Source of the DNA: Williamwhitmania sp.
GTDB lineage: Bacteria > Bacteroidota > Bacteroidia > Bacteroidales > Williamwhitmaniaceae
Length of the DNA: 57,297 nucleotides
Reading direction: 5' to 3'
Assembly: GCA_035529935.1 (NCBI GenBank)
Contig: DATKVT010000021.1
Location: forward strand, 1 to 57,297
A program made the position numbers and the translations under genes. Under the pieces are notes generated by a model, which ran no database searches, was not told the DNA's origin, and saw only the letters and a program-made list of their open reading frames with translations. Positions 1 to 57,297 of this stretch are shown piece by piece (positions within the stretch are counted from its first letter, which is position 1; each line of letters opens with the position of its first letter).

Positions 1-302
1 AGGTGTGCGATGCCATTTCTGGTGCTCGTCCAGGCGCTCGCCGCGAAATAGTGGAGAGCTACATCAAGCGTTTGAAGGAGATGGAGCAACTTGCTCTTTC
101 ATATCCCGGTGTGCTCAAGACCTTCGCTATTCAGGCAGGACGAGAGCTGCGCGTGATTGTGGGTAGTGAAAAGGTAACCGACCAAGAGGCAGAACGTCTA
201 TCGTTCGATATTGCCCAAAAAATTCAGGATGAGATGACCTACCCTGGACAGGTTAAGATTACCGTAATTCGAGAAACCCGCGCAATTAGTTTTGCAAAGT
301 AG
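1..302 (+). CDS. rny: Ribonuclease Y, C-terminal fragment (gene enters from the left edge)
   Basis: This is the last 99 or so codons of RNase Y, the membrane-anchored endoribonuclease that starts mRNA decay. The reading frame is open to the left edge, so only the 3' end of the gene is here. The sequence after the HD domain is diagnostic: it contains [13 protein letters not shown], then [12 protein letters not shown], and ends [14 protein letters not shown]...FAK, the conserved C-terminus of the family. The transmembrane, coiled-coil, KH and HD parts lie outside the window. A hairpin terminator follows 28 bases after the stop, so the gene is not co-transcribed with the polysaccharide genes downstream. 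Confidence 0.93.
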
Positions 303-329
303 AAAACCAGATGTTATTGCATATTTAAA

Positions 330-365
330 GAATAAGGCTGTCTAAACGACGGCCTTATTCTTTTT
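330..365 (+). terminator. Intrinsic terminator after RNase Y
   Basis: A perfect 9-bp stem (GAATAAGGC at 330-338 with GCCTTATTC at 352-360) is followed directly by five T residues. It closes the rny transcript. Confidence 0.85.
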
Positions 366-490
366 AATAGTAATGCTGTAAGCTCATCTTTACTCTTGAG
401 TGAATCTATTAAACATTGGTAAATCAAATTTTTGTTGGATTTTGTCGTTACAATCAGGTTAACAAATGTTACCTCTTTTTTCAAAAAAGG

Positions 491-523
491 TTGGACTGCC
501 TTCAAGTAAATATTGTATTTTCG
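491..523 (+). promoter_or_regulatory. Probable promoter of the diacetamido-glucuronate operon
   Basis: A TTGG at 491-494 stands 21 bases before TATTTTCG at 516-523, one mismatch from the Bacteroidota -7 pattern TAnnTTTG. Transcription would begin near 528. This supports the ATG at 546 as the start of the first gene rather than an upstream in-frame ATG at 513, which overlaps the promoter. Confidence 0.4.
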
Positions 524-545
524 TACTCTTATTCAAGGTATAGCA

Positions 546-1679
546 ATGGATAATATCGTAATGTGCGATCTTAAGGGACAATACCTTAAGATTAAGGATG
601 AAGTTGATTCTGGAATTCAGTCTGTTATCGATAGTTCTGCGTTTATAAAAGGGGAGGCGGTAAAACAATTTCAGCAAGAGTTAGGCTCCTATTTAAACTG
701 CAAGCACGTAATTGCCTGTGGTAATGGCACCGATGCTCTTCAAATTGCCCTCATGGCGCTGGGGCTTAAGCCGGGAGATGAGGTAGTAACTCCCAACTTC
801 ACCTTTATTGCTACCGTTGAGGTGGTTGCGCTAATGGGGCTAACCCCTGTGCTGGTGGACGTGGACATTGATTCATTCACCCTGGATATCGAACAGCTGG
901 AAAAGGCAATAACCGCGAGAACTAGAGCCATTATTCCAGTGCATCTCTTTGGCCAGTGCGCCAACATGGAAGCCATTATGCAGGTGGCGCAAAAGTTTGG
1001 AATTTTTGTTGTTGAGGATGTTGCCCAAGCTCTGGGGAGCAGCTACACCTTTTCCAGTGGGTCGGTAGCAAGAGCGGGCACCATAGGTCACATTGGAACA
1101 ACCTCCTTTTTCCCATCAAAAAACCTTGGATGCTACGGCGACGGTGGAGCGCTCTACACCAACGATGATAGCTTGGCTGAAGAAATTCGCTCCATTGCCA
1201 ACCACGGCATGAAGGTGCGCTACCACCACGATCGGATCGGGCTTAACTCTCGCCTGGACACCATTCAGGCAGCCATTTTAAGAGTTAAGCTGAAGTATTT
1301 GGACCAGTATAACCAGGCGAGAATACAAGCGGCAGATAGGTACGATAGGCTTTTTGCCAGCTGCTCAGCGCTGAAAACGCCATTCAGAGTTGCGGATTCC
1401 AACCATATTTTTCACCAGTACACCCTCCGGCTGCTGGATGGCGATCGGCAGGAGCTGATAAAATACCTTGCCTCCAAGGGCATACCAGCGATGATTTACT
1501 ATCCCGTTCCGCTTCATCGCCAGGTTGCCTTTGCCGAATACCAGAAAGTGGCAATAACAAAGGAGTTTCCGGTTACCGATCAGCTGTGTGCATCGGTATT
1601 TTCGTTACCCATGCACACGGAGCTGACCCTCGAGCAGCAGGAATATATTGCAGGGGCCATACTTAACTATCTTGAGTAG
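546..1679 (+). CDS. wbpE: DegT/DnrJ/EryC1/StrS family sugar aminotransferase, WbpE type
   Basis: A PLP-dependent nucleotide-sugar aminotransferase of 377 residues, normal for the family. The PLP lysine is Lys192 in SFFPSKNLG, and the cofactor-binding aspartate is Asp158 in VVEDVAQ. The N-terminal MCDLKGQY and GNGTDALQIAL motifs are typical. With the next three genes it fits WbpE/WlbC, which transfers an amino group from glutamate to UDP-3-keto-GlcNAc-uronate to give UDP-GlcNAc(3NH2)A. The context carries this assignment, because the family also contains 4-aminotransferases such as PglE. I chose the ATG at 546 because the predicted promoter lies at 491-523. Confidence 0.85.
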   Translation: MDNIVMCDLKGQYLKIKDEVDSGIQSVIDSSAFIKGEAVKQFQQELGSYLNCKHVIACGNGTDALQIALMALGLKPGDEVVTPNFTFIATVEVVALMGLTPVLVDVDIDSFTLDIEQLEKAITARTRAIIPVHLFGQCANMEAIMQVAQKFGIFVVEDVAQALGSSYTFSSGSVARAGTIGHIGTTSFFPSKNLGCYGDGGALYTNDDSLAEEIRSIANHGMKVRYHHDRIGLNSRLDTIQAAILRVKLKYLDQYNQARIQAADRYDRLFASCSALKTPFRVADSNHIFHQYTLRLLDGDRQELIKYLASKGIPAMIYYPVPLHRQVAFAEYQKVAITKEFPVTDQLCASVFSLPMHTELTLEQQEYIAGAILNYLE

Positions 1680-1726
1680 GACATTGTTTATACTGTGAAG
1701 AAGAATATACTGAATCGAATTTTGAA

Positions 1727-2305
1727 ATGGAAAAGGCATACTTTGCTCACGAAACAGCCGTTATCGATAGCGGGTGCATAATTGGTGCAGGAACAAAAAT
1801 TTGGCACTTTAGCCATATTATGCCGGGATGTGTTATCGGCAAGGGGTGTAATATTGGCCAGAACGTGGTTATTTCCCCGGAGGTGATTCTGGGCAATAAT
1901 GTAAAGGTGCAGAACAACGTCTCCATATACACGGGCGTGGTTTGTGAGGATGACGTGTTTTTAGGACCTTCAATGGTTTTTACCAACGTGATAAATCCGC
2001 GAAGCGCAGTTAATCGCCGTGACCAGTATTTAAAGACCATTGTTGGAAAGGGAGCCTCCATTGGCGCCAACGCAACCATCGTATGTGGACATAATATTGG
2101 CCAGTTTGCGTTTATAGGAGCAGGCGCTGTGGTAACGAGGGAGGTTAAGCCCTACGCCTTGGTGGTTGGCAACCCTGCCCGGCAGGCTGGATGGATGAGC
2201 GAGTATGGCCATAAGCTTACCTTTAATAGCGATGGTATTGCCGTATGTCCAGAAAGTGGGCATTGGTATCGATTAGCATCAGAACATGTTGAAAAAATAG
2301 AGTAA
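1727..2305 (+). CDS. wbpD: UDP-2-acetamido-3-amino-2,3-dideoxy-glucuronate 3-N-acetyltransferase, WbpD type
   Basis: A 192-residue left-handed beta-helix acetyltransferase built of hexapeptide repeats (for example IGKGCN, IGQNVV, LGNNVK, IGANAT). The stretch SMVFTNVINPRS is characteristic of WbpD/WlbB proteins, which acetylate the 3-amino group of UDP-GlcNAc(3NH2)A using acetyl-CoA to give UDP-GlcNAc(3NAc)A. The stop codon overlaps the start of the following dehydrogenase gene (TAATG), so the two are probably translationally coupled. Confidence 0.87.
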   Translation: MEKAYFAHETAVIDSGCIIGAGTKIWHFSHIMPGCVIGKGCNIGQNVVISPEVILGNNVKVQNNVSIYTGVVCEDDVFLGPSMVFTNVINPRSAVNRRDQYLKTIVGKGASIGANATIVCGHNIGQFAFIGAGAVVTREVKPYALVVGNPARQAGWMSEYGHKLTFNSDGIAVCPESGHWYRLASEHVEKIE

Positions 2306-3258
2306 TGGAAGATTCAAAAAAGTTAAATTTTGGTCTCATTGGGGCCTCCGGATACATTGCACCACGCCACTTGAGGGCAATTAAGGATACAGGAAATAAC
2401 CTCATTGCAGCTCTCGATAGGTTCGACAGCGTGGGCATCATGGATAGCTTTTTTCCCGAAGCCGATTTCTTTGTGGAGTATGAGCGCTTCGACCGGCACT
2501 TTGATAAGCTAAAGCGGCATGGCACCCGCATTGACTATGTAAGCATTTGTACCCCGAACTACCTGCACGATTCCCATATTCGGTTTGCCCTGCGCCAGGG
2601 GGCTGAGGCCATATGCGAAAAACCGCTGGTGCTCAACCCGTGGAACGTGGATGCCCTGCAGGAGATAGAGCAGGAAACCGGCCATAAGGTGAACACCATT
2701 CTGCAGCTTCGGTTGCACCCAGCTATTATTGCGCTAAGAGAGGAGGTGGCTAAGGCTCCTGCCGATAAGATTTTCGACGTGGATCTCACCTACATTACAA
2801 GCCGTGGGCATTGGTATTTTGTTTCGTGGAAGGGCGATGCCCAGAAGTCGGGTGGCATTGCCACCAACATTGGCATTCACTTCTTTGATATGCTCTCCTG
2901 GGTTTTTGGCGAGGTGCAGGAGAACGTGGTTCACCTTTCGGAGCCGGATAAATCTGCCGGTTACCTTCGCCTGAAGAAGGCTCGGGTAAGATGGTTCTTA
3001 AGCGTAGATTATACGGATATCCCTGAAGCCATAAGGCAGAAAGGGCAGCGCACCTTCCGGTCGATTACGATGGAGGGGAAGGAGATTGAGTTTTCAGAAG
3101 GCTTTACCGACCTGCATACCGAAAGTTACCGTCAAATTATTGCTGGCAAGGGATTTGGCCTTCAGGACGCCAAGCCATCCATTCAAACGGCCTATACCAT
3201 TCGTAATTTTAAGCCTCTTGGTTTAACCGGTGACTACCATCCATTCTGCAAGAAGTAA
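2305..3258 (+). CDS. wbpB: Gfo/Idh/MocA family UDP-GlcNAc-uronate 3-dehydrogenase, WbpB/WlbA type
   Basis: A 317-residue NAD-dependent sugar dehydrogenase. The N-terminal Rossmann motif GLIGASGYIAPRH and the catalytic EKP motif (Glu105-Lys106-Pro107) mark the Gfo/Idh/MocA fold. The short length and the GASGYIAPRHL start resemble WlbA/WbpB, which oxidises C3 of UDP-GlcNAcA so that the WbpE aminotransferase can act. It sits between the acetyltransferase and the 6-dehydrogenase of the same pathway. The specific substrate is inferred from this gene set. Confidence 0.86.
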   Translation: MEDSKKLNFGLIGASGYIAPRHLRAIKDTGNNLIAALDRFDSVGIMDSFFPEADFFVEYERFDRHFDKLKRHGTRIDYVSICTPNYLHDSHIRFALRQGAEAICEKPLVLNPWNVDALQEIEQETGHKVNTILQLRLHPAIIALREEVAKAPADKIFDVDLTYITSRGHWYFVSWKGDAQKSGGIATNIGIHFFDMLSWVFGEVQENVVHLSEPDKSAGYLRLKKARVRWFLSVDYTDIPEAIRQKGQRTFRSITMEGKEIEFSEGFTDLHTESYRQIIAGKGFGLQDAKPSIQTAYTIRNFKPLGLTGDYHPFCKK

Positions 3259-3281
3259 TTTAACCCTTTAAAACTTGAGCG

Positions 3282-4577
3282 ATGATATATCAAGACCTAG
3301 TTGCCAAGCATGAAAAGTTGGCTGTAATAGGCTTAGGATATGTAGGGCTGCCCATTGCACTTGAATTTGCCCGTAAAATCTCCGTTATAGGATTCGATAT
3401 TAAGCCCGATCGGGTTAAGCTGATGCAGGAGGGCATTGATCCAAGCAAGGAGCTGGAGAGCGAGGCTTTTAAGGGGTGCGAAATAGAGTACACTAGCCAT
3501 CTAGAAGATCTTAAAAAAGCTAAATTCTTTGTTGTTGCGGTGCCAACCCCCATCGATGATCATAACCTTCCCGATTTGAAGCCGCTGCTTGCGGCCACCG
3601 CAACCGTGGGTAAGGTATTAAAGAAGGGCGATTACGTGGTGTACGAATCCACTGTGTATCCGGGCTGCACGGAGGAAGATTGCGTTCCGCTGCTGGAGCA
3701 GCTATCGGGGTTGAAGTATGTTGAGGATTTTAAGGTAGGCTTTTCACCGGAGCGGATCAACCCGGGTGACAGGGAGCATACGTTGGTGAAAATAAAGAAG
3801 ATTACCTCCGGCTGCGATGCTGAATCGGCAGAGGAGATAGCAAAGACCTACGAGCTGATTATTCAGGCGGGCATACACCGCGCCAGCAGCATAAAGGTGG
3901 CAGAGGCGGCCAAAATTATTGAGAATACCCAGCGCGACATCAACATTGCGTTTATGAACGAGCTATCCATCATTTTCAACCGAATGGGAATTAATACCAT
4001 GGAGGTGCTGGAGGCTGCAGGGACGAAGTGGAATTTTCTAAAGTTTTTTCCAGGGTTGGTTGGCGGTCACTGCATTGGGGTTGATCCATACTACCTGGTT
4101 TACAAGGCAAAGGAGGTGGGCTACCATCCTCAAATTATTAGTGCAGGTCGGTTTATCAACGACTCCATGGGTGGCTACGTTGCCAAGCAGACGGTAAAGA
4201 AGATGATTGGTGCTGACAAAAATCCAAAGGAGACCCACGTGCTCATTATGGGAGTAACCTTTAAGGAAAATGTGAGCGATATCCGTAATTCCAAGGTGGT
4301 TGACATCTATAGAGAACTAATTTCTTTCGGGGTGAAACACATTGATGTTATTGATGCTTATGCTGATGCCCAAGAGGTAAAACAAGAGTATGGATTTGAT
4401 ATCGCAAAGGAACCATCCGGAAAATACGATGCCATTATTGTTGCTGTAAGCCACCAACAGTATATCCTGCTAAAGGAGGAGTGGTTCCAAGGAATAGCAT
4501 CAGAGGGTTGCATTTTTGTGGATGTAAAGGGAGTATATCGTGATAAAATCAAAGCCTTAAATTACTGGAGTCTTTAG
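3282..4577 (+). CDS. wbpA: UDP-N-acetylhexosamine 6-dehydrogenase (WbpA/TviB/WecC family)
   Basis: A 431-residue nucleotide-sugar dehydrogenase that oxidises C6 of a UDP-HexNAc to the uronic acid in two NAD+-dependent steps. The Rossmann motif GLGYVGLP is at residues 17-24, and the catalytic cysteine is Cys264 in GGHCIGVDPYYL. The other three enzymes of the operon act on UDP-GlcNAcA, so the substrate is most likely UDP-GlcNAc (WbpA role). In WecC the substrate would be UDP-ManNAc instead. It is the last gene of the operon and is followed by a hairpin at 4613-4643. Confidence 0.88.
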   Translation: MIYQDLVAKHEKLAVIGLGYVGLPIALEFARKISVIGFDIKPDRVKLMQEGIDPSKELESEAFKGCEIEYTSHLEDLKKAKFFVVAVPTPIDDHNLPDLKPLLAATATVGKVLKKGDYVVYESTVYPGCTEEDCVPLLEQLSGLKYVEDFKVGFSPERINPGDREHTLVKIKKITSGCDAESAEEIAKTYELIIQAGIHRASSIKVAEAAKIIENTQRDINIAFMNELSIIFNRMGINTMEVLEAAGTKWNFLKFFPGLVGGHCIGVDPYYLVYKAKEVGYHPQIISAGRFINDSMGGYVAKQTVKKMIGADKNPKETHVLIMGVTFKENVSDIRNSKVVDIYRELISFGVKHIDVIDAYADAQEVKQEYGFDIAKEPSGKYDAIIVAVSHQQYILLKEEWFQGIASEGCIFVDVKGVYRDKIKALNYWSL

Positions 4578-4612
4578 ATTGTTGGTGTATATTTTCTGCG
4601 CAATTGATTTTT

Positions 4613-4643
4613 AACGTCTGAGGCAAAAGCAGCATCAGACGTT
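4613..4643 (+). terminator. Hairpin, probable terminator after wbpA
   Basis: A perfect 9-bp inverted repeat (AACGTCTGA at 4613-4621, TCAGACGTT at 4635-4643) with a 13-base loop begins 35 bases after the wbpA stop. Only a weak T-rich tail follows, so termination may be partial. The next promoter starts 58 bases further on. Confidence 0.55.
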
Positions 4644-4701
4644 TATGCATGAAGGATATTGCGAAATTGCATATTTCGTGAGCACTTTTTTGGGCCTTCG
4701 A

Positions 4702-4732
4702 TTTGGTCTTACCCATTTTAGGGGTAATTTGG
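4702..4732 (+). promoter_or_regulatory. Promoter of the acyl-cassette operon (copy 1 of a duplicated promoter/leader)
   Basis: TTTG at 4702-4705, a 19-base spacer, then TAATTTGG at 4725-4732 (one mismatch to TAnnTTTG). The spacing, and the position against the conserved leader that begins at 4733, are identical to the promoter at 11,699-11,729. This supports both as real. Confidence 0.6.
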
Positions 4733-4787
4733 TCTGCCATATTTTATGCAGTCTTTTGTGGGACTGAGAGGGCGAAGCTGTATCAAA
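4733..4787 (+). repeat. Conserved leader element, copy 1
   Basis: These 55 bases match 11,730-11,784 at 51 positions. They hold an inverted repeat CTGC...GCAG (4734-4751), an alternative overlapping hairpin CAGTC...GACTG (4749-4766), and an invariant GGCGAAGCTGTATCAAA block from 4771. Each copy begins right after a promoter -7 box and lies 75-90 bases before the first gene of a long operon. The rest of the leader (4788-4875) shows nothing further to me. A role as an operator or as a recruitment site for an antitermination factor is inference. Confidence 0.8.
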
Positions 4788-4875
4788 ATTGGTTTATTAA
4801 AGTTTTCCACATAGAATTGATTTAAAGTTTGATAGAACCAAATATTGTTTGTGAACCTAGTAATTATTACCAGCA

Positions 4876-6402
4876 ATGCAGAAGAATCTAATTGAATATT
4901 TTGATAGGGTTCAAAAACTCCATCCTAATAGAGCTGCGGTTATTGAGGGAGATAAGAGCATTTCATTTTCACAGCTAGGCCAAGATTCTAAAAATGTTGC
5001 CAATAGAATTATCGTAGCGGTTGAGCAAGTGCTAAACAAACCGGTTGCAGTTTTTTTACCAAAAGGCATCGAAAGCGTTGTGGCCGATTTGGCCATTACA
5101 TATAGTGGGAATGTTTACATGAACCTGGATGTAAAATCGCCTCAGCTGCGCATTGAGAACATTCTCAACCTGATTCAACCGGTATTAATACTTACCAATA
5201 ACGCAAATCGAGAGAGGTTAAGCGGCATTTCCTATAAATGCACTATTCTTTGCATCGACGACATTGAAGCTTCCAGCAGTGGGGACGAATTGATTTATCG
5301 GAGGCTCGAAGCGCATATCGATACTGACCCATACTGCATAATAAACACCTCTGGATCCACCGGAACGCCCAAAGGGGTTGTGCTAAACCATAGGAGCTTT
5401 ATTGACTTTACCGAATGGGCTATTGATACGTTGCATATTAAAGATAATGAGATAGTTGGTTCTCTTTCGCCAATTGTGTTTGATATTTATAGCTTTGAGC
5501 TATGCATGTTGATGGCCAAGGGAAGCACTCTTGTAGTTTTGCCCGATTCGTTGGCCGCATTTCCTGCCAAGTTATTGAGCATAATGCAAGAACAAAAGGT
5601 TACCTTCATTTTTTGGGTGCCAACCATTATGGTGAACATTGCCAATATGGACTTGCTGTCGAAAATTGCTTTACCCGTTCTAAAAACTGTTTGGTTTGCT
5701 GGTGAGGTTTTCCCCACCAAGCAGTTTAACCAATGGAAGCAGCAGTTGCCCAGCACCAAGTTTGTAAACCTGTATGGCCCCATCGAAATTACGCTCGATT
5801 GCACCTACTATGTTGTGGAGAGAGAGCTAAAGGACAATGAACCTATCCCCATTGGGTTTCCTTGCAAGAATAGTGATGTCCTCATCCTAAATGAGTCGAA
5901 CCAACGTGTGGCTATTGGTGAAGAGGGAGAGCTATGTGTGCGTGGCTCCTCTTTGGCAATGGGATATTACAACAATCCCGTGAAAACAGCAGAGGCTTTT
6001 GTGCAGAATCCTTTGAATTCGTCCTATCCCGAAATTATCTATCGAACGGGAGATATTGTTTCAATTAATGAGCGTGGCGAAATTGAATTCAAGGGTCGAA
6101 AGGATAGCCTCATAAAACACATGGGATATCGAATTGAATTGGGTGAAATTGAGCATGTTATAATTAATACGTTGAAGTTGGTGGAGAATGGATGTGTGGT
6201 TTACAACTTTAGCAAGAAGGAGATCACCCTATTTTTCGAAGCCAAAGGGGAGATATCTCTTGCGGAATTGAAATCAAAAATTGCGACCGTTTTTCCAAAA
6301 TACATGATACCAACTGTATACATGCGGCTAGAAGAGATGCCACGCAATATTAATGGCAAAATCGACCGACTTTTCTTAAATAACTCCATCAATAATGGAT
6401 AG
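4876..6402 (+). CDS. Stand-alone AMP-forming adenylation enzyme (NRPS A-domain / DltA-like)
   Basis: A 508-residue member of the ANL superfamily, near the length of DltA. The ATP-binding motif TSGSTGTPKGVV is at 158-169. The motifs YRTGD and FKGRKDSLIKHMGYRIELGEIE (the hinge region) follow, and the C-terminal catalytic lysine sits in NGKIDR. Such enzymes activate a carboxylic or amino acid as the acyl-AMP and load it on the phosphopantetheine arm of a carrier protein; the two ACPs encoded downstream are the obvious acceptors. I cannot read the substrate from the sequence. The stop overlaps the start of the GNAT gene by 8 bases. Confidence 0.85.
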   Translation: MQKNLIEYFDRVQKLHPNRAAVIEGDKSISFSQLGQDSKNVANRIIVAVEQVLNKPVAVFLPKGIESVVADLAITYSGNVYMNLDVKSPQLRIENILNLIQPVLILTNNANRERLSGISYKCTILCIDDIEASSSGDELIYRRLEAHIDTDPYCIINTSGSTGTPKGVVLNHRSFIDFTEWAIDTLHIKDNEIVGSLSPIVFDIYSFELCMLMAKGSTLVVLPDSLAAFPAKLLSIMQEQKVTFIFWVPTIMVNIANMDLLSKIALPVLKTVWFAGEVFPTKQFNQWKQQLPSTKFVNLYGPIEITLDCTYYVVERELKDNEPIPIGFPCKNSDVLILNESNQRVAIGEEGELCVRGSSLAMGYYNNPVKTAEAFVQNPLNSSYPEIIYRTGDIVSINERGEIEFKGRKDSLIKHMGYRIELGEIEHVIINTLKLVENGCVVYNFSKKEITLFFEAKGEISLAELKSKIATVFPKYMIPTVYMRLEEMPRNINGKIDRLFLNNSINNG

Positions 6403-7234
6403 GGTAAGCTCCCTTGAGGTAGTTCAGAATGCAAATAGGCGCATTAGAGGCAAGGGGAAGGGCTTCTTGACCAACTATTTTGGTGATTTAAAAAAAACAA
6501 ATCGCTGGATTGACCTTGGGCTTTTGTTTTCCATCGAAAGCGACGATTATGCCTGTTTCTTCAAGAAAAATAGTGGTTTTTATAGCGGCTATTACTTTGT
6601 GGCAAATGCCGCTGCACTTAATGCTTTACTAGAGAAAGTTTGGCAGAAATATCCAAACGATACATTTGTTTTTGATAACGTTGGAACCAAGGAGTCATTA
6701 ACAGAGGTTGCTGAAGTTTTTGAGAGCAGGGACTACTCACAATACACGCAGCTTCATCGAATGTCAAGGCTCGAGCAGCAACAGGCAACTTTGGCAATAA
6801 ATGCTTCTGTTGAGTTTGCAACAAAAAACGATTTGCTGGAGGTAAAAGAGTTACTTGCTCGTTACTTTGACCCTCTTGCCGAGCAGCTGCCGCTCGATGG
6901 TGAGTTGCTAGAATGGATAGAGCAAAATGGTGTTGTCGTTTTTAGGGAGACCCACACCATAGTTGGTTTTGCCATTTTCGAAATAGTTGGAATTACTGGC
7001 TACCTACGCTATTGGTTTACCCATCCGTTGCATAGGAACAAAAAGGTTGGATCTTCACTACTTCATCGTTTTTTTGAGGAGGCACGATCAACCAAGCGCC
7101 AGCTTTTCTGGGTAATTAGCGACAACCATAATGCAATTGTTCGCTATGAGCATTATGGTTTTAAAAGTGAGAATTTAGTCGATATTGTCTTTGTAAATAA
7201 TAAAGCTTTGAAGTATGAAAAAAGTGGTGATTGA
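6395..7234 (+). CDS. GNAT-fold N-acyltransferase
   Basis: A 279-residue protein. The C-terminal third carries a GNAT acetyl-CoA-binding region (HPLHRNKKVGSSLLHRFF, then DNHNAIVRYEHYGF, where a Tyr in the family often acts as acid). The N-terminal half is less recognisable and may be a second, degenerate GNAT-like domain. The gene overlaps its neighbours on both sides (8 bases with the adenylation gene, 20 with the ACP gene), so it is probably made with them. It may transfer the ACP-bound or CoA-bound acyl group to an amine on the sugar or on the carrier-bound intermediate; that role is inferred. Confidence 0.7.
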   Translation: MDRVSSLEVVQNANRRIRGKGKGFLTNYFGDLKKTNRWIDLGLLFSIESDDYACFFKKNSGFYSGYYFVANAAALNALLEKVWQKYPNDTFVFDNVGTKESLTEVAEVFESRDYSQYTQLHRMSRLEQQQATLAINASVEFATKNDLLEVKELLARYFDPLAEQLPLDGELLEWIEQNGVVVFRETHTIVGFAIFEIVGITGYLRYWFTHPLHRNKKVGSSLLHRFFEEARSTKRQLFWVISDNHNAIVRYEHYGFKSENLVDIVFVNNKALKYEKSGD

Positions 7235-7448
7235 TATCTTAACGGACCTTCGGCCTGAGTTTGACTTTACTGAAGATGTTAATTTTATTGAACAAGGAAT
7301 GCTCGATAGCTTCGATGTTGTAAATTTAGTAACTGCATTGGATGAGCATTTTAAGATATCTATTGATGGAATGGATGTATTGCCAGAAAATTTTGCCACG
7401 GTTGATAATATCGTAAATTTGCTAGTGAAAAATGGTGTGAAACAATGA
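7215..7448 (+). CDS. Acyl carrier protein 1 of the cassette
   Basis: A 77-residue carrier protein. The phosphopantetheine attachment serine is Ser32 in GMLDSFDVVNL, and the surrounding helices fit the ACP fold (IEQGMLDSFDVV, then LPENFATVDNIVNLL). The DSF motif resembles the DltC/PCP-like group rather than the classical fatty-acid ACP DSL motif. It starts inside the GNAT gene and its stop overlaps the KAS III start (7445), so it belongs to a tightly coupled operon. It is a likely partner of the adenylation enzyme. Confidence 0.85.
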   Translation: MKKVVIDILTDLRPEFDFTEDVNFIEQGMLDSFDVVNLVTALDEHFKISIDGMDVLPENFATVDNIVNLLVKNGVKQ

Positions 7449-8509
7449 TCTTTAACTATAAAAACAAGGCGATTACAGGTATTCTTACTGTTCTGCCTTC
7501 AAGAGTTGTTCGTTTTGAGGATGAGATGGAGAACTACAACTTCTCCACGGCAAAGTCGCTTAAGCTCAAGATGGCAATGGGCTATAACACCCATCGAATT
7601 GTTAACGAAGATGTGACTGTTTCCGATCTATGCATTCACGGACTTACTTACCTTTTCGATAATGATTATCTGAAAAAGGAGGAGGTTGATGCCCTTATTT
7701 TGATAACCCAATCGCCCGACTACTTTATGCCACCCACCAGCAATGTAATTCAGGGACGGTTGGGCTTAAAAACCGATATGGTTTGCCTCGATATCAACCA
7801 AGGGTGTGCTGGATATATTGTTGGCCTTATGCAAGCATTCATGCTTTTGGAGCAAGAATCCATTAAGAAGGTGGTTGTGCTTAATGCCGATATTCTGAGC
7901 CGTAAGGTATCGAAAAGAGATCGAAATAGTAATCCACTAATTGGCGACGGAGCCTCTATTACCATTGTTGAGCGTAGCAGTAAGCCAACGAATATCTTCA
8001 CTTTTCTTAAAATGGATGGAACAGGATCTGATGCACTGATGATTCCAGCGGGTGGTTTTAAATTACCCTCTAGTCCACAGACTGCTGAGATGCAAGAAGA
8101 TGCTGCTGGTAATTTTCGATCGTTGGACAATCTTGTAATGAAAGGGGATGAGGTATTTAATTTCGTTCAACGTGAAGTACCACCGATGATTGAAGAGCTT
8201 TGTGCTCACGCAGGCGTTAATAAAAATGATATTGACTGGTATCTGTTTCATCAACCCAATAGGTTTATGTTGAATAAGTTGGCTGATAAGTTGGAGGTGC
8301 CTCGCGATAAAATGCCCAGCAACATTGTTGAAAACTTTGGGAACTCCAGCGGTGCTTCCATTCCAACTGTTATAACCCATAATATTGGCGACAAACTTAC
8401 TAATGACTCCCTATTGGTTTGTCTAGCCGGTTTTGGCGTAGGTTTAACCTGGGCTTCCATGATACTACATCTTGAGAACCTGACGTTTGTTAAGCAAATT
8501 GATTTTTAA
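7445..8509 (+). CDS. 3-oxoacyl-ACP synthase III-like condensing enzyme
   Basis: A 354-residue thiolase-fold protein. The full KAS III triad is present: Cys121 in NQGCAGYIVG, His269 in FHQPNRFM and Asn300 in NFGNSSGAS. A real Claisen condensation is therefore possible, lengthening an acyl group by two carbons from malonyl-ACP. It is about 30 residues longer than housekeeping FabH and differs from the one encoded at 49,474-50,439. Its neighbours (two ACPs, two reductases) suggest that it builds a 3-oxoacyl chain for sugar decoration. Acyl transfer without condensation, as in CerJ-like relatives, is an alternative. Confidence 0.87.
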   Translation: MIFNYKNKAITGILTVLPSRVVRFEDEMENYNFSTAKSLKLKMAMGYNTHRIVNEDVTVSDLCIHGLTYLFDNDYLKKEEVDALILITQSPDYFMPPTSNVIQGRLGLKTDMVCLDINQGCAGYIVGLMQAFMLLEQESIKKVVVLNADILSRKVSKRDRNSNPLIGDGASITIVERSSKPTNIFTFLKMDGTGSDALMIPAGGFKLPSSPQTAEMQEDAAGNFRSLDNLVMKGDEVFNFVQREVPPMIEELCAHAGVNKNDIDWYLFHQPNRFMLNKLADKLEVPRDKMPSNIVENFGNSSGASIPTVITHNIGDKLTNDSLLVCLAGFGVGLTWASMILHLENLTFVKQIDF

Positions 8510-8527
8510 TTTTTAAAATATTGTAAT

Positions 8528-8743
8528 ATGGATAAGTTTAAAGCACAGATGGCTGAAATTCTTGAAGTTGATGATTTTAATTTGAGTGATGAACTTAAGT
8601 CGTTTGAATGTTGGGATTCATTAACCATACTTTCAATTATTGCCTTTGCAGGCGATAGCTATAATGTTGCTTTGTCGGCAAACGATGTTATTGGATCGAA
8701 AACAGTTGGAGGTCTTTACGAACTGATTAATAGCAAAAAATAG
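8528..8743 (+). CDS. Acyl carrier protein 2 of the cassette
   Basis: A 71-residue ACP with the phosphopantetheine serine at Ser31 in CWDSLTIL. The rest (ANDVIGSKTVGGLYELI) matches helix IV and the end of the fold. It is clearly different in sequence from the first carrier at 7215-7448, so it is not a recent duplicate. The last base of its stop codon is the first base of the GTG start of the following reductase. Confidence 0.83.
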   Translation: MDKFKAQMAEILEVDDFNLSDELKSFECWDSLTILSIIAFAGDSYNVALSANDVIGSKTVGGLYELINSKK

Positions 8744-9507
8744 TGAGCAGCTTTAATCCCTTTTCTCTTGAAGGTCGACGCATACTAGTTACTGGTGCTG
8801 CCTCGGGTATTGGCAAGGCCACAAGCATTATGCTTTCAAAGCTTGGTGCCAAGCTTTTGCTTATCGATATAAATCGAGAAGGTTTGCTGGAAACCAAGCA
8901 GCTCTGTAGCACTGACGATCAAATATTAGCCTTCGACCTTGTCGATTTTCCCAAGCTAAAGGCTGAAGTGTTGGAAATGGTTTTAAACTTTGGCAAGCTG
9001 AACGGAGTAGTGCACCTAGCCGGCAAGTCATATATTGCTCCGTTGAAATCGATAAGCGAGGAAAAGTGTTTTGACGTTTTTACCCTTAATACATACTCGG
9101 CCCTTGAATTGGCTAAGTTATTTATTAACAGGAACATTTATGCGGGCGAGAAGGGCTCTATCGTATTGGTTTCGTCCGTTTATGGAATTGTGGGATCTCC
9201 CGCAAATGTGGGTTATGCCATGAGTAAGTCTGCCTTGCTCGGAATAACAAAATCGCTTGCAATGGAGTTGGCAGGTAAGGGGATTAGAGTAAACTGTGTT
9301 GCTCCTGGATTTGTGAAGACCAACATGCTAAATTCGGCAAGTGAACTTTTTGATGCCAACTACGCAGAAACATTAAACCGCTTACATCCTTTGGGTATTG
9401 GAGAACCGGATGACGTTGCCAGCTCCATTGCTTATCTGCTTTCGGATGCCGCAAAATGGGTGACTGGGGCTGTTTTCAATATCGATGGCGGGTTTACTGC
9501 ACAATAG
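8743..9507 (+). CDS. Short-chain dehydrogenase/reductase 1 (FabG-like)
   Basis: A 254-residue classical SDR. The NAD(P) motif is TGAASGIG, the catalytic Tyr and Lys lie in YAMSK, and the C-terminus IDGGFTAQ is typical. It starts with GTG, sharing one base with the stop of the ACP gene, which points to coupled translation. FabG-type enzymes reduce 3-oxoacyl-ACP to 3-hydroxyacyl-ACP. Here the substrate is presumably the product of the KAS III-like enzyme. It could instead reduce a keto group on a sugar, which sequence alone does not exclude. Confidence 0.85.
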   Translation: MSSFNPFSLEGRRILVTGAASGIGKATSIMLSKLGAKLLLIDINREGLLETKQLCSTDDQILAFDLVDFPKLKAEVLEMVLNFGKLNGVVHLAGKSYIAPLKSISEEKCFDVFTLNTYSALELAKLFINRNIYAGEKGSIVLVSSVYGIVGSPANVGYAMSKSALLGITKSLAMELAGKGIRVNCVAPGFVKTNMLNSASELFDANYAETLNRLHPLGIGEPDDVASSIAYLLSDAAKWVTGAVFNIDGGFTAQ

Positions 9508-9516
9508 CTCATACCT

Positions 9517-10269
9517 ATGGAAGAAAAAAAGCAATTTATACTCGTTACCGGTGCCTCATCGGGTATTGGTAGGCATATTGCCATTAGCCTTTCCAAGAAC
9601 CATAACGTAATTCTGAATGGGAGAAACCAAGAAAGGCTAATGGAGGTAAAGGGTATGTGCTCAAATGCCAACTCGCAGCTAATTTTTAATTTCGATTTAA
9701 GCGGTGTTGAAAAATTGGAGGCAGAGCTATCAGCCTTTATTCAAAATAGCAATATTGAAATTACCCAATTTGTTCACTGCGCGGGCTTTATGAAGATGGT
9801 CCCGCTAAAGATGATCACTTTGGAAACCCTAACTTCAACCTATTCAACCAATACGATTTCTGCTGTGCTGATTCTTAAGGCACTTACCAATCGTAAGAGT
9901 AATAATTCGGCCCTTCGGAGTGCCGTGTTTATATCCAGTAACGTTAGTAATTTTGGTGCAAAGGCTTTTAGTGCTTATGCCTCCTCAAAGGCAGCCCTCG
10001 ATTCTATGATGAGGTGCCTAGCCGTTGAGTTAGCACCCAAAGTGAGGATAAATTCTGTGCTACCCGGAGCCATCCATACTGAAATGACCAGCACTATATT
10101 CGAAAACGCTGAAACGCTTGAAAGAATGCTCAGCAGCTATCCACTTGGAGAGGGAAAACCTGAAGATATTTGTTCAATGGTTGAGTTTCTGCTTTCAGAG
10201 AAATCACGCTGGATAACGGGTCAGCAATTTACCGTTGATGGGGGGAGAACCATTAATATTTCCGGTTAG
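9517..10269 (+). CDS. Short-chain dehydrogenase/reductase 2 (FabG-like)
   Basis: A 250-residue classical SDR with TGASSGIG near the N-terminus, YASSK as the catalytic Tyr/Lys motif, and a C-terminal FTVDGGRTI. It begins 9 bases after the first SDR, but the two are only moderately similar, so each may act on a different keto group or set a different stereocentre. No dehydratase or enoyl reductase is encoded nearby, so any chain produced should keep its hydroxyl groups. Confidence 0.85.
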   Translation: MEEKKQFILVTGASSGIGRHIAISLSKNHNVILNGRNQERLMEVKGMCSNANSQLIFNFDLSGVEKLEAELSAFIQNSNIEITQFVHCAGFMKMVPLKMITLETLTSTYSTNTISAVLILKALTNRKSNNSALRSAVFISSNVSNFGAKAFSAYASSKAALDSMMRCLAVELAPKVRINSVLPGAIHTEMTSTIFENAETLERMLSSYPLGEGKPEDICSMVEFLLSEKSRWITGQQFTVDGGRTINISG

Positions 10270-10271
10270 AA

Positions 10272-10901
10272 ATGGCATGTGTTGTTTCTAGAATTGAAAA
10301 TCGACCGATTCCCTCCAACAGCTTTGTCATTAGTAAGAATGGATATCGGTCGTGCGTTATCATCGACCCTGGAACGAGTGACTGCGAGGAGCTGATAACC
10401 TACCTTAACGATAATAATTTAGCACCGGAGTATATTTTGTTAACCCATGAGCATTTTGACCATGTTTGGGGAGTAAATAGGTTGAAAGATAGCTATGGCT
10501 GCAGCATCGTTAGTTCGAAAATCTGTTCCGAGAAAATCGTTGATCGGAAAAAGAATATGTCCCTGTTTTACGATCAAGTTGGGTTTGAAACCTATCCGGC
10601 TGATATTTTAGTTGATAACGGTATTACCATAAGTTGGAACGATTCCATCATCGAAGCTTTTGAAACGCCTGGCCATACCGATGGTAGCTTGTGCTTTCAG
10701 ATAGAAAACTTCCTGTTCACTGGCGACACCATAATAAAGGACCTAAAAACCGTGGTTAAGCTACCCACCGGGAGCAAGGGCAAGCTCAAGGAATCATTTT
10801 CGTTTCTTGAGAATAAAATGAAGGGGAAGCAAATAGTTGTTTACCCTGGTCACGGCGAAAGTTTTATGTTTGATGAAATTAAGTTCAGTGACCTTCTTTA
10901 A
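10272..10901 (+). CDS. Metallo-beta-lactamase-fold hydrolase (glyoxalase II-like)
   Basis: A 209-residue MBL-fold protein. The metal-binding motif is THEHFDH, with further ligands in TPGHTDGS, FTGDTI and YPGHGES, as in YcbL/glyoxalase II thioesterases. It starts 2 bases after the stop of the second SDR. In this setting it may be a thioesterase that releases or edits acyl groups bound to ACP or CoA; that is inferred from the company it keeps. Confidence 0.82.
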   Translation: MACVVSRIENRPIPSNSFVISKNGYRSCVIIDPGTSDCEELITYLNDNNLAPEYILLTHEHFDHVWGVNRLKDSYGCSIVSSKICSEKIVDRKKNMSLFYDQVGFETYPADILVDNGITISWNDSIIEAFETPGHTDGSLCFQIENFLFTGDTIIKDLKTVVKLPTGSKGKLKESFSFLENKMKGKQIVVYPGHGESFMFDEIKFSDLL

Positions 10902-10978
10902 AGGAAGATTAACCGAAACTAATCGATCCTGTTGTTTTCGTTTTTAGGCCTTTTTCAGTCTTAACAAAAAATTTCAAA

Positions 10979-11644
10979 ATGAAGAACATTATCATACTTG
11001 GAACTGGCGCCGTTGCGGCTGAACTTACATCCTATATCGACGACAATAACAGCAAAGTTGAATTGGATAAACAAACGAATATTGTTGGCTATATCGAGTA
11101 TGCATACAATATTGAAAAGTACTATGCTAGGTATAATCTTAAGGCACCTGTACTTTGTGATATTGATTCTTTTGTGCCTGACGAAAACGTAGAGGTTCTA
11201 GTAGGTATATCGGATATACCTTTTCGAAATACAATGATTAATCGATTGCTGGAAAAGGGTGCAGTGCTAGCAAGTTTTATTCACTCCTCCGTTATTATGC
11301 CGGCATCAACCAAAATTGGCAAGGGAAATATTATTTATCCTTTTTGTATCATCGGTCCAAATACTGCTATCGGTGATTTTAACTTTATTACCTCCTACAG
11401 CTTTATTAGCCACGATTGCACGGTGGGGAATGGAAATTTTCTGTCCACTGCAGGGATTGCAGGCCGGGTTAAGGTGGGAGACAACAATTTTTTTGGGATA
11501 CGCGCCACCGTAATCCCGCACATCGAAATTGGGAACAACAATACCATACAAGCCGGTATGGTGGTGGACAAGCACATTGGGGACAACTCTACCATTTTTT
11601 ACCGCTACAAAGAACAAGTTATCGCAATTCCGAAAGTTGACTAA
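10979..11644 (+). CDS. NeuD/PglD-like sugar O/N-acyltransferase
   Basis: A 221-residue protein with an N-terminal Rossmann-like half (IILGTGAVAAEL) and a C-terminal left-handed beta-helix of hexapeptide repeats (IGKGNI, IGPNTA, VGNGNF, VGDNNF, IGNNNT). The histidine in FISHDCTVG corresponds to the catalytic base of PglD-type enzymes. Relatives acetylate amino sugars or sialic acids. As the last gene of the operon it may hand the acyl group made upstream, or a simple acetyl, to the sugar. The GxGxxG-like start and overall length are normal. Confidence 0.78.
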   Translation: MKNIIILGTGAVAAELTSYIDDNNSKVELDKQTNIVGYIEYAYNIEKYYARYNLKAPVLCDIDSFVPDENVEVLVGISDIPFRNTMINRLLEKGAVLASFIHSSVIMPASTKIGKGNIIYPFCIIGPNTAIGDFNFITSYSFISHDCTVGNGNFLSTAGIAGRVKVGDNNFFGIRATVIPHIEIGNNNTIQAGMVVDKHIGDNSTIFYRYKEQVIAIPKVD

Positions 11645-11698
11645 TTTACGTCAGTTCGATGTAGGGTGACCTTTTAGTGGCTTATTTATTACTTTCGG

Positions 11699-11729
11699 TT
11701 TGATCTTTTCTTTATTAGAATTACTTTTG
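11699..11729 (+). promoter_or_regulatory. Promoter of the wbpP-rml-wzx operon (copy 2 of the duplicated promoter/leader)
   Basis: TTTG at 11,699-11,702, a 19-base spacer, then a perfect TACTTTTG at 11,722-11,729. It is the best match to the Bacteroidota consensus in the window and has exactly the spacing of the promoter at 4702-4732. Confidence 0.75.
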
Positions 11730-11784
11730 TCTGCCTTATTTCAAGCAGTCTTTTGTGGGACTGAGAAGGCGAAGCTGTATCAAA
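11730..11784 (+). repeat. Conserved leader element, copy 2
   Basis: This matches 4733-4787 at 51 of 55 positions. The inverted repeat CTGC...GCAG is at 11,731-11,748, the alternative hairpin CAGTC...GACTG at 11,746-11,763, and the invariant GGCGAAGCTG block at 11,768-11,777. A further TATTTTTG (11,795-11,802) lies between this element and the gene and could be a second -7 box, but no -33 partner is seen. Confidence 0.8.
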
Positions 11785-11860
11785 TAGGATGAGCTATTTT
11801 TGTACCAATATAGGTATCAGCAATATCCGTCTTTAGTTAAATAAGATTCTATTGTTTTCA

Positions 11861-12856
11861 ATGCTTTATCCAACTTTAACAAATAGGAGTATTCTTGTAA
11901 CCGGCGGAGCAGGGTTTATTGGCTCTAACCTCTGTGAGGAGCTGCTTCGTCAAGGGAATAGAGTGACCTGCTTGGATAATTTCTCCACCGGTAAGCAAGT
12001 TAACATTGCTTCATTTCTAGAGAACCCAAATTTTGTGCTCATAAACGGTGATATTCGTAATTATGAAGATTGCCAAAGAGCTGTTGCTGGTGTTGACCTT
12101 GTTTTTCATGAGGCAGCCCTTGGGAGCGTTCCACGCTCGATAAATGATCCGATAACGACCACGGACGTAAACATAGGCGGATTTGTAAAGATGCTTTTTG
12201 CGGCTAAGGAGCAGGGTGTGAAGCGTTTCATCTATGCTGCGAGCTCATCTACTTATGGCGATCATCCCGCCTTGCCAAAGGTGGAAGAGCATATAGGGAA
12301 GCCACTTTCGCCCTATGCCATTACCAAGTATGTAAACGAGCTGTATGCCGAAAATTTTGGCAAGCTATATGGAATAGAGACCATTGGTTTAAGATATTTC
12401 AATGTTTTTGGGAAGCGGCAGGACCCCGATGGCGCCTATGCAGCCGTTATTCCAAAGTTTGTAAAAATGCTAATCGAGCATGAGCAACCAATAATCAATG
12501 GGGATGGAAATCATTCACGCGATTTTACCCATATCGAAAATGTGGTTCTAATGAATTTACTCGCTGCGACTACACAAACTAAAGCGGCAGTAAATCAGGT
12601 TTTTAACGCTGCCTGTGGTGAAAGGAATACGCTTAACCAGCTTGTTACCTATCTTAAGGAGTTTTTAGGTGAGTACGATTCCGAAATCAAGAGGATTGAA
12701 CCAGTATTTGGCAAAGAGCGGGAGGGAGATGTTCGACATTCGTTGGCTAGCATTGAAAAGGCCCAGAGGCTTTTGGGTTATAAGCCCATCCATCTGTTTA
12801 AGGAGGGGCTGAGTCTCTCAACTTCATGGTATTACCAATTGCTTGTCAATCAATAA
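11861..12856 (+). CDS. wbpP: UDP-N-acetylglucosamine 4-epimerase, WbpP/TviC/Gne type
   Basis: A 331-residue extended SDR epimerase with [11 protein letters not shown] at the N-terminus, the catalytic motif YAITK and a preceding SSSTYG. The stretches DNFSTG and [23 protein letters not shown] are typical of WbpP/TviC proteins, which interconvert UDP-GlcNAc and UDP-GalNAc (or the uronic acids). I start at the ATG at 11,861; an in-frame TTG nine bases earlier is a poorer candidate. The gene is first in an operon with a strong promoter. Confidence 0.85.
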
Positions 12857-12875
12857 TAACCATAAATCAAATCAA

Positions 12876-13754
12876 ATGAAAGGTATCGTATTAGCAGGTG
12901 GGGCAGGCACACGTCTTTTCCCAATTACAAAGGGAGTTTCGAAACAGATGCTTCCAATTTATGATAAGCCGATGATTTACTACCCCTTATCTGTGCTAAT
13001 GCTTGCAGGGATTAGGGAGATTTTAATTATTTCCACTCCTGATGATTTACCCGGATTTAGACGCTTGCTTGGTGATGGCTCCGATTATGGGGTATCCCTC
13101 TCTTACGCCGAACAGCCTAGCCCCGATGGGTTGGCTCAGGCCTTTATTATTGGCGAGAAGTTTATTGGTACCGATAGCGTTTGCCTAGTGCTGGGCGATA
13201 ACATATTTCATGGACACGGATTTACAGGCTTACTGGAGAGTGCAAGAGTAAATGTTGAAAAAGACGCTGCTGCCACGGTATTTGGCTACTGGGTAAACGA
13301 TCCCGAACGTTATGGAGTGGCAGAGTTTGATGCCAGCGGTAGGGTTACCAGCATTGAGGAAAAACCGGAACATCCAAAGTCGAACTATGCTGTTGTGGGA
13401 CTTTACTTTTATACCAACGACGTGGTTAAGGTGGCCAAGAGCATCAAGCCCTCTGCTCGAGGAGAGCTGGAGATAACTACTGTTAATCAGGAGTATCTCA
13501 AGCAAAATCGCTTAAATGTGGAGTTAATGGGGCGTGGGTTTACTTGGCTCGATACGGGAACGCATGAGTCTTTGGCCGAAGCCAGTAACTATGTGGAGAC
13601 CATTGAGCATAGGCAAGGCCTCAAAATCGCCTGCCTCGAGGAGATTGCCTTCAGCAAGGGGTGGATCACCAAGGAGCGCCTTCTGGAGTTGGCGCAACCC
13701 ATGATTAAGAACCAGTATGGGCAATATCTGGTTAGCTTGGTGGAGAAGAAATAG
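12876..13754 (+). CDS. rmlA: Glucose-1-phosphate thymidylyltransferase
   Basis: A 292-residue RmlA with the nucleotide-binding [11 protein letters not shown] at the N-terminus, then [17 protein letters not shown] and the [10 protein letters not shown] metal/sugar site. It makes dTDP-glucose from glucose-1-phosphate and dTTP, the first step to dTDP-L-rhamnose and related deoxysugars. The ATG at 12,876 gives the canonical MKGIVLAGG start; the frame is open upstream only through a TTG. rmlB and rmlD are not in this window. Confidence 0.93.
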
Positions 13755-13841
13755 ATGCTTAATTAGGGGATTAGCTGTTTAGGTTATTAGGTAATTAGGT
13801 TTTTTGGTTATTAGGTATTAGGAAAGCCTTTCACAAATAAC

Positions 13842-13855
13842 CCCGATAAATCGGG
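13842..13855. repeat. Small palindrome in a low-complexity intergenic stretch
   Basis: The gap between rmlA and rmlC (13,755-13,915) begins with loosely repeated TTAGG/TTATTAGG words (about 13,764-13,822). It then has this CCCGA/TCGGG hairpin with a TAAA loop, and ends in a heptamer array. I see no gene in it. Confidence 0.5.
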
Positions 13856-13872
13856 ATCTTCACTGCGCTTCG

Positions 13873-13914
13873 ACTCATAACTCACAACTCACAACTCACA
13901 ACTCATCACTCACA
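13873..13914. repeat. Tandem heptamer array directly upstream of rmlC
   Basis: Six consecutive 7-base units of the form ACTCAYM (three are exactly ACTCACA). They end one base before the rmlC ATG. On the minus strand the unit reads GTGAGTT-like, the same family as the GTGARNN heptamers at 26,198-26,232. Confidence 0.85.
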
Positions 13915-13915
13915 A

Positions 13916-14482
13916 ATGAACGTTATTGAAACATCAATTCCCGAGGTTAAAATTATAGAACCTAGAGTTTTTGTTGATAGCCGTGGTCTGTTTTTTGAAT
14001 CGCACTCACATAAACAATTTATTGAAAAGGTTTGTAATACCACTTTTTTACAAGATAATGAGTCTCATTCTCAGTATGGAGTTCTTCGTGGTATGCACTA
14101 TCAGCTATCACCATACAGCCAATCGAAGTTGGTTCGAGTGGTTGTAGGAAAGGTTTTGGATGTGGCAGTGGATATGCGGAAGGGCTCACCAACCTTTGGA
14201 AAGTATGTGGCCGTTGAACTTTCGGATGAAAACAAGAGGCAACTCTTTGTTCCACGAGGTTTTGCGCACGGCTTCTTAACACTGTCGGAAAAAGCCATTT
14301 TTCAGTATAAGTGTGATGCATACTATGTTCCAAACCAGGAGGGCGCTTTCATGTGGGATGATCCAACGGTAAATATTCAGTGGCCGATAGATCCCGGTAA
14401 GATAATACTATCGGATAAGGACAAGGTTTTGCCTTTGTTTGAGGAGGCGGTAGCATTTGACTATGCCGAGAGTTTGTATTAA
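13916..14482 (+). CDS. rmlC: dTDP-4-dehydrorhamnose 3,5-epimerase
   Basis: A 188-residue cupin-fold epimerase. Family motifs include FVDSRGLFFESH, LRGMHYQ (containing the catalytic His), KLVRVVVGKVLDVAVD and PRGFAHGFLTLS. It converts dTDP-4-keto-6-deoxyglucose to the L-lyxo isomer on the way to dTDP-L-rhamnose. The start codon sits against a heptamer array (13,873-13,914), so repeat slippage would change its upstream spacing but not its reading frame. Its partner rmlA is immediately upstream. Confidence 0.93.
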   Translation: MNVIETSIPEVKIIEPRVFVDSRGLFFESHSHKQFIEKVCNTTFLQDNESHSQYGVLRGMHYQLSPYSQSKLVRVVVGKVLDVAVDMRKGSPTFGKYVAVELSDENKRQLFVPRGFAHGFLTLSEKAIFQYKCDAYYVPNQEGAFMWDDPTVNIQWPIDPGKIILSDKDKVLPLFEEAVAFDYAESLY

Positions 14483-14579
14483 ATTCAGTTGGTAGTTGAA
14501 GAACGAGCAATGGCTCAATTGTGTTACAAATTGTGATTGCAAAAAAAATATGAGATTAAGTAATCTAATCGATAACATG

Positions 14580-14613
14580 TTTGATTATTTTCTTGGTTTT
14601 TATGGTATTTTTG
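14580..14613 (+). promoter_or_regulatory. Possible internal promoter before the flippase gene
   Basis: TTTG at 14,580-14,583, a 22-base gap, then a perfect TATTTTTG at 14,606-14,613, about 40 bases before the wzx start. It would let the AT-rich wzx/wzy block be transcribed apart from the upstream genes. Confidence 0.5.
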
Positions 14614-14653
14614 GAATCAATTCCTTGTTAAAATGTTTATTTTATAAATAAAG

Positions 14654-15904
14654 ATGATAAATAGAGTAAAATCTATAGTAAATAAAAATAGAGTAATATT
14701 TGAGAACTTTTCGTTTCTAAGTATGCTGCAAGTGTCAAACTTGCTCATATTTATGCTTACTATACCGTATCTTTTTAGGGTCTTAGGGAAGGAAAATTAT
14801 GGACTAGTTGTATTTGCTCAAACTATTGCCTTATACTTTACTATTATCGTAAGTTTTGGATTTAACGTTACTGCTACTCGTGATATTTCCATACATCGTG
14901 GAGATAATGCAAAGATTGGAGATGTTATTTCCGCTATTTTATCGCTTAAGTTGCTTTTTTTCTTTATTTCGCTAGCGATTATTTCAATACTTATAATATT
15001 TATTCCACTACTGAATGCTCATCCAAAAGTCTTTTACCTCTCAATGCTAGTTTGCCTCAGTGAGGCACTTTTCCCAATTTGGTATTTCCAGGGAATAGAA
15101 AAAATGAAATATATCACCTTCATTAATGTGGCAACACGAGTTGCGTCTGCATTGTTAATATTTGCTTTTGTAAAAGAGGCAACCGACTACTATTTAGTCC
15201 CGCTATTTTTAGGACTGGGAACTGTATCGGGGGCATTAATTGGATTATACATCGTATTCAGAGTACACAATAATCGATTTAGATGGTTAACCAAACTTGA
15301 ATTAACCAGTTGCATTCGCGATAATATTCCGCTCTTTATATCAAATGTATCTTCCCAAGTATACGTGAATGCAAATAAGCTAATAGTAGGCTCTTTTCTC
15401 GGTATGCAGGATGTAGCAATATATGACATCGCTGATAAAGTAGTAAATCTACTCAAAGTGCCCATTTTTTTGGTAGGGCAAACATTATTTCCTCGAATTT
15501 CTCGCGATAAGGATGTTCGATTTGTGAAAAAGGCAATGAGTTTGGTTTTTACATTCTTTGTAGTTGTGTACTCTGGACTGTTTCTCTTTTCTGTTCAGAT
15601 TATCCATCTGTTTAGTGGGACTAATAATCCTGAAGCAATATCCTTACTTCGTTTGCTTGGGTTAACTATTCTTCCAATAAGCGTTGGCCTATTCTTTAAC
15701 GATTTACTATTGGTTCCTTTTGGTTTTTTAAGGGATTATGCGAAACTGCGTTCGTCCTCCGTGGTTGTTTATCTTGTATCAATTGGGATTTTAATAATGT
15801 TAAATCAGGTGGGGTTGTTTCAACTGGCGGGTGTTATTATTTTAGTGGAATCTTTTGTTTTAGGATATTCCGTGTTTTTATGTAGAAAAAACAAAGTTTA
15901 TTAA
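14654..15904 (+). CDS. wzx: Oligosaccharide flippase, Wzx family
   Basis: A 416-residue polytopic membrane protein with roughly 12 hydrophobic segments. The N-terminal pattern FLSMLQVSNLLIFMLTIPYLFRVLGKENYGLVVFAQ... is characteristic of the polysaccharide biosynthesis MOP/Wzx family. It should flip the lipid-linked repeat unit across the inner membrane. The start of the next gene overlaps its stop (15,904). From here to about 19,268 the DNA is markedly more AT-rich than the flanks, as is common for wzx, wzy and transferase genes of O-antigen loci. Confidence 0.85.
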   Translation: MINRVKSIVNKNRVIFENFSFLSMLQVSNLLIFMLTIPYLFRVLGKENYGLVVFAQTIALYFTIIVSFGFNVTATRDISIHRGDNAKIGDVISAILSLKLLFFFISLAIISILIIFIPLLNAHPKVFYLSMLVCLSEALFPIWYFQGIEKMKYITFINVATRVASALLIFAFVKEATDYYLVPLFLGLGTVSGALIGLYIVFRVHNNRFRWLTKLELTSCIRDNIPLFISNVSSQVYVNANKLIVGSFLGMQDVAIYDIADKVVNLLKVPIFLVGQTLFPRISRDKDVRFVKKAMSLVFTFFVVVYSGLFLFSVQIIHLFSGTNNPEAISLLRLLGLTILPISVGLFFNDLLLVPFGFLRDYAKLRSSSVVVYLVSIGILIMLNQVGLFQLAGVIILVESFVLGYSVFLCRKNKVY

Positions 15905-17142
15905 TGATTACTATTGTGAAAATATTAAACTCAAAGATATCTAAGAAGATTTCTATTGATAATATTATTTTCTTTTTTTCGTCAATATTGTTATTTATTT
16001 GTGTTTTTGATCCTGCAGGTCTGTTATTTGGGATTAAGGATAAATTGTTTGTTTTAATTGTGTTGCTCTTTATTTCCAATATTTTTATAAAGAAGAGAAT
16101 TGCCATAAATGTTAATCTATTTGTTTATATTTTTGTTTTTAGTGTTGTATTGCCTTTGATTTCTTTAGTAACATATTTTGTATTTCAAAAATCGCATGGA
16201 GTTACAATTGATACAGGGATTCTAAAAACATTCCTATTTCTTTTATTCGGGTTTATCGTTTTTAGTTTTAAAAAGGATGTACTAAAAATATTTGTTACTT
16301 GGTTATGTATACTTTCTATTCTTATTATTGCTGTATATATTGTAATTAGAGTTTTTCCTAATTCGACAAATTCTTTCTTCCTATTTGGGAATAAGTATTT
16401 AATCTTTACTATTGCGATAAAATATTTGGCTGGATTTTCTGTGGTCCGTGTTTATTTTTGGACTTCACCGCTAATACTAATTGCAATTAGTTACTGTTTT
16501 TATTTTTACAGAAAAACAAGTAAAAAAAGATATTTAGTCTTAACAGTTGTTAACTTGTTAGGTCTGCTTTTAAGCGGTTCAAGAGCAAATTTTGTTGCTA
16601 GTATTTTTATTATTCCAATTATTTATTACTATTATTCTACGCCAATAAAAAAGATTTACCTGATGTTTGTTTTGTTGGTAATCATTGTAATTACAGGTTT
16701 AATCAAATATCACGTTATTTATGAAATGTTTTTCAATCCACTAGATGAATCAAATAAGGTAAAAATATTAATGGTTTCTGATTATATAAATATTTATCGG
16801 TCAAATATTCCAACTTTTTTATTTGGACAGGGTGTTGGTAGTGAGTTTTATATTCCTTCGCGACATATGACTCTAACCTTTTCTGAGTTAACATATTTTG
16901 AATTGTTTAGGCGTTTTGGTTTTGTATTAGGATCTATTTATTTGTATTTAATGATATATCCGATCAGGTTTTTAAAAAGAGACAATCAAGGTTGGCTGTA
17001 TCTTTCTTATCTACTGTATTTAGTTATTGCATTTTTTAATCCTTTTTATTTTTCTTCAACAGGTATTTTGTTTTTGTCAATTGTATTAGCTACTCATTAT
17101 AAATACTCAAATGAATCGAAAATCGATAATTATATTAGTTAA
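15904..17142 (+). CDS. wzy: Putative O-antigen polymerase, Wzy-like
   Basis: A 412-residue, very hydrophobic protein with about 10-12 predicted membrane segments. A short LLSGSRANFVASIF motif near residue 225 and a large loop follow, the layout of Wzy and O-antigen ligase proteins. Sequence identity in this family is low, so the call rests on topology and on the position between the flippase and two glycosyltransferases. It should polymerise repeat units in the periplasm. The end of the gene overlaps the next glycosyltransferase by 32 bases. Very AT-rich. Confidence 0.7.
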   Translation: MITIVKILNSKISKKISIDNIIFFFSSILLFICVFDPAGLLFGIKDKLFVLIVLLFISNIFIKKRIAINVNLFVYIFVFSVVLPLISLVTYFVFQKSHGVTIDTGILKTFLFLLFGFIVFSFKKDVLKIFVTWLCILSILIIAVYIVIRVFPNSTNSFFLFGNKYLIFTIAIKYLAGFSVVRVYFWTSPLILIAISYCFYFYRKTSKKRYLVLTVVNLLGLLLSGSRANFVASIFIIPIIYYYYSTPIKKIYLMFVLLVIIVITGLIKYHVIYEMFFNPLDESNKVKILMVSDYINIYRSNIPTFLFGQGVGSEFYIPSRHMTLTFSELTYFELFRRFGFVLGSIYLYLMIYPIRFLKRDNQGWLYLSYLLYLVIAFFNPFYFSSTGILFLSIVLATHYKYSNESKIDNYIS

Positions 17143-18100
17143 CTACAATAATGCATGTGATACTATTGACTGCATTAATTCGATAAAGAAGTCTGATAAT
17201 ACTGATTATTGCATTGTTGTTGTTGACAACAATTCCTTAGACGATTCTTATGTTAAATTCGCGGATTATACTAATAGAAATGATGTTGATAATAAATATA
17301 ATGATTTATTAAATATTAATCGTTCTTACAATTTATTGGTTTCAAATAATTTATTATTTATTAAGACTCCAATAAATCTTGGCTTTGCTGGTGGAAATAA
17401 CTTTGGAGTAAGATTTGTTAAAAACATAGGATTGAATTTTGAATATGTCTGGTTTTTGAATAATGATACAATTATAGAAGTGAATACTTTAGGTTATTTA
17501 GTGGAAAGGATGGAGTATGAGAGAATAAATAATAGTCGTTTAGGAATATTAGGTTGTAAGCTATTTCGTTATTACCAACCTGATAGATTCCAAGGCGTTG
17601 GTGGTATGTATAATAAATACACTGCGACATGCTCGCAATTGGGTGATGGTGAGTTCGACGAAGGACAATATGATGTTCAAGATGTTATATTTAATTATCC
17701 TATTGGTGCCTCCCTTTTTGTTTCTTGCGATTTTATTGAAAAGGTCGGCTTAATGGAAGAGAGTTATTTCCTTTATTTTGAGGAGCTGGATTGGGTAATG
17801 AGAGGAAAACAATATGATTTTCGATTTGGATACGAATATAAAGCTAGAGTCTTCCATAAGGAAGGCGGATCAACCAAGTCAAGTGTTAAAAGGTTAAGTC
17901 TGATCGCAGATCAATGTCAGGTTAGGAATAGAATAATTTTTACTTATCGTTACTACCCACAATATCTCATTTCTGTAATTCCATTCACATTTGGTTCTGT
18001 ATTAAATCGGTTTTTACGAGGACAATTTAAACGGGCGATAGAGTTGCTATTGGTAATTTTTAAGACTTCTTTCGGAATTTTATTTCGGTGTTATGAGTAG
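17111..18100 (+). CDS. Glycosyltransferase family 2 (rhamnosyltransferase-like)
   Basis: A 329-residue GT-A fold enzyme. The N-terminal IILVNYNNACDT, the VVVDNNSLD motif, GFAGGNNFG and the metal-binding WFLNNDT are typical of GT2 transferases of the RfbN/WbbL type. EELDWVMRG holds the ED-like catalytic region. With RmlA and RmlC upstream, a rhamnosyl donor is possible, but donor and acceptor cannot be read from the sequence. It starts inside the polymerase gene and overlaps the next gene by 8 bases. Confidence 0.83.
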   Translation: MNRKSIIILVNYNNACDTIDCINSIKKSDNTDYCIVVVDNNSLDDSYVKFADYTNRNDVDNKYNDLLNINRSYNLLVSNNLLFIKTPINLGFAGGNNFGVRFVKNIGLNFEYVWFLNNDTIIEVNTLGYLVERMEYERINNSRLGILGCKLFRYYQPDRFQGVGGMYNKYTATCSQLGDGEFDEGQYDVQDVIFNYPIGASLFVSCDFIEKVGLMEESYFLYFEELDWVMRGKQYDFRFGYEYKARVFHKEGGSTKSSVKRLSLIADQCQVRNRIIFTYRYYPQYLISVIPFTFGSVLNRFLRGQFKRAIELLLVIFKTSFGILFRCYE

Positions 18101-19268
18101 ACGTGTTCTCGATATAATACATATTTATGCTGGTACTAGTGGTTCGGCAGGAACTTATATTCATGAAATATATACTAGTTTAAGTTTAAATTATAAACAG
18201 GAGATTTTCGTAAACTATTATTTTCCATTTATGTATGGAAAAAAATATTTTTATCGTTTTTCTGAACTTTCAGCTCCTTATACATTTTTACGAAAGAATC
18301 AAAGTATCAGGCATATTATTCGATATGTTGAATTATTGTTATCATTGATTCGTATATTGAGTTATGTTTTAAAGTGTGAAGTGAAAATAGTTAATTATAG
18401 TTTAACAAGTGATTTGCGAATTGAATATTGGTTTCTTTCTATTCTAAGTTTCTTTAATATTTCAATTGCGATTACCTGTCATGATGTAATTCCATTTGGT
18501 CTTAATGATATTAATAATGAAAAGAAAATTAAAACTAAGAAGAAATTCTTTGATCTAGCAGATTATTTAATTGTTCATAATGATAATTCGAGTGAGGAGT
18601 TAATTTTAACTTATGGTATTGCTTTAAAAAAAATATTCAAATATCCTTTTCCTGTTATGAATCTGTGCAATTTTCCAATAACTGGGATTGAGAATATACC
18701 TGATATATTTAAATCTAAGGATGGCAGCACATTTAGGGTGGGCATGGTTGGCCATTTTCGAAAGGAAAAAGGACTTGATACTTTATTGAAAGCTTGGGAT
18801 TTATTTTATGATCATACAAAGGAATCAGAACTATTATTAGTGGGTAATTTTCCAGACGGAATTGATACAAAGCGAATTTCTGATTCAAAAGGTATATATG
18901 TTTTTGATCAGTTTGTTGACGACTCTACTTATGTTTCTGTGATAAAAAATTGTGATCTGATAGTTCTTCCATATGTAAAAGGAACAAATAGCGGAATTCC
19001 TTCTAGTGTTATTTCTTTAGGTACATTATTGGTTACATCAAATATAGAAATGTTTAAGAATAACACATTGATAAATAATAATTACTTATTTCATTCTGAA
19101 AATGCAGAGGAACTTAGTGATAAAATTATGACATTCTATTCTCTTTCTAATGAAGAAAGGATACTTTTGGTCAATGAAAATAAAAAGTTACTGATGAAAT
19201 ACATTGTAGAATTTAATAAATCCATAAATGATTGTTTTAAAGTATTAATGGAGAACTCCTTGCACTAA
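18093..19268 (+). CDS. Glycosyltransferase family 4-like (GT-B fold)
   Basis: A 391-residue protein whose C-terminal half carries the GT4 signatures: FRVGMVGHFRKEKGLDTLLKAW (start of the nucleotide-binding domain) and LPYVKGTNSGIPSSVISLGT (donor-binding region). The N-terminal acceptor domain is divergent. It should add one sugar of the repeat unit at the cytoplasmic face. It is the last strongly AT-rich gene; codon use changes toward the window average with the next gene. Confidence 0.78.
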   Translation: MSRRVLDIIHIYAGTSGSAGTYIHEIYTSLSLNYKQEIFVNYYFPFMYGKKYFYRFSELSAPYTFLRKNQSIRHIIRYVELLLSLIRILSYVLKCEVKIVNYSLTSDLRIEYWFLSILSFFNISIAITCHDVIPFGLNDINNEKKIKTKKKFFDLADYLIVHNDNSSEELILTYGIALKKIFKYPFPVMNLCNFPITGIENIPDIFKSKDGSTFRVGMVGHFRKEKGLDTLLKAWDLFYDHTKESELLLVGNFPDGIDTKRISDSKGIYVFDQFVDDSTYVSVIKNCDLIVLPYVKGTNSGIPSSVISLGTLLVTSNIEMFKNNTLINNNYLFHSENAEELSDKIMTFYSLSNEERILLVNENKKLLMKYIVEFNKSINDCFKVLMENSLH

Positions 19269-19280
19269 AATCCTAATTTT

Positions 19281-20318
19281 ATGTTTCAAAATAAAATTCT
19301 TCTTATTACCGGAGGCACTGGTTCTTTTGGTAATGCTGTCCTTAAACGGTTTCTTGATACTGACATTAATGAAATACGTATTTTTTCACGTGATGAGAAG
19401 AAGCAGGATGACATGCGTCGTCACTATAACTCTTCAAAGATTAAGTTCTATATCGGTGATGTAAGGGATGCTAATAGCATCGATAGAGCCATGCATGGTG
19501 TTGATTTTGTATTCCATGCTGCCGCACTGAAGCAGGTTCCATCCTGTGAGTTTTTTCCTGTTGAGGCGGTTAAAACTAATATCCTCGGAACCGATAATGT
19601 TCTTCAGGCTGCTGAAAAGTATGGAGTGAAGCGGTTGGTGGTATTAAGTACCGACAAAGCTGCCTATCCCATTAACGCAATGGGCATGTCGAAGGCGTTA
19701 ATGGAGAAGGTGATGGTTGCAAGGTCACGAAGCAATGATCCAGCAACCCAAATATTTTGTGGCACGCGCTATGGAAATGTAATGGCCTCCAGAGGTTCTG
19801 TTATTCCATTGTTTATAGAACAATTAAAAGTTGGAAAGCCATTGACCATTACCGATCCTAACATGACTCGGTTCATGATGACCTTGGAGGATGCAGTTGA
19901 TCTCGTTCTTTATGCGTTTGAGCATGGTAAACCGGGTGACCTGTTTGTTCAAAAGGCTCCCTCGGCAACTATTGAGACTTTGGCTAAAGCTTTAATCGAA
20001 CTCTATAAGTCTACTAGTGAAATTAAGATAATCGGTACTAGGCATGGAGAGAAGTTATACGAGACCTTAGTTAATAGGGAGGATATGGTTAAGGCAGAAG
20101 ATTTAGGAAACTATTTTAGAATTCCTGCTGATAATAGAGACCTTAATTATGCTCAGTATTTTTCAGAGGGTATTCCGGATGTATCTCAATTTGAGGAGTA
20201 TCATTCGCACAATACAGAATTGTTGGATGTAGAGGGAATGAAAAGACTTCTCTTAAAACTTCCCATGATACGCAAAGATATACTAGGTGAAGAGAGTAGT
20301 AACCAATATCCTGATTAA
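19281..20318 (+). CDS. capE: UDP-GlcNAc 4,6-dehydratase/5-epimerase (CapE/FnlA)
   Basis: A 345-residue extended SDR. The N-terminal motif is ITGGTGSFGNAV, and the active-site region STDKAAYPINAMGMSK has Met in place of the usual catalytic Tyr, as in CapE/FnlA and FlaA1 relatives. It starts UDP-L-FucNAc synthesis by 4,6-dehydration and 5-epimerisation of UDP-GlcNAc. CapF and CapG homologues follow, which makes the pathway assignment firm. Confidence 0.92.
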   Translation: MFQNKILLITGGTGSFGNAVLKRFLDTDINEIRIFSRDEKKQDDMRRHYNSSKIKFYIGDVRDANSIDRAMHGVDFVFHAAALKQVPSCEFFPVEAVKTNILGTDNVLQAAEKYGVKRLVVLSTDKAAYPINAMGMSKALMEKVMVARSRSNDPATQIFCGTRYGNVMASRGSVIPLFIEQLKVGKPLTITDPNMTRFMMTLEDAVDLVLYAFEHGKPGDLFVQKAPSATIETLAKALIELYKSTSEIKIIGTRHGEKLYETLVNREDMVKAEDLGNYFRIPADNRDLNYAQYFSEGIPDVSQFEEYHSHNTELLDVEGMKRLLLKLPMIRKDILGEESSNQYPD

Positions 20319-20329
20319 TTTAATACAGT

Positions 20330-21466
20330 ATGCTGAAAGTTGGAATTACCGGTCAATCTGGTTTTGTAGGTACTCACCTCTATAATACTCTTGGCCTTTT
20401 ATCCGATAAATTTATGCGTATTCCTTTCGATGATAAGTTTTTCAACGAAAGAGAGAAGTTAATTGAGTTTGTCACCTCTTGCGATGTGATTGTTCATTTA
20501 GCAGCCATGAATCGTCATAATGATCCAGAGGTACTTTACAGCACAAATATCTCTTTAGTAAAGAAACTTATTGAAGCATGTGACTCTTCAAATATAACTC
20601 CCCATATTTTATTTTCATCCTCAACACAAGAGGAGAGAGATAATCTGTACGGTAGATCGAAAAAGGAGGGGCGTGAACTATTTGAAAATTGGGCGAAACG
20701 TTCAGGGGCAAGATTTACTGGCCTCGTTATTCCTAATGTGTTTGGTCCCTTTGGTAATCCCTACTATAACTCTGTTGTTGCCACTTTTTGTCACCAACTA
20801 ACGCATAAGGAGACGCCAACGATTGAAACTGATGGCGAGTTGAAGTTAATTTACGTAGCTGAGTTAGTTGATTTTTTGTTGAATAAAATTGAGGTCACAG
20901 TTCTTAATGATGTTGAATCTATTGAGCGATGCGAGGTACCATATACTTCTACCATTAAAGTATCTGAATTACTTGAGAAGCTAAAAGGTTTTAAAGAACG
21001 TTATTTTGAAAATGGGATGCTTCCAAACTTGGGCAATGCATTGGATCGCAATTTGTTTAATACCTTACTAACCTATAATGACCATAAATCGTTTTTCCCC
21101 TTTCATCTAAAACTAAATACCGATGAAAGAGGTTCGTTTGTGGAGACGATAAAGTTGAATAGTGGTGGGCAAGTCTCTTTTTCTACTACCAAACCAGGTA
21201 TAACACGGGGTAACCATTTTCATACCCGAAAGGCAGAGCGTTTTGCTGTAATAAAGGGTAAGGCTATAATAGAATTTAGGCGTATAGGCACTGATAAAAA
21301 GTTCACCTTTGAGTTGGATGGTGGGAACAATCCTTCATTTGTAGATATGCCGGTATGGTTTACCCATAACATAACCAATGTAGGAACAGAAGAAGTTTAT
21401 ACCATTTTTTGGATAAGTGAGCACTTCGATCCAGCCGATCAGGATACCTTTTTTGAACAGGTATAG
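20330..21466 (+). CDS. capF: UDP-2-acetamido-2,6-dideoxy-hexulose reductase, bifunctional CapF/FnlB
   Basis: A 378-residue two-domain enzyme. Residues 1 to about 245 form an SDR domain (GITGQSGFVGTHL, with a YGRSK catalytic motif), and about 255-378 a cupin domain (GNHFHTRKAERFAVIKG, with His ligands for zinc). This domain order is unique to CapF/FnlB. The cupin epimerises C3 of the CapE product and the SDR reduces C4, giving UDP-L-6-deoxy-TalNAc, the substrate of CapG. It lies 11 bases after capE. Confidence 0.92.
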   Translation: MLKVGITGQSGFVGTHLYNTLGLLSDKFMRIPFDDKFFNEREKLIEFVTSCDVIVHLAAMNRHNDPEVLYSTNISLVKKLIEACDSSNITPHILFSSSTQEERDNLYGRSKKEGRELFENWAKRSGARFTGLVIPNVFGPFGNPYYNSVVATFCHQLTHKETPTIETDGELKLIYVAELVDFLLNKIEVTVLNDVESIERCEVPYTSTIKVSELLEKLKGFKERYFENGMLPNLGNALDRNLFNTLLTYNDHKSFFPFHLKLNTDERGSFVETIKLNSGGQVSFSTTKPGITRGNHFHTRKAERFAVIKGKAIIEFRRIGTDKKFTFELDGGNNPSFVDMPVWFTHNITNVGTEEVYTIFWISEHFDPADQDTFFEQV

Positions 21467-21524
21467 GTAAAGATAAAAGATAAATAGCGAAGGAAAAAGA
21501 TATAGATAGAAAGTTATTTATAGT

Positions 21525-21869
21525 ATGAAGAACGATCTCGAAGACCGGCTATTTGATTTTGCAATTAGATGTATTAAATATATTCGTAATTTACCTGATA
21601 CAACTGAATACAAGGTGATAAAGTACCAATTATCTAAGAGTTGTACTTCATCAGGAGCTAATTACGAAGAAGCCCAAGCTGGTTCTTCAAAAGCAGATTT
21701 TAACAATAAGATTCGTATCTCATTACGTGAAATGAGAGAATCAAATTATTGGTTAAGAATTATTAAAGGTATTTCAGTTGAAGTTTCTGAAGAGTTGAAC
21801 TGGTTAATCAAAGAATCGACTGAACTAAAACTTATCCTTGGCTCGATCTGTCAAAAAACTAGAGCATAA
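21525..21869 (+). CDS. Four-helix-bundle protein (23S rRNA intervening-sequence family)
   Basis: A 114-residue protein of the S23/four-helix-bundle family. LEDRLFDFAIRCIKYIRNLP, the central SGANYEEAQAGSSKADF and the C-terminal LIKESTELKLILGSI are the family's conserved helices. Members are often encoded in rRNA intervening sequences or, in Bacteroidota, as isolated genes inside polysaccharide loci. Their function is unknown; relatives of the Avd accessory protein bind nucleic acid. Here the gene sits between capF and capG, which are normally adjacent, with AT- and purine-rich flanks, and may be a hitch-hiker. Confidence 0.85.
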   Translation: MKNDLEDRLFDFAIRCIKYIRNLPDTTEYKVIKYQLSKSCTSSGANYEEAQAGSSKADFNNKIRISLREMRESNYWLRIIKGISVEVSEELNWLIKESTELKLILGSICQKTRA

Positions 21870-21924
21870 TTAGTTCATCTGCTAATTGTTTAAAACGAGC
21901 ATTCACTGTTTCTATTTTAGTTTT

Positions 21925-21932
21925 TATCTTTG
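21925..21932 (+). promoter_or_regulatory. Possible -7 box upstream of capG
   Basis: A perfect TATCTTTG (TAnnTTTG) about 35 bases before the capG start. No -33 TTG at a suitable distance was seen, so it may be a weak internal promoter or chance. Confidence 0.3.
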
Positions 21933-21966
21933 CGTTTTTGTCTTTTTTCTTATATAAATAAAAGTT

Positions 21967-23103
21967 ATGCAAACAAGGCTTAAAGTTGTAACTGTTGTTG
22001 GCACCCGACCTGAAATAATAAGACTTTCGCGAGTGATGGCAAAACTAGATCAGTCTGAAGCCATCGACCATATTACCATTCATACAGGGCAGAACTACGA
22101 TTATGAACTAAATCAAATATTTTATGAGGATTTAGGCATACGTAAGCCAGATTATTTTTTAGATGCTGCGGGAGCAACAGCAATAGAAACGGTGGGGCAA
22201 ATACTGATTAAAATTGATCCATTGTTGGAGCAGCTCAAACCCGATGCTTTTTTGGTTTTAGGTGATACTAATAGCTGTCTTTGTGCCATTCCTGCCAAAA
22301 AACGCCATATTCCAATTTTCCACATGGAGGCAGGAAATCGTTGCTTCGATCAGCGGGTTCCCGAGGAGACAAACCGGAAAATAGTTGACCATATATCTGA
22401 CATCAACCTAACCTATAGTGATATTGCCCGTGAATATCTTTTAAGAGAAGGTCTACCGGCTGATCGGATTATAAAAACAGGTTCTCCAATGTTTGAGGTG
22501 CTTAATTACTATCTTCCTCAAATTACTAAGTCGGATGTATTGAGTCGATTAAACTTAGAAAAAGGAAAATTCTTTGTTGTCTCTGCTCACCGGGAGGAGA
22601 ATATTAACAGCGAAAAGAATTTTAGTGGGCTGATGGAAGCCCTTAATCTGATTGCAGAGAATTATAACCTTCCAATTATTGTTAGCACCCATCCACGTAC
22701 TCGAAAAATGATTGATTCCAAGAATATAAAAGTTCGTAATGAAATCCGGTTTTTAAAGCCACTCGGATTTAATGATTACAATGCTCTTCAGGTTAACTCA
22801 TATGCGGTTCTTTCTGATAGCGGTACTATCTCAGAAGAGTCTTCAATACTAAATTTTCGTGCACTTAATATTCGTGATGCCCACGAGCGTCCCGAAGCAA
22901 TGGAGCAGGCTTCGGTTATGATGGTTGGGTTGAATCCAGAACGTATTCTGCAAGGATTGACTCAATTAAAATATCAGAAAATTGGCGAGACACGGAATTC
23001 TTTACCTGTTGCTGATTACTCTATTCCTAACGTTTCTGACAAGATGGTGAGAATAATTTTGAGCTATACCGATTATGTGAAGCGAGTGGTGTGGAGTGAA
23101 TAA
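21967..23103 (+). CDS. capG: UDP-N-acetyl-L-fucosamine synthase, CapG/FnlC (WecB-like 2-epimerase)
   Basis: A 378-residue UDP-GlcNAc 2-epimerase fold protein. Signatures are VVGTRPEIIRLSRVM, LGDTNSCLCAIPAKK, FHMEAGNRCFD, VSAHREENI and SDSGTISEESSIL. It epimerises C2 of UDP-2-acetamido-2,6-dideoxy-L-talose to give UDP-L-FucNAc, the third step after CapE and CapF. A WbpI-type role on the diacetamido uronic acid (gluco to manno) is an alternative, since that sugar is also made here and only one 2-epimerase is present. Confidence 0.85.
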   Translation: MQTRLKVVTVVGTRPEIIRLSRVMAKLDQSEAIDHITIHTGQNYDYELNQIFYEDLGIRKPDYFLDAAGATAIETVGQILIKIDPLLEQLKPDAFLVLGDTNSCLCAIPAKKRHIPIFHMEAGNRCFDQRVPEETNRKIVDHISDINLTYSDIAREYLLREGLPADRIIKTGSPMFEVLNYYLPQITKSDVLSRLNLEKGKFFVVSAHREENINSEKNFSGLMEALNLIAENYNLPIIVSTHPRTRKMIDSKNIKVRNEIRFLKPLGFNDYNALQVNSYAVLSDSGTISEESSILNFRALNIRDAHERPEAMEQASVMMVGLNPERILQGLTQLKYQKIGETRNSLPVADYSIPNVSDKMVRIILSYTDYVKRVVWSE

Positions 23104-23114
23104 GTTTTTGAATC

Positions 23115-24317
23115 ATGAGAGTTCTTTTAGTAACACAGTATTTTTATCCTGAAAATTTTAAGAGTAATGATATTGCTTTTGAATTATCCAAACGAGGCTA
23201 TAAAGTTACCGTGTTAACGGGAATCCCAAATTACCCTAGCGGAAGATTTTTTAAAGGTTATGGTCTATTCCGTAGACGAATCGAAACTATTAATGGAGTT
23301 AAAGTTTATCGCTCTTTTCTTATACCAAGAGGGAATGGGAGTGGAATGGCCTTAGCATTAAATTATTTTTCATTCGCATTTTTTGCATCTTTTTATGCTT
23401 TTATTTTGGCTATATTTCAACGGTTTGATTGTATTGTTGTTCATGAACCTTCACCAATAACTCAAGGAATACCTGCAATTATTCTAAAAAAAATACAAAG
23501 GATCCCAATCTATTTTTGGGTTTTGGATTTATGGCCTGAGAGTTTAACTTCATCTGGTGGAGTTACTAATAGACAAATTTTGTCATTTTTCGAAAGGATT
23601 GTAAGATTCACCTATAAAAATTCCGACAAAATTCTGATCAGTTCCAGAGGATTTGAAAAATCAATTCTTCAGAAGGGTGATTTTTCAAAAAAAATTATTT
23701 ATTTTCCAAATTGGAGTGAAAACGATATTGACGAAAGTTCTGAACTAACTATTCCAATTTTAGCAGATGGTTTTAGAATAATGTTTGCTGGAAATATAGG
23801 AGAGTCACAAGATTTTGAAGCCATAATGCAAGCGACGTTGTTAATGAAAAATAATAAAGATGTAAAATGGATATTTGTTGGAGATGGTAGAAAGAAACCT
23901 TGGGTGGAACAGTTTATAAAAGACAATGAATTGCATGAAACAGTTTTTGCACTTGGTATTTATCCGTATGAGACAATGCCTACTTTTTTTAAAAATGCAG
24001 ATGCTCTTTTAGTTACATTAAAAGATGAGATGATTTTCAACTTAACAGTTCCTGCTAAACTACAGGCATATATGGCCGCTTCTCGACCAATATTGGCTAT
24101 GTTAAACGGTGAGGGTGCCGAGATTATTAAGGATGCTGATTGTGGCTATTCAGTGGGCTCAGGGGATTATGAAAACCTTGTGAAGATAATTAAAGAGAAA
24201 GTTTTACCATATAAAGCCGACTTTGAAAGTAAAGGAAGTTCAGGGTATAAATATTTTAACCAACACTTTAAAAAAAATGCGTGTATAGATAATCTTTGTA
24301 ATATAATTAATTGTTAG
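23115..24317 (+). CDS. wbuB: Glycosyltransferase family 4, WbuB/WbjE type (L-FucNAc transferase)
   Basis: A 400-residue GT-B transferase. The N-terminal LLVTQYFYPENFKSNDIAFELSKRG and TGIPNYPSGRFFKGYG are typical of the WbuB group, which transfers L-FucNAc. The C-terminal region contains IMFAGNIGESQDFE and VPAKLQAYMAASRPILAM. The gene order CapE-F-G, WbuB, reductase, WbpL repeats that of several O-antigen loci. It probably adds L-FucNAc as the second sugar on the lipid carrier. Confidence 0.84.
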   Translation: MRVLLVTQYFYPENFKSNDIAFELSKRGYKVTVLTGIPNYPSGRFFKGYGLFRRRIETINGVKVYRSFLIPRGNGSGMALALNYFSFAFFASFYAFILAIFQRFDCIVVHEPSPITQGIPAIILKKIQRIPIYFWVLDLWPESLTSSGGVTNRQILSFFERIVRFTYKNSDKILISSRGFEKSILQKGDFSKKIIYFPNWSENDIDESSELTIPILADGFRIMFAGNIGESQDFEAIMQATLLMKNNKDVKWIFVGDGRKKPWVEQFIKDNELHETVFALGIYPYETMPTFFKNADALLVTLKDEMIFNLTVPAKLQAYMAASRPILAMLNGEGAEIIKDADCGYSVGSGDYENLVKIIKEKVLPYKADFESKGSSGYKYFNQHFKKNACIDNLCNIINC

Positions 24318-24330
24318 TAACGATAAATAG

Positions 24331-25206
24331 ATGAGAATATTAATAACCGGTTCCTCGGGTTTTGTGGGCACTAATTTTATCAAATTATCTCCAGATCAAG
24401 ATATTGTAACGATTGATTTATTAACTATTTCATACTTTGAGATAGATTTCAACGGCTTTGATTCAGTCCTTCATCTTGCTGCGCTTGTACATCAAATGAA
24501 GGGTGCCCCGGAAGAGCAGTATTTCAAGGTTAATCGAGATCTAGCATTTGAAGTCGCTAAAAGAGCCAAGGAGCAGGGCGTTAAGCAATTTGTTCTTATG
24601 AGCACTGCTAAGGTTTATGGAGAATCAACTGCAAATGGAGGTTACTGGAACGAAGAGTCAGAATGTTTTCCGACCGATCCATACGGTAAAAGTAAGTTGG
24701 AGGCAGAACGATTGATTAGGACACTAGAGGATGAAAATTTCAAGGTAGCGACTGTTCGTTCACCTCTTGTATATGGGGCAGGGGTGAAGGCAAATATGTT
24801 GAGCCTTATTCGGTTGGTGGATCGGTTTCCTTTGTTACCGCTTGGAAATATTCAAAATGAACGATCAATTGTCTATATTGGTAATCTTGTTGCTCTTTTA
24901 AATAATATTATTGAACAGCAGGTGTCTGGTGTTTTTATTGCCGGAGATCGATCTCCTTTATCTACAACCCAAATGATCCGATTTATTGCTTCTGGTATGG
25001 GTAAAAGAGTTTTTCTGTTTGCACTGCCTGGGTTCGTGCTAGCCGTTATCCGAAAATTACGCCCTTCAATTATTGACCGCCTTTATGGTTCGTTGGTGCT
25101 TGATAATAGCAACACAAATAGGGTTCTTGACTTTACGCCTCCATATTCAAGCGAAGAGGGTCTTCATGAAATGGTAGATTGGTATAAAACACGAAACTGG
25201 ATGTAG
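24331..25206 (+). CDS. NAD-dependent sugar epimerase/4-reductase, WbpV/WbjF type
   Basis: A 291-residue extended SDR: TGSSGFVGTNF at the N-terminus, STAKVYGE, and the catalytic motif YGKSK. It falls in the WbpV/WbjF group, which reduces the 4-keto-6-deoxy sugar made by a WbpM-type dehydratase to UDP-D-QuiNAc or UDP-D-FucNAc. A WbpM homologue is encoded at 29,173-31,113 on the other strand, and the WbpL transferase that uses the product follows 4 bases later. C4 stereochemistry cannot be told from the sequence. Confidence 0.8.
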   Translation: MRILITGSSGFVGTNFIKLSPDQDIVTIDLLTISYFEIDFNGFDSVLHLAALVHQMKGAPEEQYFKVNRDLAFEVAKRAKEQGVKQFVLMSTAKVYGESTANGGYWNEESECFPTDPYGKSKLEAERLIRTLEDENFKVATVRSPLVYGAGVKANMLSLIRLVDRFPLLPLGNIQNERSIVYIGNLVALLNNIIEQQVSGVFIAGDRSPLSTTQMIRFIASGMGKRVFLFALPGFVLAVIRKLRPSIIDRLYGSLVLDNSNTNRVLDFTPPYSSEEGLHEMVDWYKTRNWM

Positions 25207-25210
25207 GCAT

Positions 25211-26215
25211 ATGAATATTTTTGTTTATTGTGTTGTAGGCCTATTGGTATCTGTGGTTTTGACATATATTGTAAGGGAATGGGCCGTACATAAGTCTATT
25301 CTTGACCATCCCAACGAGCGTAGTTCCCACTCCATTCCAACCCCACGGGGCGGGGGTGTTGCCATTGCAGCTACTTGGTTTTTGGCAATCACTTTTCTTT
25401 TTTTTAGAGGAGATATTGATTCTGCACTATTTTTTGCACTGCTGTGTGGCGTTCCTATTTCTGTTATTGGTTTGGTGGATGATGTAGTTACCATTTCGGC
25501 AAAATTCCGGCTCATAGTGCAGGTGGCTTCTGCAGCAATGGCCCTTGTTTTTCTTGGTGGGCTGCAAGGCATTAATATTGGCTTTGTTTATCTATCGTTG
25601 CCTATTCTATTTAGCATTTTGGCGGTAATAGGTATTGTATGGTTTACCAACCTTTTTAACTTTCTCGATGGCATCGATGGCTATATTAGTGCAGAGGTAA
25701 TCTTTATAGGTTTTGCCTTCTTCCTTCTTTTTGAGAGGGTTCCACCTGCATTGCTGGCTACTGTTACTGCCGGATTTTTAGTTTGGAACTGGCAACCGGC
25801 AAAAATATTTATGGGGGATGTAGGCAGCACGCTTCTTGGATTTACCATCGGTGTTTTTGCCGTTTACTACCAAAACGGTGGAGATTCCTCCATTCTTATT
25901 TGGCTTATGCTCACCTCACTTTTCTGGTTCGATGCATCCTTAACCCTTTTTCGACGCTGGCGTAATGGGGAAACCCTTTCCAAGGCTCATAAGAAGCATG
26001 CCTACCAGCGCATTGTTCAATCGGGCTTTAGCCACCAAAAAACAGTGATTTATTCGCTGCTTATCAACCTCTCCATATTGGGGCTGGTATGGTTGGCTAT
26101 TCGCTATCCCAGCTATTCCCTACTGTTTTTGGGAATAAACATTGTCTATCTCTATGTTGTTATGAAGATTATTGATAGAAGGTTTCCATTTCAGATTGTG
26201 AAGAGTGAATTGTGA
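25211..26215 (+). CDS. wbpL: Undecaprenyl-phosphate GlcNAc/QuiNAc/FucNAc-1-phosphate transferase, WbpL/WecA family
   Basis: A 334-residue polytopic MraY/WecA-family protein with about 10 membrane segments. Conserved loops include DHPNERSSHSIPTPRGGG, the DDVV motif, FNFLDGIDGY and FMGDVGSTLLG. It starts repeat-unit synthesis by putting the first sugar phosphate on undecaprenyl phosphate. Its last codons lie within a GTGARNN heptamer array (26,198-26,232), so a change in repeat number would alter the C-terminus. Confidence 0.88.
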   Translation: MNIFVYCVVGLLVSVVLTYIVREWAVHKSILDHPNERSSHSIPTPRGGGVAIAATWFLAITFLFFRGDIDSALFFALLCGVPISVIGLVDDVVTISAKFRLIVQVASAAMALVFLGGLQGINIGFVYLSLPILFSILAVIGIVWFTNLFNFLDGIDGYISAEVIFIGFAFFLLFERVPPALLATVTAGFLVWNWQPAKIFMGDVGSTLLGFTIGVFAVYYQNGGDSSILIWLMLTSLFWFDASLTLFRRWRNGETLSKAHKKHAYQRIVQSGFSHQKTVIYSLLINLSILGLVWLAIRYPSYSLLFLGINIVYLYVVMKIIDRRFPFQIVKSEL

Positions 26216-26232
26216 AAAGTGAGAGGTGAAAA
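26198..26232. repeat. Tandem heptamer array across the wbpL stop codon
   Basis: Five consecutive 7-base units, GTGAAGA, GTGAATT, GTGAAAA, GTGAGAG, GTGAAAA. The first two and part of the third encode the wbpL C-terminus and stop. The unit resembles the reverse complement of the array at 13,873-13,914. Confidence 0.75.
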
Positions 26233-26419
26233 TTGATTGTGTAGTTAAGTTTATTCAAAATGCGATAAGTAACATCTCTTTGCTTGTGCAGAATAGAATA
26301 TTGCAAGTTCTTCCTCTATTAAATTTAAAATTTAGAATCGTTGTTATATGGCAAATATTTGTTGATTCCATACGGGGAACTAGCATCAAATGTTGCCATG
26401 CTGCTCTACAATACTTTAT

Positions 26420-26442
26420 CCCTACCTCGTCGACAGGTAGGG
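26420..26442 (+). terminator. Hairpin in the 26,216-26,570 intergenic region, possible terminator after wbpL
   Basis: A perfect 8-bp stem (CCCTACCT / AGGTAGGG) with a CGTCGAC loop, followed by only TTTAAC. The 355-base gap around it has no convincing gene. A short open frame at 26,226-26,447 lacks family features. The stretch before the ligase gene holds TTTG and TATAATTG, but at a poor spacing for a promoter. Confidence 0.45.
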
Positions 26443-26570
26443 TTTAACAATGAAAAGCAACACAAGAGTTGTTTAGATTTTTCCACGGACTGCAGTGACT
26501 TGGAATATTCATGACTTTAAATTTTGTTCTCTCTTCGGTTCTATAATTGTTTTTAAAATTTAACCAATAA

Positions 26571-27839
26571 ATGCGTAAATTACTCTCTCTGGATTACTTC
26601 GCTTTTTATTTGGTCGTTTTCTCATTGCCGTTTGGGAAGAGTATTTTTGTTCCCATACTCTTTGGATGGCTTTGTGCTGTTTTCCTTAGTTATTTTATTA
26701 AGCGCGACTACTCTTTCAATTGGTTTAGAGGGCTCCTTATTCTACCTGTTATCTTCTATCTGTTGCAGCTTATCGGGTTGATCACTTCCAAGAATCTTAA
26801 TGGTGGCCTCTTCGATATGCAGCTGAAGTTGTCACTAATCTTGCTACCTATTCTTTACCCTACTATGAGAGAATCGTATAGGGATAACAAGCGAAACTTT
26901 TTACTTTCATTTGTTCTAGGTTGTGTTGCGGCTACTATTTACTATTTTGGATATGCTATCTATCGCTCATCTGAATTTGTTAATGGCATTTGGGTTTTTA
27001 ACCCGATACCAACGTCCGGTTGGAATAACTATTTTTTAAGTACGGAATTCTCTCATTTAATTCATCCATCCTACCTTGCCCTTTATCTATTGGTTGCGAT
27101 TTTAATAATAGGTTTTGCGCTGCGTCGATGGAGGAGAATCAGGTCTATTCTTAAAATTGCTGTAATCCTAGGTACTATAGTTTTGCTTTCTTCCTTAATT
27201 TTACTGCAAAGCAGGGCTGGTATACTTGGCTTTGGATTATTAGCACTTGTTTGGCTTTTTTACCTTGTCTTTGCAAAGCGAAGGTATATTTTGGGAGTTG
27301 GGGTCTTTCTTGCTCTAATGAGTCTTGCCATAATTGTATTTACAAAGTTTAATCGTCTTGCAAATACTGCTAAATCGCTTGAAAATACGGCTGATTTTGG
27401 GTTTAATCGTCAAAGCAAGGATGATGCTACTGCAATCCGTTTTTGGATATGGAAGTCAGATTTTTTATTGATAAAAGAACACCCAGTTTGGGGTGTTGGA
27501 ACCGGTGATGTAAGGGATATGTTGCAAAAACAGTATGAAAGGCAAGGCATGACCAATGCCGCTCAAGAACGTTTAAATGCTCATAACCAATATCTTGAAA
27601 CCTGGCTTGGGACTGGAATTTTTGGCCTTCTAGCGTTGCTTGCCATGCTGTTTGTTCCGTTGTGGGTGGGAGTTAAAAAAGGGGATTGGCTGGTTGTCGG
27701 TTTTTTGAGCTTATGCAGCGTGAGTTTCATGTTCGAAAGTATGCTCAACACCATTGCAGGTGTTGGTTTTTTTGCCATTTTTTATACCCTGTTGGTGTCC
27801 AACCTTGCTGTCAGGCATGAAAAGGCGTTAGCTAAATGA
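26571..27839 (+). CDS. O-antigen ligase/polymerase-like membrane protein (Wzy_C domain)
   Basis: A 422-residue protein with about 11-12 membrane segments. The ligase domain signatures are SRAGILGFGLLALVW, then HPVWGVGTGD and NAHNQYLETWLGTGIFG, where the family's His and Arg residues act in the periplasmic loop. WaaL-type enzymes join the finished chain to lipid A core. Since another Wzy-like protein is encoded at 15,904-17,142, I take this one as the ligase, but the roles could be swapped. Confidence 0.75.
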   Translation: MRKLLSLDYFAFYLVVFSLPFGKSIFVPILFGWLCAVFLSYFIKRDYSFNWFRGLLILPVIFYLLQLIGLITSKNLNGGLFDMQLKLSLILLPILYPTMRESYRDNKRNFLLSFVLGCVAATIYYFGYAIYRSSEFVNGIWVFNPIPTSGWNNYFLSTEFSHLIHPSYLALYLLVAILIIGFALRRWRRIRSILKIAVILGTIVLLSSLILLQSRAGILGFGLLALVWLFYLVFAKRRYILGVGVFLALMSLAIIVFTKFNRLANTAKSLENTADFGFNRQSKDDATAIRFWIWKSDFLLIKEHPVWGVGTGDVRDMLQKQYERQGMTNAAQERLNAHNQYLETWLGTGIFGLLALLAMLFVPLWVGVKKGDWLVVGFLSLCSVSFMFESMLNTIAGVGFFAIFYTLLVSNLAVRHEKALAK

Positions 27840-28042
27840 AGTTGTAGCAAAAAGGAACTTGCGCTAGATTAGATTGCACCTGTTTGAAAATCTGCGTAAC
27901 TTGCTCCTGTGTAAAGCGTAGGTTTTTCATCTCTTAAATTAAGTTTTGCAACCTTAAATTTAGAAAAAACTCACTTTACACACTTTTTGGGACAGTATCG
28001 TAATGCATTAAGAATAGAGGTAATTATCCGTACTATATAAAT

Positions 28043-28073
28043 AAAAATCCCGCCTATGGAGAGCGGGATTTTT
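28043..28073. terminator. Bidirectional terminator between the ligase and wzz genes
   Basis: An 11-bp stem (AAAAATCCCGC / GCGGGATTTTT) with a 9-base loop. T runs lie on both strands, so it can end the converging transcripts of the ligase (+) and wzz (-) genes. The ligase stop is about 200 bases away, and that gap shows no gene. Confidence 0.85.
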
Positions 28074-28090
28074 AGTAATATTATTTGTGG

Positions 28091-29080
28091 TTAACCTAAC
28101 ATGTTTTTGCGTAGGAAGGTGAATAGCGATTTTCGATGTTGCCAGTAAACTCCTGCAAAAAAGCCGAGTAGGGCAAACCCAAGCCCCCAATATTTCACAT
28201 ACTTTGTCCAAGGATTTACGGCACGCGTGAGCTGGGTAAAGTCCTGAATAACTGTAATTGGGTCAGGATTTAATGTCAATGTTTTTTGCAAATCCTGTTT
28301 TTGCGCAACAAGTCCAAGCATCTCCTTGTGAAACAGCTTTACGTCCTTTTCATTGAGAAATATAATTTGGCCACTTCCCGCCTTCTGTGTAAGCTGGTTA
28401 AAGTAGTAGTCTTTCTGGAGGCTGTCCAGCTTCTGTATCTCCTTATCGTAAGCCACAATCATGCTGGCTGTCTGCTCCTTGCGTATATCATTGTTTTCGG
28501 CAATATAGGGATTGCTAAAAATGTATTTTTCAATTCCATTGCGAACAGGGGCAAATACACCCTTATCGAACACCTTCACCATTACATAAAATATGCCAGG
28601 TACCCTTTTCGTTGTGGTATCTTTTGGGTTATAAAGATTATCGTAGTCCACGTAATCGGGAATGTTGTCGTGATTGATATCAATACCGTAGAAGGCCTGA
28701 ATCGATTTTATCTTCATTGCATGTTCAAGAGGAATGTTTAAGTTTTGGGCGGCTGCAGTGTAGTTAGCGGCAGTAAAGAGGTCGTTCAGCTGGTTAATGG
28801 CATTAATTACAATACCGTTGTTGGTTGAGTTGGCGGTTGCCGTCATTTGTGAGGAGTAAAACCTCGGTGTTGCATAAAACACAGCTATTCCCAAACCTAT
28901 TCCAATAATCATGAAGGATGCTATCCAAAATGCTTTGCTGAGAATAAGAAGAAAGAGTTTCAGCATCAGGTTTAATACCCACATAATGCTTTTGGTAAAT
29001 GCTTTCCCCATTCGGTTGAATAGCTCCAGAAGATCAATTTCGTCGTTTGAATTTGACCTTGGCGTAATCTGATTGTCCAT
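28091..29080 (-). CDS. wzz: Wzz-like chain-length determinant protein
   Basis: A 329-residue protein with the Wzz layout. After an N-terminal cytoplasmic part (NSNDEIDLLELFNRMGK) come one or two membrane segments, a large periplasmic region with coiled-coil character (KEIQKLDSLQKDY), and a final membrane segment (YWGLGFALLGFFAGVYW) with a short basic tail. It controls polymer length together with Wzy. An in-frame TTG at 29,101 gives seven more residues, but the -7 box at 29,099-29,106 makes the ATG at 29,080 the better start. Confidence 0.75.
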   Translation of the reverse strand: MDNQITPRSNSNDEIDLLELFNRMGKAFTKSIMWVLNLMLKLFLLILSKAFWIASFMIIGIGLGIAVFYATPRFYSSQMTATANSTNNGIVINAINQLNDLFTAANYTAAAQNLNIPLEHAMKIKSIQAFYGIDINHDNIPDYVDYDNLYNPKDTTTKRVPGIFYVMVKVFDKGVFAPVRNGIEKYIFSNPYIAENNDIRKEQTASMIVAYDKEIQKLDSLQKDYYFNQLTQKAGSGQIIFLNEKDVKLFHKEMLGLVAQKQDLQKTLTLNPDPITVIQDFTQLTRAVNPWTKYVKYWGLGFALLGFFAGVYWQHRKSLFTFLRKNMLG

Positions 29081-29098
29081 TGTTGTAGTAGTTTGTGG

Positions 29099-29106
29099 CA
29101 AAGATA
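29099..29106 (-). promoter_or_regulatory. -7 box upstream of wzz
   Basis: On the minus strand this reads TATCTTTG, a perfect TAnnTTTG. It implies a leader of only about 12-15 bases before the ATG at 29,080. No clear -33 element was found. Confidence 0.45.
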
Positions 29107-29172
29107 TAAAAATCTATGGTTTGGAATATCACCTAGGATTAACTTAAGTGGGGGGTAGTCAGCAATACCTTT

Positions 29173-31113
29173 TTAGTTCGGGCTTACACTATTCTCGGGT
29201 AGCTGCTTGTCCAGGTCACAAAAGATGGAGTTCTGGCTCTTGTACTCGGGTACAATCATTTTCATTCTTCCTACAACTGAAAATGGTTCAGTATCGTTCA
29301 ATATAAGGCGCCATAGCTCAGTAAGGTGCTCATTAATAACCGAGTATTGCATCTTTACTACAGCCGCTTTCATAATCTTCTGATGGTAGGTGGGAAGCGT
29401 ATTTTCACCGTTTGCCAGCAGCTCTTCGTAGAGCTTTTCTCCCGGGCGAAGACCGGTAAAGACAATTTCGATATCCTTGCCCTCCTCAAACCCCGCTAAA
29501 CGAATCATGTTCTTGGCGAGGTCCACAATTTTAACGCTCTTTCCCATGTCGAAAATAAAGATTTCGCCACCATGCCCCATTACGCTTGCCTCCAGCACCA
29601 GCTGGCACGCCTCCGGAATGGTCATAAAGAAGCGGGTAACTTTGGGGTGGGTTACGGTAATTGGGCCACCCTTTTCAATTTGCTGCTTGAACAGTGGAAT
29701 AACTGAACCATTGGAGCCAAGCACATTGCCAAATCGGGTTGTGATAAATTGGGTTCTTGACCGTCCATTTAACGATTGCGTATAAATTTCGGCAATTCGC
29801 TTGGTCGCTCCCATAATATTGGTGGGGTTTACAGCCTTATCGGTGGAGATCATGACGAACTTTTCGATATTGTATTTTACGGCAAGGTCGGCAAGTAATT
29901 TTGTGCCAAACACGTTGTTTTTTACAGCCTCCTTTGGGTTGTTTTCCATGAGGGGCACATGCTTGTAGGCTGCTGCATGGAAAACAATATCGATTTTTTT
30001 CTCGCTAAAGAGCTTGTCCATTCTTACTGCATCGGTAATATCGCCAACCACTACCTCAACCTGATCTTCCCTCGACTTATAATTAGCAATCATTTCCAGC
30101 TCGACATAGTAGATGGGTGTTTCTGCTTGGTCCAGCATGATGAGCTTGTTGGGGAAGAAGGAAAATACCTGACGGGCTATTTCGCTTCCGATGGAGCCGG
30201 CAGCTCCTGTAATAAGTATATTCTTGCCTTTCAGTGATTTGGCAATATTTTTTACACTTAATTTTATGGGGTCTCGCTCAAGTAGATCTTCGATTCTAAT
30301 CTCATGTAATCGAGGTGTACTTGATGCATTATTCATTAACTCTTTATAGTTTCTTAAATTTAAAATCTTAATGTTTGAATTAAGGCACTGCTCAACAAGA
30401 GTATTCTTGTCTTCAGGTGAGATCGAATTATCGGTTATGATAAGCTCTTTTACTGCATAGGATTCTTTGAGTTTATCCAACTCTGATAGATTAAAAATGC
30501 TAACACCCTCAATTCGCTGGCGAAAAATCATGGGTTTGTTATGGATGAACCCAATTACTTTTTTGGGAAATTCACTATCAGTTTCTATGGCAGTTTTTAT
30601 AGAAACGGCAAAGTGATCGTGACCAAAAATTACAACATTAAAGTCAGGGTTTTGACTTCCAGTTTTAATTCGATATATAAGAAACCGTGCAAGCATCCTA
30701 AACCCTGTGAGAAGATAGGCTACAACAAAAAAATCAATAATTAAAACTGAAAACGAAAGATATATGGTGTAGCCTAACAAGTATCGTATATAGGTTGCTA
30801 TGGTAAGGATAAGGGTTCCGGTGAAAATAGCAGCGAGCAATTTAATTATATCCCTGCTACTGGTGTAACGGATGTGGACCCTTGCAATTCCAAAAAAAAG
30901 AAATACGACACCTCTAATTAATAGATACAGCAGAAATATAACCGTAAAATTGGAAGAATCTTTTACTGGGACTACAAAATTATAGCGGAGGAAATATGCT
31001 ATTAAAATTGATACTAAACTTAAAAATATGTCAATATTGAAAACTACCCATGCCGGCAACAGTACGTCGGCAATTTTTTTAAAATATCTTTCTATATATG
31101 AAGTTGTTATCAT
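29173..31113 (-). CDS. wbpM: WbpM/PglF/CapD-type UDP-sugar 4,6-dehydratase, membrane-bound
   Basis: A 646-residue protein of normal family length. The first 150 or so residues form four membrane segments, a CoA-binding-like Rossmann domain follows (about 155-280), and the catalytic SDR domain starts at ITGAAGSIGSEIARQ. The active-site stretch TDKAVNPTNIMGATK has Met in place of the usual Tyr, as in WbpM and PglF. It dehydrates UDP-GlcNAc to UDP-4-keto-6-deoxy-GlcNAc, which the WbpV-type reductase (24,331-25,206) and WbpL would use. Confidence 0.92.
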   Translation of the reverse strand: MITTSYIERYFKKIADVLLPAWVVFNIDIFLSLVSILIAYFLRYNFVVPVKDSSNFTVIFLLYLLIRGVVFLFFGIARVHIRYTSSRDIIKLLAAIFTGTLILTIATYIRYLLGYTIYLSFSVLIIDFFVVAYLLTGFRMLARFLIYRIKTGSQNPDFNVVIFGHDHFAVSIKTAIETDSEFPKKVIGFIHNKPMIFRQRIEGVSIFNLSELDKLKESYAVKELIITDNSISPEDKNTLVEQCLNSNIKILNLRNYKELMNNASSTPRLHEIRIEDLLERDPIKLSVKNIAKSLKGKNILITGAAGSIGSEIARQVFSFFPNKLIMLDQAETPIYYVELEMIANYKSREDQVEVVVGDITDAVRMDKLFSEKKIDIVFHAAAYKHVPLMENNPKEAVKNNVFGTKLLADLAVKYNIEKFVMISTDKAVNPTNIMGATKRIAEIYTQSLNGRSRTQFITTRFGNVLGSNGSVIPLFKQQIEKGGPITVTHPKVTRFFMTIPEACQLVLEASVMGHGGEIFIFDMGKSVKIVDLAKNMIRLAGFEEGKDIEIVFTGLRPGEKLYEELLANGENTLPTYHQKIMKAAVVKMQYSVINEHLTELWRLILNDTEPFSVVGRMKMIVPEYKSQNSIFCDLDKQLPENSVSPN

Positions 31114-31139
31114 TCGAATGGCTAATTTTTAAAACGAAA

Positions 31140-31169
31140 CGAAATTAGTATTATAATATTGCAATGCAA
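31140..31169 (-). promoter_or_regulatory. Possible promoter of wbpM
   Basis: On the minus strand, TTG (31,167-31,169), 19 bases, then TAATTTCG (31,140-31,147), one mismatch from the consensus. The rest of the 31,114-31,424 gap holds only the terminator at 31,375 and a 15-base direct repeat. Confidence 0.35.
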
Positions 31170-31374
31170 GACAGACAGTGAAGTTTAACTGTAAGAACAT
31201 TTAGCTTAGTGCTTCTCGATTTCAACTTCATTCAAGTGTTGCTCCTCTAGCAAAAGTGTTTACTTCATTTTTTATTAATGGTTGCATAAGCAGGAACTCT
31301 TCCTGTCAAAATACAGTTCTGATCCCATATACCCTACTATATCATTAAAAAAAGGAATTATAATATTGCAACAA

Positions 31375-31410
31375 AATAATAGGGCTGCCTTTTAAAACAG
31401 CCTTATTATT
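31375..31410 (-). terminator. Terminator downstream of citF
   Basis: A 13-bp stem (AATAATAGGGCTG with CAGCCTTATTATT, one G-T wobble) and a 10-base loop. On the minus strand it is followed by TTTTG, so it ends the citrate lyase transcript. Confidence 0.75.
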
Positions 31411-31424
31411 TTTATAAAAGGTAA

Positions 31425-32981
31425 TTATTCGGCAATCTTCCTAACCACATCAATCACTGTGCCATCCACCCACTTTATGGCGGCAACGATGTCGTTTGTG
31501 AACTGCGGTTTTTCCGGAGTGCCACAAATTTGGTCGGCTTCGGCCTTCAGTTCTTGAATGGTCTTAATGGGGAGTTTGCTGCCCTTCATCTTTTCCAACA
31601 GGTCGGTGCGCTTTGGATTGATGGCAATGCCTCTTTCTGTAACAATTACGTCGATGAGTTCGCCAGGTCCGCAGAGCGTGGTTACCTCGTCAACAATTAC
31701 AGGGATTCGATCGCGGAATAGGGGCACAGGAATTATCACATTCTTTGCATGCAGGCAATTTTGCCAGCCACCGATTCCATGTAGCAAATAGCCATCGGAG
31801 TGGGTTACCACATTACCGTTAAAGTTCACATCAATTTCGGTAGCTCCAAGAATTACGATGTCGGTCATGCCGTTGTAGTTCCCTTTGCTGTGGTAGTTAT
31901 AGGCGTGCCAAACCGAAACGTCTAAGTGGTTGGCGTTCTCGCGGATCGATTTTACCGATTCTAGGTCGAATGATTGCGCGTCGAGTATGTAGTCCAGCAC
32001 TCCATCTTCCAGCATCTTAACCAGATACTGGGTGCTGCCACCAAAGCCAAAACGTGCCTTTTGCCCCTTGCGCTTCAGCATTTCGTGGAAGTATATGCCT
32101 ATGGCAAGAGAGGTTCCGCCGGCTCCAGCTTGAAAACTGCAACCATCGGTTAGAAGACCTGCCTCTTCACAGAACTTGGCGGTTAACTCTGCAATTAGAA
32201 GCCTATCGGGGCTTGAGGTTACCTGAGTTGTTCCTGAAACAATTTTTTCGGGAATACCAATCTTATCAACGGTAACAACGCAGTCCACATAGTTTCCAAG
32301 TATCTGCATGGGAGCGCATGGGAATTGCACGAGGTTGTCGGTTACTACAATAACCCGATCGGCAAATTGGGTATCAGCAAAGGCGTAACCCAGCAGCCCG
32401 CAAGCCGAGGGGCCATTCACGCCGTTGGCATTTCCAAATTGATCGGAGGTAGGGGCTGCCATAACGGCAATGTCGATATGTACCTCTCCATCCTGAATGG
32501 CCTGAACGCGTCCTCCGTGTGAGCGAAGCACCGCTGTGCCTTTCATCTTCCCCTTGCTGGTAAATCGGCCTAAGGGACCGTTCATACTGCCCTCAATGCG
32601 GTTGATTGTGCCATCTTCGAGATACTTAATCAGCGGATCGTGACAGGGAAAAGAGGCGGAGGGAAGCCACACAAGATCTTTTATACCCAGCTCGTGGGCG
32701 GCGTCAAAAATCATCTGACTTACGAGATCTCCGTCACGAAGGTGATGGTGGGTGGAGATGGTCATTCCATCCTTTAATCCGCACTTTATTAGGGCCTCCT
32801 TTAAGCTTGGAACAACCTTATTTCCGTCCTCCGGGTAATCCAATACGGTAGGAATCATAGGTGCATACATACGGCCGGTTGGACGATGCTTGCCATCGCC
32901 CTTAAATGGAATAGCAGGTTGGCCATTGATTTCGGTAGGAACCATTCTACCTGCTGCATTCTTAACTAGTTTAGCACTCAT
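31425..32981 (-). CDS. citF: Citrate lyase alpha subunit (citrate:acetyl-ACP transferase)
   Basis: A 518-residue CitF of normal length. It swaps acetyl for citrate on the lyase acyl carrier protein. Recognisable stretches are the N-terminal GRMVPTEINGQPAIPFKG, ISTHHHLRDGD, FQAGAGGTSLAIG and the C-terminal RGIAINPKRTDLLEKM. The start overlaps the end of the fused citD-citE gene by 11 bases. Together they cleave citrate to acetate and oxaloacetate in the cytoplasm. The activation genes citC, citX and citG are not in the window. Confidence 0.93.
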   Translation of the reverse strand: MSAKLVKNAAGRMVPTEINGQPAIPFKGDGKHRPTGRMYAPMIPTVLDYPEDGNKVVPSLKEALIKCGLKDGMTISTHHHLRDGDLVSQMIFDAAHELGIKDLVWLPSASFPCHDPLIKYLEDGTINRIEGSMNGPLGRFTSKGKMKGTAVLRSHGGRVQAIQDGEVHIDIAVMAAPTSDQFGNANGVNGPSACGLLGYAFADTQFADRVIVVTDNLVQFPCAPMQILGNYVDCVVTVDKIGIPEKIVSGTTQVTSSPDRLLIAELTAKFCEEAGLLTDGCSFQAGAGGTSLAIGIYFHEMLKRKGQKARFGFGGSTQYLVKMLEDGVLDYILDAQSFDLESVKSIRENANHLDVSVWHAYNYHSKGNYNGMTDIVILGATEIDVNFNGNVVTHSDGYLLHGIGGWQNCLHAKNVIIPVPLFRDRIPVIVDEVTTLCGPGELIDVIVTERGIAINPKRTDLLEKMKGSKLPIKTIQELKAEADQICGTPEKPQFTNDIVAAIKWVDGTVIDVVRKIAE

Positions 32982-34194
32982 GGTATTGCTCCCTCCAATT
33001 TTGTGATAGTAGACCTAGACTAATCGCTAGGCTTATTGTCTTTTCTGCGCGTTTAACAACAGGTGGATCAACCATTTTTGAACCAATGGATACAACGCCA
33101 AGCCCCTGCTCAGTTGCAATAATAAAGGCATCCACAATTTTCTTCGCTTTTTCGATTTCCTCACTGTCTGGAGCAAATCCCTCGTGTATAACCGTAATTT
33201 GGCGTGGATGAATGCAACCCATACCTTCAAAACCAAGTCCTTTTGATACCCTAACATTTTCCCTTAAAGCAGCCATGTCGGCAACATCGGAGAACACCGA
33301 ATCAATGGGCTGTATTCCTGCTGCTTTGCAAGCATTTACAACCCTTGTTCTTGCATAAAATGATTCATCTCCCTCGTTGGTGCGACGAGCACCTAGATCC
33401 GCTGTATAATCTTCCAATCCTACAGCCAGTGCAACAATATTCTGGCTGGAAGTGGCAATTTCAAATGCTTTTTCAACCCCCATAGCGCTTTCAATGATCG
33501 GCATTAGGAAGATGGGGTGATCGATGTTATGTTTCTGTTTTATGCTCTTGATCTCTTCCTCAAGGGTGATAATCTGTTCAGCACTTTCACACTTCGGCAC
33601 GAGGATCAGGTGAACATTATGGGGAATAATGTATTTTAAATCTTCCAATCCTTTTGGAAACTGGTTGATACGAACCATGCGCTCAGCACCATAAAAATTT
33701 AGGCTGCGCAGCGCATTACGGACGATGAATCGGGCCTCGAATTTCTTGGCCACCGCAACGGAATCTTCCAAGTCGAGTATTATTCCATTTGGTCGATGCA
33801 ACCCGGCATTAAGCATCATGGCGGGCTTGTTACCGGGTAGGTAAAGTCGCGAAAATCGGAACTTGTCCTTGCTGCTGGTGTAACGATTCTCCTCAATGAA
33901 ATCGGGAAGAAGCTCTTTGTCAGTGTCCACCACTTGCTTTACGGCGGCCTCAATGCGAGCCATTATGGTCCAAGGCAATGCACCCTTATCTTCGATGGTT
34001 AGGACAGCATTTTTTATCCCAAAAAAATCGAGCGATTGACGGCAGAGTTGCTCATTGGCTCGGCCATACATCACCTTAACTTTGCTCTTCATGTTGATGA
34101 CGATTCCACCTGAATCGGTCAACTCAATTGTAACGAGGCAATCGGAGCGTTCCTTGTCCCCATTAATACCAGCGGAGGCAATTTTGTTGTTCAT
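32971..34194 (-). CDS. citE: Fused citrate lyase acyl carrier protein and beta subunit (CitD-CitE)
   Basis: A 407-residue protein made of two normally separate subunits. Residues 1 to about 95 match CitD (NMKSKVKVMYG..., then IEDKGALPWTIMARIEAA, the CitD C-terminal motif). Residues from about 112 are CitE of the HpcH/HpaI aldolase fold (FSRLYLPGNKPAMM, LDLEDSV, VPKCESAEQI, GLEDYTADLG). CitE splits citryl-ACP into acetyl-ACP and oxaloacetate. The carrier-site serine lies in KERSDC; from memory of E. coli CitD (ESGD), it is offset by one residue. Whether it still carries the prosthetic group is open. Confidence 0.88.
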   Translation of the reverse strand: MNNKIASAGINGDKERSDCLVTIELTDSGGIVINMKSKVKVMYGRANEQLCRQSLDFFGIKNAVLTIEDKGALPWTIMARIEAAVKQVVDTDKELLPDFIEENRYTSSKDKFRFSRLYLPGNKPAMMLNAGLHRPNGIILDLEDSVAVAKKFEARFIVRNALRSLNFYGAERMVRINQFPKGLEDLKYIIPHNVHLILVPKCESAEQIITLEEEIKSIKQKHNIDHPIFLMPIIESAMGVEKAFEIATSSQNIVALAVGLEDYTADLGARRTNEGDESFYARTRVVNACKAAGIQPIDSVFSDVADMAALRENVRVSKGLGFEGMGCIHPRQITVIHEGFAPDSEEIEKAKKIVDAFIIATEQGLGVVSIGSKMVDPPVVKRAEKTISLAISLGLLSQNWREQYHEC

Positions 34195-34244
34195 AGGAAT
34201 GATAGTTTAGAAGCTTATGGTTTTTGGGCAAAGGGATGCCTCTA

Positions 34245-34252
34245 CAAACCTA
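34245..34252 (-). promoter_or_regulatory. Possible -7 box of the citrate lyase operon
   Basis: On the minus strand this reads TAGGTTTG, a perfect TAnnTTTG, 50 bases before the citD-citE start. No well-spaced -33 element was found. The remaining 34,253-34,394 bases show nothing clear. Confidence 0.4.
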
Positions 34253-34394
34253 ATGATTTTTACAAAATAGTGACCTATTCTTACAATATTTCCAACGTAA
34301 TTTAACTTTTTAGCTGGAAATTATAACCATAAAGTCGTTGAAGTGAGCTGGATTCGAGTTTGATAACGAGCAGAAATGGGTCTTGTTTTAGGAA

Positions 34395-34426
34395 TAAAAA
34401 AGAGGGGCTACAATGAGCAGCCCCTC
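34395..34426 (-). terminator. Terminator of the methylmalonyl-CoA decarboxylase operon
   Basis: A perfect 8-bp stem (GAGGGGCT / AGCCCCTC) with a 9-base loop, followed on the minus strand by TTTTTTATT. It separates the decarboxylase operon from the citrate lyase genes, so these are two transcription units. Confidence 0.85.
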
Positions 34427-34444
34427 CAACTATTTTAGAATTAA

Positions 34445-35608
34445 TTATCCCAAGAAGCTGAGCAGGATACCAGCTGCAACGGCACTTCCAATTACACCGG
34501 CAACATTGGGTCCCATAGCATGCATCAGTAAGTAGTTGGTCTTGTCGTACTGCAAACCAACCACCTGCGATACACGAGCGCTATCGGGCACGGCCGAAAC
34601 GCCGGCGTTACCAATTAGCGGGTTAATCTTGTTGCCCTCCTTAAGGAAAAGGTTGAATATTTTCACAAACATTACTCCACCAAAGGTTGCAACTATGAAT
34701 GATGCTGCACCAAGCGCAAATATACCAACGCTCTTTGGGGTGAGGAAGGAGGTAGCCTGGGTGGATGCTCCCACTGTTAGCCCAATTAGAATGGTAACAA
34801 TGTCGATAAGCGGTCCCTTTGCAGTATCGGCAAGGCGCTTAGTTACCCCGCTTTCTTTGAGCATGTTGCCAAAGAAAAGCATACCGAGAAGGGGTAATCC
34901 CGATGGAACCATAAATGTGGTAAGCAGCAGCCCGATAATTGGGAAGAGAATCTTCTCCAGCTGCGATACCTGACGTGGTGGTTTCATTCGTATAACCCGC
35001 TCTTTTCTGGTAGTAAGCAACTTCATAATGGGTGGTTGAATAACCGGAACCAGCGCCATGTATGAGTATGCCGAGACGGCAATTGCCCCCATCAGATCGG
35101 GTGCGAGCTTAGATGAGAGGAAGATTGCCGTTGGACCATCGGCACCGCCAATGATACCAATAGCACCCGACTCTGCCGGGCTAAAGCCAAGATGCAATGC
35201 CGCCATATATGCGCCGAAGATACCGAGCTGAGCTGCTGCGCCAATGAGCACCAGCTTAGGGTTGGAGATGAGGGCGCTAAAGTCAGTCATGGCCCCAATA
35301 CCCAAGAATATCAATGGTGGATATAGCCCTTGCGAAACACCAAAGTAGAGGTAGTTGAGGACACTCCCTTCCTCGTAGATTCCAATTTTAAATCCAGCAG
35401 CAAACGGAATATTCCCGATTATTATCCCAAACCCAATGGGGATGAGAAGCAAGGGCTCATACTCCTTCGAAATTGCTAGGTATATAAACAGCAACCCCAC
35501 CGTAATCATTATCAGATGGCCCAAGGTTAAATTGGCAAATGCAGTGTAGGATAAGAATTGAAGCAGGTTGTTGTGGAGGAACGTAAAAAAGCCAGTTGAG
35601 TTTTCCAT
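34445..35608 (-). CDS. mmdB: Na+-translocating decarboxylase beta subunit (MmdB/OadB/GcdB)
   Basis: A 387-residue membrane protein with about nine to eleven hydrophobic segments. It moves Na+ as the carboxyl group is removed from biotin. Signature loops include GGADGPTAIFLSSKLAPDL (its Asp binds Na+), NPLIGNAGVSAVPDSARVSQ and the C-terminal HAMGPNVAGVIGSAVAAG. Sequence does not tell methylmalonyl-CoA, oxaloacetate and glutaconyl-CoA systems apart, but mce and mmdA in the same operon favour methylmalonyl-CoA. The biotin protein gene ends 3 bases upstream. Confidence 0.93.
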   Translation of the reverse strand: MENSTGFFTFLHNNLLQFLSYTAFANLTLGHLIMITVGLLFIYLAISKEYEPLLLIPIGFGIIIGNIPFAAGFKIGIYEEGSVLNYLYFGVSQGLYPPLIFLGIGAMTDFSALISNPKLVLIGAAAQLGIFGAYMAALHLGFSPAESGAIGIIGGADGPTAIFLSSKLAPDLMGAIAVSAYSYMALVPVIQPPIMKLLTTRKERVIRMKPPRQVSQLEKILFPIIGLLLTTFMVPSGLPLLGMLFFGNMLKESGVTKRLADTAKGPLIDIVTILIGLTVGASTQATSFLTPKSVGIFALGAASFIVATFGGVMFVKIFNLFLKEGNKINPLIGNAGVSAVPDSARVSQVVGLQYDKTNYLLMHAMGPNVAGVIGSAVAAGILLSFLG

Positions 35609-35610
35609 TG

Positions 35611-36051
35611 TTAATCCCCTATGATAATTAATACATCACCTTCCAGAACAGAATCACCCTTACTTACTTTAACCTCTTTAATATGGCCTTCCTTGTCGGA
35701 GTCAATGTTGTTTTCCATTTTCATGGCCTCGAGGACGAGAATTTTCTGGCCCAATTTTACGAAGTCTCCAGCCTTAACAACCACATCGAGGATAACTCCC
35801 GGTAGTGGAGACTTAATGGCTCCTGCAGTTGCTTTTCCAGGGCTTTGGGTTTTAGCTACCGAAGGATGTGAATCGGTGGATGGAACGGCCACTGTGCGAA
35901 CAAGCTTGGGCGTTTTGGATTGTTTCAGCTCCTTGTCTATTTCAACTTTGTATGGAGTTCCGTTAACTTCAAGCTCGGCAAGATTACCTTCTACGTTAGT
36001 GATGTTAACGTTATACTCACTCCCATTTATTTTGAATTTGAACTCGTTCAT
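35611..36051 (-). CDS. mmdC: Biotin carboxyl carrier subunit of the decarboxylase (MmdC)
   Basis: A 146-residue protein. The biotinyl domain occupies about residues 75-146, and the biotinylated lysine is Lys111 in LEAMKMENNI. A flexible Pro/Lys/Ser-rich linker (about 45-75) precedes it, and the first 40 residues form the small N-terminal domain common in Bacteroidota MmdC. It carries CO2 between the carboxyltransferase (mmdA product) and the membrane pump. Confidence 0.92.
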   Translation of the reverse strand: MNEFKFKINGSEYNVNITNVEGNLAELEVNGTPYKVEIDKELKQSKTPKLVRTVAVPSTDSHPSVAKTQSPGKATAGAIKSPLPGVILDVVVKAGDFVKLGQKILVLEAMKMENNIDSDKEGHIKEVKVSKGDSVLEGDVLIIIGD

Positions 36052-36057
36052 GGTCTA

Positions 36058-36960
36058 CTAGCGATTAAATTCGGGTTTACGGTTTTGTTTCTGAGGGGTC
36101 TGCGTGAGACCGTAGAGTTTAGAACTCCATGGAGAGTATGACTTTGCTACTCGGTTTATGGTGAGTATGGCCGATTCTTGATCGTGCTGTTCCGTTTCGT
36201 ATAGGTAGAGTGCAGCTGAAATTGCAGCAAACACCTCACCTGAAACTTCGGCAGATTCCAAACTACCAGTAGCAGCTCCAGCATTCTTAACTCGTTGCGC
36301 TCTAATGTTTCTCTTCCCAACCTGCTTGAATACTAAGTAGAGAAGGATTAAGGCAAAGAATACAACAGACATTGCTGTAACAGTCATGCCAAACCCATAC
36401 GGATCAGCGGACGCAAATCTAGTTCCTGCTGGGACAACCTCATCGGTAAAGTTGGTCGCCATTGGCGTATTTTGCTTAAGGAAGGCGAGTTTAGCCCCAC
36501 CATCGGTATACCTTCCATAGGAAACGTCGGCCTTCATTGGTGGTAGGGTCATACTGTCAATTAGCGTTCTTCCATTTACGTCGAACAGGGCAATGAACCG
36601 CGATGTGGAGTCGAGCACAAAGTTTGTATGGAATGTCCCATGGGTTGTTTTGTCATCGACAAAAAAGATAGTGAATGCACGGGTAGGAATCACCGTATTG
36701 GGATCCGACTTGGCTATTCTATATTTTTTGGGATTGTTCAAATCGTCCGTCAGGTAGCAACCAGCAATGTTTACCTTGTTGTAGGCGGTGTTAAAAATCT
36801 CGATCCACGCGCTCCTGTCCCCAAAATTATCGAGGTAGCTGGTCTTGTTGATGAGCAGCACCTCATTTATTTTTAGGTCCTTTGCGCTCTGGGCAAATCC
36901 TCCTTGGGCCATGGCTACTATCCCTAAGAGAAACACAAACCTTTTCAGTTTTATCATCAT
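36058..36960 (-). CDS. mmdD: Decarboxylase gamma-like subunit (OadG) fused to a secreted lamin-tail domain
   Basis: A 300-residue protein, much longer than classical gamma subunits (about 80-120). It has a signal peptide (residues 1-24, ending GFAQ), then a lamin-tail-like beta domain (about 28-165: INEVLLINKT, WIEIFNTAYNKVNIAGCYLTDD, GRYTDGG), a single membrane segment (about 191-212, FGMTVTAMSVVFFALILLYLVF), and a cytoplasmic OadG-like tail with EVFAAISAALYLYE. The pump's gamma subunit would thus carry an extracytoplasmic domain. The start has two adjacent ATGs; the first is used here. Confidence 0.85.
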   Translation of the reverse strand: MMIKLKRFVFLLGIVAMAQGGFAQSAKDLKINEVLLINKTSYLDNFGDRSAWIEIFNTAYNKVNIAGCYLTDDLNNPKKYRIAKSDPNTVIPTRAFTIFFVDDKTTHGTFHTNFVLDSTSRFIALFDVNGRTLIDSMTLPPMKADVSYGRYTDGGAKLAFLKQNTPMATNFTDEVVPAGTRFASADPYGFGMTVTAMSVVFFALILLYLVFKQVGKRNIRAQRVKNAGAATGSLESAEVSGEVFAAISAALYLYETEQHDQESAILTINRVAKSYSPWSSKLYGLTQTPQKQNRKPEFNR

Positions 36961-36973
36961 GCTTTAATGGGGA

Positions 36974-38536
36974 TTAGAGTGGCAAGTTGCAGTGCTTCTT
37001 AGGCGGATTAACATCCTTTTTAGTGGCTAGTGCTTGAAGCGCCCTTATAATACGGAAACGTGTATTACGCGGTTCAATCACATCGTCGATGTAGCCAAAC
37101 TTAGCGGCCACGTATGGGTTGGCAAATTTTTCGCGGTATTCCTGCTCCTTATCTATGAGCATCTGAACCTTTGCCTTCTCATCGTCGATGTTGCTGAGCT
37201 CACGGCTTAGCAGAACTTCAATGGCACCTTTAGGGCCCATAACTGCAATTTCGGCAGCAGGCCAAGCATAGTTTAGGTCACCTCGAAGGTGCTTTGAGCT
37301 CATAACGTCGTATGCTCCACCGTATGCCTTACGAAGGATGATGGTGATTTTTGGCACGGTTGCTTCACCATAGGCAAAGAGCAGCTTTGCACCGTGCAAA
37401 ATAATGCCACCATACTCCTGACCGGTACCGGGAAGGAATCCAGGAACATCCACCAGCGTTACAATTGGTATGTTGAAGGCATCGCAGAAGCGAACGAAAC
37501 GTGCTGCCTTGCGAGAGGCATTAATATCGAGCACCCCTGCCATATATTTTGGCTGGTTGGCCACTATACCAACGCTAACGCCGTTAAATCTTGAAAAACC
37601 AACAACAATGTTTGGTGCAAAGTCGCGATGTACTTCCAAAAATTCGCCGTTATCGGCAATGGAGTGAATTACGTCGAGGATATCGTATGGCTTATTAGGG
37701 CTTTCTGGAATCACTTCGTTAAGTGAATCATCGAGCCGGTCGATAGGGTCGGTGCATGGAACTACTGGTGGCTCCTCCATATTGTTTTGAGGCAGGTAGC
37801 TGAGTAGTTTTCGGATAAGAAGAATGCCTTCCTCTTCATTTTCGGCAACAAAGTGGGAAACGCCGGATTTGGTGGCATGAACAGTGGCTCCTCCAAGCTG
37901 CTCCTGGGTTACATCCTCGCCGGTTACTGTCTTTACAACCTTTGGACCAGTTACAAACATGTAGCTGGTATCCTTACTCATAATAATAAAGTCGGTAAGG
38001 GCAGGGGAGTAAACTGCTCCACCAGCACATGGGCCAAATATGGCAGATATTTGAGGGATAACGCCAGAGGCAAGAATATTACGTTGGAAAATCTCAGCAT
38101 AACCACCCAAACTCTTTACTCCCTCTTGGATACGGGCTCCGCCAGAGTCGTTGATACCAATTACAGGGGCACCAACCTTCATGGCCATGTCCATAATTTT
38201 GCAGATTTTAGCTGCATACATTTCGGAGAGTGATCCTCCAAATACTGTAAAGTCCTGGGAGAAAATGTAGATCAGTCGGCCATCAATTGTACCATAACCG
38301 GTTACAACTCCATCGGAAAGGTAACTTTCCTTTTCTAGGCCAAAGTCGATACAGCGGTGGGATACAAACATGTCGAACTCTTCGAAGCTACCTTCGTCAA
38401 CAAGCATTTCAATGCGCTCGCGAGCGGTATACTTACCCTTTTTATGTTGGGCTTCAATTCGCTTTGGTCCACCACCAAGTTTGGCTCTTTCCCGGAGGTC
38501 GATTAATTCCTTGATTTTTTCCTGGTTGCTACTCAT
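36974..38536 (-). CDS. mmdA: Methylmalonyl-CoA decarboxylase alpha subunit (carboxyltransferase)
   Basis: A 520-residue carboxyltransferase of the propionyl-CoA carboxylase beta/MmdA family. Conserved crotonase-fold elements include [31 protein letters not shown]-like [19 protein letters not shown], the [12 protein letters not shown] region, and [21 protein letters not shown]. It transfers the carboxyl group of (S)-methylmalonyl-CoA to the biotin of MmdC, giving propionyl-CoA. It lies between mce and the gamma subunit gene. Confidence 0.92.
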
Positions 38537-38569
38537 CTCAAGTTGATTGTTGGTTTATGTTGAATGGGA

Positions 38570-38983
38570 TTATTTCTTATTCTTGTCCTCACACAGTTCG
38601 GTGAGCACACCAAAGGTTGACTTTGGATGGAGAAAGGCAATGGTTAAGCCTTCGGCACCATGGCGTGGGGTCTTGTCAATTAGCTGTATGCCTTTGCTCT
38701 CAACATCGGCGAGCGCACTTTCAATTCCCTCTACGGCAAAAGCCATGTGGTGAATTCCTTCACCTTTTTTCTCAATGAACTTGCCAATTGGGCCTTCGGG
38801 ATCGGTAGACTCTAGCAGCTCAATCTTTGTTTGGCCAACCATAAAAAAGGCTGTTTTTACCTTTTGGTCCTTAACCTCTTCAACGCTATAGCATTGGAGA
38901 CCCAAAACATTTTCCCAATAGGGGATAGCCAGTTCAAGGCTCTTTACGGCGATACCGATGTGTTCAATATGAGTTGGTTTCAT
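38570..38983 (-). CDS. mce: Methylmalonyl-CoA epimerase
   Basis: A 137-residue VOC/glyoxalase-fold protein. Conserved metal-ligand stretches are [32 protein letters not shown] and VLTELCEDK. It interconverts (R)- and (S)-methylmalonyl-CoA, supplying the S isomer used by MmdA in the succinate-to-propionate pathway. It is the first gene of the decarboxylase operon, 33 bases ahead of mmdA. Confidence 0.94.
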
Positions 38984-39129
38984 CTTATAACTTTTTGGTA
39001 AAACAATTCATTGATATATTGGATGTTATACAATTCCTCTTGAGTGAAACAAATACGACTTTTTGGTGTTTATTTAACTTGTATATGTTGCCAATGGTCA
39101 TGAGGAATTGATTGCATCTGTAATCCCTA

Positions 39130-39137
39130 CAAAAGTA
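39130..39137 (-). promoter_or_regulatory. Possible -7 box of the mce-mmd operon
   Basis: On the minus strand this reads TACTTTTG, a perfect TAnnTTTG, about 147 bases before mce. It would give a leader of about 140 bases. No -33 partner was seen, and the rest of the leader shows no clear fold. Confidence 0.4.
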
Positions 39138-39243
39138 GTTTTAAGAATTATCAGCAGCGAATAAAAAAACATGATTTATGGCACATTTATAGCTTGTTAT
39201 ACAACATGTAATACTAAACTGTAACCATTTCCACTAAAAAAAT

Positions 39244-39251
39244 TACTTTTG
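39244..39251 (+). promoter_or_regulatory. -7 box of the LTA-synthase-like gene
   Basis: TACTTTTG is a perfect TAnnTTTG, 39 bases before the ATG at 39,290. It overlaps an in-frame GTG (39,251) and so argues against that codon as the start. No clear -33 element was found. Confidence 0.5.
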
Positions 39252-39289
39252 TGGTTCTCGGTTTTTTTCATACTGAAAATTTTAGTGCT

Positions 39290-41206
39290 ATGCGACATTA
39301 CCTCTACCACCAGCGGCTACTATTATTGCGATTTCTTCTATTGCTTTCTGCCTTCACTATATCGCGATTGTTCTTCTACCTACTTAATATTCACAACTTT
39401 GAATTGGCCACCTTTAGCGACGCATTTTGGCTTTTTGTAGCTGGTATTAGGTTTGACCTTTCCGCTGCCCTCTACCTGAACCTTCTGTTCTTCATCATGC
39501 ATCTGATTCCTGGCCGATTTAAGGATTTGAACGGCTATCAGCTCTTTCTAAAACTTTACTTTGTTATCGTAAATGGACTGGCACTTGCCACCAACTTTGT
39601 CGATTCCAAATTTTATGATTTTGAGCACAAGCGGCTAACCTCCGATATTTTCTCCTCCGTATGGCTGGGTAACGACTTCAAAAACATGCTCCCCCAGTTT
39701 ATAAAGGACTACTGGTATATTTTTCTTGCGTGGATAGCGCTAGTGTTTCTGCTGTGGATATTGTATCCTAGGGCTAAACGGAAACATACTCCCGGAGTAG
39801 TTACCTCCATCAGCTATATATGGCAAACTGTTCTGGCATTAATTATTATGGGACTAGGAGTGCTATCCGCTCGTGGTGGATTGCAAATGAAGCCATTGCG
39901 AATAATTACCGCCGCAACTTATACTTCGGCTCAGAATGTTGCCCTTGTCTTAAACTCGCCATTTACCATATTGCAAACGCTGAAGAAGAAGGAGATTTCG
40001 GGACGGATATATTTTAAAAACAAGGCCGATATTCTTTCGTACTATAACCCAGTGCAGCAATTTGATACTACCTCTGCTCGTTGGAAAAAACCTAATGTGG
40101 TCATCTTCATACTTGAGAGTTTCTCCAGTGAGTATACCGGTTTCTTTGGAGCAGAAGGTGATTACACTCCATTCTTGGATTCTATTGCTGCCCACAGCTG
40201 GGCGTTTCAAAATGCCTATGCCAACGGTAAGCGCTCCATTGAGGCAGTACCCTCCATTTTGGCATCAATTCCAGCACTTATGGACGATCCGTTTATTACG
40301 ACTCGATACGGCTCCAATAGAATAAACACTTTACCTGAATTTTTAGGAGAGATGGGCTACAACTCCTCCTTCTTTCATGGCGGGCATAATGGCACAATGG
40401 GTTTCGACACTTTTGCAGCCGACGCCGGTATTCAAAAGTATTATGGCAAGAATGAGTATACTGGCCCCGATGCCGAGGACGGTGGCTGGGGCATTTACGA
40501 CGAGGAGTTTCTGCAGTACTTTTCAAAGATGTTGACCACTTTCAAGCAACCATTCTTTTCTGCAGTATTTACGCTTTCGTCCCACCACCCCTACACGGTT
40601 CCCGATAGGTATACAGGAGTATTTCCAACGGGAAAGCTTCCAATTCTGCAGACAATTGCCTACGCTGATTACTCCATTCGCCGCTTTTTTGAAGCAGCAA
40701 AGAAAACCAGCTGGTATAACCACACCCTCTTTATTTTTACTGCCGACCACACTGCTCAGCCAATGGGAGAATATTATGGCAATAAAGTTGGGAACTACGA
40801 TATTCCAATTATGTTTTACTATCCCGGTGATTCTACATTTCATGGGGTAAGCTATACCGTGGCCCAGCAGGCCGATATTATGCCATCGGTGTTGCAGCTG
40901 GTTGGTTGTAAAAGACCTTTTGTTGGCTACGGAACCTCTCTTTTCGATTCCACTGCCCAGCATTTTGCCGTTAACTATATAAGTGGAATTTACCAGCTGA
41001 TTGATGGTAATTTTGACCTTCAGTTTAATGGAGAGAAGGCGCTTGCTCTATACAACTATCGCAAGGATAGCTTATTGAAAAACAATTTGTTAAAAGCACT
41101 ACCCGATACGGCCAACCTGATGGAGAACCGCCTTAAGGCCATCATACAGGGCTACGAGCAGAACTTGGATAAGAACACGCTTTATGTTAAGGATACCTTG
41201 AAGTAG
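39290..41206 (+). CDS. LtaS/MdoB-like sulfatase-fold membrane enzyme
   Basis: A 638-residue protein with about five membrane segments in the first 190 residues, followed by an extracytoplasmic alkaline-phosphatase/sulfatase domain (about 265-530). Active-site elements visible are NVVIFILESFSSEYTGFFG near the nucleophile, SSFFHGGHNGTMGFD and FIFTADHTAQ (metal Asp-His). Relatives transfer phosphoglycerol or phosphoethanolamine from phospholipids to envelope glycans. Gram-negative Bacteroidota lack lipoteichoic acid, so the natural acceptor is unknown. Monocistronic, ended by the terminator at 41,244. Confidence 0.84.
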   Translation: MRHYLYHQRLLLLRFLLLLSAFTISRLFFYLLNIHNFELATFSDAFWLFVAGIRFDLSAALYLNLLFFIMHLIPGRFKDLNGYQLFLKLYFVIVNGLALATNFVDSKFYDFEHKRLTSDIFSSVWLGNDFKNMLPQFIKDYWYIFLAWIALVFLLWILYPRAKRKHTPGVVTSISYIWQTVLALIIMGLGVLSARGGLQMKPLRIITAATYTSAQNVALVLNSPFTILQTLKKKEISGRIYFKNKADILSYYNPVQQFDTTSARWKKPNVVIFILESFSSEYTGFFGAEGDYTPFLDSIAAHSWAFQNAYANGKRSIEAVPSILASIPALMDDPFITTRYGSNRINTLPEFLGEMGYNSSFFHGGHNGTMGFDTFAADAGIQKYYGKNEYTGPDAEDGGWGIYDEEFLQYFSKMLTTFKQPFFSAVFTLSSHHPYTVPDRYTGVFPTGKLPILQTIAYADYSIRRFFEAAKKTSWYNHTLFIFTADHTAQPMGEYYGNKVGNYDIPIMFYYPGDSTFHGVSYTVAQQADIMPSVLQLVGCKRPFVGYGTSLFDSTAQHFAVNYISGIYQLIDGNFDLQFNGEKALALYNYRKDSLLKNNLLKALPDTANLMENRLKAIIQGYEQNLDKNTLYVKDTLK

Positions 41207-41243
41207 TGAGCTATGTTTGAAGTAATTAAACCTACATAAAGGA

Positions 41244-41275
41244 AAACCCCAGCAATAGTGCTGGGGTTTCTTTTT
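41244..41275. terminator. Strong terminator between converging genes
   Basis: A perfect 11-bp stem (AAACCCCAGCA / TGCTGGGGTTT) with a 4-base loop, followed by C and five T on the plus strand. A TTTTCC tail on the other strand lets it act for the minus-strand gene ending at 41,303 as well. Confidence 0.9.
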
Positions 41276-41302
41276 GTGAATTTGGGGCCAATTTTTGGTT
41301 AC

Positions 41303-44300
41303 CTATTTTTTTATCGCTTTCTCTAACTCTTCAAGAATATCGGTTCGGATATTCATCTTTGCCAGCTTGGTGTTCTCGGCATCGGGGTATACCCTGTTGG
41401 AGAGAAATACATAAACCAGTTTGGTTACGGGATCGACCCATACCAATGTACCAGTGAATCCGCTATGTCCATAGCTTTGTGGAGAAGGCGTTGGACCAAC
41501 TGGATTGGCCTTGGAGGTGTCGGTCTCAGGCTTGTCCCAGCCTAGCCCGCGGCGGTTTCCTGGGCTGTATTGAGCCGTGAAAAGCGAAATGGTTGCAGAA
41601 TCAAGAAGTTGCTGCTTTCCGTAGCTTCCATAGTTTAGAAAAGCCTGCAGGATTTTGCCTAGGTCGTTAGCATTGCTAAATATTCCTGCATTTCCCGAAA
41701 TGCCACCAAGCAATGAGGCAGTGGGGTCGTGCACGAAACCACGCACAATTTGTTTCCTATATATAAGGTCATATTCTGTTGGGGCAATGCTATCGAGGGG
41801 GTATTTTTCCCCGGCACAGTAACCGGTAAAGTCCATTCCCAATGGTTTATAGAAATATTGCGCTGCAAGGTTATCTAGCGATTGCCGTGTAATATTTTCG
41901 GCAATGCGTTGAAGGTAGATAAACCCATGGTCGCTGTAGCGGTATTGATTGTCGTTAAATGTGGGGCAGTTGTCTATCTTTCGGTAAATGCTATCCTTAA
42001 GTCCATCAACCGAAAAGAGATTTTGTGCAATTGGGATTGGAAATTGAGGACTAAAATGGTGGCTAAAAAGTGTAGGATTTAGCTGGGAGTAGAGGTTTAA
42101 ATATTTTGACTGTCCAACCTTGATGGCAAATGTGTCGCTTATGGCATTGCTAAAAACAGAATCTCCAGGCCGCATGGTGGTTAGGTAGTCAAGTTGGTAA
42201 GGAACATACTCCTTTAGTCCCGCCTGATGGGTAAGCAGCTGCCAAAGAAGAATTTTGTTTTTTGTATTGTTGGGTGCAAGGCTCACAAATTTTCCAAGTG
42301 AATCGGTAAGGGAGAGTTTACCCTGTTCTTCCAGCCGCATAATAACCGGTAGGGTTGATACCACCTTGGTTACAGAGGCAACGTCGTACAGCGTATTTGG
42401 AGTGATAGGGGTGTCGTTACTACTGTATGTTTGCCTGCCATACCCCTTATTCAGGAATACTTTTCCGTTGACGGAGGCATAGATTTGGCAACCGGGTGTT
42501 GCTCCAGAAGTAATGGCCAAATTTGCAATTGAATCTACCCGCTGAAGTGCAGCAGCAGAAATGCCTGCCTCTTCTGGCAGCACATAGCTAACCCTTACAC
42601 CACCAGTTGTTGTAATTCCAAGGCCCGATGGGAACAATTCTCCTGCTGATACCGGCAACTTACCCTGTGCTCCAATGCCTCCCATCAGCACCTGTGCTGT
42701 CATATCCTGAATTTCGTTGCTATTGTCGTAGCCAATCACAATGGTGTTTGGTAGCGATGTTGCTGGAAACTTCATGAGCGCATAGGGTGAACCGAAAAGG
42801 CAGAGAACAACCTTATGAGTTGCAGATAATTCCTCAATAAGATTAACCATCTCGGTACGAATACCAAAGTTAAACTGGGGTCGGGCATCCATGTTATGGT
42901 ATCCAACTATAATTGTGTTGTATTTCTGTAGTTGCTGCCTGATGGAGTCAATCCTTCCTTGATAGGAATCTCGCGCAATGCTAAACGGAGTTATCTTGGT
43001 GTAGTTCTGTAGCATTTTAAGAAAAGCGCTTCCCATGCCAGGGTCAATTTCGAGGTAGGCAATCGAAAGAGTATCGAGCCGTTGCATTGGAATAAAGTTG
43101 TTTTTGTTGCTTACAACTGTGACAGACTCTTTAGAAATCCTGCGCTTGAGCAACTCCGATTCGGTGGTATTCAGGTTGTTGATAATGTTGGTCGTGTCAA
43201 TGGGCGTAAATCTGTTAAGGCCAGTATAGTATTTAGCAGCTAATACCTTGCGGCATTTTGCCTCAAGGTCGGCAAGCGGAATTCGCCCCCTATTCACAAA
43301 CCGTTTTATTTTGGCTATGCTTTCAGGAATCTCGCTAGGAAATAGGAGAACGTCATTCCCGGCTTCAAGCGCCATAACGTTTACCCTGCGCGGCTTTCGG
43401 TATTCACTCACACCTTTCATGTTGAGCGCATCGGTAAAAATGATGCCCTTAAAGCCAAGGGAGTCCTGAAGCAGGTCGGTCACCACCTGGTGGGAGAGAG
43501 AGGTAGGTACCTTTCTTCCATCTTCCAAGGCTGGAACTTTTAAGTGGGCTACCATCACCGAGGCCACTCCAGCATCGAAGAGCTGCTTGAAAGGGTAAAG
43601 TTCCAACGTGTCCAGCCTAGATTTTGGGAATGGAACTGTTGGCAACGTTTCGTGTGAATCCTGGTCGGTGTCGCCATGACCCGGAAAGTGCTTTGCGCAG
43701 GCAAGTACCCCGTTATCCTGAAGTCCATGCATATAGGCAATTGCCTTTTTGCTGTCTAGAAGCTTATTCTCACCAAAAGACCGGGTGTTAATTACCGGGT
43801 TATTGGGGTTGCTATTCACGTCGGCCACAGGAGCAAAGTCTATTTGGACTCCCAATAGTCTTAATTGGTGAGCAATATCCTTTCCCATGAAATAGATGAG
43901 GCTGTCGTTGTGCAGCGCGCCGAGCATCATTTGACGTGGGTAGCGAATGGTACTGTCTAATCGCATTGATGGTCCCCATTCGGCATCCATGCCAATGAGT
44001 AGTGGAATTTTTGAAGCTTTCTGGAGTCGATTAGTGATATTGATTTGGGCTTTGGGTCCACCTTGGAAAAAGATAACGCCTCCGATGCCGTATTTTTTAA
44101 TTAACTGAAGAACTTCAGCAGAATTGTCTTGGCTTTTTGCCGAATATCCAGCGACCATAAAAAGCTGGGCAATTTTTTCATCCAGGGTCATTGTGGCCAT
44201 TACAGAATCGACCCAATGGTTTGCCGCCATTGAATTTAGCTGAAAGGGAATTGGACTTGGATTTAGGCTGGTCGTGGGTCGGTTGCCAGCAAGAAGGAGT

Positions 44301-44350
44301 TTGGACGATAGGAGTGTAAGGAGCAGAGCAGCACTGAGATATTTACGCAT
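41303..44350 (-). CDS. Secreted GH3 beta-N-acetylglucosaminidase fused to a beta-lactamase-family serine hydrolase
   Basis: A 1015-residue protein with a signal peptide (about 1-21). Residues about 45-400 are a GH3/NagZ domain with KHFPGHGDTDQDSH (220-233) and the nucleophile Asp307 in FTDALNMKG; a GH3 C-terminal-like domain follows. Residues about 595-1010 are a class C beta-lactamase/PBP-like serine hydrolase with S659-V-T-K662, YSD where YxN is usual, and HSGFTG near the end. The fusion occurs widely in Bacteroidota. It may cut glycan and peptide parts of peptidoglycan in the periplasm; the activity of each half is inferred. Confidence 0.87.
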   Translation of the reverse strand: MRKYLSAALLLTLLSSKLLLAGNRPTTSLNPSPIPFQLNSMAANHWVDSVMATMTLDEKIAQLFMVAGYSAKSQDNSAEVLQLIKKYGIGGVIFFQGGPKAQINITNRLQKASKIPLLIGMDAEWGPSMRLDSTIRYPRQMMLGALHNDSLIYFMGKDIAHQLRLLGVQIDFAPVADVNSNPNNPVINTRSFGENKLLDSKKAIAYMHGLQDNGVLACAKHFPGHGDTDQDSHETLPTVPFPKSRLDTLELYPFKQLFDAGVASVMVAHLKVPALEDGRKVPTSLSHQVVTDLLQDSLGFKGIIFTDALNMKGVSEYRKPRRVNVMALEAGNDVLLFPSEIPESIAKIKRFVNRGRIPLADLEAKCRKVLAAKYYTGLNRFTPIDTTNIINNLNTTESELLKRRISKESVTVVSNKNNFIPMQRLDTLSIAYLEIDPGMGSAFLKMLQNYTKITPFSIARDSYQGRIDSIRQQLQKYNTIIVGYHNMDARPQFNFGIRTEMVNLIEELSATHKVVLCLFGSPYALMKFPATSLPNTIVIGYDNSNEIQDMTAQVLMGGIGAQGKLPVSAGELFPSGLGITTTGGVRVSYVLPEEAGISAAALQRVDSIANLAITSGATPGCQIYASVNGKVFLNKGYGRQTYSSNDTPITPNTLYDVASVTKVVSTLPVIMRLEEQGKLSLTDSLGKFVSLAPNNTKNKILLWQLLTHQAGLKEYVPYQLDYLTTMRPGDSVFSNAISDTFAIKVGQSKYLNLYSQLNPTLFSHHFSPQFPIPIAQNLFSVDGLKDSIYRKIDNCPTFNDNQYRYSDHGFIYLQRIAENITRQSLDNLAAQYFYKPLGMDFTGYCAGEKYPLDSIAPTEYDLIYRKQIVRGFVHDPTASLLGGISGNAGIFSNANDLGKILQAFLNYGSYGKQQLLDSATISLFTAQYSPGNRRGLGWDKPETDTSKANPVGPTPSPQSYGHSGFTGTLVWVDPVTKLVYVFLSNRVYPDAENTKLAKMNIRTDILEELEKAIKK

Positions 44351-44375
44351 TGTATTTAATCACATTTAGTGGTTA

Positions 44376-44383
44376 CAAATATA
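44376..44383 (-). promoter_or_regulatory. -7 box of the GH3/serine-hydrolase gene
   Basis: On the minus strand this reads TATATTTG, a perfect TAnnTTTG, 25 bases before the start codon. No well-placed -33 TTG was seen. Confidence 0.45.
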
Positions 44384-44530
44384 CCTTTATTACATCTACT
44401 TCATTGGTTAAGTGTCTAAAATTCTTGAGAGGTAATCATCGAGTATTTTGATTTATCTCTATTTATATTGATGTCAACTTGTTCATTTATTGGTAAATGT
44501 GGAAAATTTGAAAATGGGGACCTTTTCGTC

Positions 44531-44561
44531 TTGGCTGGAAGAAAATAATGTTGTTACTTTG
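44531..44561 (+). promoter_or_regulatory. Probable promoter of the tetR-emrAB-tolC operon
   Basis: TTG at 44,531-44,533, a 20-base gap, then TTACTTTG at 44,554-44,561 (one mismatch). The -7 box runs into the palindromic operator at 44,557-44,586, so a bound repressor would block it. Confidence 0.5.
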
Positions 44562-44586
44562 ACCGTCTTGAACAAAATGGTCAAAG
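44557..44586. promoter_or_regulatory. Palindromic operator, probable TetR-family binding site
   Basis: A perfect 8-bp inverted repeat, CTTTGACC and GGTCAAAG, separated by 14 bases. It overlaps the predicted -7 box and start of transcription, about 50 bases before the TetR-family gene. This is the classical layout for autorepression. Confidence 0.7.
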
Positions 44587-44635
44587 TGCTGTTTGTTTAA
44601 CATTTATTACTTGTAAAAGAGTAAGTTATATAGCC

Positions 44636-45262
44636 ATGGTTTACATTACTCATAGTGGTGAGAATAAAGAAAAGACTGATGCAATTCTTAGAGTTGCACA
44701 GGAACGCTTTGGGCTTTATGGGTTCGCCAAAACCACCATGCGTGAGATTGCCGCTGAAATGGACATCTCAAAGGCATCGCTCTACTATTACTTTCCCGAT
44801 AAAGAGAGCCTTTTTAAAGCGGTAATAGGGAAAGAACAGAATGACTTTTTTGAATTAATGGAGTATAAGCTTACAGCTCTTGAGCAGGCTGCTGAAATGT
44901 TAATGGAGTTTTCAAATGTACGTTTGGCCTATTTTAAGAGTTTTTTGAACTTGAGCAAACTTCGTGTGAGTGAGTTTCCCAATTTTAATATTCAATTAGG
45001 TTACTTGTCGCAGGGGTTGGAAGCACGTGAACTTGAGATTGTGACGAAAATAATGGAAAAAGGTAAAGCTGCTGGAGAATTTTTCATTTCCGATTGTTTA
45101 AGTACGGCACAGCTCTATCTTGACCTTTTTAGGGGCTTAAGAATCGTTATGCTTAAACGCAAGGAGCCTGTCAATATTTCGCAGGAAGATTACGATGTAA
45201 TGGAGAAGCATATGAGTGAGTTTGTAAATATTTTTATCACTGGGATATCAAACTTGAAATAA
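44636..45262 (+). CDS. TetR/AcrR family transcriptional regulator
   Basis: A 208-residue regulator with an N-terminal helix-turn-helix (about residues 15-62: ILRVAQERFGLYGFAKTT, REIAAEMDISKASLYYYF, DKESLFKAVI). The C-terminal ligand domain is divergent, as usual. It is the first gene of an efflux operon, 21 bases before the emrA-like gene, and a perfect palindrome at 44,557-44,586 is its likely operator. It probably represses its own operon until a toxic compound binds. Confidence 0.9.
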   Translation: MVYITHSGENKEKTDAILRVAQERFGLYGFAKTTMREIAAEMDISKASLYYYFPDKESLFKAVIGKEQNDFFELMEYKLTALEQAAEMLMEFSNVRLAYFKSFLNLSKLRVSEFPNFNIQLGYLSQGLEARELEIVTKIMEKGKAAGEFFISDCLSTAQLYLDLFRGLRIVMLKRKEPVNISQEDYDVMEKHMSEFVNIFITGISNLK

Positions 45263-45283
45263 TTTTTTGAAAAAAATAGCTGT

Positions 45284-46300
45284 ATGAAGAGAGTAAACGC
45301 AGAAGGAAAGAAAAGTAAGTTTCTGGTCTATTTGCCGCTGGCAATAGTGATTGTTGTTGTAATAGTTGGAGGATATTATTGGTATAGAGACTATTCGCGA
45401 TACATTTCCACCGATGATGCCTACATTGATGCCGATAGGGTATCGGTTAGTTCAAAAATTCCAGGCCGAATTGTGAACATACTTGCAGACGAGGGCGATA
45501 CGGTAACGGCAGGTAAGTTGTTGGTAGAGTTAGACAGTTTAGACATGCTAGCACAGAAGCGGCAGGTAGTTTCGCAGGTTGCACTTGCCACGGCTAACTT
45601 AACCCAGACTAGGGCAAAGTACGGCTACGATGAAAAAAATATTACCGTGTTGGTAATTGCCAGAGATAGGGCAAAGGATGATCTAGCTAGGGCTTCAACA
45701 CAGTTTGCCGGAGGCGTTATAACACAGGAACAGTATGACCACCTCAAGAAGGCCTTTGAATCGGCACAAGCTCAGCTTGATGCTGCCACTGCTCAGCTTG
45801 ATGTTGCAAGGGGAGCCATCTCTTCGGCTGAAGCGGCAGTGCAAGCATCCAGAGCACAGCTGCAAGTTGTAGAGGTTGAGCTAACGAATACTAAGGTGTA
45901 TGCACCGCACAGCGGCATGATTGCCCGTAGATGGTTGCTTCCAGGTGACGTTGTTCAACCAGGTCAATCGGTAATGACAATAACACAAGATAGCTTAAAG
46001 TGGGTGTTGGTATACCTGCAGGAGACAAATCTTGAGGGAATTAAGATTGGACAAAAGGCAATTTATACCGTTGATGCTTTTCCTGGGTTGGAGTTTGAGG
46101 GGAAGGTATTTTATATAGGTTCTAACACCGCATCTCAATTCTCACTCATACCTCCAAGCAATGCGTCAGGGAATTTCACAAAGGTAACACAGCGAGTTCC
46201 ATTGAAGATATCCTTTGACAAGGCAACCAAGGATGGTGTTGAGGTGCCCATGCCCGACTTGCTAGCTGGAATGAGCGTTGTAGTTAAAATAGTTCGGTAG
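45284..46300 (+). CDS. emrA: HlyD/EmrA-family membrane fusion protein
   Basis: A 338-residue periplasmic adaptor anchored by one N-terminal membrane segment (about 14-32). It has the EmrA motif YISTDDAYIDADRVSVSSKIPGRI, a central alpha-helical hairpin rich in Ala/Gln (about 95-195), and a C-terminal beta-barrel (KVYAPHSGMIARRWLLPGDVV). It links the MFS pump to the outer-membrane TolC-like channel, both encoded just downstream; the pump gene starts 2 bases after its stop. Confidence 0.92.
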   Translation: MKRVNAEGKKSKFLVYLPLAIVIVVVIVGGYYWYRDYSRYISTDDAYIDADRVSVSSKIPGRIVNILADEGDTVTAGKLLVELDSLDMLAQKRQVVSQVALATANLTQTRAKYGYDEKNITVLVIARDRAKDDLARASTQFAGGVITQEQYDHLKKAFESAQAQLDAATAQLDVARGAISSAEAAVQASRAQLQVVEVELTNTKVYAPHSGMIARRWLLPGDVVQPGQSVMTITQDSLKWVLVYLQETNLEGIKIGQKAIYTVDAFPGLEFEGKVFYIGSNTASQFSLIPPSNASGNFTKVTQRVPLKISFDKATKDGVEVPMPDLLAGMSVVVKIVR

Positions 46301-46301
46301 G

Positions 46302-47954
46302 ATGCGGAAAAGATTAACAGCGTCGCACCGTATCAGACGATTTATACGTCGCCGTAGTTCGTCGTTTCATCCCCAAAGTGGGTCATACAGATGGTGGTTG
46401 CTGGCTAACGTAATGATTGGCACCTTTATGGCGGTGCTCGATGCTACCATTGTGAACGTTGGTTTGCCAAAACTAATGGCCTCGTTTGGTGTTGGAATTG
46501 ATAAGATTGAGTGGGTTCTTACTGCCTATATGCTGGCATTGGCAGTTATGCTACCAACCTCGGGTTGGCTTGCCGATAAGTTTGGCTACAAGAAGATGTA
46601 TTTCTGGGGCATGTTTGCATTTACCCTTGGCTCTTTTTTATGTGGGATGTCGTCCAACGAAAATATGCTCATTCTGTCAAGAGTGATTCAAGGGTTGGGG
46701 GCTGGCTCCATTATGCCGGTGGGTATGGCAATTATTACCCGCGAGTTTAAGCCGGAGGAACGAGGAATTGCCTTAGGTTTTTGGTCAATTGCAGCAGCAG
46801 CTTCCGTTTCGTTTGGTCCCCTAATTGGAGGCTATCTGGTTGATAACTTCAACTGGCAGCTTATTTTTGATGTCAATGTCCCAATTGGGATATTTGGTTT
46901 GGTTGCCACCATTATTATTCAGCGCGAATATAAAAATGTAAAAATTCGCTCGTTCGATGCCGTGGGATTTTTCTCGGTGAGCATTTTCCTTCCTTTTCTT
47001 CTCTATGCACTTTCGGAGGGGAATGCGCAAACAAATTCTGCAGGCTGGTCGGCCACCTATATTTGGGTTTGCTTTGCCATTGCACTAGTTGCACTTGCAG
47101 TATTTCTCACCACAGAACTTACGATAAAGGAGCCATTAATTGACCTTCGGCTACTCGCCAATAATAACTTTGCCTATGCAAACCTGATTATGTTCATTTT
47201 TGGAATAGGAATGTTTGGGAGCACTTTTCTATTGCCTCTCTATCTCCAGAACTCACTAGGTTACACGGCCATTCAGGCCGGTGCAGTTTTTTTGCCCGTG
47301 GGCATAATTCAAGGAGCAATGGCGCCGCTGGCAGGCCTATTTGGAGATAGAACTAATGCAAAAATTCCAATAACAGTAGGAGTGGTGGTGCTTGCAATCA
47401 GCTTCTTTTTGAATAGCAAACTTTCGTACCTCACCGAACATAGCTATATCATGCTTGCACTTTACCTTCGAGGTTTTGCCATGGGGGTGATGTTTACGCC
47501 ATTGAGTGCAATAGCTCTGATAGAAATCCCTCGGGAGAAGATGGCTCAGGCCTCTGGACTATTCAACGTTATTCGCCAGCTGGGCGGTAGCTTTGGAGTT
47601 GCCATTCTTGCAACGGTTCTGACTACTAGGGTCGATTATCACTCTCAAATTTTCTCTTCTTCGGTAAATACCACTTCGCCGGTTTACCAAGAGGTTGTTC
47701 ATCATTTGAACGGGTATATGAAGGAGAATGTTGGTAGTAGTTCAGCTGTTGCAGCCCAACAAAGCAGCTATGTTGTCTCGGCACACCTCAATAAACAAGC
47801 ATTTATTGAGGGAATCAACGACGATTTCTTGCTTGCTGGTATTATTACATTGATAGGTGGAGTGCCAGTATTTTTTCTACACTCGCGCAAGAAAAAACAG
47901 AAACTCGCTGAAGCGGAACGACGTGCAGCCTCAATGGAGGCAGATAAGGGATGA
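46302..47954 (+). CDS. emrB: MFS drug transporter, DHA2/EmrB family (14 membrane segments)
   Basis: A 550-residue proton-driven exporter. The family motif near TM1 is LDATIVNVGLPKLMASF. Motif A is GWLADKFGYKKMYFWG, and motif C-like sequence lies in AAASVSFGPLIGGYL. Length and hydrophobicity fit 14 segments. The strongly basic N-terminus before TM1 (several Arg within residues 2-20) is longer than in E. coli EmrB. Substrates cannot be read from the sequence. Confidence 0.92.
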   Translation: MRKRLTASHRIRRFIRRRSSSFHPQSGSYRWWLLANVMIGTFMAVLDATIVNVGLPKLMASFGVGIDKIEWVLTAYMLALAVMLPTSGWLADKFGYKKMYFWGMFAFTLGSFLCGMSSNENMLILSRVIQGLGAGSIMPVGMAIITREFKPEERGIALGFWSIAAAASVSFGPLIGGYLVDNFNWQLIFDVNVPIGIFGLVATIIIQREYKNVKIRSFDAVGFFSVSIFLPFLLYALSEGNAQTNSAGWSATYIWVCFAIALVALAVFLTTELTIKEPLIDLRLLANNNFAYANLIMFIFGIGMFGSTFLLPLYLQNSLGYTAIQAGAVFLPVGIIQGAMAPLAGLFGDRTNAKIPITVGVVVLAISFFLNSKLSYLTEHSYIMLALYLRGFAMGVMFTPLSAIALIEIPREKMAQASGLFNVIRQLGGSFGVAILATVLTTRVDYHSQIFSSSVNTTSPVYQEVVHHLNGYMKENVGSSSAVAAQQSSYVVSAHLNKQAFIEGINDDFLLAGIITLIGGVPVFFLHSRKKKQKLAEAERRAASMEADKG

Positions 47955-48001
47955 TATTAATATAAGTGGTATCTTTTTGTATGATACAAATTTGATAATT
48001 C

Positions 48002-49336
48002 ATGATACAGACGAAATTTAAAATAGCAGTTTCCCTTCTCTCTGCATTGCCCACCCTATTGTTTGGGCAGGAGGGAGTTAAAGTGAACGATATCAGTAGC
48101 CGGGACACATTGTCGTTTGAGAAGGTGTTGCAGACTGTTATGGAGAGCCATCCTTCGTTGATGAAGGCAGCAGATGAGGTAAGCATTGCGCAGAGTAAGG
48201 TTGATTTGGCAAAAACGGCCTATCTGCCTTCCTTTGACATTGATGCTAGCTACACCCGATTGGGGCCTGTTACCGAGTTTAGCATTCCTAGCTTGGGTAC
48301 ATTTAAGATGAACCCTGCCGATAACTTTGCGGCTTCGTTAAACTATCACCAAACACTTTATGATTTTGGTAAAACGGCAAAAAGTGTTGCGGCAGAAAAG
48401 GCTGGGAGTGTTGTGGCAGAGGGGCGGCTTACTCAGGTAAAACAGGGTCTCTCACTGCAGACGGCTAATGCTTACTTTATGCTTGTATATCTTCAAAAAG
48501 CTATTCAAATAAAGGCGGAAGAGATTGCTAACCTGGAAGAGCACATCAGCTTTATTCGGAAAAAGCAGCAGACTGGTTCAGCTACACAATACGAGCTGCT
48601 TAGCACGCAGGTAAGGCTTTCGGTGGTGAAGAACCAGCAGGTTGATCTTGAGTCGATGCGGTTGGATAGACAGTCGGCATTAAATATTCTCATGGGGAAT
48701 TACATCAATCACTATATGGTTGTAGGTGAAAAACTTCCTGTTGTAGATATCTCCATGAATGTGGACTCACTCGTGGGATTTGCGGTCGATCATCGTATTG
48801 AGGCAGCCATTGCCAAGGAGGCGATTGATCAGGGTAGCCTTCGATTGAAAATGGTGGCAGCAACAAATAGTCCTAAAGTAGATGCATTTGCTTCTGCTGG
48901 AGGTAAGAACGGTTATGTACCCTATCTCGGGACAGTAAAGGCAAACTATGTTGCAGGTATAGGTATCAGCATCCCACTGTTTGATGCCAATAGGACACGG
49001 TACAATAAGGCTATCGCTTCCTCTCAGGTAAATGAGCTTAAGCAGGACTATGAGCTTACTGTAAGAAGTATCTCTGCAGAGGTGAGACAGAATGAGGCCA
49101 ATCTTGAAGCCTCGCTTAAAAAACTTGAACAGAGCCGACTTCAGGTTGGGCAGGCCGAGGAGGCATTTTCATTGGCCAAAGTAAGCTATACCGCTGGTGC
49201 ACTAACTAACCTTGACCTGCTCGATGCGGAAACGGCTGTTTCGGAGAGTAAACTTGGTTTGTTGAAAGCGCAGGTTCAATACCAACTCAATGCTATACAG
49301 CTTTCTATTTCACTTGGAAACGCAATTGCAAAATAG
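48002..49336 (+). CDS. tolC: TolC-like outer-membrane efflux protein
   Basis: A 444-residue outer-membrane factor with a signal peptide (about 1-22, ending LLFGQ). Two repeats of the OEP domain are seen, with long heptad-like helices such as QVGQAEEAFSLAKVSYTAG and the FDANRTRYNKAIASSQ-type turn. It provides the exit duct for the EmrAB pump. It is the last gene of the operon and a strong terminator lies 5 bases after its stop. Confidence 0.9.
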   Translation: MIQTKFKIAVSLLSALPTLLFGQEGVKVNDISSRDTLSFEKVLQTVMESHPSLMKAADEVSIAQSKVDLAKTAYLPSFDIDASYTRLGPVTEFSIPSLGTFKMNPADNFAASLNYHQTLYDFGKTAKSVAAEKAGSVVAEGRLTQVKQGLSLQTANAYFMLVYLQKAIQIKAEEIANLEEHISFIRKKQQTGSATQYELLSTQVRLSVVKNQQVDLESMRLDRQSALNILMGNYINHYMVVGEKLPVVDISMNVDSLVGFAVDHRIEAAIAKEAIDQGSLRLKMVAATNSPKVDAFASAGGKNGYVPYLGTVKANYVAGIGISIPLFDANRTRYNKAIASSQVNELKQDYELTVRSISAEVRQNEANLEASLKKLEQSRLQVGQAEEAFSLAKVSYTAGALTNLDLLDAETAVSESKLGLLKAQVQYQLNAIQLSISLGNAIAK

Positions 49337-49340
49337 GAGA

Positions 49341-49364
49341 AACCGGGTTTGACCCGGTTTTTTT
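49341..49364 (+). terminator. Terminator of the efflux operon
   Basis: A perfect 8-bp stem (AACCGGGT / ACCCGGTT) with a 3-base loop, running into seven T residues. Confidence 0.9.
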
Positions 49365-49400
49365 GGCTCCATAATAGACCAAGTTCAACCTCTTAAATGA

Positions 49401-49426
49401 AAAAACCGCCGACATACAGTCGACGG
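49401..49426 (-). terminator. Terminator of the fabH-like gene
   Basis: On the minus strand, an 8-bp stem (CCGTCGAC / GTCGGCGG, one G-T wobble) with a 5-base loop, followed by TTTTTT. The gap to the gene (49,427-49,473) holds low-complexity TTAGG-type words like those near 13,764-13,822. Confidence 0.8.
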
Positions 49427-49473
49427 CTAGGTAAGCAAATTAAGGTTTAGGTATTAGGTTTAGGGTTTTGCGG

Positions 49474-50439
49474 TTATAGTTCTAGTATTGTTCCAGCATA
49501 GGTGAGCCCGCCACCAAAGCCGAAAAGGAGTATTTTGTGACCTTTTTTCAACTTACCACTCTTCAAGCCCTCATAAATGGCAAGTGGAATGGAGGCAGAT
49601 GAGGTGTTACCATAGAGCTGTATGCTTTCGAGCGTTTTGCTCATGGGTAGACCAACGCTTTGGGTAATGGATTCAATAATGCGCATGTTGGCGCTGTGAG
49701 GAATAAACCAGTCGATGTCTTCCACTGTAAGGTTGTTTTGCCTCAGCAGCTCGCCAATTTTATCACTCACAGTTTGCACAGCCCACTTAAAAACGGCTTT
49801 TCCATTCTGCACTATTTTATGGCTATCGATAACCTTAACGCCATTGACCACATCAGATAGGTGGGTCATATATAGGTCCTTCCCACCTTCGCCACTTGTG
49901 CCGGTAAGCCCTCTATACATTTTTCCTGCAGCACCATTTTCAATTATGGCTACACCCGCAGCATCGCCAAAGAGTATGCAGGTAGTTCGGTCGGTGAAGT
50001 CGGTAATCTTTGTAAGAGTTTCGCCTCCAAACACCAGTATCTTCTTATACATGCCTGATGCAACAAGGCTTTGGGCCATAATGAGCCCATAAACCCAACC
50101 TGCACATGCAGCAGATATATCCATGGCACCAACGCTATTTAACCCAAGTCTATTGGCAACTTGGCTTGCTACACTCGGGAATATCTGGTCTGGAGTAATA
50201 GTGGCAACTATGATGAAGTCTGTATCGTCAATGCTTACCTTCTCCTCGGTAACCATTCGCAAAGCCGCTTCAACGCAAAGGTCGGTGGTGAACTCCGTTT
50301 CAGCTGCATAATGCCGCTCACTTATGCCAGTGCGCGTTTTTATCCACTCGTCAGTGGTATCTATCTGTTTTTCGAAATCATGATTTGTTACTACTTTTTT
50401 TGGAGCAAAAGCCGATACAGCCGAAATCCTCGGATTCAT
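49474..50439 (-). CDS. fabH: 3-oxoacyl-ACP synthase III (FabH-like)
   Basis: A 321-residue KAS III of normal length. The triad is Cys112 (ISAACAGWVYG), His248 (FIPHSANMR) and Asn278 (LYGNTSSASIP). FabH starts fatty-acid synthesis by condensing acetyl-CoA (or a branched starter) with malonyl-ACP. PHSANMR differs from the PHQAN of many housekeeping FabH proteins, so it could be a second, specialised copy. It stands alone with its own promoter and terminator. Confidence 0.88.
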   Translation of the reverse strand: MNPRISAVSAFAPKKVVTNHDFEKQIDTTDEWIKTRTGISERHYAAETEFTTDLCVEAALRMVTEEKVSIDDTDFIIVATITPDQIFPSVASQVANRLGLNSVGAMDISAACAGWVYGLIMAQSLVASGMYKKILVFGGETLTKITDFTDRTTCILFGDAAGVAIIENGAAGKMYRGLTGTSGEGGKDLYMTHLSDVVNGVKVIDSHKIVQNGKAVFKWAVQTVSDKIGELLRQNNLTVEDIDWFIPHSANMRIIESITQSVGLPMSKTLESIQLYGNTSSASIPLAIYEGLKSGKLKKGHKILLFGFGGGLTYAGTILEL

Positions 50440-50477
50440 ATTTTGTGAGTTTTTAGTTTCTACTGTAAAAATCGGCT

Positions 50478-50508
50478 CAAATATAGCTTTAGTTTTTCAG
50501 GATCAAAA
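50478..50508 (-). promoter_or_regulatory. Promoter of the fabH-like gene
   Basis: On the minus strand, TTTTG (50,504-50,508), an 18-base spacer, then a perfect TATATTTG (50,478-50,485), about 39 bases before the start codon. Between here and the next promoter (50,509-50,832) I see no gene. Confidence 0.65.
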
Positions 50509-50832
50509 TCGTTGATATATAAGGATATTACATAATAGTATGATAAATATGTTTAAAACTGTTACCATAATACTGGTTATTAGCTTCAAAATATTTTGCA
50601 TTTTCCTTTAAACACTTATTAATTGATAGAAACAGAAAATATTCTTTGTTTAAAATTATTTTGCAATGCATGTAACATATATATAAACAAATAGATAACG
50701 TTTATGATGATAATTGTTCAGATAGGATGGCAGTGTGTATCGAATTGAAACATAGTGGATATTAATTGCTTCTTTAAGATGAAATATTTATTTATTTCCT
50801 TCCAAAAATTAGTAATACGAACATATGTTCAC

Positions 50833-50840
50833 TATATTTG
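50833..50840 (+). promoter_or_regulatory. -7 box of the DUF134/NifX operon
   Basis: TATATTTG is a perfect TAnnTTTG, 23 bases before the ATG at 50,864. No clear -33 element was found. It rules out an in-frame upstream ATG at 50,825, which would lie before the start of transcription. Confidence 0.5.
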
Positions 50841-50863
50841 TATCGAACAAAAGATTAATTTAT

Positions 50864-51412
50864 ATGCCTCGTCAAAAACGATTACGTCGAATTGTAAATC
50901 CTCCACACTACACAGGTTTTCACCCTGTTGGCGTTGAAGGAGATGCATTGCCGGTCCTTATTCCATTTGAGGAGTACGAGGCAATAAGGCTTTCCGATTA
51001 TGAGCTACTTGGGCAGGCTCAAGCTTCAGTAGTCATGGGTGTTTCGCGGCCCACATTTACTCGTATATACGAGAGTGCTAGAAGGAAAGTGGCTCTGGCA
51101 TTCGTTCTTGGTAGACCCATAGTTTTTGAGGGTGGAAAAGTTTATTTCGATAGCGAATGGCATAAGTGTAACGGCTGTGGCTGCTGGTTTAACCATCCGC
51201 AGAAGTCCGAGCCAGTAGCAAGTTGCCCATTGTGTGGAAGTTCACATGTTGAAGTTTGTGATGTTATACCGAGCGATGTGGACTTGGCCGCTTCTGTTAA
51301 GGAACTATGTGTATGCTCAAAATGTGGATTCCAGAAACCCCACCGTCATGGCCAGCCTTGTAAAAATGAAACTTGCCCAATGTGTGGCTCACCCATGCGA
51401 CGAAAGAATTGA
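50864..51412 (+). CDS. DUF134-family predicted DNA-binding protein with C-terminal zinc ribbons
   Basis: A 182-residue protein. Residues 1 to about 95 match DUF134: MPRQKRLRRI, then IPFEEYEAIRLSDYELLGQ, and a helix-turn-helix near 50-75 (AQASVVMGVSRPTFTRIYE). The C-terminal half has paired cysteines (CNGCGC at 102-107, CPLCG at 121-125, CSKCG at 151-155, CPMCG at 171-175), which likely bind zinc or another metal. DUF134 genes often neighbour NifX/NifB-domain genes, as here, so it may regulate this operon in response to metal or redox state (inferred). Confidence 0.85.
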   Translation: MPRQKRLRRIVNPPHYTGFHPVGVEGDALPVLIPFEEYEAIRLSDYELLGQAQASVVMGVSRPTFTRIYESARRKVALAFVLGRPIVFEGGKVYFDSEWHKCNGCGCWFNHPQKSEPVASCPLCGSSHVEVCDVIPSDVDLAASVKELCVCSKCGFQKPHRHGQPCKNETCPMCGSPMRRKN

Positions 51413-51462
51413 TAGCAGGGTTTTAATTTTCGAAAGTAACATAAATCTTAAAAATACGACAT

Positions 51463-51789
51463 ATGAAGGTTGCAATAACAAGTAGTGGTAATAGCCTCGA
51501 TAGCACTCTGGATAAGCGATTCGGTCGATGTTCTTTTTTCGTAATCTACAACCTTGAATCGAAGGGGTTTGAAGTGATTCCTAATCCTGCTCGTGATTCA
51601 CAGGAGGGGGCAGGTCCTGCCGCTGTGCAGCTGGTTGCATCCAAAGGGGTGAGTAAAATTGTGTCGGGAGAATTTGGCATTAAGATAAAACCCTTACTCG
51701 ATAGCCTGCAAATGCAGCTAATTGTGTTGAAGGAGGCTGACAAAACTATTCAAGACATCATCGAAATGTTAAATCATAAGGAGGTATAG
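51463..51789 (+). CDS. NifX/NifB-domain protein 1 (dinitrogenase iron-molybdenum cofactor family)
   Basis: A 108-residue small protein of the NifX/NafY/NifB-C fold. The N-terminal MKVAITSSG and LDKRFGRCSFFVIY, the central GAGPAAVQLVASKGVSKIVSG and the C-terminal LKEADKTIQDIIEML are typical. NifX-type domains bind iron-molybdenum cofactor precursors or iron-sulfur clusters; the RFGRC cysteine is a candidate ligand. No nitrogenase gene is present, so this is one of the many non-nitrogen-fixation relatives of unknown role. Confidence 0.85.
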   Translation: MKVAITSSGNSLDSTLDKRFGRCSFFVIYNLESKGFEVIPNPARDSQEGAGPAAVQLVASKGVSKIVSGEFGIKIKPLLDSLQMQLIVLKEADKTIQDIIEMLNHKEV

Positions 51790-51791
51790 GT

Positions 51792-51974
51792 ATGCCACAT
51801 CTTAGCAAAACAGGTCCGCAGGGCAATGGGGAAAAAACAGGTAGGGGGTTGGGTGATTGTGCTCAACACTCAACCGATGAAATGCTTGCTAAATTAGGTC
51901 GTGGCCAAGCCAAGCGGAGAAATGCTGGTGGCGGTGAAGGAAAGGGCAAGCGTCGTAGGAGTGAAAAGGAATAG
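51792..51974 (+). CDS. Small DUF5320-like protein 1
   Basis: A 60-residue protein starting 2 bases after the NifX-like gene. The N-terminus MPHLSKTGPQGNGEKTGRG, then GDC, follows the DUF5320 pattern (MPxxxxTGPxGxGxxTGxxxGxC). The rest is basic and Gly-rich (GGGEGKGKRRR). The family has no known function but commonly accompanies NifX-domain and MinD-type ATPase genes in anaerobes. A paralogue follows at 51,999. Confidence 0.7.
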   Translation: MPHLSKTGPQGNGEKTGRGLGDCAQHSTDEMLAKLGRGQAKRRNAGGGEGKGKRRRSEKE

Positions 51975-51998
51975 TTTAACCATTTAACTTGATATATT

Positions 51999-52238
51999 AT
52001 GCCACGATTTGATCAAACTGGTCCAGTGGGGCAAGGCTCCATGACTGGACATAAGAGGGGGCGCTGCACCAATTTTGGTGCCGGTAGAAATAATGACATC
52101 CCAACGGTTGAAGTTTCGGATGCCAATAATAATTCAGAAACGCCAGCCAGCGAAGGATTTGGCATGCGTAGAGGTGGAAGAGGAATGGGAAGAGGCGCAG
52201 GTCAAGGTCAAGGACGTCGTAGACAAGGGCAGCATTAA
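51999..52238 (+). CDS. Small DUF5320-like protein 2
   Basis: A 79-residue paralogue of the preceding small protein. It has the same N-terminal pattern (MPRFDQTGPVGQGSMTG, then GRC) and a Gly/Arg-rich tail (RRGGRGMGRGAGQGQG). It is closer to the canonical DUF5320 start than its neighbour. Function unknown. The 79 bases that follow contain no gene. Confidence 0.75.
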   Translation: MPRFDQTGPVGQGSMTGHKRGRCTNFGAGRNNDIPTVEVSDANNNSETPASEGFGMRRGGRGMGRGAGQGQGRRRQGQH

Positions 52239-52317
52239 TGCCCCTGTAGCACTCTTTCTAGAATACCATTTTTAACGCATTTTAGTCTTGATTAACAAAC
52301 ACTTAAATAACTTTGGG

Positions 52318-52677
52318 ATGAAAAAGATAATAGCCATACCTCTAGCCGGAGAGGTTCTGAGTGAGCACTTTGGCCATTGCCAGCAGTTTGCTTTTGTTAC
52401 CGTGGAAAACGATAAAATTTTGACTGAAACAAGAATCACTCCACCGGAACATCAGCCGGGTCTTTATCCTCGTTGGGTTGCAGAGCAGGGTGCTTCTATT
52501 GTGGTAGCCGGAGGAATGGGACAGCAAGCCATTTCGCTCTTTAATCAGCAGGGAATTGATGTTTTTGTTGGTGCTCCAGTGAAAGCGGCCAAGGCGCTGG
52601 TTACCGATTTTTTGGCTGGTAGTCTAAGTTTGAATGCCAACTACTGTAACCACGACCACGATCATCACAATCACTAA
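52318..52677 (+). CDS. NifX/NifB-domain protein 2 with a His-rich tail
   Basis: A 119-residue second NifX-fold protein. Landmarks are MKKIIAIPLAGEVLSEHFGHCQQF, GASIVVAGGMGQQAI and a C-terminal HDHDHHNH tail, which should bind metal ions. Its sequence differs strongly from the first NifX-like protein. The ATG at 52,318 gives the canonical MKKI start; the open frame upstream continues only to a TTG. Confidence 0.84.
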   Translation: MKKIIAIPLAGEVLSEHFGHCQQFAFVTVENDKILTETRITPPEHQPGLYPRWVAEQGASIVVAGGMGQQAISLFNQQGIDVFVGAPVKAAKALVTDFLAGSLSLNANYCNHDHDHHNH

Positions 52678-52689
52678 TTTTCCTGCATT

Positions 52690-53133
52690 ATGGAAAAGGT
52701 TAAGATTGGAATAATTATTTGCGATAGGTATCGTACCTGTGCCGGTGGAAAGTGCTTCCGTGCTGTGCATAATCGCGAAGGAGCATTTGCTCGCTATAAG
52801 GGACAGGAGGTTGAAATTGGCGCTTTTACCACCTGTGGCGGATGTCCTGGCGGAAATATTGAATATGCTCCCGAGGAGATGAAGAAGAATGGGGTTACGC
52901 ACATTCACTTTGCTACTGGGTTCATTGTGGGCTATCCTCCTTGTCCGTATATGGAGTATTTCCGTGATTTTATTGTCGAAAAGTATGGAATGGAGGTTGT
53001 ATTTGGCACGCATCCAATTCCTCAGAAATACTTCGCTACTCACGGTGTGCTAAATACCTGGAAGAACCTTGTTCAGAAAGGTGTTCTTGATCAGACCCTA
53101 ACAAATGAGCAGCTGAGGTTGACCTATGACTGA
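52690..53133 (+). CDS. CGGC-domain protein
   Basis: A 147-residue protein of the CGGC family. Cysteines recur in motifs: CDRYRTCAGGKC near the N-terminus, the eponymous TTCGGCPGGN, and YPPCPYME. Such clustered cysteines probably bind a metal or an iron-sulfur cluster; the family is of unknown function and common in anaerobes. The end overlaps the start of the first ATPase gene by 8 bases. Confidence 0.82.
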   Translation: MEKVKIGIIICDRYRTCAGGKCFRAVHNREGAFARYKGQEVEIGAFTTCGGCPGGNIEYAPEEMKKNGVTHIHFATGFIVGYPPCPYMEYFRDFIVEKYGMEVVFGTHPIPQKYFATHGVLNTWKNLVQKGVLDQTLTNEQLRLTYD

Positions 53134-54022
53134 GCGCACTACCCAGCTAAAAATTGCCATTGCAAGTGGGAAGGGTGGAACAGGGAAGACTTTTGTTTCC
53201 ACCAATATGTTTCGATCGCTGCAGCAATATGGTAGCAATGTAGTATTGGTTGATTGTGATGCCGAAGCACCCAATTCTGTTGCTTTCTTTCAAGCAAAGG
53301 AGGTTGCCCGACAGGTTGTTAAACAGTTGGTTCCGGTTATCGATACCAAAGCTTGCACATTTTGTGGACGCTGTCATGACTGGTGCAGCTACAATGCCAT
53401 TTTTATCCTTCCACCAGCCAAGGTAATTCAGGTGATTGATGACTTGTGCCATGGCTGCGGTGCCTGCAGTGTTGCGTGTAAGGCAAATGCCATTAGCGAA
53501 AAGCCGGTTTCGCTTGGCGAAGTTGCAAGTTATACTACCGATGAAGGTTACCAAATTATAGAGGCAAACATGGCGGTGGGTGTCATGTCACCTGTTTCGC
53601 TCATTAAGGCAGCTATTGCCAATATTCCAGCCGAGGCAGATCTTGCCATACTAGATTCTCCTCCAGGAACTTCCTGTCCCTTTGTACAAACGGCTTCTGC
53701 TGCCGACTATGTGGTGCTTGTTACAGAACCCACGCCTTTTGGGCTAAGCGATTTAAAGCAGAGCGTGAACACTCTCAAGGAGATTGGAAAACCCTTTGGC
53801 GTAATTGTAAATCGTGCCGGACTGGGCAATAGAGACATTTACACCTATCTTAAAGAGGAGAAGATTGAACTTCTTTTGGAGATTCCTTACGATGCTCATA
53901 TCGCCGAGGTCTATTCTAGAGGGGAACTTATTGTTAATACCATGCCCAACATTGGTATGCAGCTCAATAATGTGGTCACAAAAATTATTAGAAAACATGG
54001 AAGTAGCGGTAATAAGCGGTAA
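53126..54022 (+). CDS. MinD-superfamily ATPase with inserted ferredoxin domain 1
   Basis: A 298-residue P-loop protein. The deviant Walker A motif is GKGGTGKT (15-22). A two-cluster ferredoxin domain is inserted after the first strands: Cys77, 80, 83, 87 and Cys108, 111, 114, 118 (CxxCxxCxxxC twice) should hold two [4Fe-4S] clusters. The switch II motif is DSPPGTSCP. These proteins are thought to couple ATP to cluster or electron transfer, like NifH/Mrp relatives. The next gene, of the same architecture, overlaps its end by 26 bases. Confidence 0.9.
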   Translation: MTERTTQLKIAIASGKGGTGKTFVSTNMFRSLQQYGSNVVLVDCDAEAPNSVAFFQAKEVARQVVKQLVPVIDTKACTFCGRCHDWCSYNAIFILPPAKVIQVIDDLCHGCGACSVACKANAISEKPVSLGEVASYTTDEGYQIIEANMAVGVMSPVSLIKAAIANIPAEADLAILDSPPGTSCPFVQTASAADYVVLVTEPTPFGLSDLKQSVNTLKEIGKPFGVIVNRAGLGNRDIYTYLKEEKIELLLEIPYDAHIAEVYSRGELIVNTMPNIGMQLNNVVTKIIRKHGSSGNKR

Positions 54023-54872
54023 GGGTGGAACTGGAAAATCCAGCATTACTGCTGCTTTTGCGACTATGGGCGGAAGCGTTGTGTTGGCCGATTGTGACGT
54101 GGATGCTGCCAACCAATACCTTATTTTTAATCCAACAAACGAGGAAGAGCAAACATACATTGGCGGGCATAAGGCTGTAATTGATTATGGTCTTTGCACC
54201 GGATGCGGCTTGTGTATGAGCTACTGTCGTTTTGGTGCAATCTCCATACAAAATGGCCGGGTTACCATCTCCGAAACCTCTTGCGACGGCTGCTTTTTGT
54301 GCTCTAGAATCTGTCTTTCGAAGGCAATTACAATGGTGCCAAGCGATAAAAGCCGCATGTATTCTGGCCTCTTTCGCAACGGACGAATGGTATATGGTCG
54401 ACTGGCTCCAGGTGAGGAGAATTCGGGTAAGCTGGTAAACATGGTTCGCGATAAAGCTAGGGAGGTGGCGTCGAAACATAGTATACAAACAATCGTGGTG
54501 GATGGCCCTCCCGGAGTTGGCTGTCCGGTTATCTCCACAATAACCGGTGTGGACAAGGTTGTGATTGTTACCGAGCCAACCGTTTCGGGAGAGCATGACC
54601 TTAAGCGTGCTGTTGAAATTGCTGAGAAGTTTAACCTGCTGCCCGAGGTAATAATCAACAAGTGCGATATCAACTCTGGCGTGTCACAGCATATTGAGGA
54701 GTGGTGCAGCCAAAGGGGCATTACTGTTTCTGGAAAGTTACCCTTCGATAAAAGGGTGGTTGAGGCAATGGTTAATCATCAAAGCGTGGTTGAGCGCTAT
54801 CCCGATGCCGAAATCAGCATAATGTTGAGGGAGGTTTGGAACAATATTGTGAAGCAGGAAGTAGCAAAGTAG
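53997..54872 (+). CDS. MinD-superfamily ATPase with inserted ferredoxin domain 2
   Basis: A 291-residue paralogue of the preceding ATPase. Walker A is GKGGTGKS (8-15), and ferredoxin cysteines are at 67, 70, 73, 77 and 96, 99, 102, 106. Switch II is DGPPGVGCP. The start at 53,997 (MEVAVISGKGG) lies inside the upstream gene in another frame; the frame is open further upstream, but that part is only the shadow of the first ATPase gene. The tandem pair probably forms a heterodimer (inferred). Confidence 0.9.
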   Translation: MEVAVISGKGGTGKSSITAAFATMGGSVVLADCDVDAANQYLIFNPTNEEEQTYIGGHKAVIDYGLCTGCGLCMSYCRFGAISIQNGRVTISETSCDGCFLCSRICLSKAITMVPSDKSRMYSGLFRNGRMVYGRLAPGEENSGKLVNMVRDKAREVASKHSIQTIVVDGPPGVGCPVISTITGVDKVVIVTEPTVSGEHDLKRAVEIAEKFNLLPEVIINKCDINSGVSQHIEEWCSQRGITVSGKLPFDKRVVEAMVNHQSVVERYPDAEISIMLREVWNNIVKQEVAK

Positions 54873-54885
54873 GCTAACCAATATA

Positions 54886-54918
54886 TTTTAAAACCAGAGT
54901 ATTTGGCTGGTTTTAAAA
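54886..54918. terminator. Hairpin between the second ATPase and the Mrp gene
   Basis: A perfect 12-bp inverted repeat (TTTTAAAACCAG / CTGGTTTTAAAA) with a 9-base loop starts 14 bases after the ATPase stop. It may end or weaken transcription into the mrp gene. No long T tail follows, so it could also be a processing or stability hairpin. Confidence 0.5.
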
Positions 54919-54969
54919 GGTATAGCGGTGGCCACTTAAACAGTAACAGATTATGTAAAATATCAAATT

Positions 54970-55773
54970 ATGAGTCAACATTTTGAAAAAATTTCATTGC
55001 CAGGGGTAAAAAACATTATCGTTGTTGCTTCAGGTAAGGGAGGCGTTGGAAAGTCCACCGTTTCGGTCAATCTAGCCATTGCTCTTGCAAGAAATGGGGT
55101 TAAAGTTGGACTTGTGGATGCTGACATTTACGGTCCATCAGTTCCCCGTATGTTTGGAATGGAGCAGGTGGTACCAGAGGTTACGGTGATGGGTGACAAG
55201 GAGGTGATGTTTCCGGTGGAAAAGTATGGCGTAAAGATGATCTCCATAGGTTTTTTTGTCGGAAAGAGTCAATCCCTGATTTGGCGCGGACCAATGGCAG
55301 CCAATGCCATTACTCAACTTTGTGAAAATACGCAATGGAATGACCTTGATTACCTAGTTATTGATTTTCCTCCTGGTACTGGTGATATTCAGCTTTCACT
55401 GGTCCAAAAGTTGGCATTACGTGGTGCAATAATTGTTACCACACCGCAGGAAATCGCGCTGAATGACGCCCGAAAAGCTGCTTCAATGTTTTCCAACCCC
55501 GACCTCAAGGTTCCTATTCTTGGAGTGGTTGAGAACATGTCGTGGTTTACTCCAACGCAGCATCCCGAAGAGCGTTACTTTGTTTTTGGCGAAGGGGGTG
55601 GACAGATTCTAGCTTCTGAACTTGGGGTTTCGTTGCTTGGACAAATTCCTCTTGTTATGGAGGTTGGGCTGGCTGCGGAAAAGGGGTTCAGCGTTTTTTC
55701 TCAATCCAACCAACAGGCGGTGGCTGTTTTTGAGCAAATTGCGGAGCAGGTAATGACAGCGGTGGAGGCCTAG
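54970..55773 (+). CDS. mrp: Mrp/NBP35-family iron-sulfur carrier ATPase, short form
   Basis: A 267-residue ApbC/Mrp-type protein. Walker A is GKGGVGKS (22-29), followed by VDADIYGPSVPRMFG and DFPPGTGD (switch II). It lacks the N-terminal DUF59 domain of the usual long Mrp and has no CxxC where many Mrp proteins bind a bridging cluster (GVVENMSWFTPTQHPEERY instead). It should bind and pass on Fe-S clusters, or act with the other two ATPases. Confidence 0.9.
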   Translation: MSQHFEKISLPGVKNIIVVASGKGGVGKSTVSVNLAIALARNGVKVGLVDADIYGPSVPRMFGMEQVVPEVTVMGDKEVMFPVEKYGVKMISIGFFVGKSQSLIWRGPMAANAITQLCENTQWNDLDYLVIDFPPGTGDIQLSLVQKLALRGAIIVTTPQEIALNDARKAASMFSNPDLKVPILGVVENMSWFTPTQHPEERYFVFGEGGGQILASELGVSLLGQIPLVMEVGLAAEKGFSVFSQSNQQAVAVFEQIAEQVMTAVEA

Positions 55774-55821
55774 TATATGGTATCTAATCTTTAACAATAG
55801 TTACTTAACATAAGCAAAACA

Positions 55822-57180
55822 ATGAGAAATACAGACGTATTAATAATTGGTGGGAGTGCTGCCGGCATGGTGGCAGCCGTTTCGGGGAAATCATCTTGGC
55901 CCGAAAAAAGTTTTCTTCTTGTTAAGAAGCAAAAGGATGTTATGGTACCATGTGGAATTCCATACATCTTTGGAACACTCGAAAGTAGCCAGCAGAACAT
56001 AATGCCGGTAGATGCAGCACTAGGCAAAAGCGGTATTGTTTCTTTGGTTGATGAGGTAATTTCCATCGACAAGGAGGCAAAAACCGTAACGCTGGCAAGT
56101 GGCGAGGTAATTGGCTACGATAAACTGGTTATTGCCACTGGTTCAACACCCGTAAAGCCAAAATGGCTTAAGGGAGCTGAAAAGGAAAATGTCTTTACCA
56201 TTCCAAAGGACAAAGTATACCTGGACGAGATGAAAAGTATGCTTATTGGGAAGAAGAAGATAGTTGTTATTGGAGCAGGGTTTATTGGTGTGGAGTTTTC
56301 GGATGAGCTGAAAAAGGCTGGGTTCGACGTCACCTTGGTGGAGAAGCAGGAAAATATTCTCAGCATGGCCTTCGATATTGAACTTTCTTCCAAAATTGAT
56401 GAGCTGCTAACTAGTCGTGGAATAAAAATTCTAACCGGTCATGGTGTAAATGAGATTGTGGGTAATACTGACGTAGAAGCAGTAGTCTTGGAGAATGGCG
56501 AACGCTACAACGCCGATGCCGTAATCTTATCCATGGGTTACCGTCCCAATACCACGCTGGCTAAAAATTCGGGTATAACCATTGATGAGGATGGCTTTAT
56601 TGCAGTTGATGAGTATATGCGTACTCATAGCTCTAACATTTTTGCCATTGGCGATTGCGCTCAAAAGCGTGATTTTGTCACTCGCAGTAGGGTTAGCACA
56701 ATGCTTGCCTCCACCGCTTGTGCTGAGGCCCGCATCGCTGGTATGAATCTTTTTGGGCTACATGTGGTAAAGACTTTTAGCGGAACAATTGCAATTTACT
56801 CTACCGCTATAGGTGAAACCGGGTTTGGAACTGCAGGAATCACCGAGGCTAGAGCCAAGGAAGAGGGAATTGAGGCTGTTACCGGATTTTTTGAGGGTAT
56901 GGACCGCCATCCGGGAAATCTGCCCGATGCCCATAAGCAAATGGTGAAGCTCATTGCTGCTCGTCATTCGGGTGTTATTATTGGTGGTGAGGTCATTGGT
57001 GGATTGAGTGCAGGCGAGCTGACCAACGTAATTGGTTTAGCCATTGAGAACAGAATGACAATTAATTCGTTGCTCACCTCTCAAATAGGAACACACCCCT
57101 GCCTTACCGCTTCACCAGCTGGATATCCGCTGATTAAGGCTGCTGAGATTATTGCAGTAAAAATAAGGAATGGTAAGTAA
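55822..57180 (+). CDS. FAD-dependent disulfide oxidoreductase (CoA-disulfide reductase/NADH oxidase-like)
   Basis: A 452-residue pyridine-nucleotide-disulfide oxidoreductase. The FAD motif is IIGGSAAGMVAA, the redox cysteine is Cys44 in VPCGIPYIFG, and the NAD-binding motif is VIGAGFIGVEFSDEL. The second FAD motif IFAIGDCAQ and a dimerisation domain close the fold. Relatives reduce CoA disulfide, persulfide or oxygen using NADH. It lies 48 bases after mrp, so it may be the electron donor to this redox/metal module. Confidence 0.88.
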   Translation: MRNTDVLIIGGSAAGMVAAVSGKSSWPEKSFLLVKKQKDVMVPCGIPYIFGTLESSQQNIMPVDAALGKSGIVSLVDEVISIDKEAKTVTLASGEVIGYDKLVIATGSTPVKPKWLKGAEKENVFTIPKDKVYLDEMKSMLIGKKKIVVIGAGFIGVEFSDELKKAGFDVTLVEKQENILSMAFDIELSSKIDELLTSRGIKILTGHGVNEIVGNTDVEAVVLENGERYNADAVILSMGYRPNTTLAKNSGITIDEDGFIAVDEYMRTHSSNIFAIGDCAQKRDFVTRSRVSTMLASTACAEARIAGMNLFGLHVVKTFSGTIAIYSTAIGETGFGTAGITEARAKEEGIEAVTGFFEGMDRHPGNLPDAHKQMVKLIAARHSGVIIGGEVIGGLSAGELTNVIGLAIENRMTINSLLTSQIGTHPCLTASPAGYPLIKAAEIIAVKIRNGK

Positions 57181-57216
57181 AGATTCCTTCCTATTTATAT
57201 GTTGAGGTAGTTTTTG

Positions 57217-57250
57217 AACTCCTGCTCTTTTATAAGGATGCAGGAGTTTT
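57217..57250 (+). terminator. Probable terminator after the flavoprotein gene
   Basis: A perfect 9-bp stem (AACTCCTGC / GCAGGAGTT) with a 14-base loop, then TTTAATCT. It closes the operon. The final bases to 57,297 hold no gene. Confidence 0.6.
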
Positions 57251-57297
57251 AATCTCGTTAGGTCTAATTCCTCGAAGCTCTGCTTCGAAAATTAATT

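Follow-up and report, generated by a model that had tools for sequence, protein, structure and literature searches.

The analysed window, a stretch of 57,297 nucleotides from a Williamwhitmania genome, contains a polysaccharide gene cluster in which two similar leaders precede different genes on the forward strand. Leader copy 1 (4734–4782, read directly as CTGCCATATTTTATGCAGTCTTTTGTGGGACTGAGAGGGCGAAGCTGTA) lies before a gene for an AMP-binding enzyme of the acyl/amino-acid ligase type (4876–6402), and copy 2 (11731–11779, read directly as CTGCCTTATTTCAAGCAGTCTTTTGTGGGACTGAGAAGGCGAAGCTGTA) before a gene for a nucleotide-sugar epimerase (11852–12856) that is closest to TviC-type UDP-GlcNAcA C4-epimerases, at a score below the family cut-off. 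Both leaders are parts of a duplication of promoter and leader that spans 91 bp with 82% identity, so their agreement partly reflects common ancestry. Each is preceded by a putative Bacteroidota promoter: in copy 1 (4702–4732, forward strand) a -33-like TTTG (4702–4705) is followed by a 19-bp spacer and a weak -7-like box, TAATTTGG (4725–4732), and in copy 2 (11699–11729, forward strand) a TTTG (11699–11702) is followed by a spacer of the same length and TACTTTTG (11722–11729). The -7 box is a perfect TAnnTTTG in copy 2 and degenerate in copy 1. This arrangement of TTTG, spacer and TAnnTTTG-like box corresponds to the known promoter type of Bacteroidota; no sigma-70-type promoter was found. 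The genes between 4876 and 11644, named from their translations by eye except for family matches to AMP-binding and KSIII, comprise the AMP-binding enzyme, a GNAT-like protein, a FabH-like ketoacyl synthase (below the family cut-off), two short-chain dehydrogenases, an MBL-fold-like hydrolase and a NeuD-like acyltransferase, a set that suggests an acyl-modification side pathway. A small open reading frame at 21526–21869 of the same cluster resembles, by eye, a four-helix-bundle protein of the 23S rRNA intervening-sequence type.

Both leaders contain the same 25-bp sequence, ATGKGACTGAVRDGGCGAAGCTGTR, at 4758–4782 and 11755–11779 of the forward strand, with a GCGAAGC core at 4772–4778 and 11769–11775, respectively. 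When relatives were searched with the leader, three matches all fell on the hairpin-adjacent segment 4754–4786, and a fourth, weak match covered the promoter side without the element. Within the order, 70 of 393 genomes contain the pattern GGGACTGANNNGGCGAAGCTG, and within the phylum 38 of 395 contain a somewhat extended version of it; the reversed control pattern occurred in no genome of either set. We gathered 206 distinct copies, nearly all from Bacteroidota, with the consensus A T G K G A C T G A V R D G G C G A A G C T G T R. The element is sharply delimited, and its flanks show no conservation. Positions within the search pattern are partly fixed by how the copies were selected, and the core GGCGAAGC of the 206 copies was itself favoured by the search; direct reading shows the same core in both window copies. 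Free of this constraint are the T at position -1 (96%), the R at +22 (93%) and the spacer bases that are excluded. Named genomes among the matches listed are those of Algoriphagus, Echinicola, Cyclobacterium, Pedobacter, Lacihabitans, Marinifilum and Prolixibacteraceae besides many Bacteroidales MAGs, and a few element-bearing MAGs among these matches are labelled as other phyla. Viral contigs contained no exact match to the consensus. Of 17 papers matching the element string, none of the 15 listed concerned Bacteroidota leaders by title, and the longer string GACTGACGGGGCGAAGC was absent from those 15.

Across the collected copies, TAnnTTTG is enriched 25–100 bp before the element (56 occurrences on the same strand versus 8 on the opposite strand), and the next gene lies on the element's strand in 178 of 185 copies at a median distance of 116 bp. 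Polysaccharide export genes make up 9 of 80 first genes, among which nucleotide-sugar dehydrogenases, epimerases and glycosyltransferases recur; PF05635, the family of the 23S rRNA intervening-sequence type resembled by the small open reading frame of the cluster, is the first gene in four of the 80 loci. The Williamwhitmania genome carries three copies in total, two in the window and a third before a Polysacc_synt_2 gene on contig C2. Two genomes have several copies each, three to seven in number, whose upstream arms are alike, and many copies lie near contig ends, which suggests repeated or variable loci. Six loci additionally show a GAGTAA...TTACTC-like inverted repeat about 30–45 nt before the element, overlapping a promoter-like box.

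A gene that often accompanies the element encodes UpxY, an antitermination protein and NusG paralog. It is the immediate upstream gene in 12 of 58 loci, and a UpxY-like gene occurs in the examined flank of 43 loci; 43 of 44 such genes share the element's strand and most of them either end 37–250 bp before the element or are the first gene after it. Three MAGs that carry the labels Acidobacteriaceae, Omnitrophota and Tectomicrobia also have a gene next to the element that passes the UpxY cut-off; the labels of these contigs may be wrong. With presence by genome called at an E-value of about 1e-25, UpxY was found in 60 of 70 element-positive and in 170 of 323 element-negative genomes (p = 1e-7, uncorrected for kinship). 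A clear UpxY was missing in 10 of the 70 element-positive genomes, some of which are incomplete MAGs, and many UpxY-positive genomes carried no element at the stringency used. A tree of 61 UpxY proteins places the element-adjacent ones together with the Williamwhitmania UpxY in one supported group of poorly resolved inner branching. This group includes two of the 20 sampled gut-type sequences, which had been chosen as top scorers; the others fall outside, and no convincing element-like sequence was detected upstream of 18 gut-type upxY genes.

Williamwhitmania itself possesses a protein of this family, encoded at C76:1004–1534. It scores 155 bits against the UpxY model NF033644, above the cut-off of 100, and 69 bits against the RfaH model, below the cut-off of 144.5. 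A sequence search of the PDB with this protein gave no match. The genes beside it resemble Wza and Wzc by eye. While upxY adjoins the element in other genomes, it adjoins neither window element here; instead of being the first gene of an operon that it controls in the window, it lies on another contig, C76, and would hence act on the window operons in trans. That a signal spread through the phylum often stands beside a UpxY gene suggests that UpxY boards RNA polymerase at this site.

The original prediction had regarded the leader as an attenuator-like region with alternative folds. Much of its description holds: the two copies differ at four positions, of which one lies in the loop (4745/11742), and a possible A-T to T-A swap is present (4739 A and 4747 T in copy 1, 11736 T and 11744 A in copy 2); the fourth difference falls within the spacer of the 25-bp element. 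Hairpin 1 (CTGC...GCAG, 4734–4751, forward strand, -2.5 kcal/mol) and the second hairpin (CAGTC...GACTG, 4749–4766 and 11746–11763) indeed exclude each other because C-A-G is common to both, and leaders before biosynthetic operons are a usual location of attenuators. Against a switch between a terminating and a read-through fold stands the weakness of hairpin 1, which finds no support as a functional fold. The swapped pair, proposed as a compensatory sign of selection, sits beyond a bulged C and its addition destabilises the hairpin from -2.5 to -0.6 and from -2.7 to -0.7 kcal/mol in the two copies. Nothing similar is conserved across the wider set of copies, and the region upstream of the element on its own folds no better than shuffles (p = 0.83). 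As had been anticipated, the first arm of hairpin 1 is probably transcribed incompletely, given that 4734–4737 directly follows the -7 box (4725–4732) at or before the likely start. Moreover, copy 1 has no intrinsic terminator between element and gene, and neither the window nor ten related loci reached the gathering threshold of any Rfam family, leader families such as JUMPstart and epsC/EAR included; a permissive search produced a single chance match (RF02220, 17.5 bits versus a gathering score of 60). No pair of conserved structures that exclude each other, with a terminator as one of them, was found, and we consider an attenuator of this kind highly improbable. What the copies do conserve is the 25-bp element, fixed in form and linked to UpxY.

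Hairpin 2 fared differently. It reads CAGUCUU-UUGU-GGGACUG (4749–4766, forward strand), with the first half of the element as its 3' arm, and stem and loop are identical in copy 2 (11746–11763, forward strand). RNA folding picks this hairpin in both copies, extended to 7 bp at -8.0 kcal/mol; the whole 57-nt segment folds no better than shuffles (z of -0.1 and -0.8 for the two copies). In 195 non-redundant loci the upstream sequence pairs with the first half of the element at a mean of -3.0 kcal/mol versus -1.6 kcal/mol for shuffled sequences (z of about -10), and a decoy half of the element gave -1.2 kcal/mol. Swapping the base at +1 revealed that the upstream arms prefer their own G or T allele (gap of 1.38 versus 0.19 ± 0.25 kcal/mol for shuffles). 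Enrichment is 11-fold for helices that contain a single G-U pair (9 observed) and 2.7-fold for those with another single mismatch (8 observed), which indicates that hairpin 2 acts as RNA rather than as an inverted repeat in DNA. The wider comparison of leaders that had been called for therefore backs a selected fold, on the grounds of complementarity, of the covariation at +1 and of the preference for wobble pairs, but this fold is hairpin 2 and not hairpin 1. A strong uninterrupted hairpin occurs in a minority of loci, namely 28% versus 12% of shuffles at -4 kcal/mol and 15% versus 4% at -6 kcal/mol, so that hairpin 2 is not universal. Still, it is a real and conserved part of the 25-base signal. 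An outer stem around it, TGCC...GGCG, appears in the window folds and was dropped because GGC shows little excess pairing across loci.

A sharply bounded, conserved motif shortly after a promoter might also be an operator in double-stranded DNA, bound close to the transcription start by a conventional transcription factor. We regard this as very unlikely, since the motif is asymmetric and strictly oriented (178 of 185), follows the -7 box at a variable distance of about 25–100 bp and can be located between upxY and the gene after it, and since its arm covaries and tolerates wobble as expected for RNA. Of the DNA operator at +1 that had been suggested for the window, the part that stands is that the second half of the element resembles a DNA signal, one that would be read during transcription, about 20–40 nt into the transcript. 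Conversely, UpxY could recognise hairpin and element entirely as RNA, with the DNA half relevant only as RNA sequence. The support of hairpin 2 at the RNA level would agree with this, as would the binding of an RNA hairpin by LoaP (PMC12691694), but the most invariant block, GGCGAAGCTG, lies outside the hairpin without excess pairing and strong hairpins are confined to a minority of loci, which makes pure RNA recognition unlikely.

Instead of a two-state attenuator, the element is in our opinion probably a recruitment site for UpxY that combines a hairpin-assisted pause with a signal in the non-template DNA. The features follow one another as would suit a hairpin-stabilised pause combined with an ops-like signal: a promoter, an RNA hairpin ending about 12–13 nt before a T/G step, and GGCGAAGCTG after it. 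We infer that RNA polymerase would start at the Bacteroidota-type promoter about 20–40 nt upstream and transcribe the element, whereupon the nascent RNA could fold hairpin 2 (3' arm GGGACTG), the likely pause hairpin, just behind the enzyme. This hairpin would aid pausing while the GGCGAAGCTG half occupies the bubble, with the pause presumably positioned around the T of GGCGAAGCT/G. The non-template strand may then present GCGAAGC as a DNA mini-hairpin, similar to ops for RfaH; UpxY encoded on contig C76 would bind the paused complex and remain bound, allowing the polymerase to read through the long polysaccharide operons. GCGAAGC has been described as an extremely stable DNA mini-hairpin with a Tm of 78 °C (PMC4686876). 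Since this hairpin is not predicted with the DNA parameters of ViennaRNA, the mini-hairpin step rests on the published oligonucleotide measurements. At the ops pause, a hairpin in the non-template DNA recruits RfaH (PMC11001881), and UpxY proteins prevent premature termination in the capsule leaders of B. fragilis (PMC7819879). The computation itself shows the element, its orientation and operon context, its link to UpxY and the covariation of hairpin 2, from which pausing, UpxY binding, the mini-hairpin in the bubble and antitermination are inferred.

Among the closest parallels is the RfaH/ops (JUMPstart) system of Enterobacteria. There, too, long operons for polysaccharides have a short oriented element in their 5' leader, several operons share one NusG paralog that acts in trans, a non-template DNA hairpin is possible and the core is similar (ops GGCGGTAGCGTG versus GGCGAAGCTG). 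A stem-loop has also been reported among JUMPstart elements (RF01707; PMC2864571). The two are nevertheless not the same in sequence, as the element reads GGCGAAGC at its core and does not follow the ops consensus GGCGGTAGC; the partner here is UpxY (155 bits in the UpxY model) rather than RfaH, and the 3' arm of the RNA hairpin belongs to the conserved element. Capsule antitermination by UpxY in B. fragilis, the subject of work by Chatzidaki-Livanis in 2009 and by Saba et al. in 2024 (Nat Commun 15:10862), agrees with our case in protein family and type of operon. Each UpxY there serves its own locus, whereas the single UpxY of Williamwhitmania probably acts in trans on three operons via a common element. 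According to Saba et al. in 2024, UpxY reportedly recognises paused polymerase via exposed non-template and upstream DNA, aided by nascent RNA hairpins. LoaP of Bacillus velezensis is likewise a NusG paralog, and an RNA hairpin of the UNCG type assists its recruitment within the leaders of long operons (PMC12691694); it belongs to a different protein family and phylum, and in our element the strongest conservation lies outside the hairpin.

The element offers a concrete, searchable candidate loading site for UpxY-type antiterminators of environmental Bacteroidota. As such it would render regulons for capsule, exopolysaccharide and O-antigen predictable from sequence and provide, beside RfaH/ops, a second independent case of how a NusG paralog distinguishes its operons. 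With a wobble-tolerant covarying arm and a fixed DNA core, RNA-based pausing and DNA-based recognition should be directly separable by test. We further propose, tentatively and with slightly more doubt than confidence, that one signal of 25 nt undergoes two successive readings, at first in the nascent RNA, where it supplies the 3' arm of a pause hairpin, and later as a DNA mini-hairpin within the transcription bubble, and that it constitutes a nearly phylum-wide, ops-like code for a clade of UpxY that evolved separately from RfaH/ops and moved with the UpxY gene into other phyla. Finally, the element precedes genes of the phage integrase family at two loci, and contractile-tail families (Pvc16_N, phage sheath) match two of the 80 first genes, so that its use may extend beyond polysaccharide operons.
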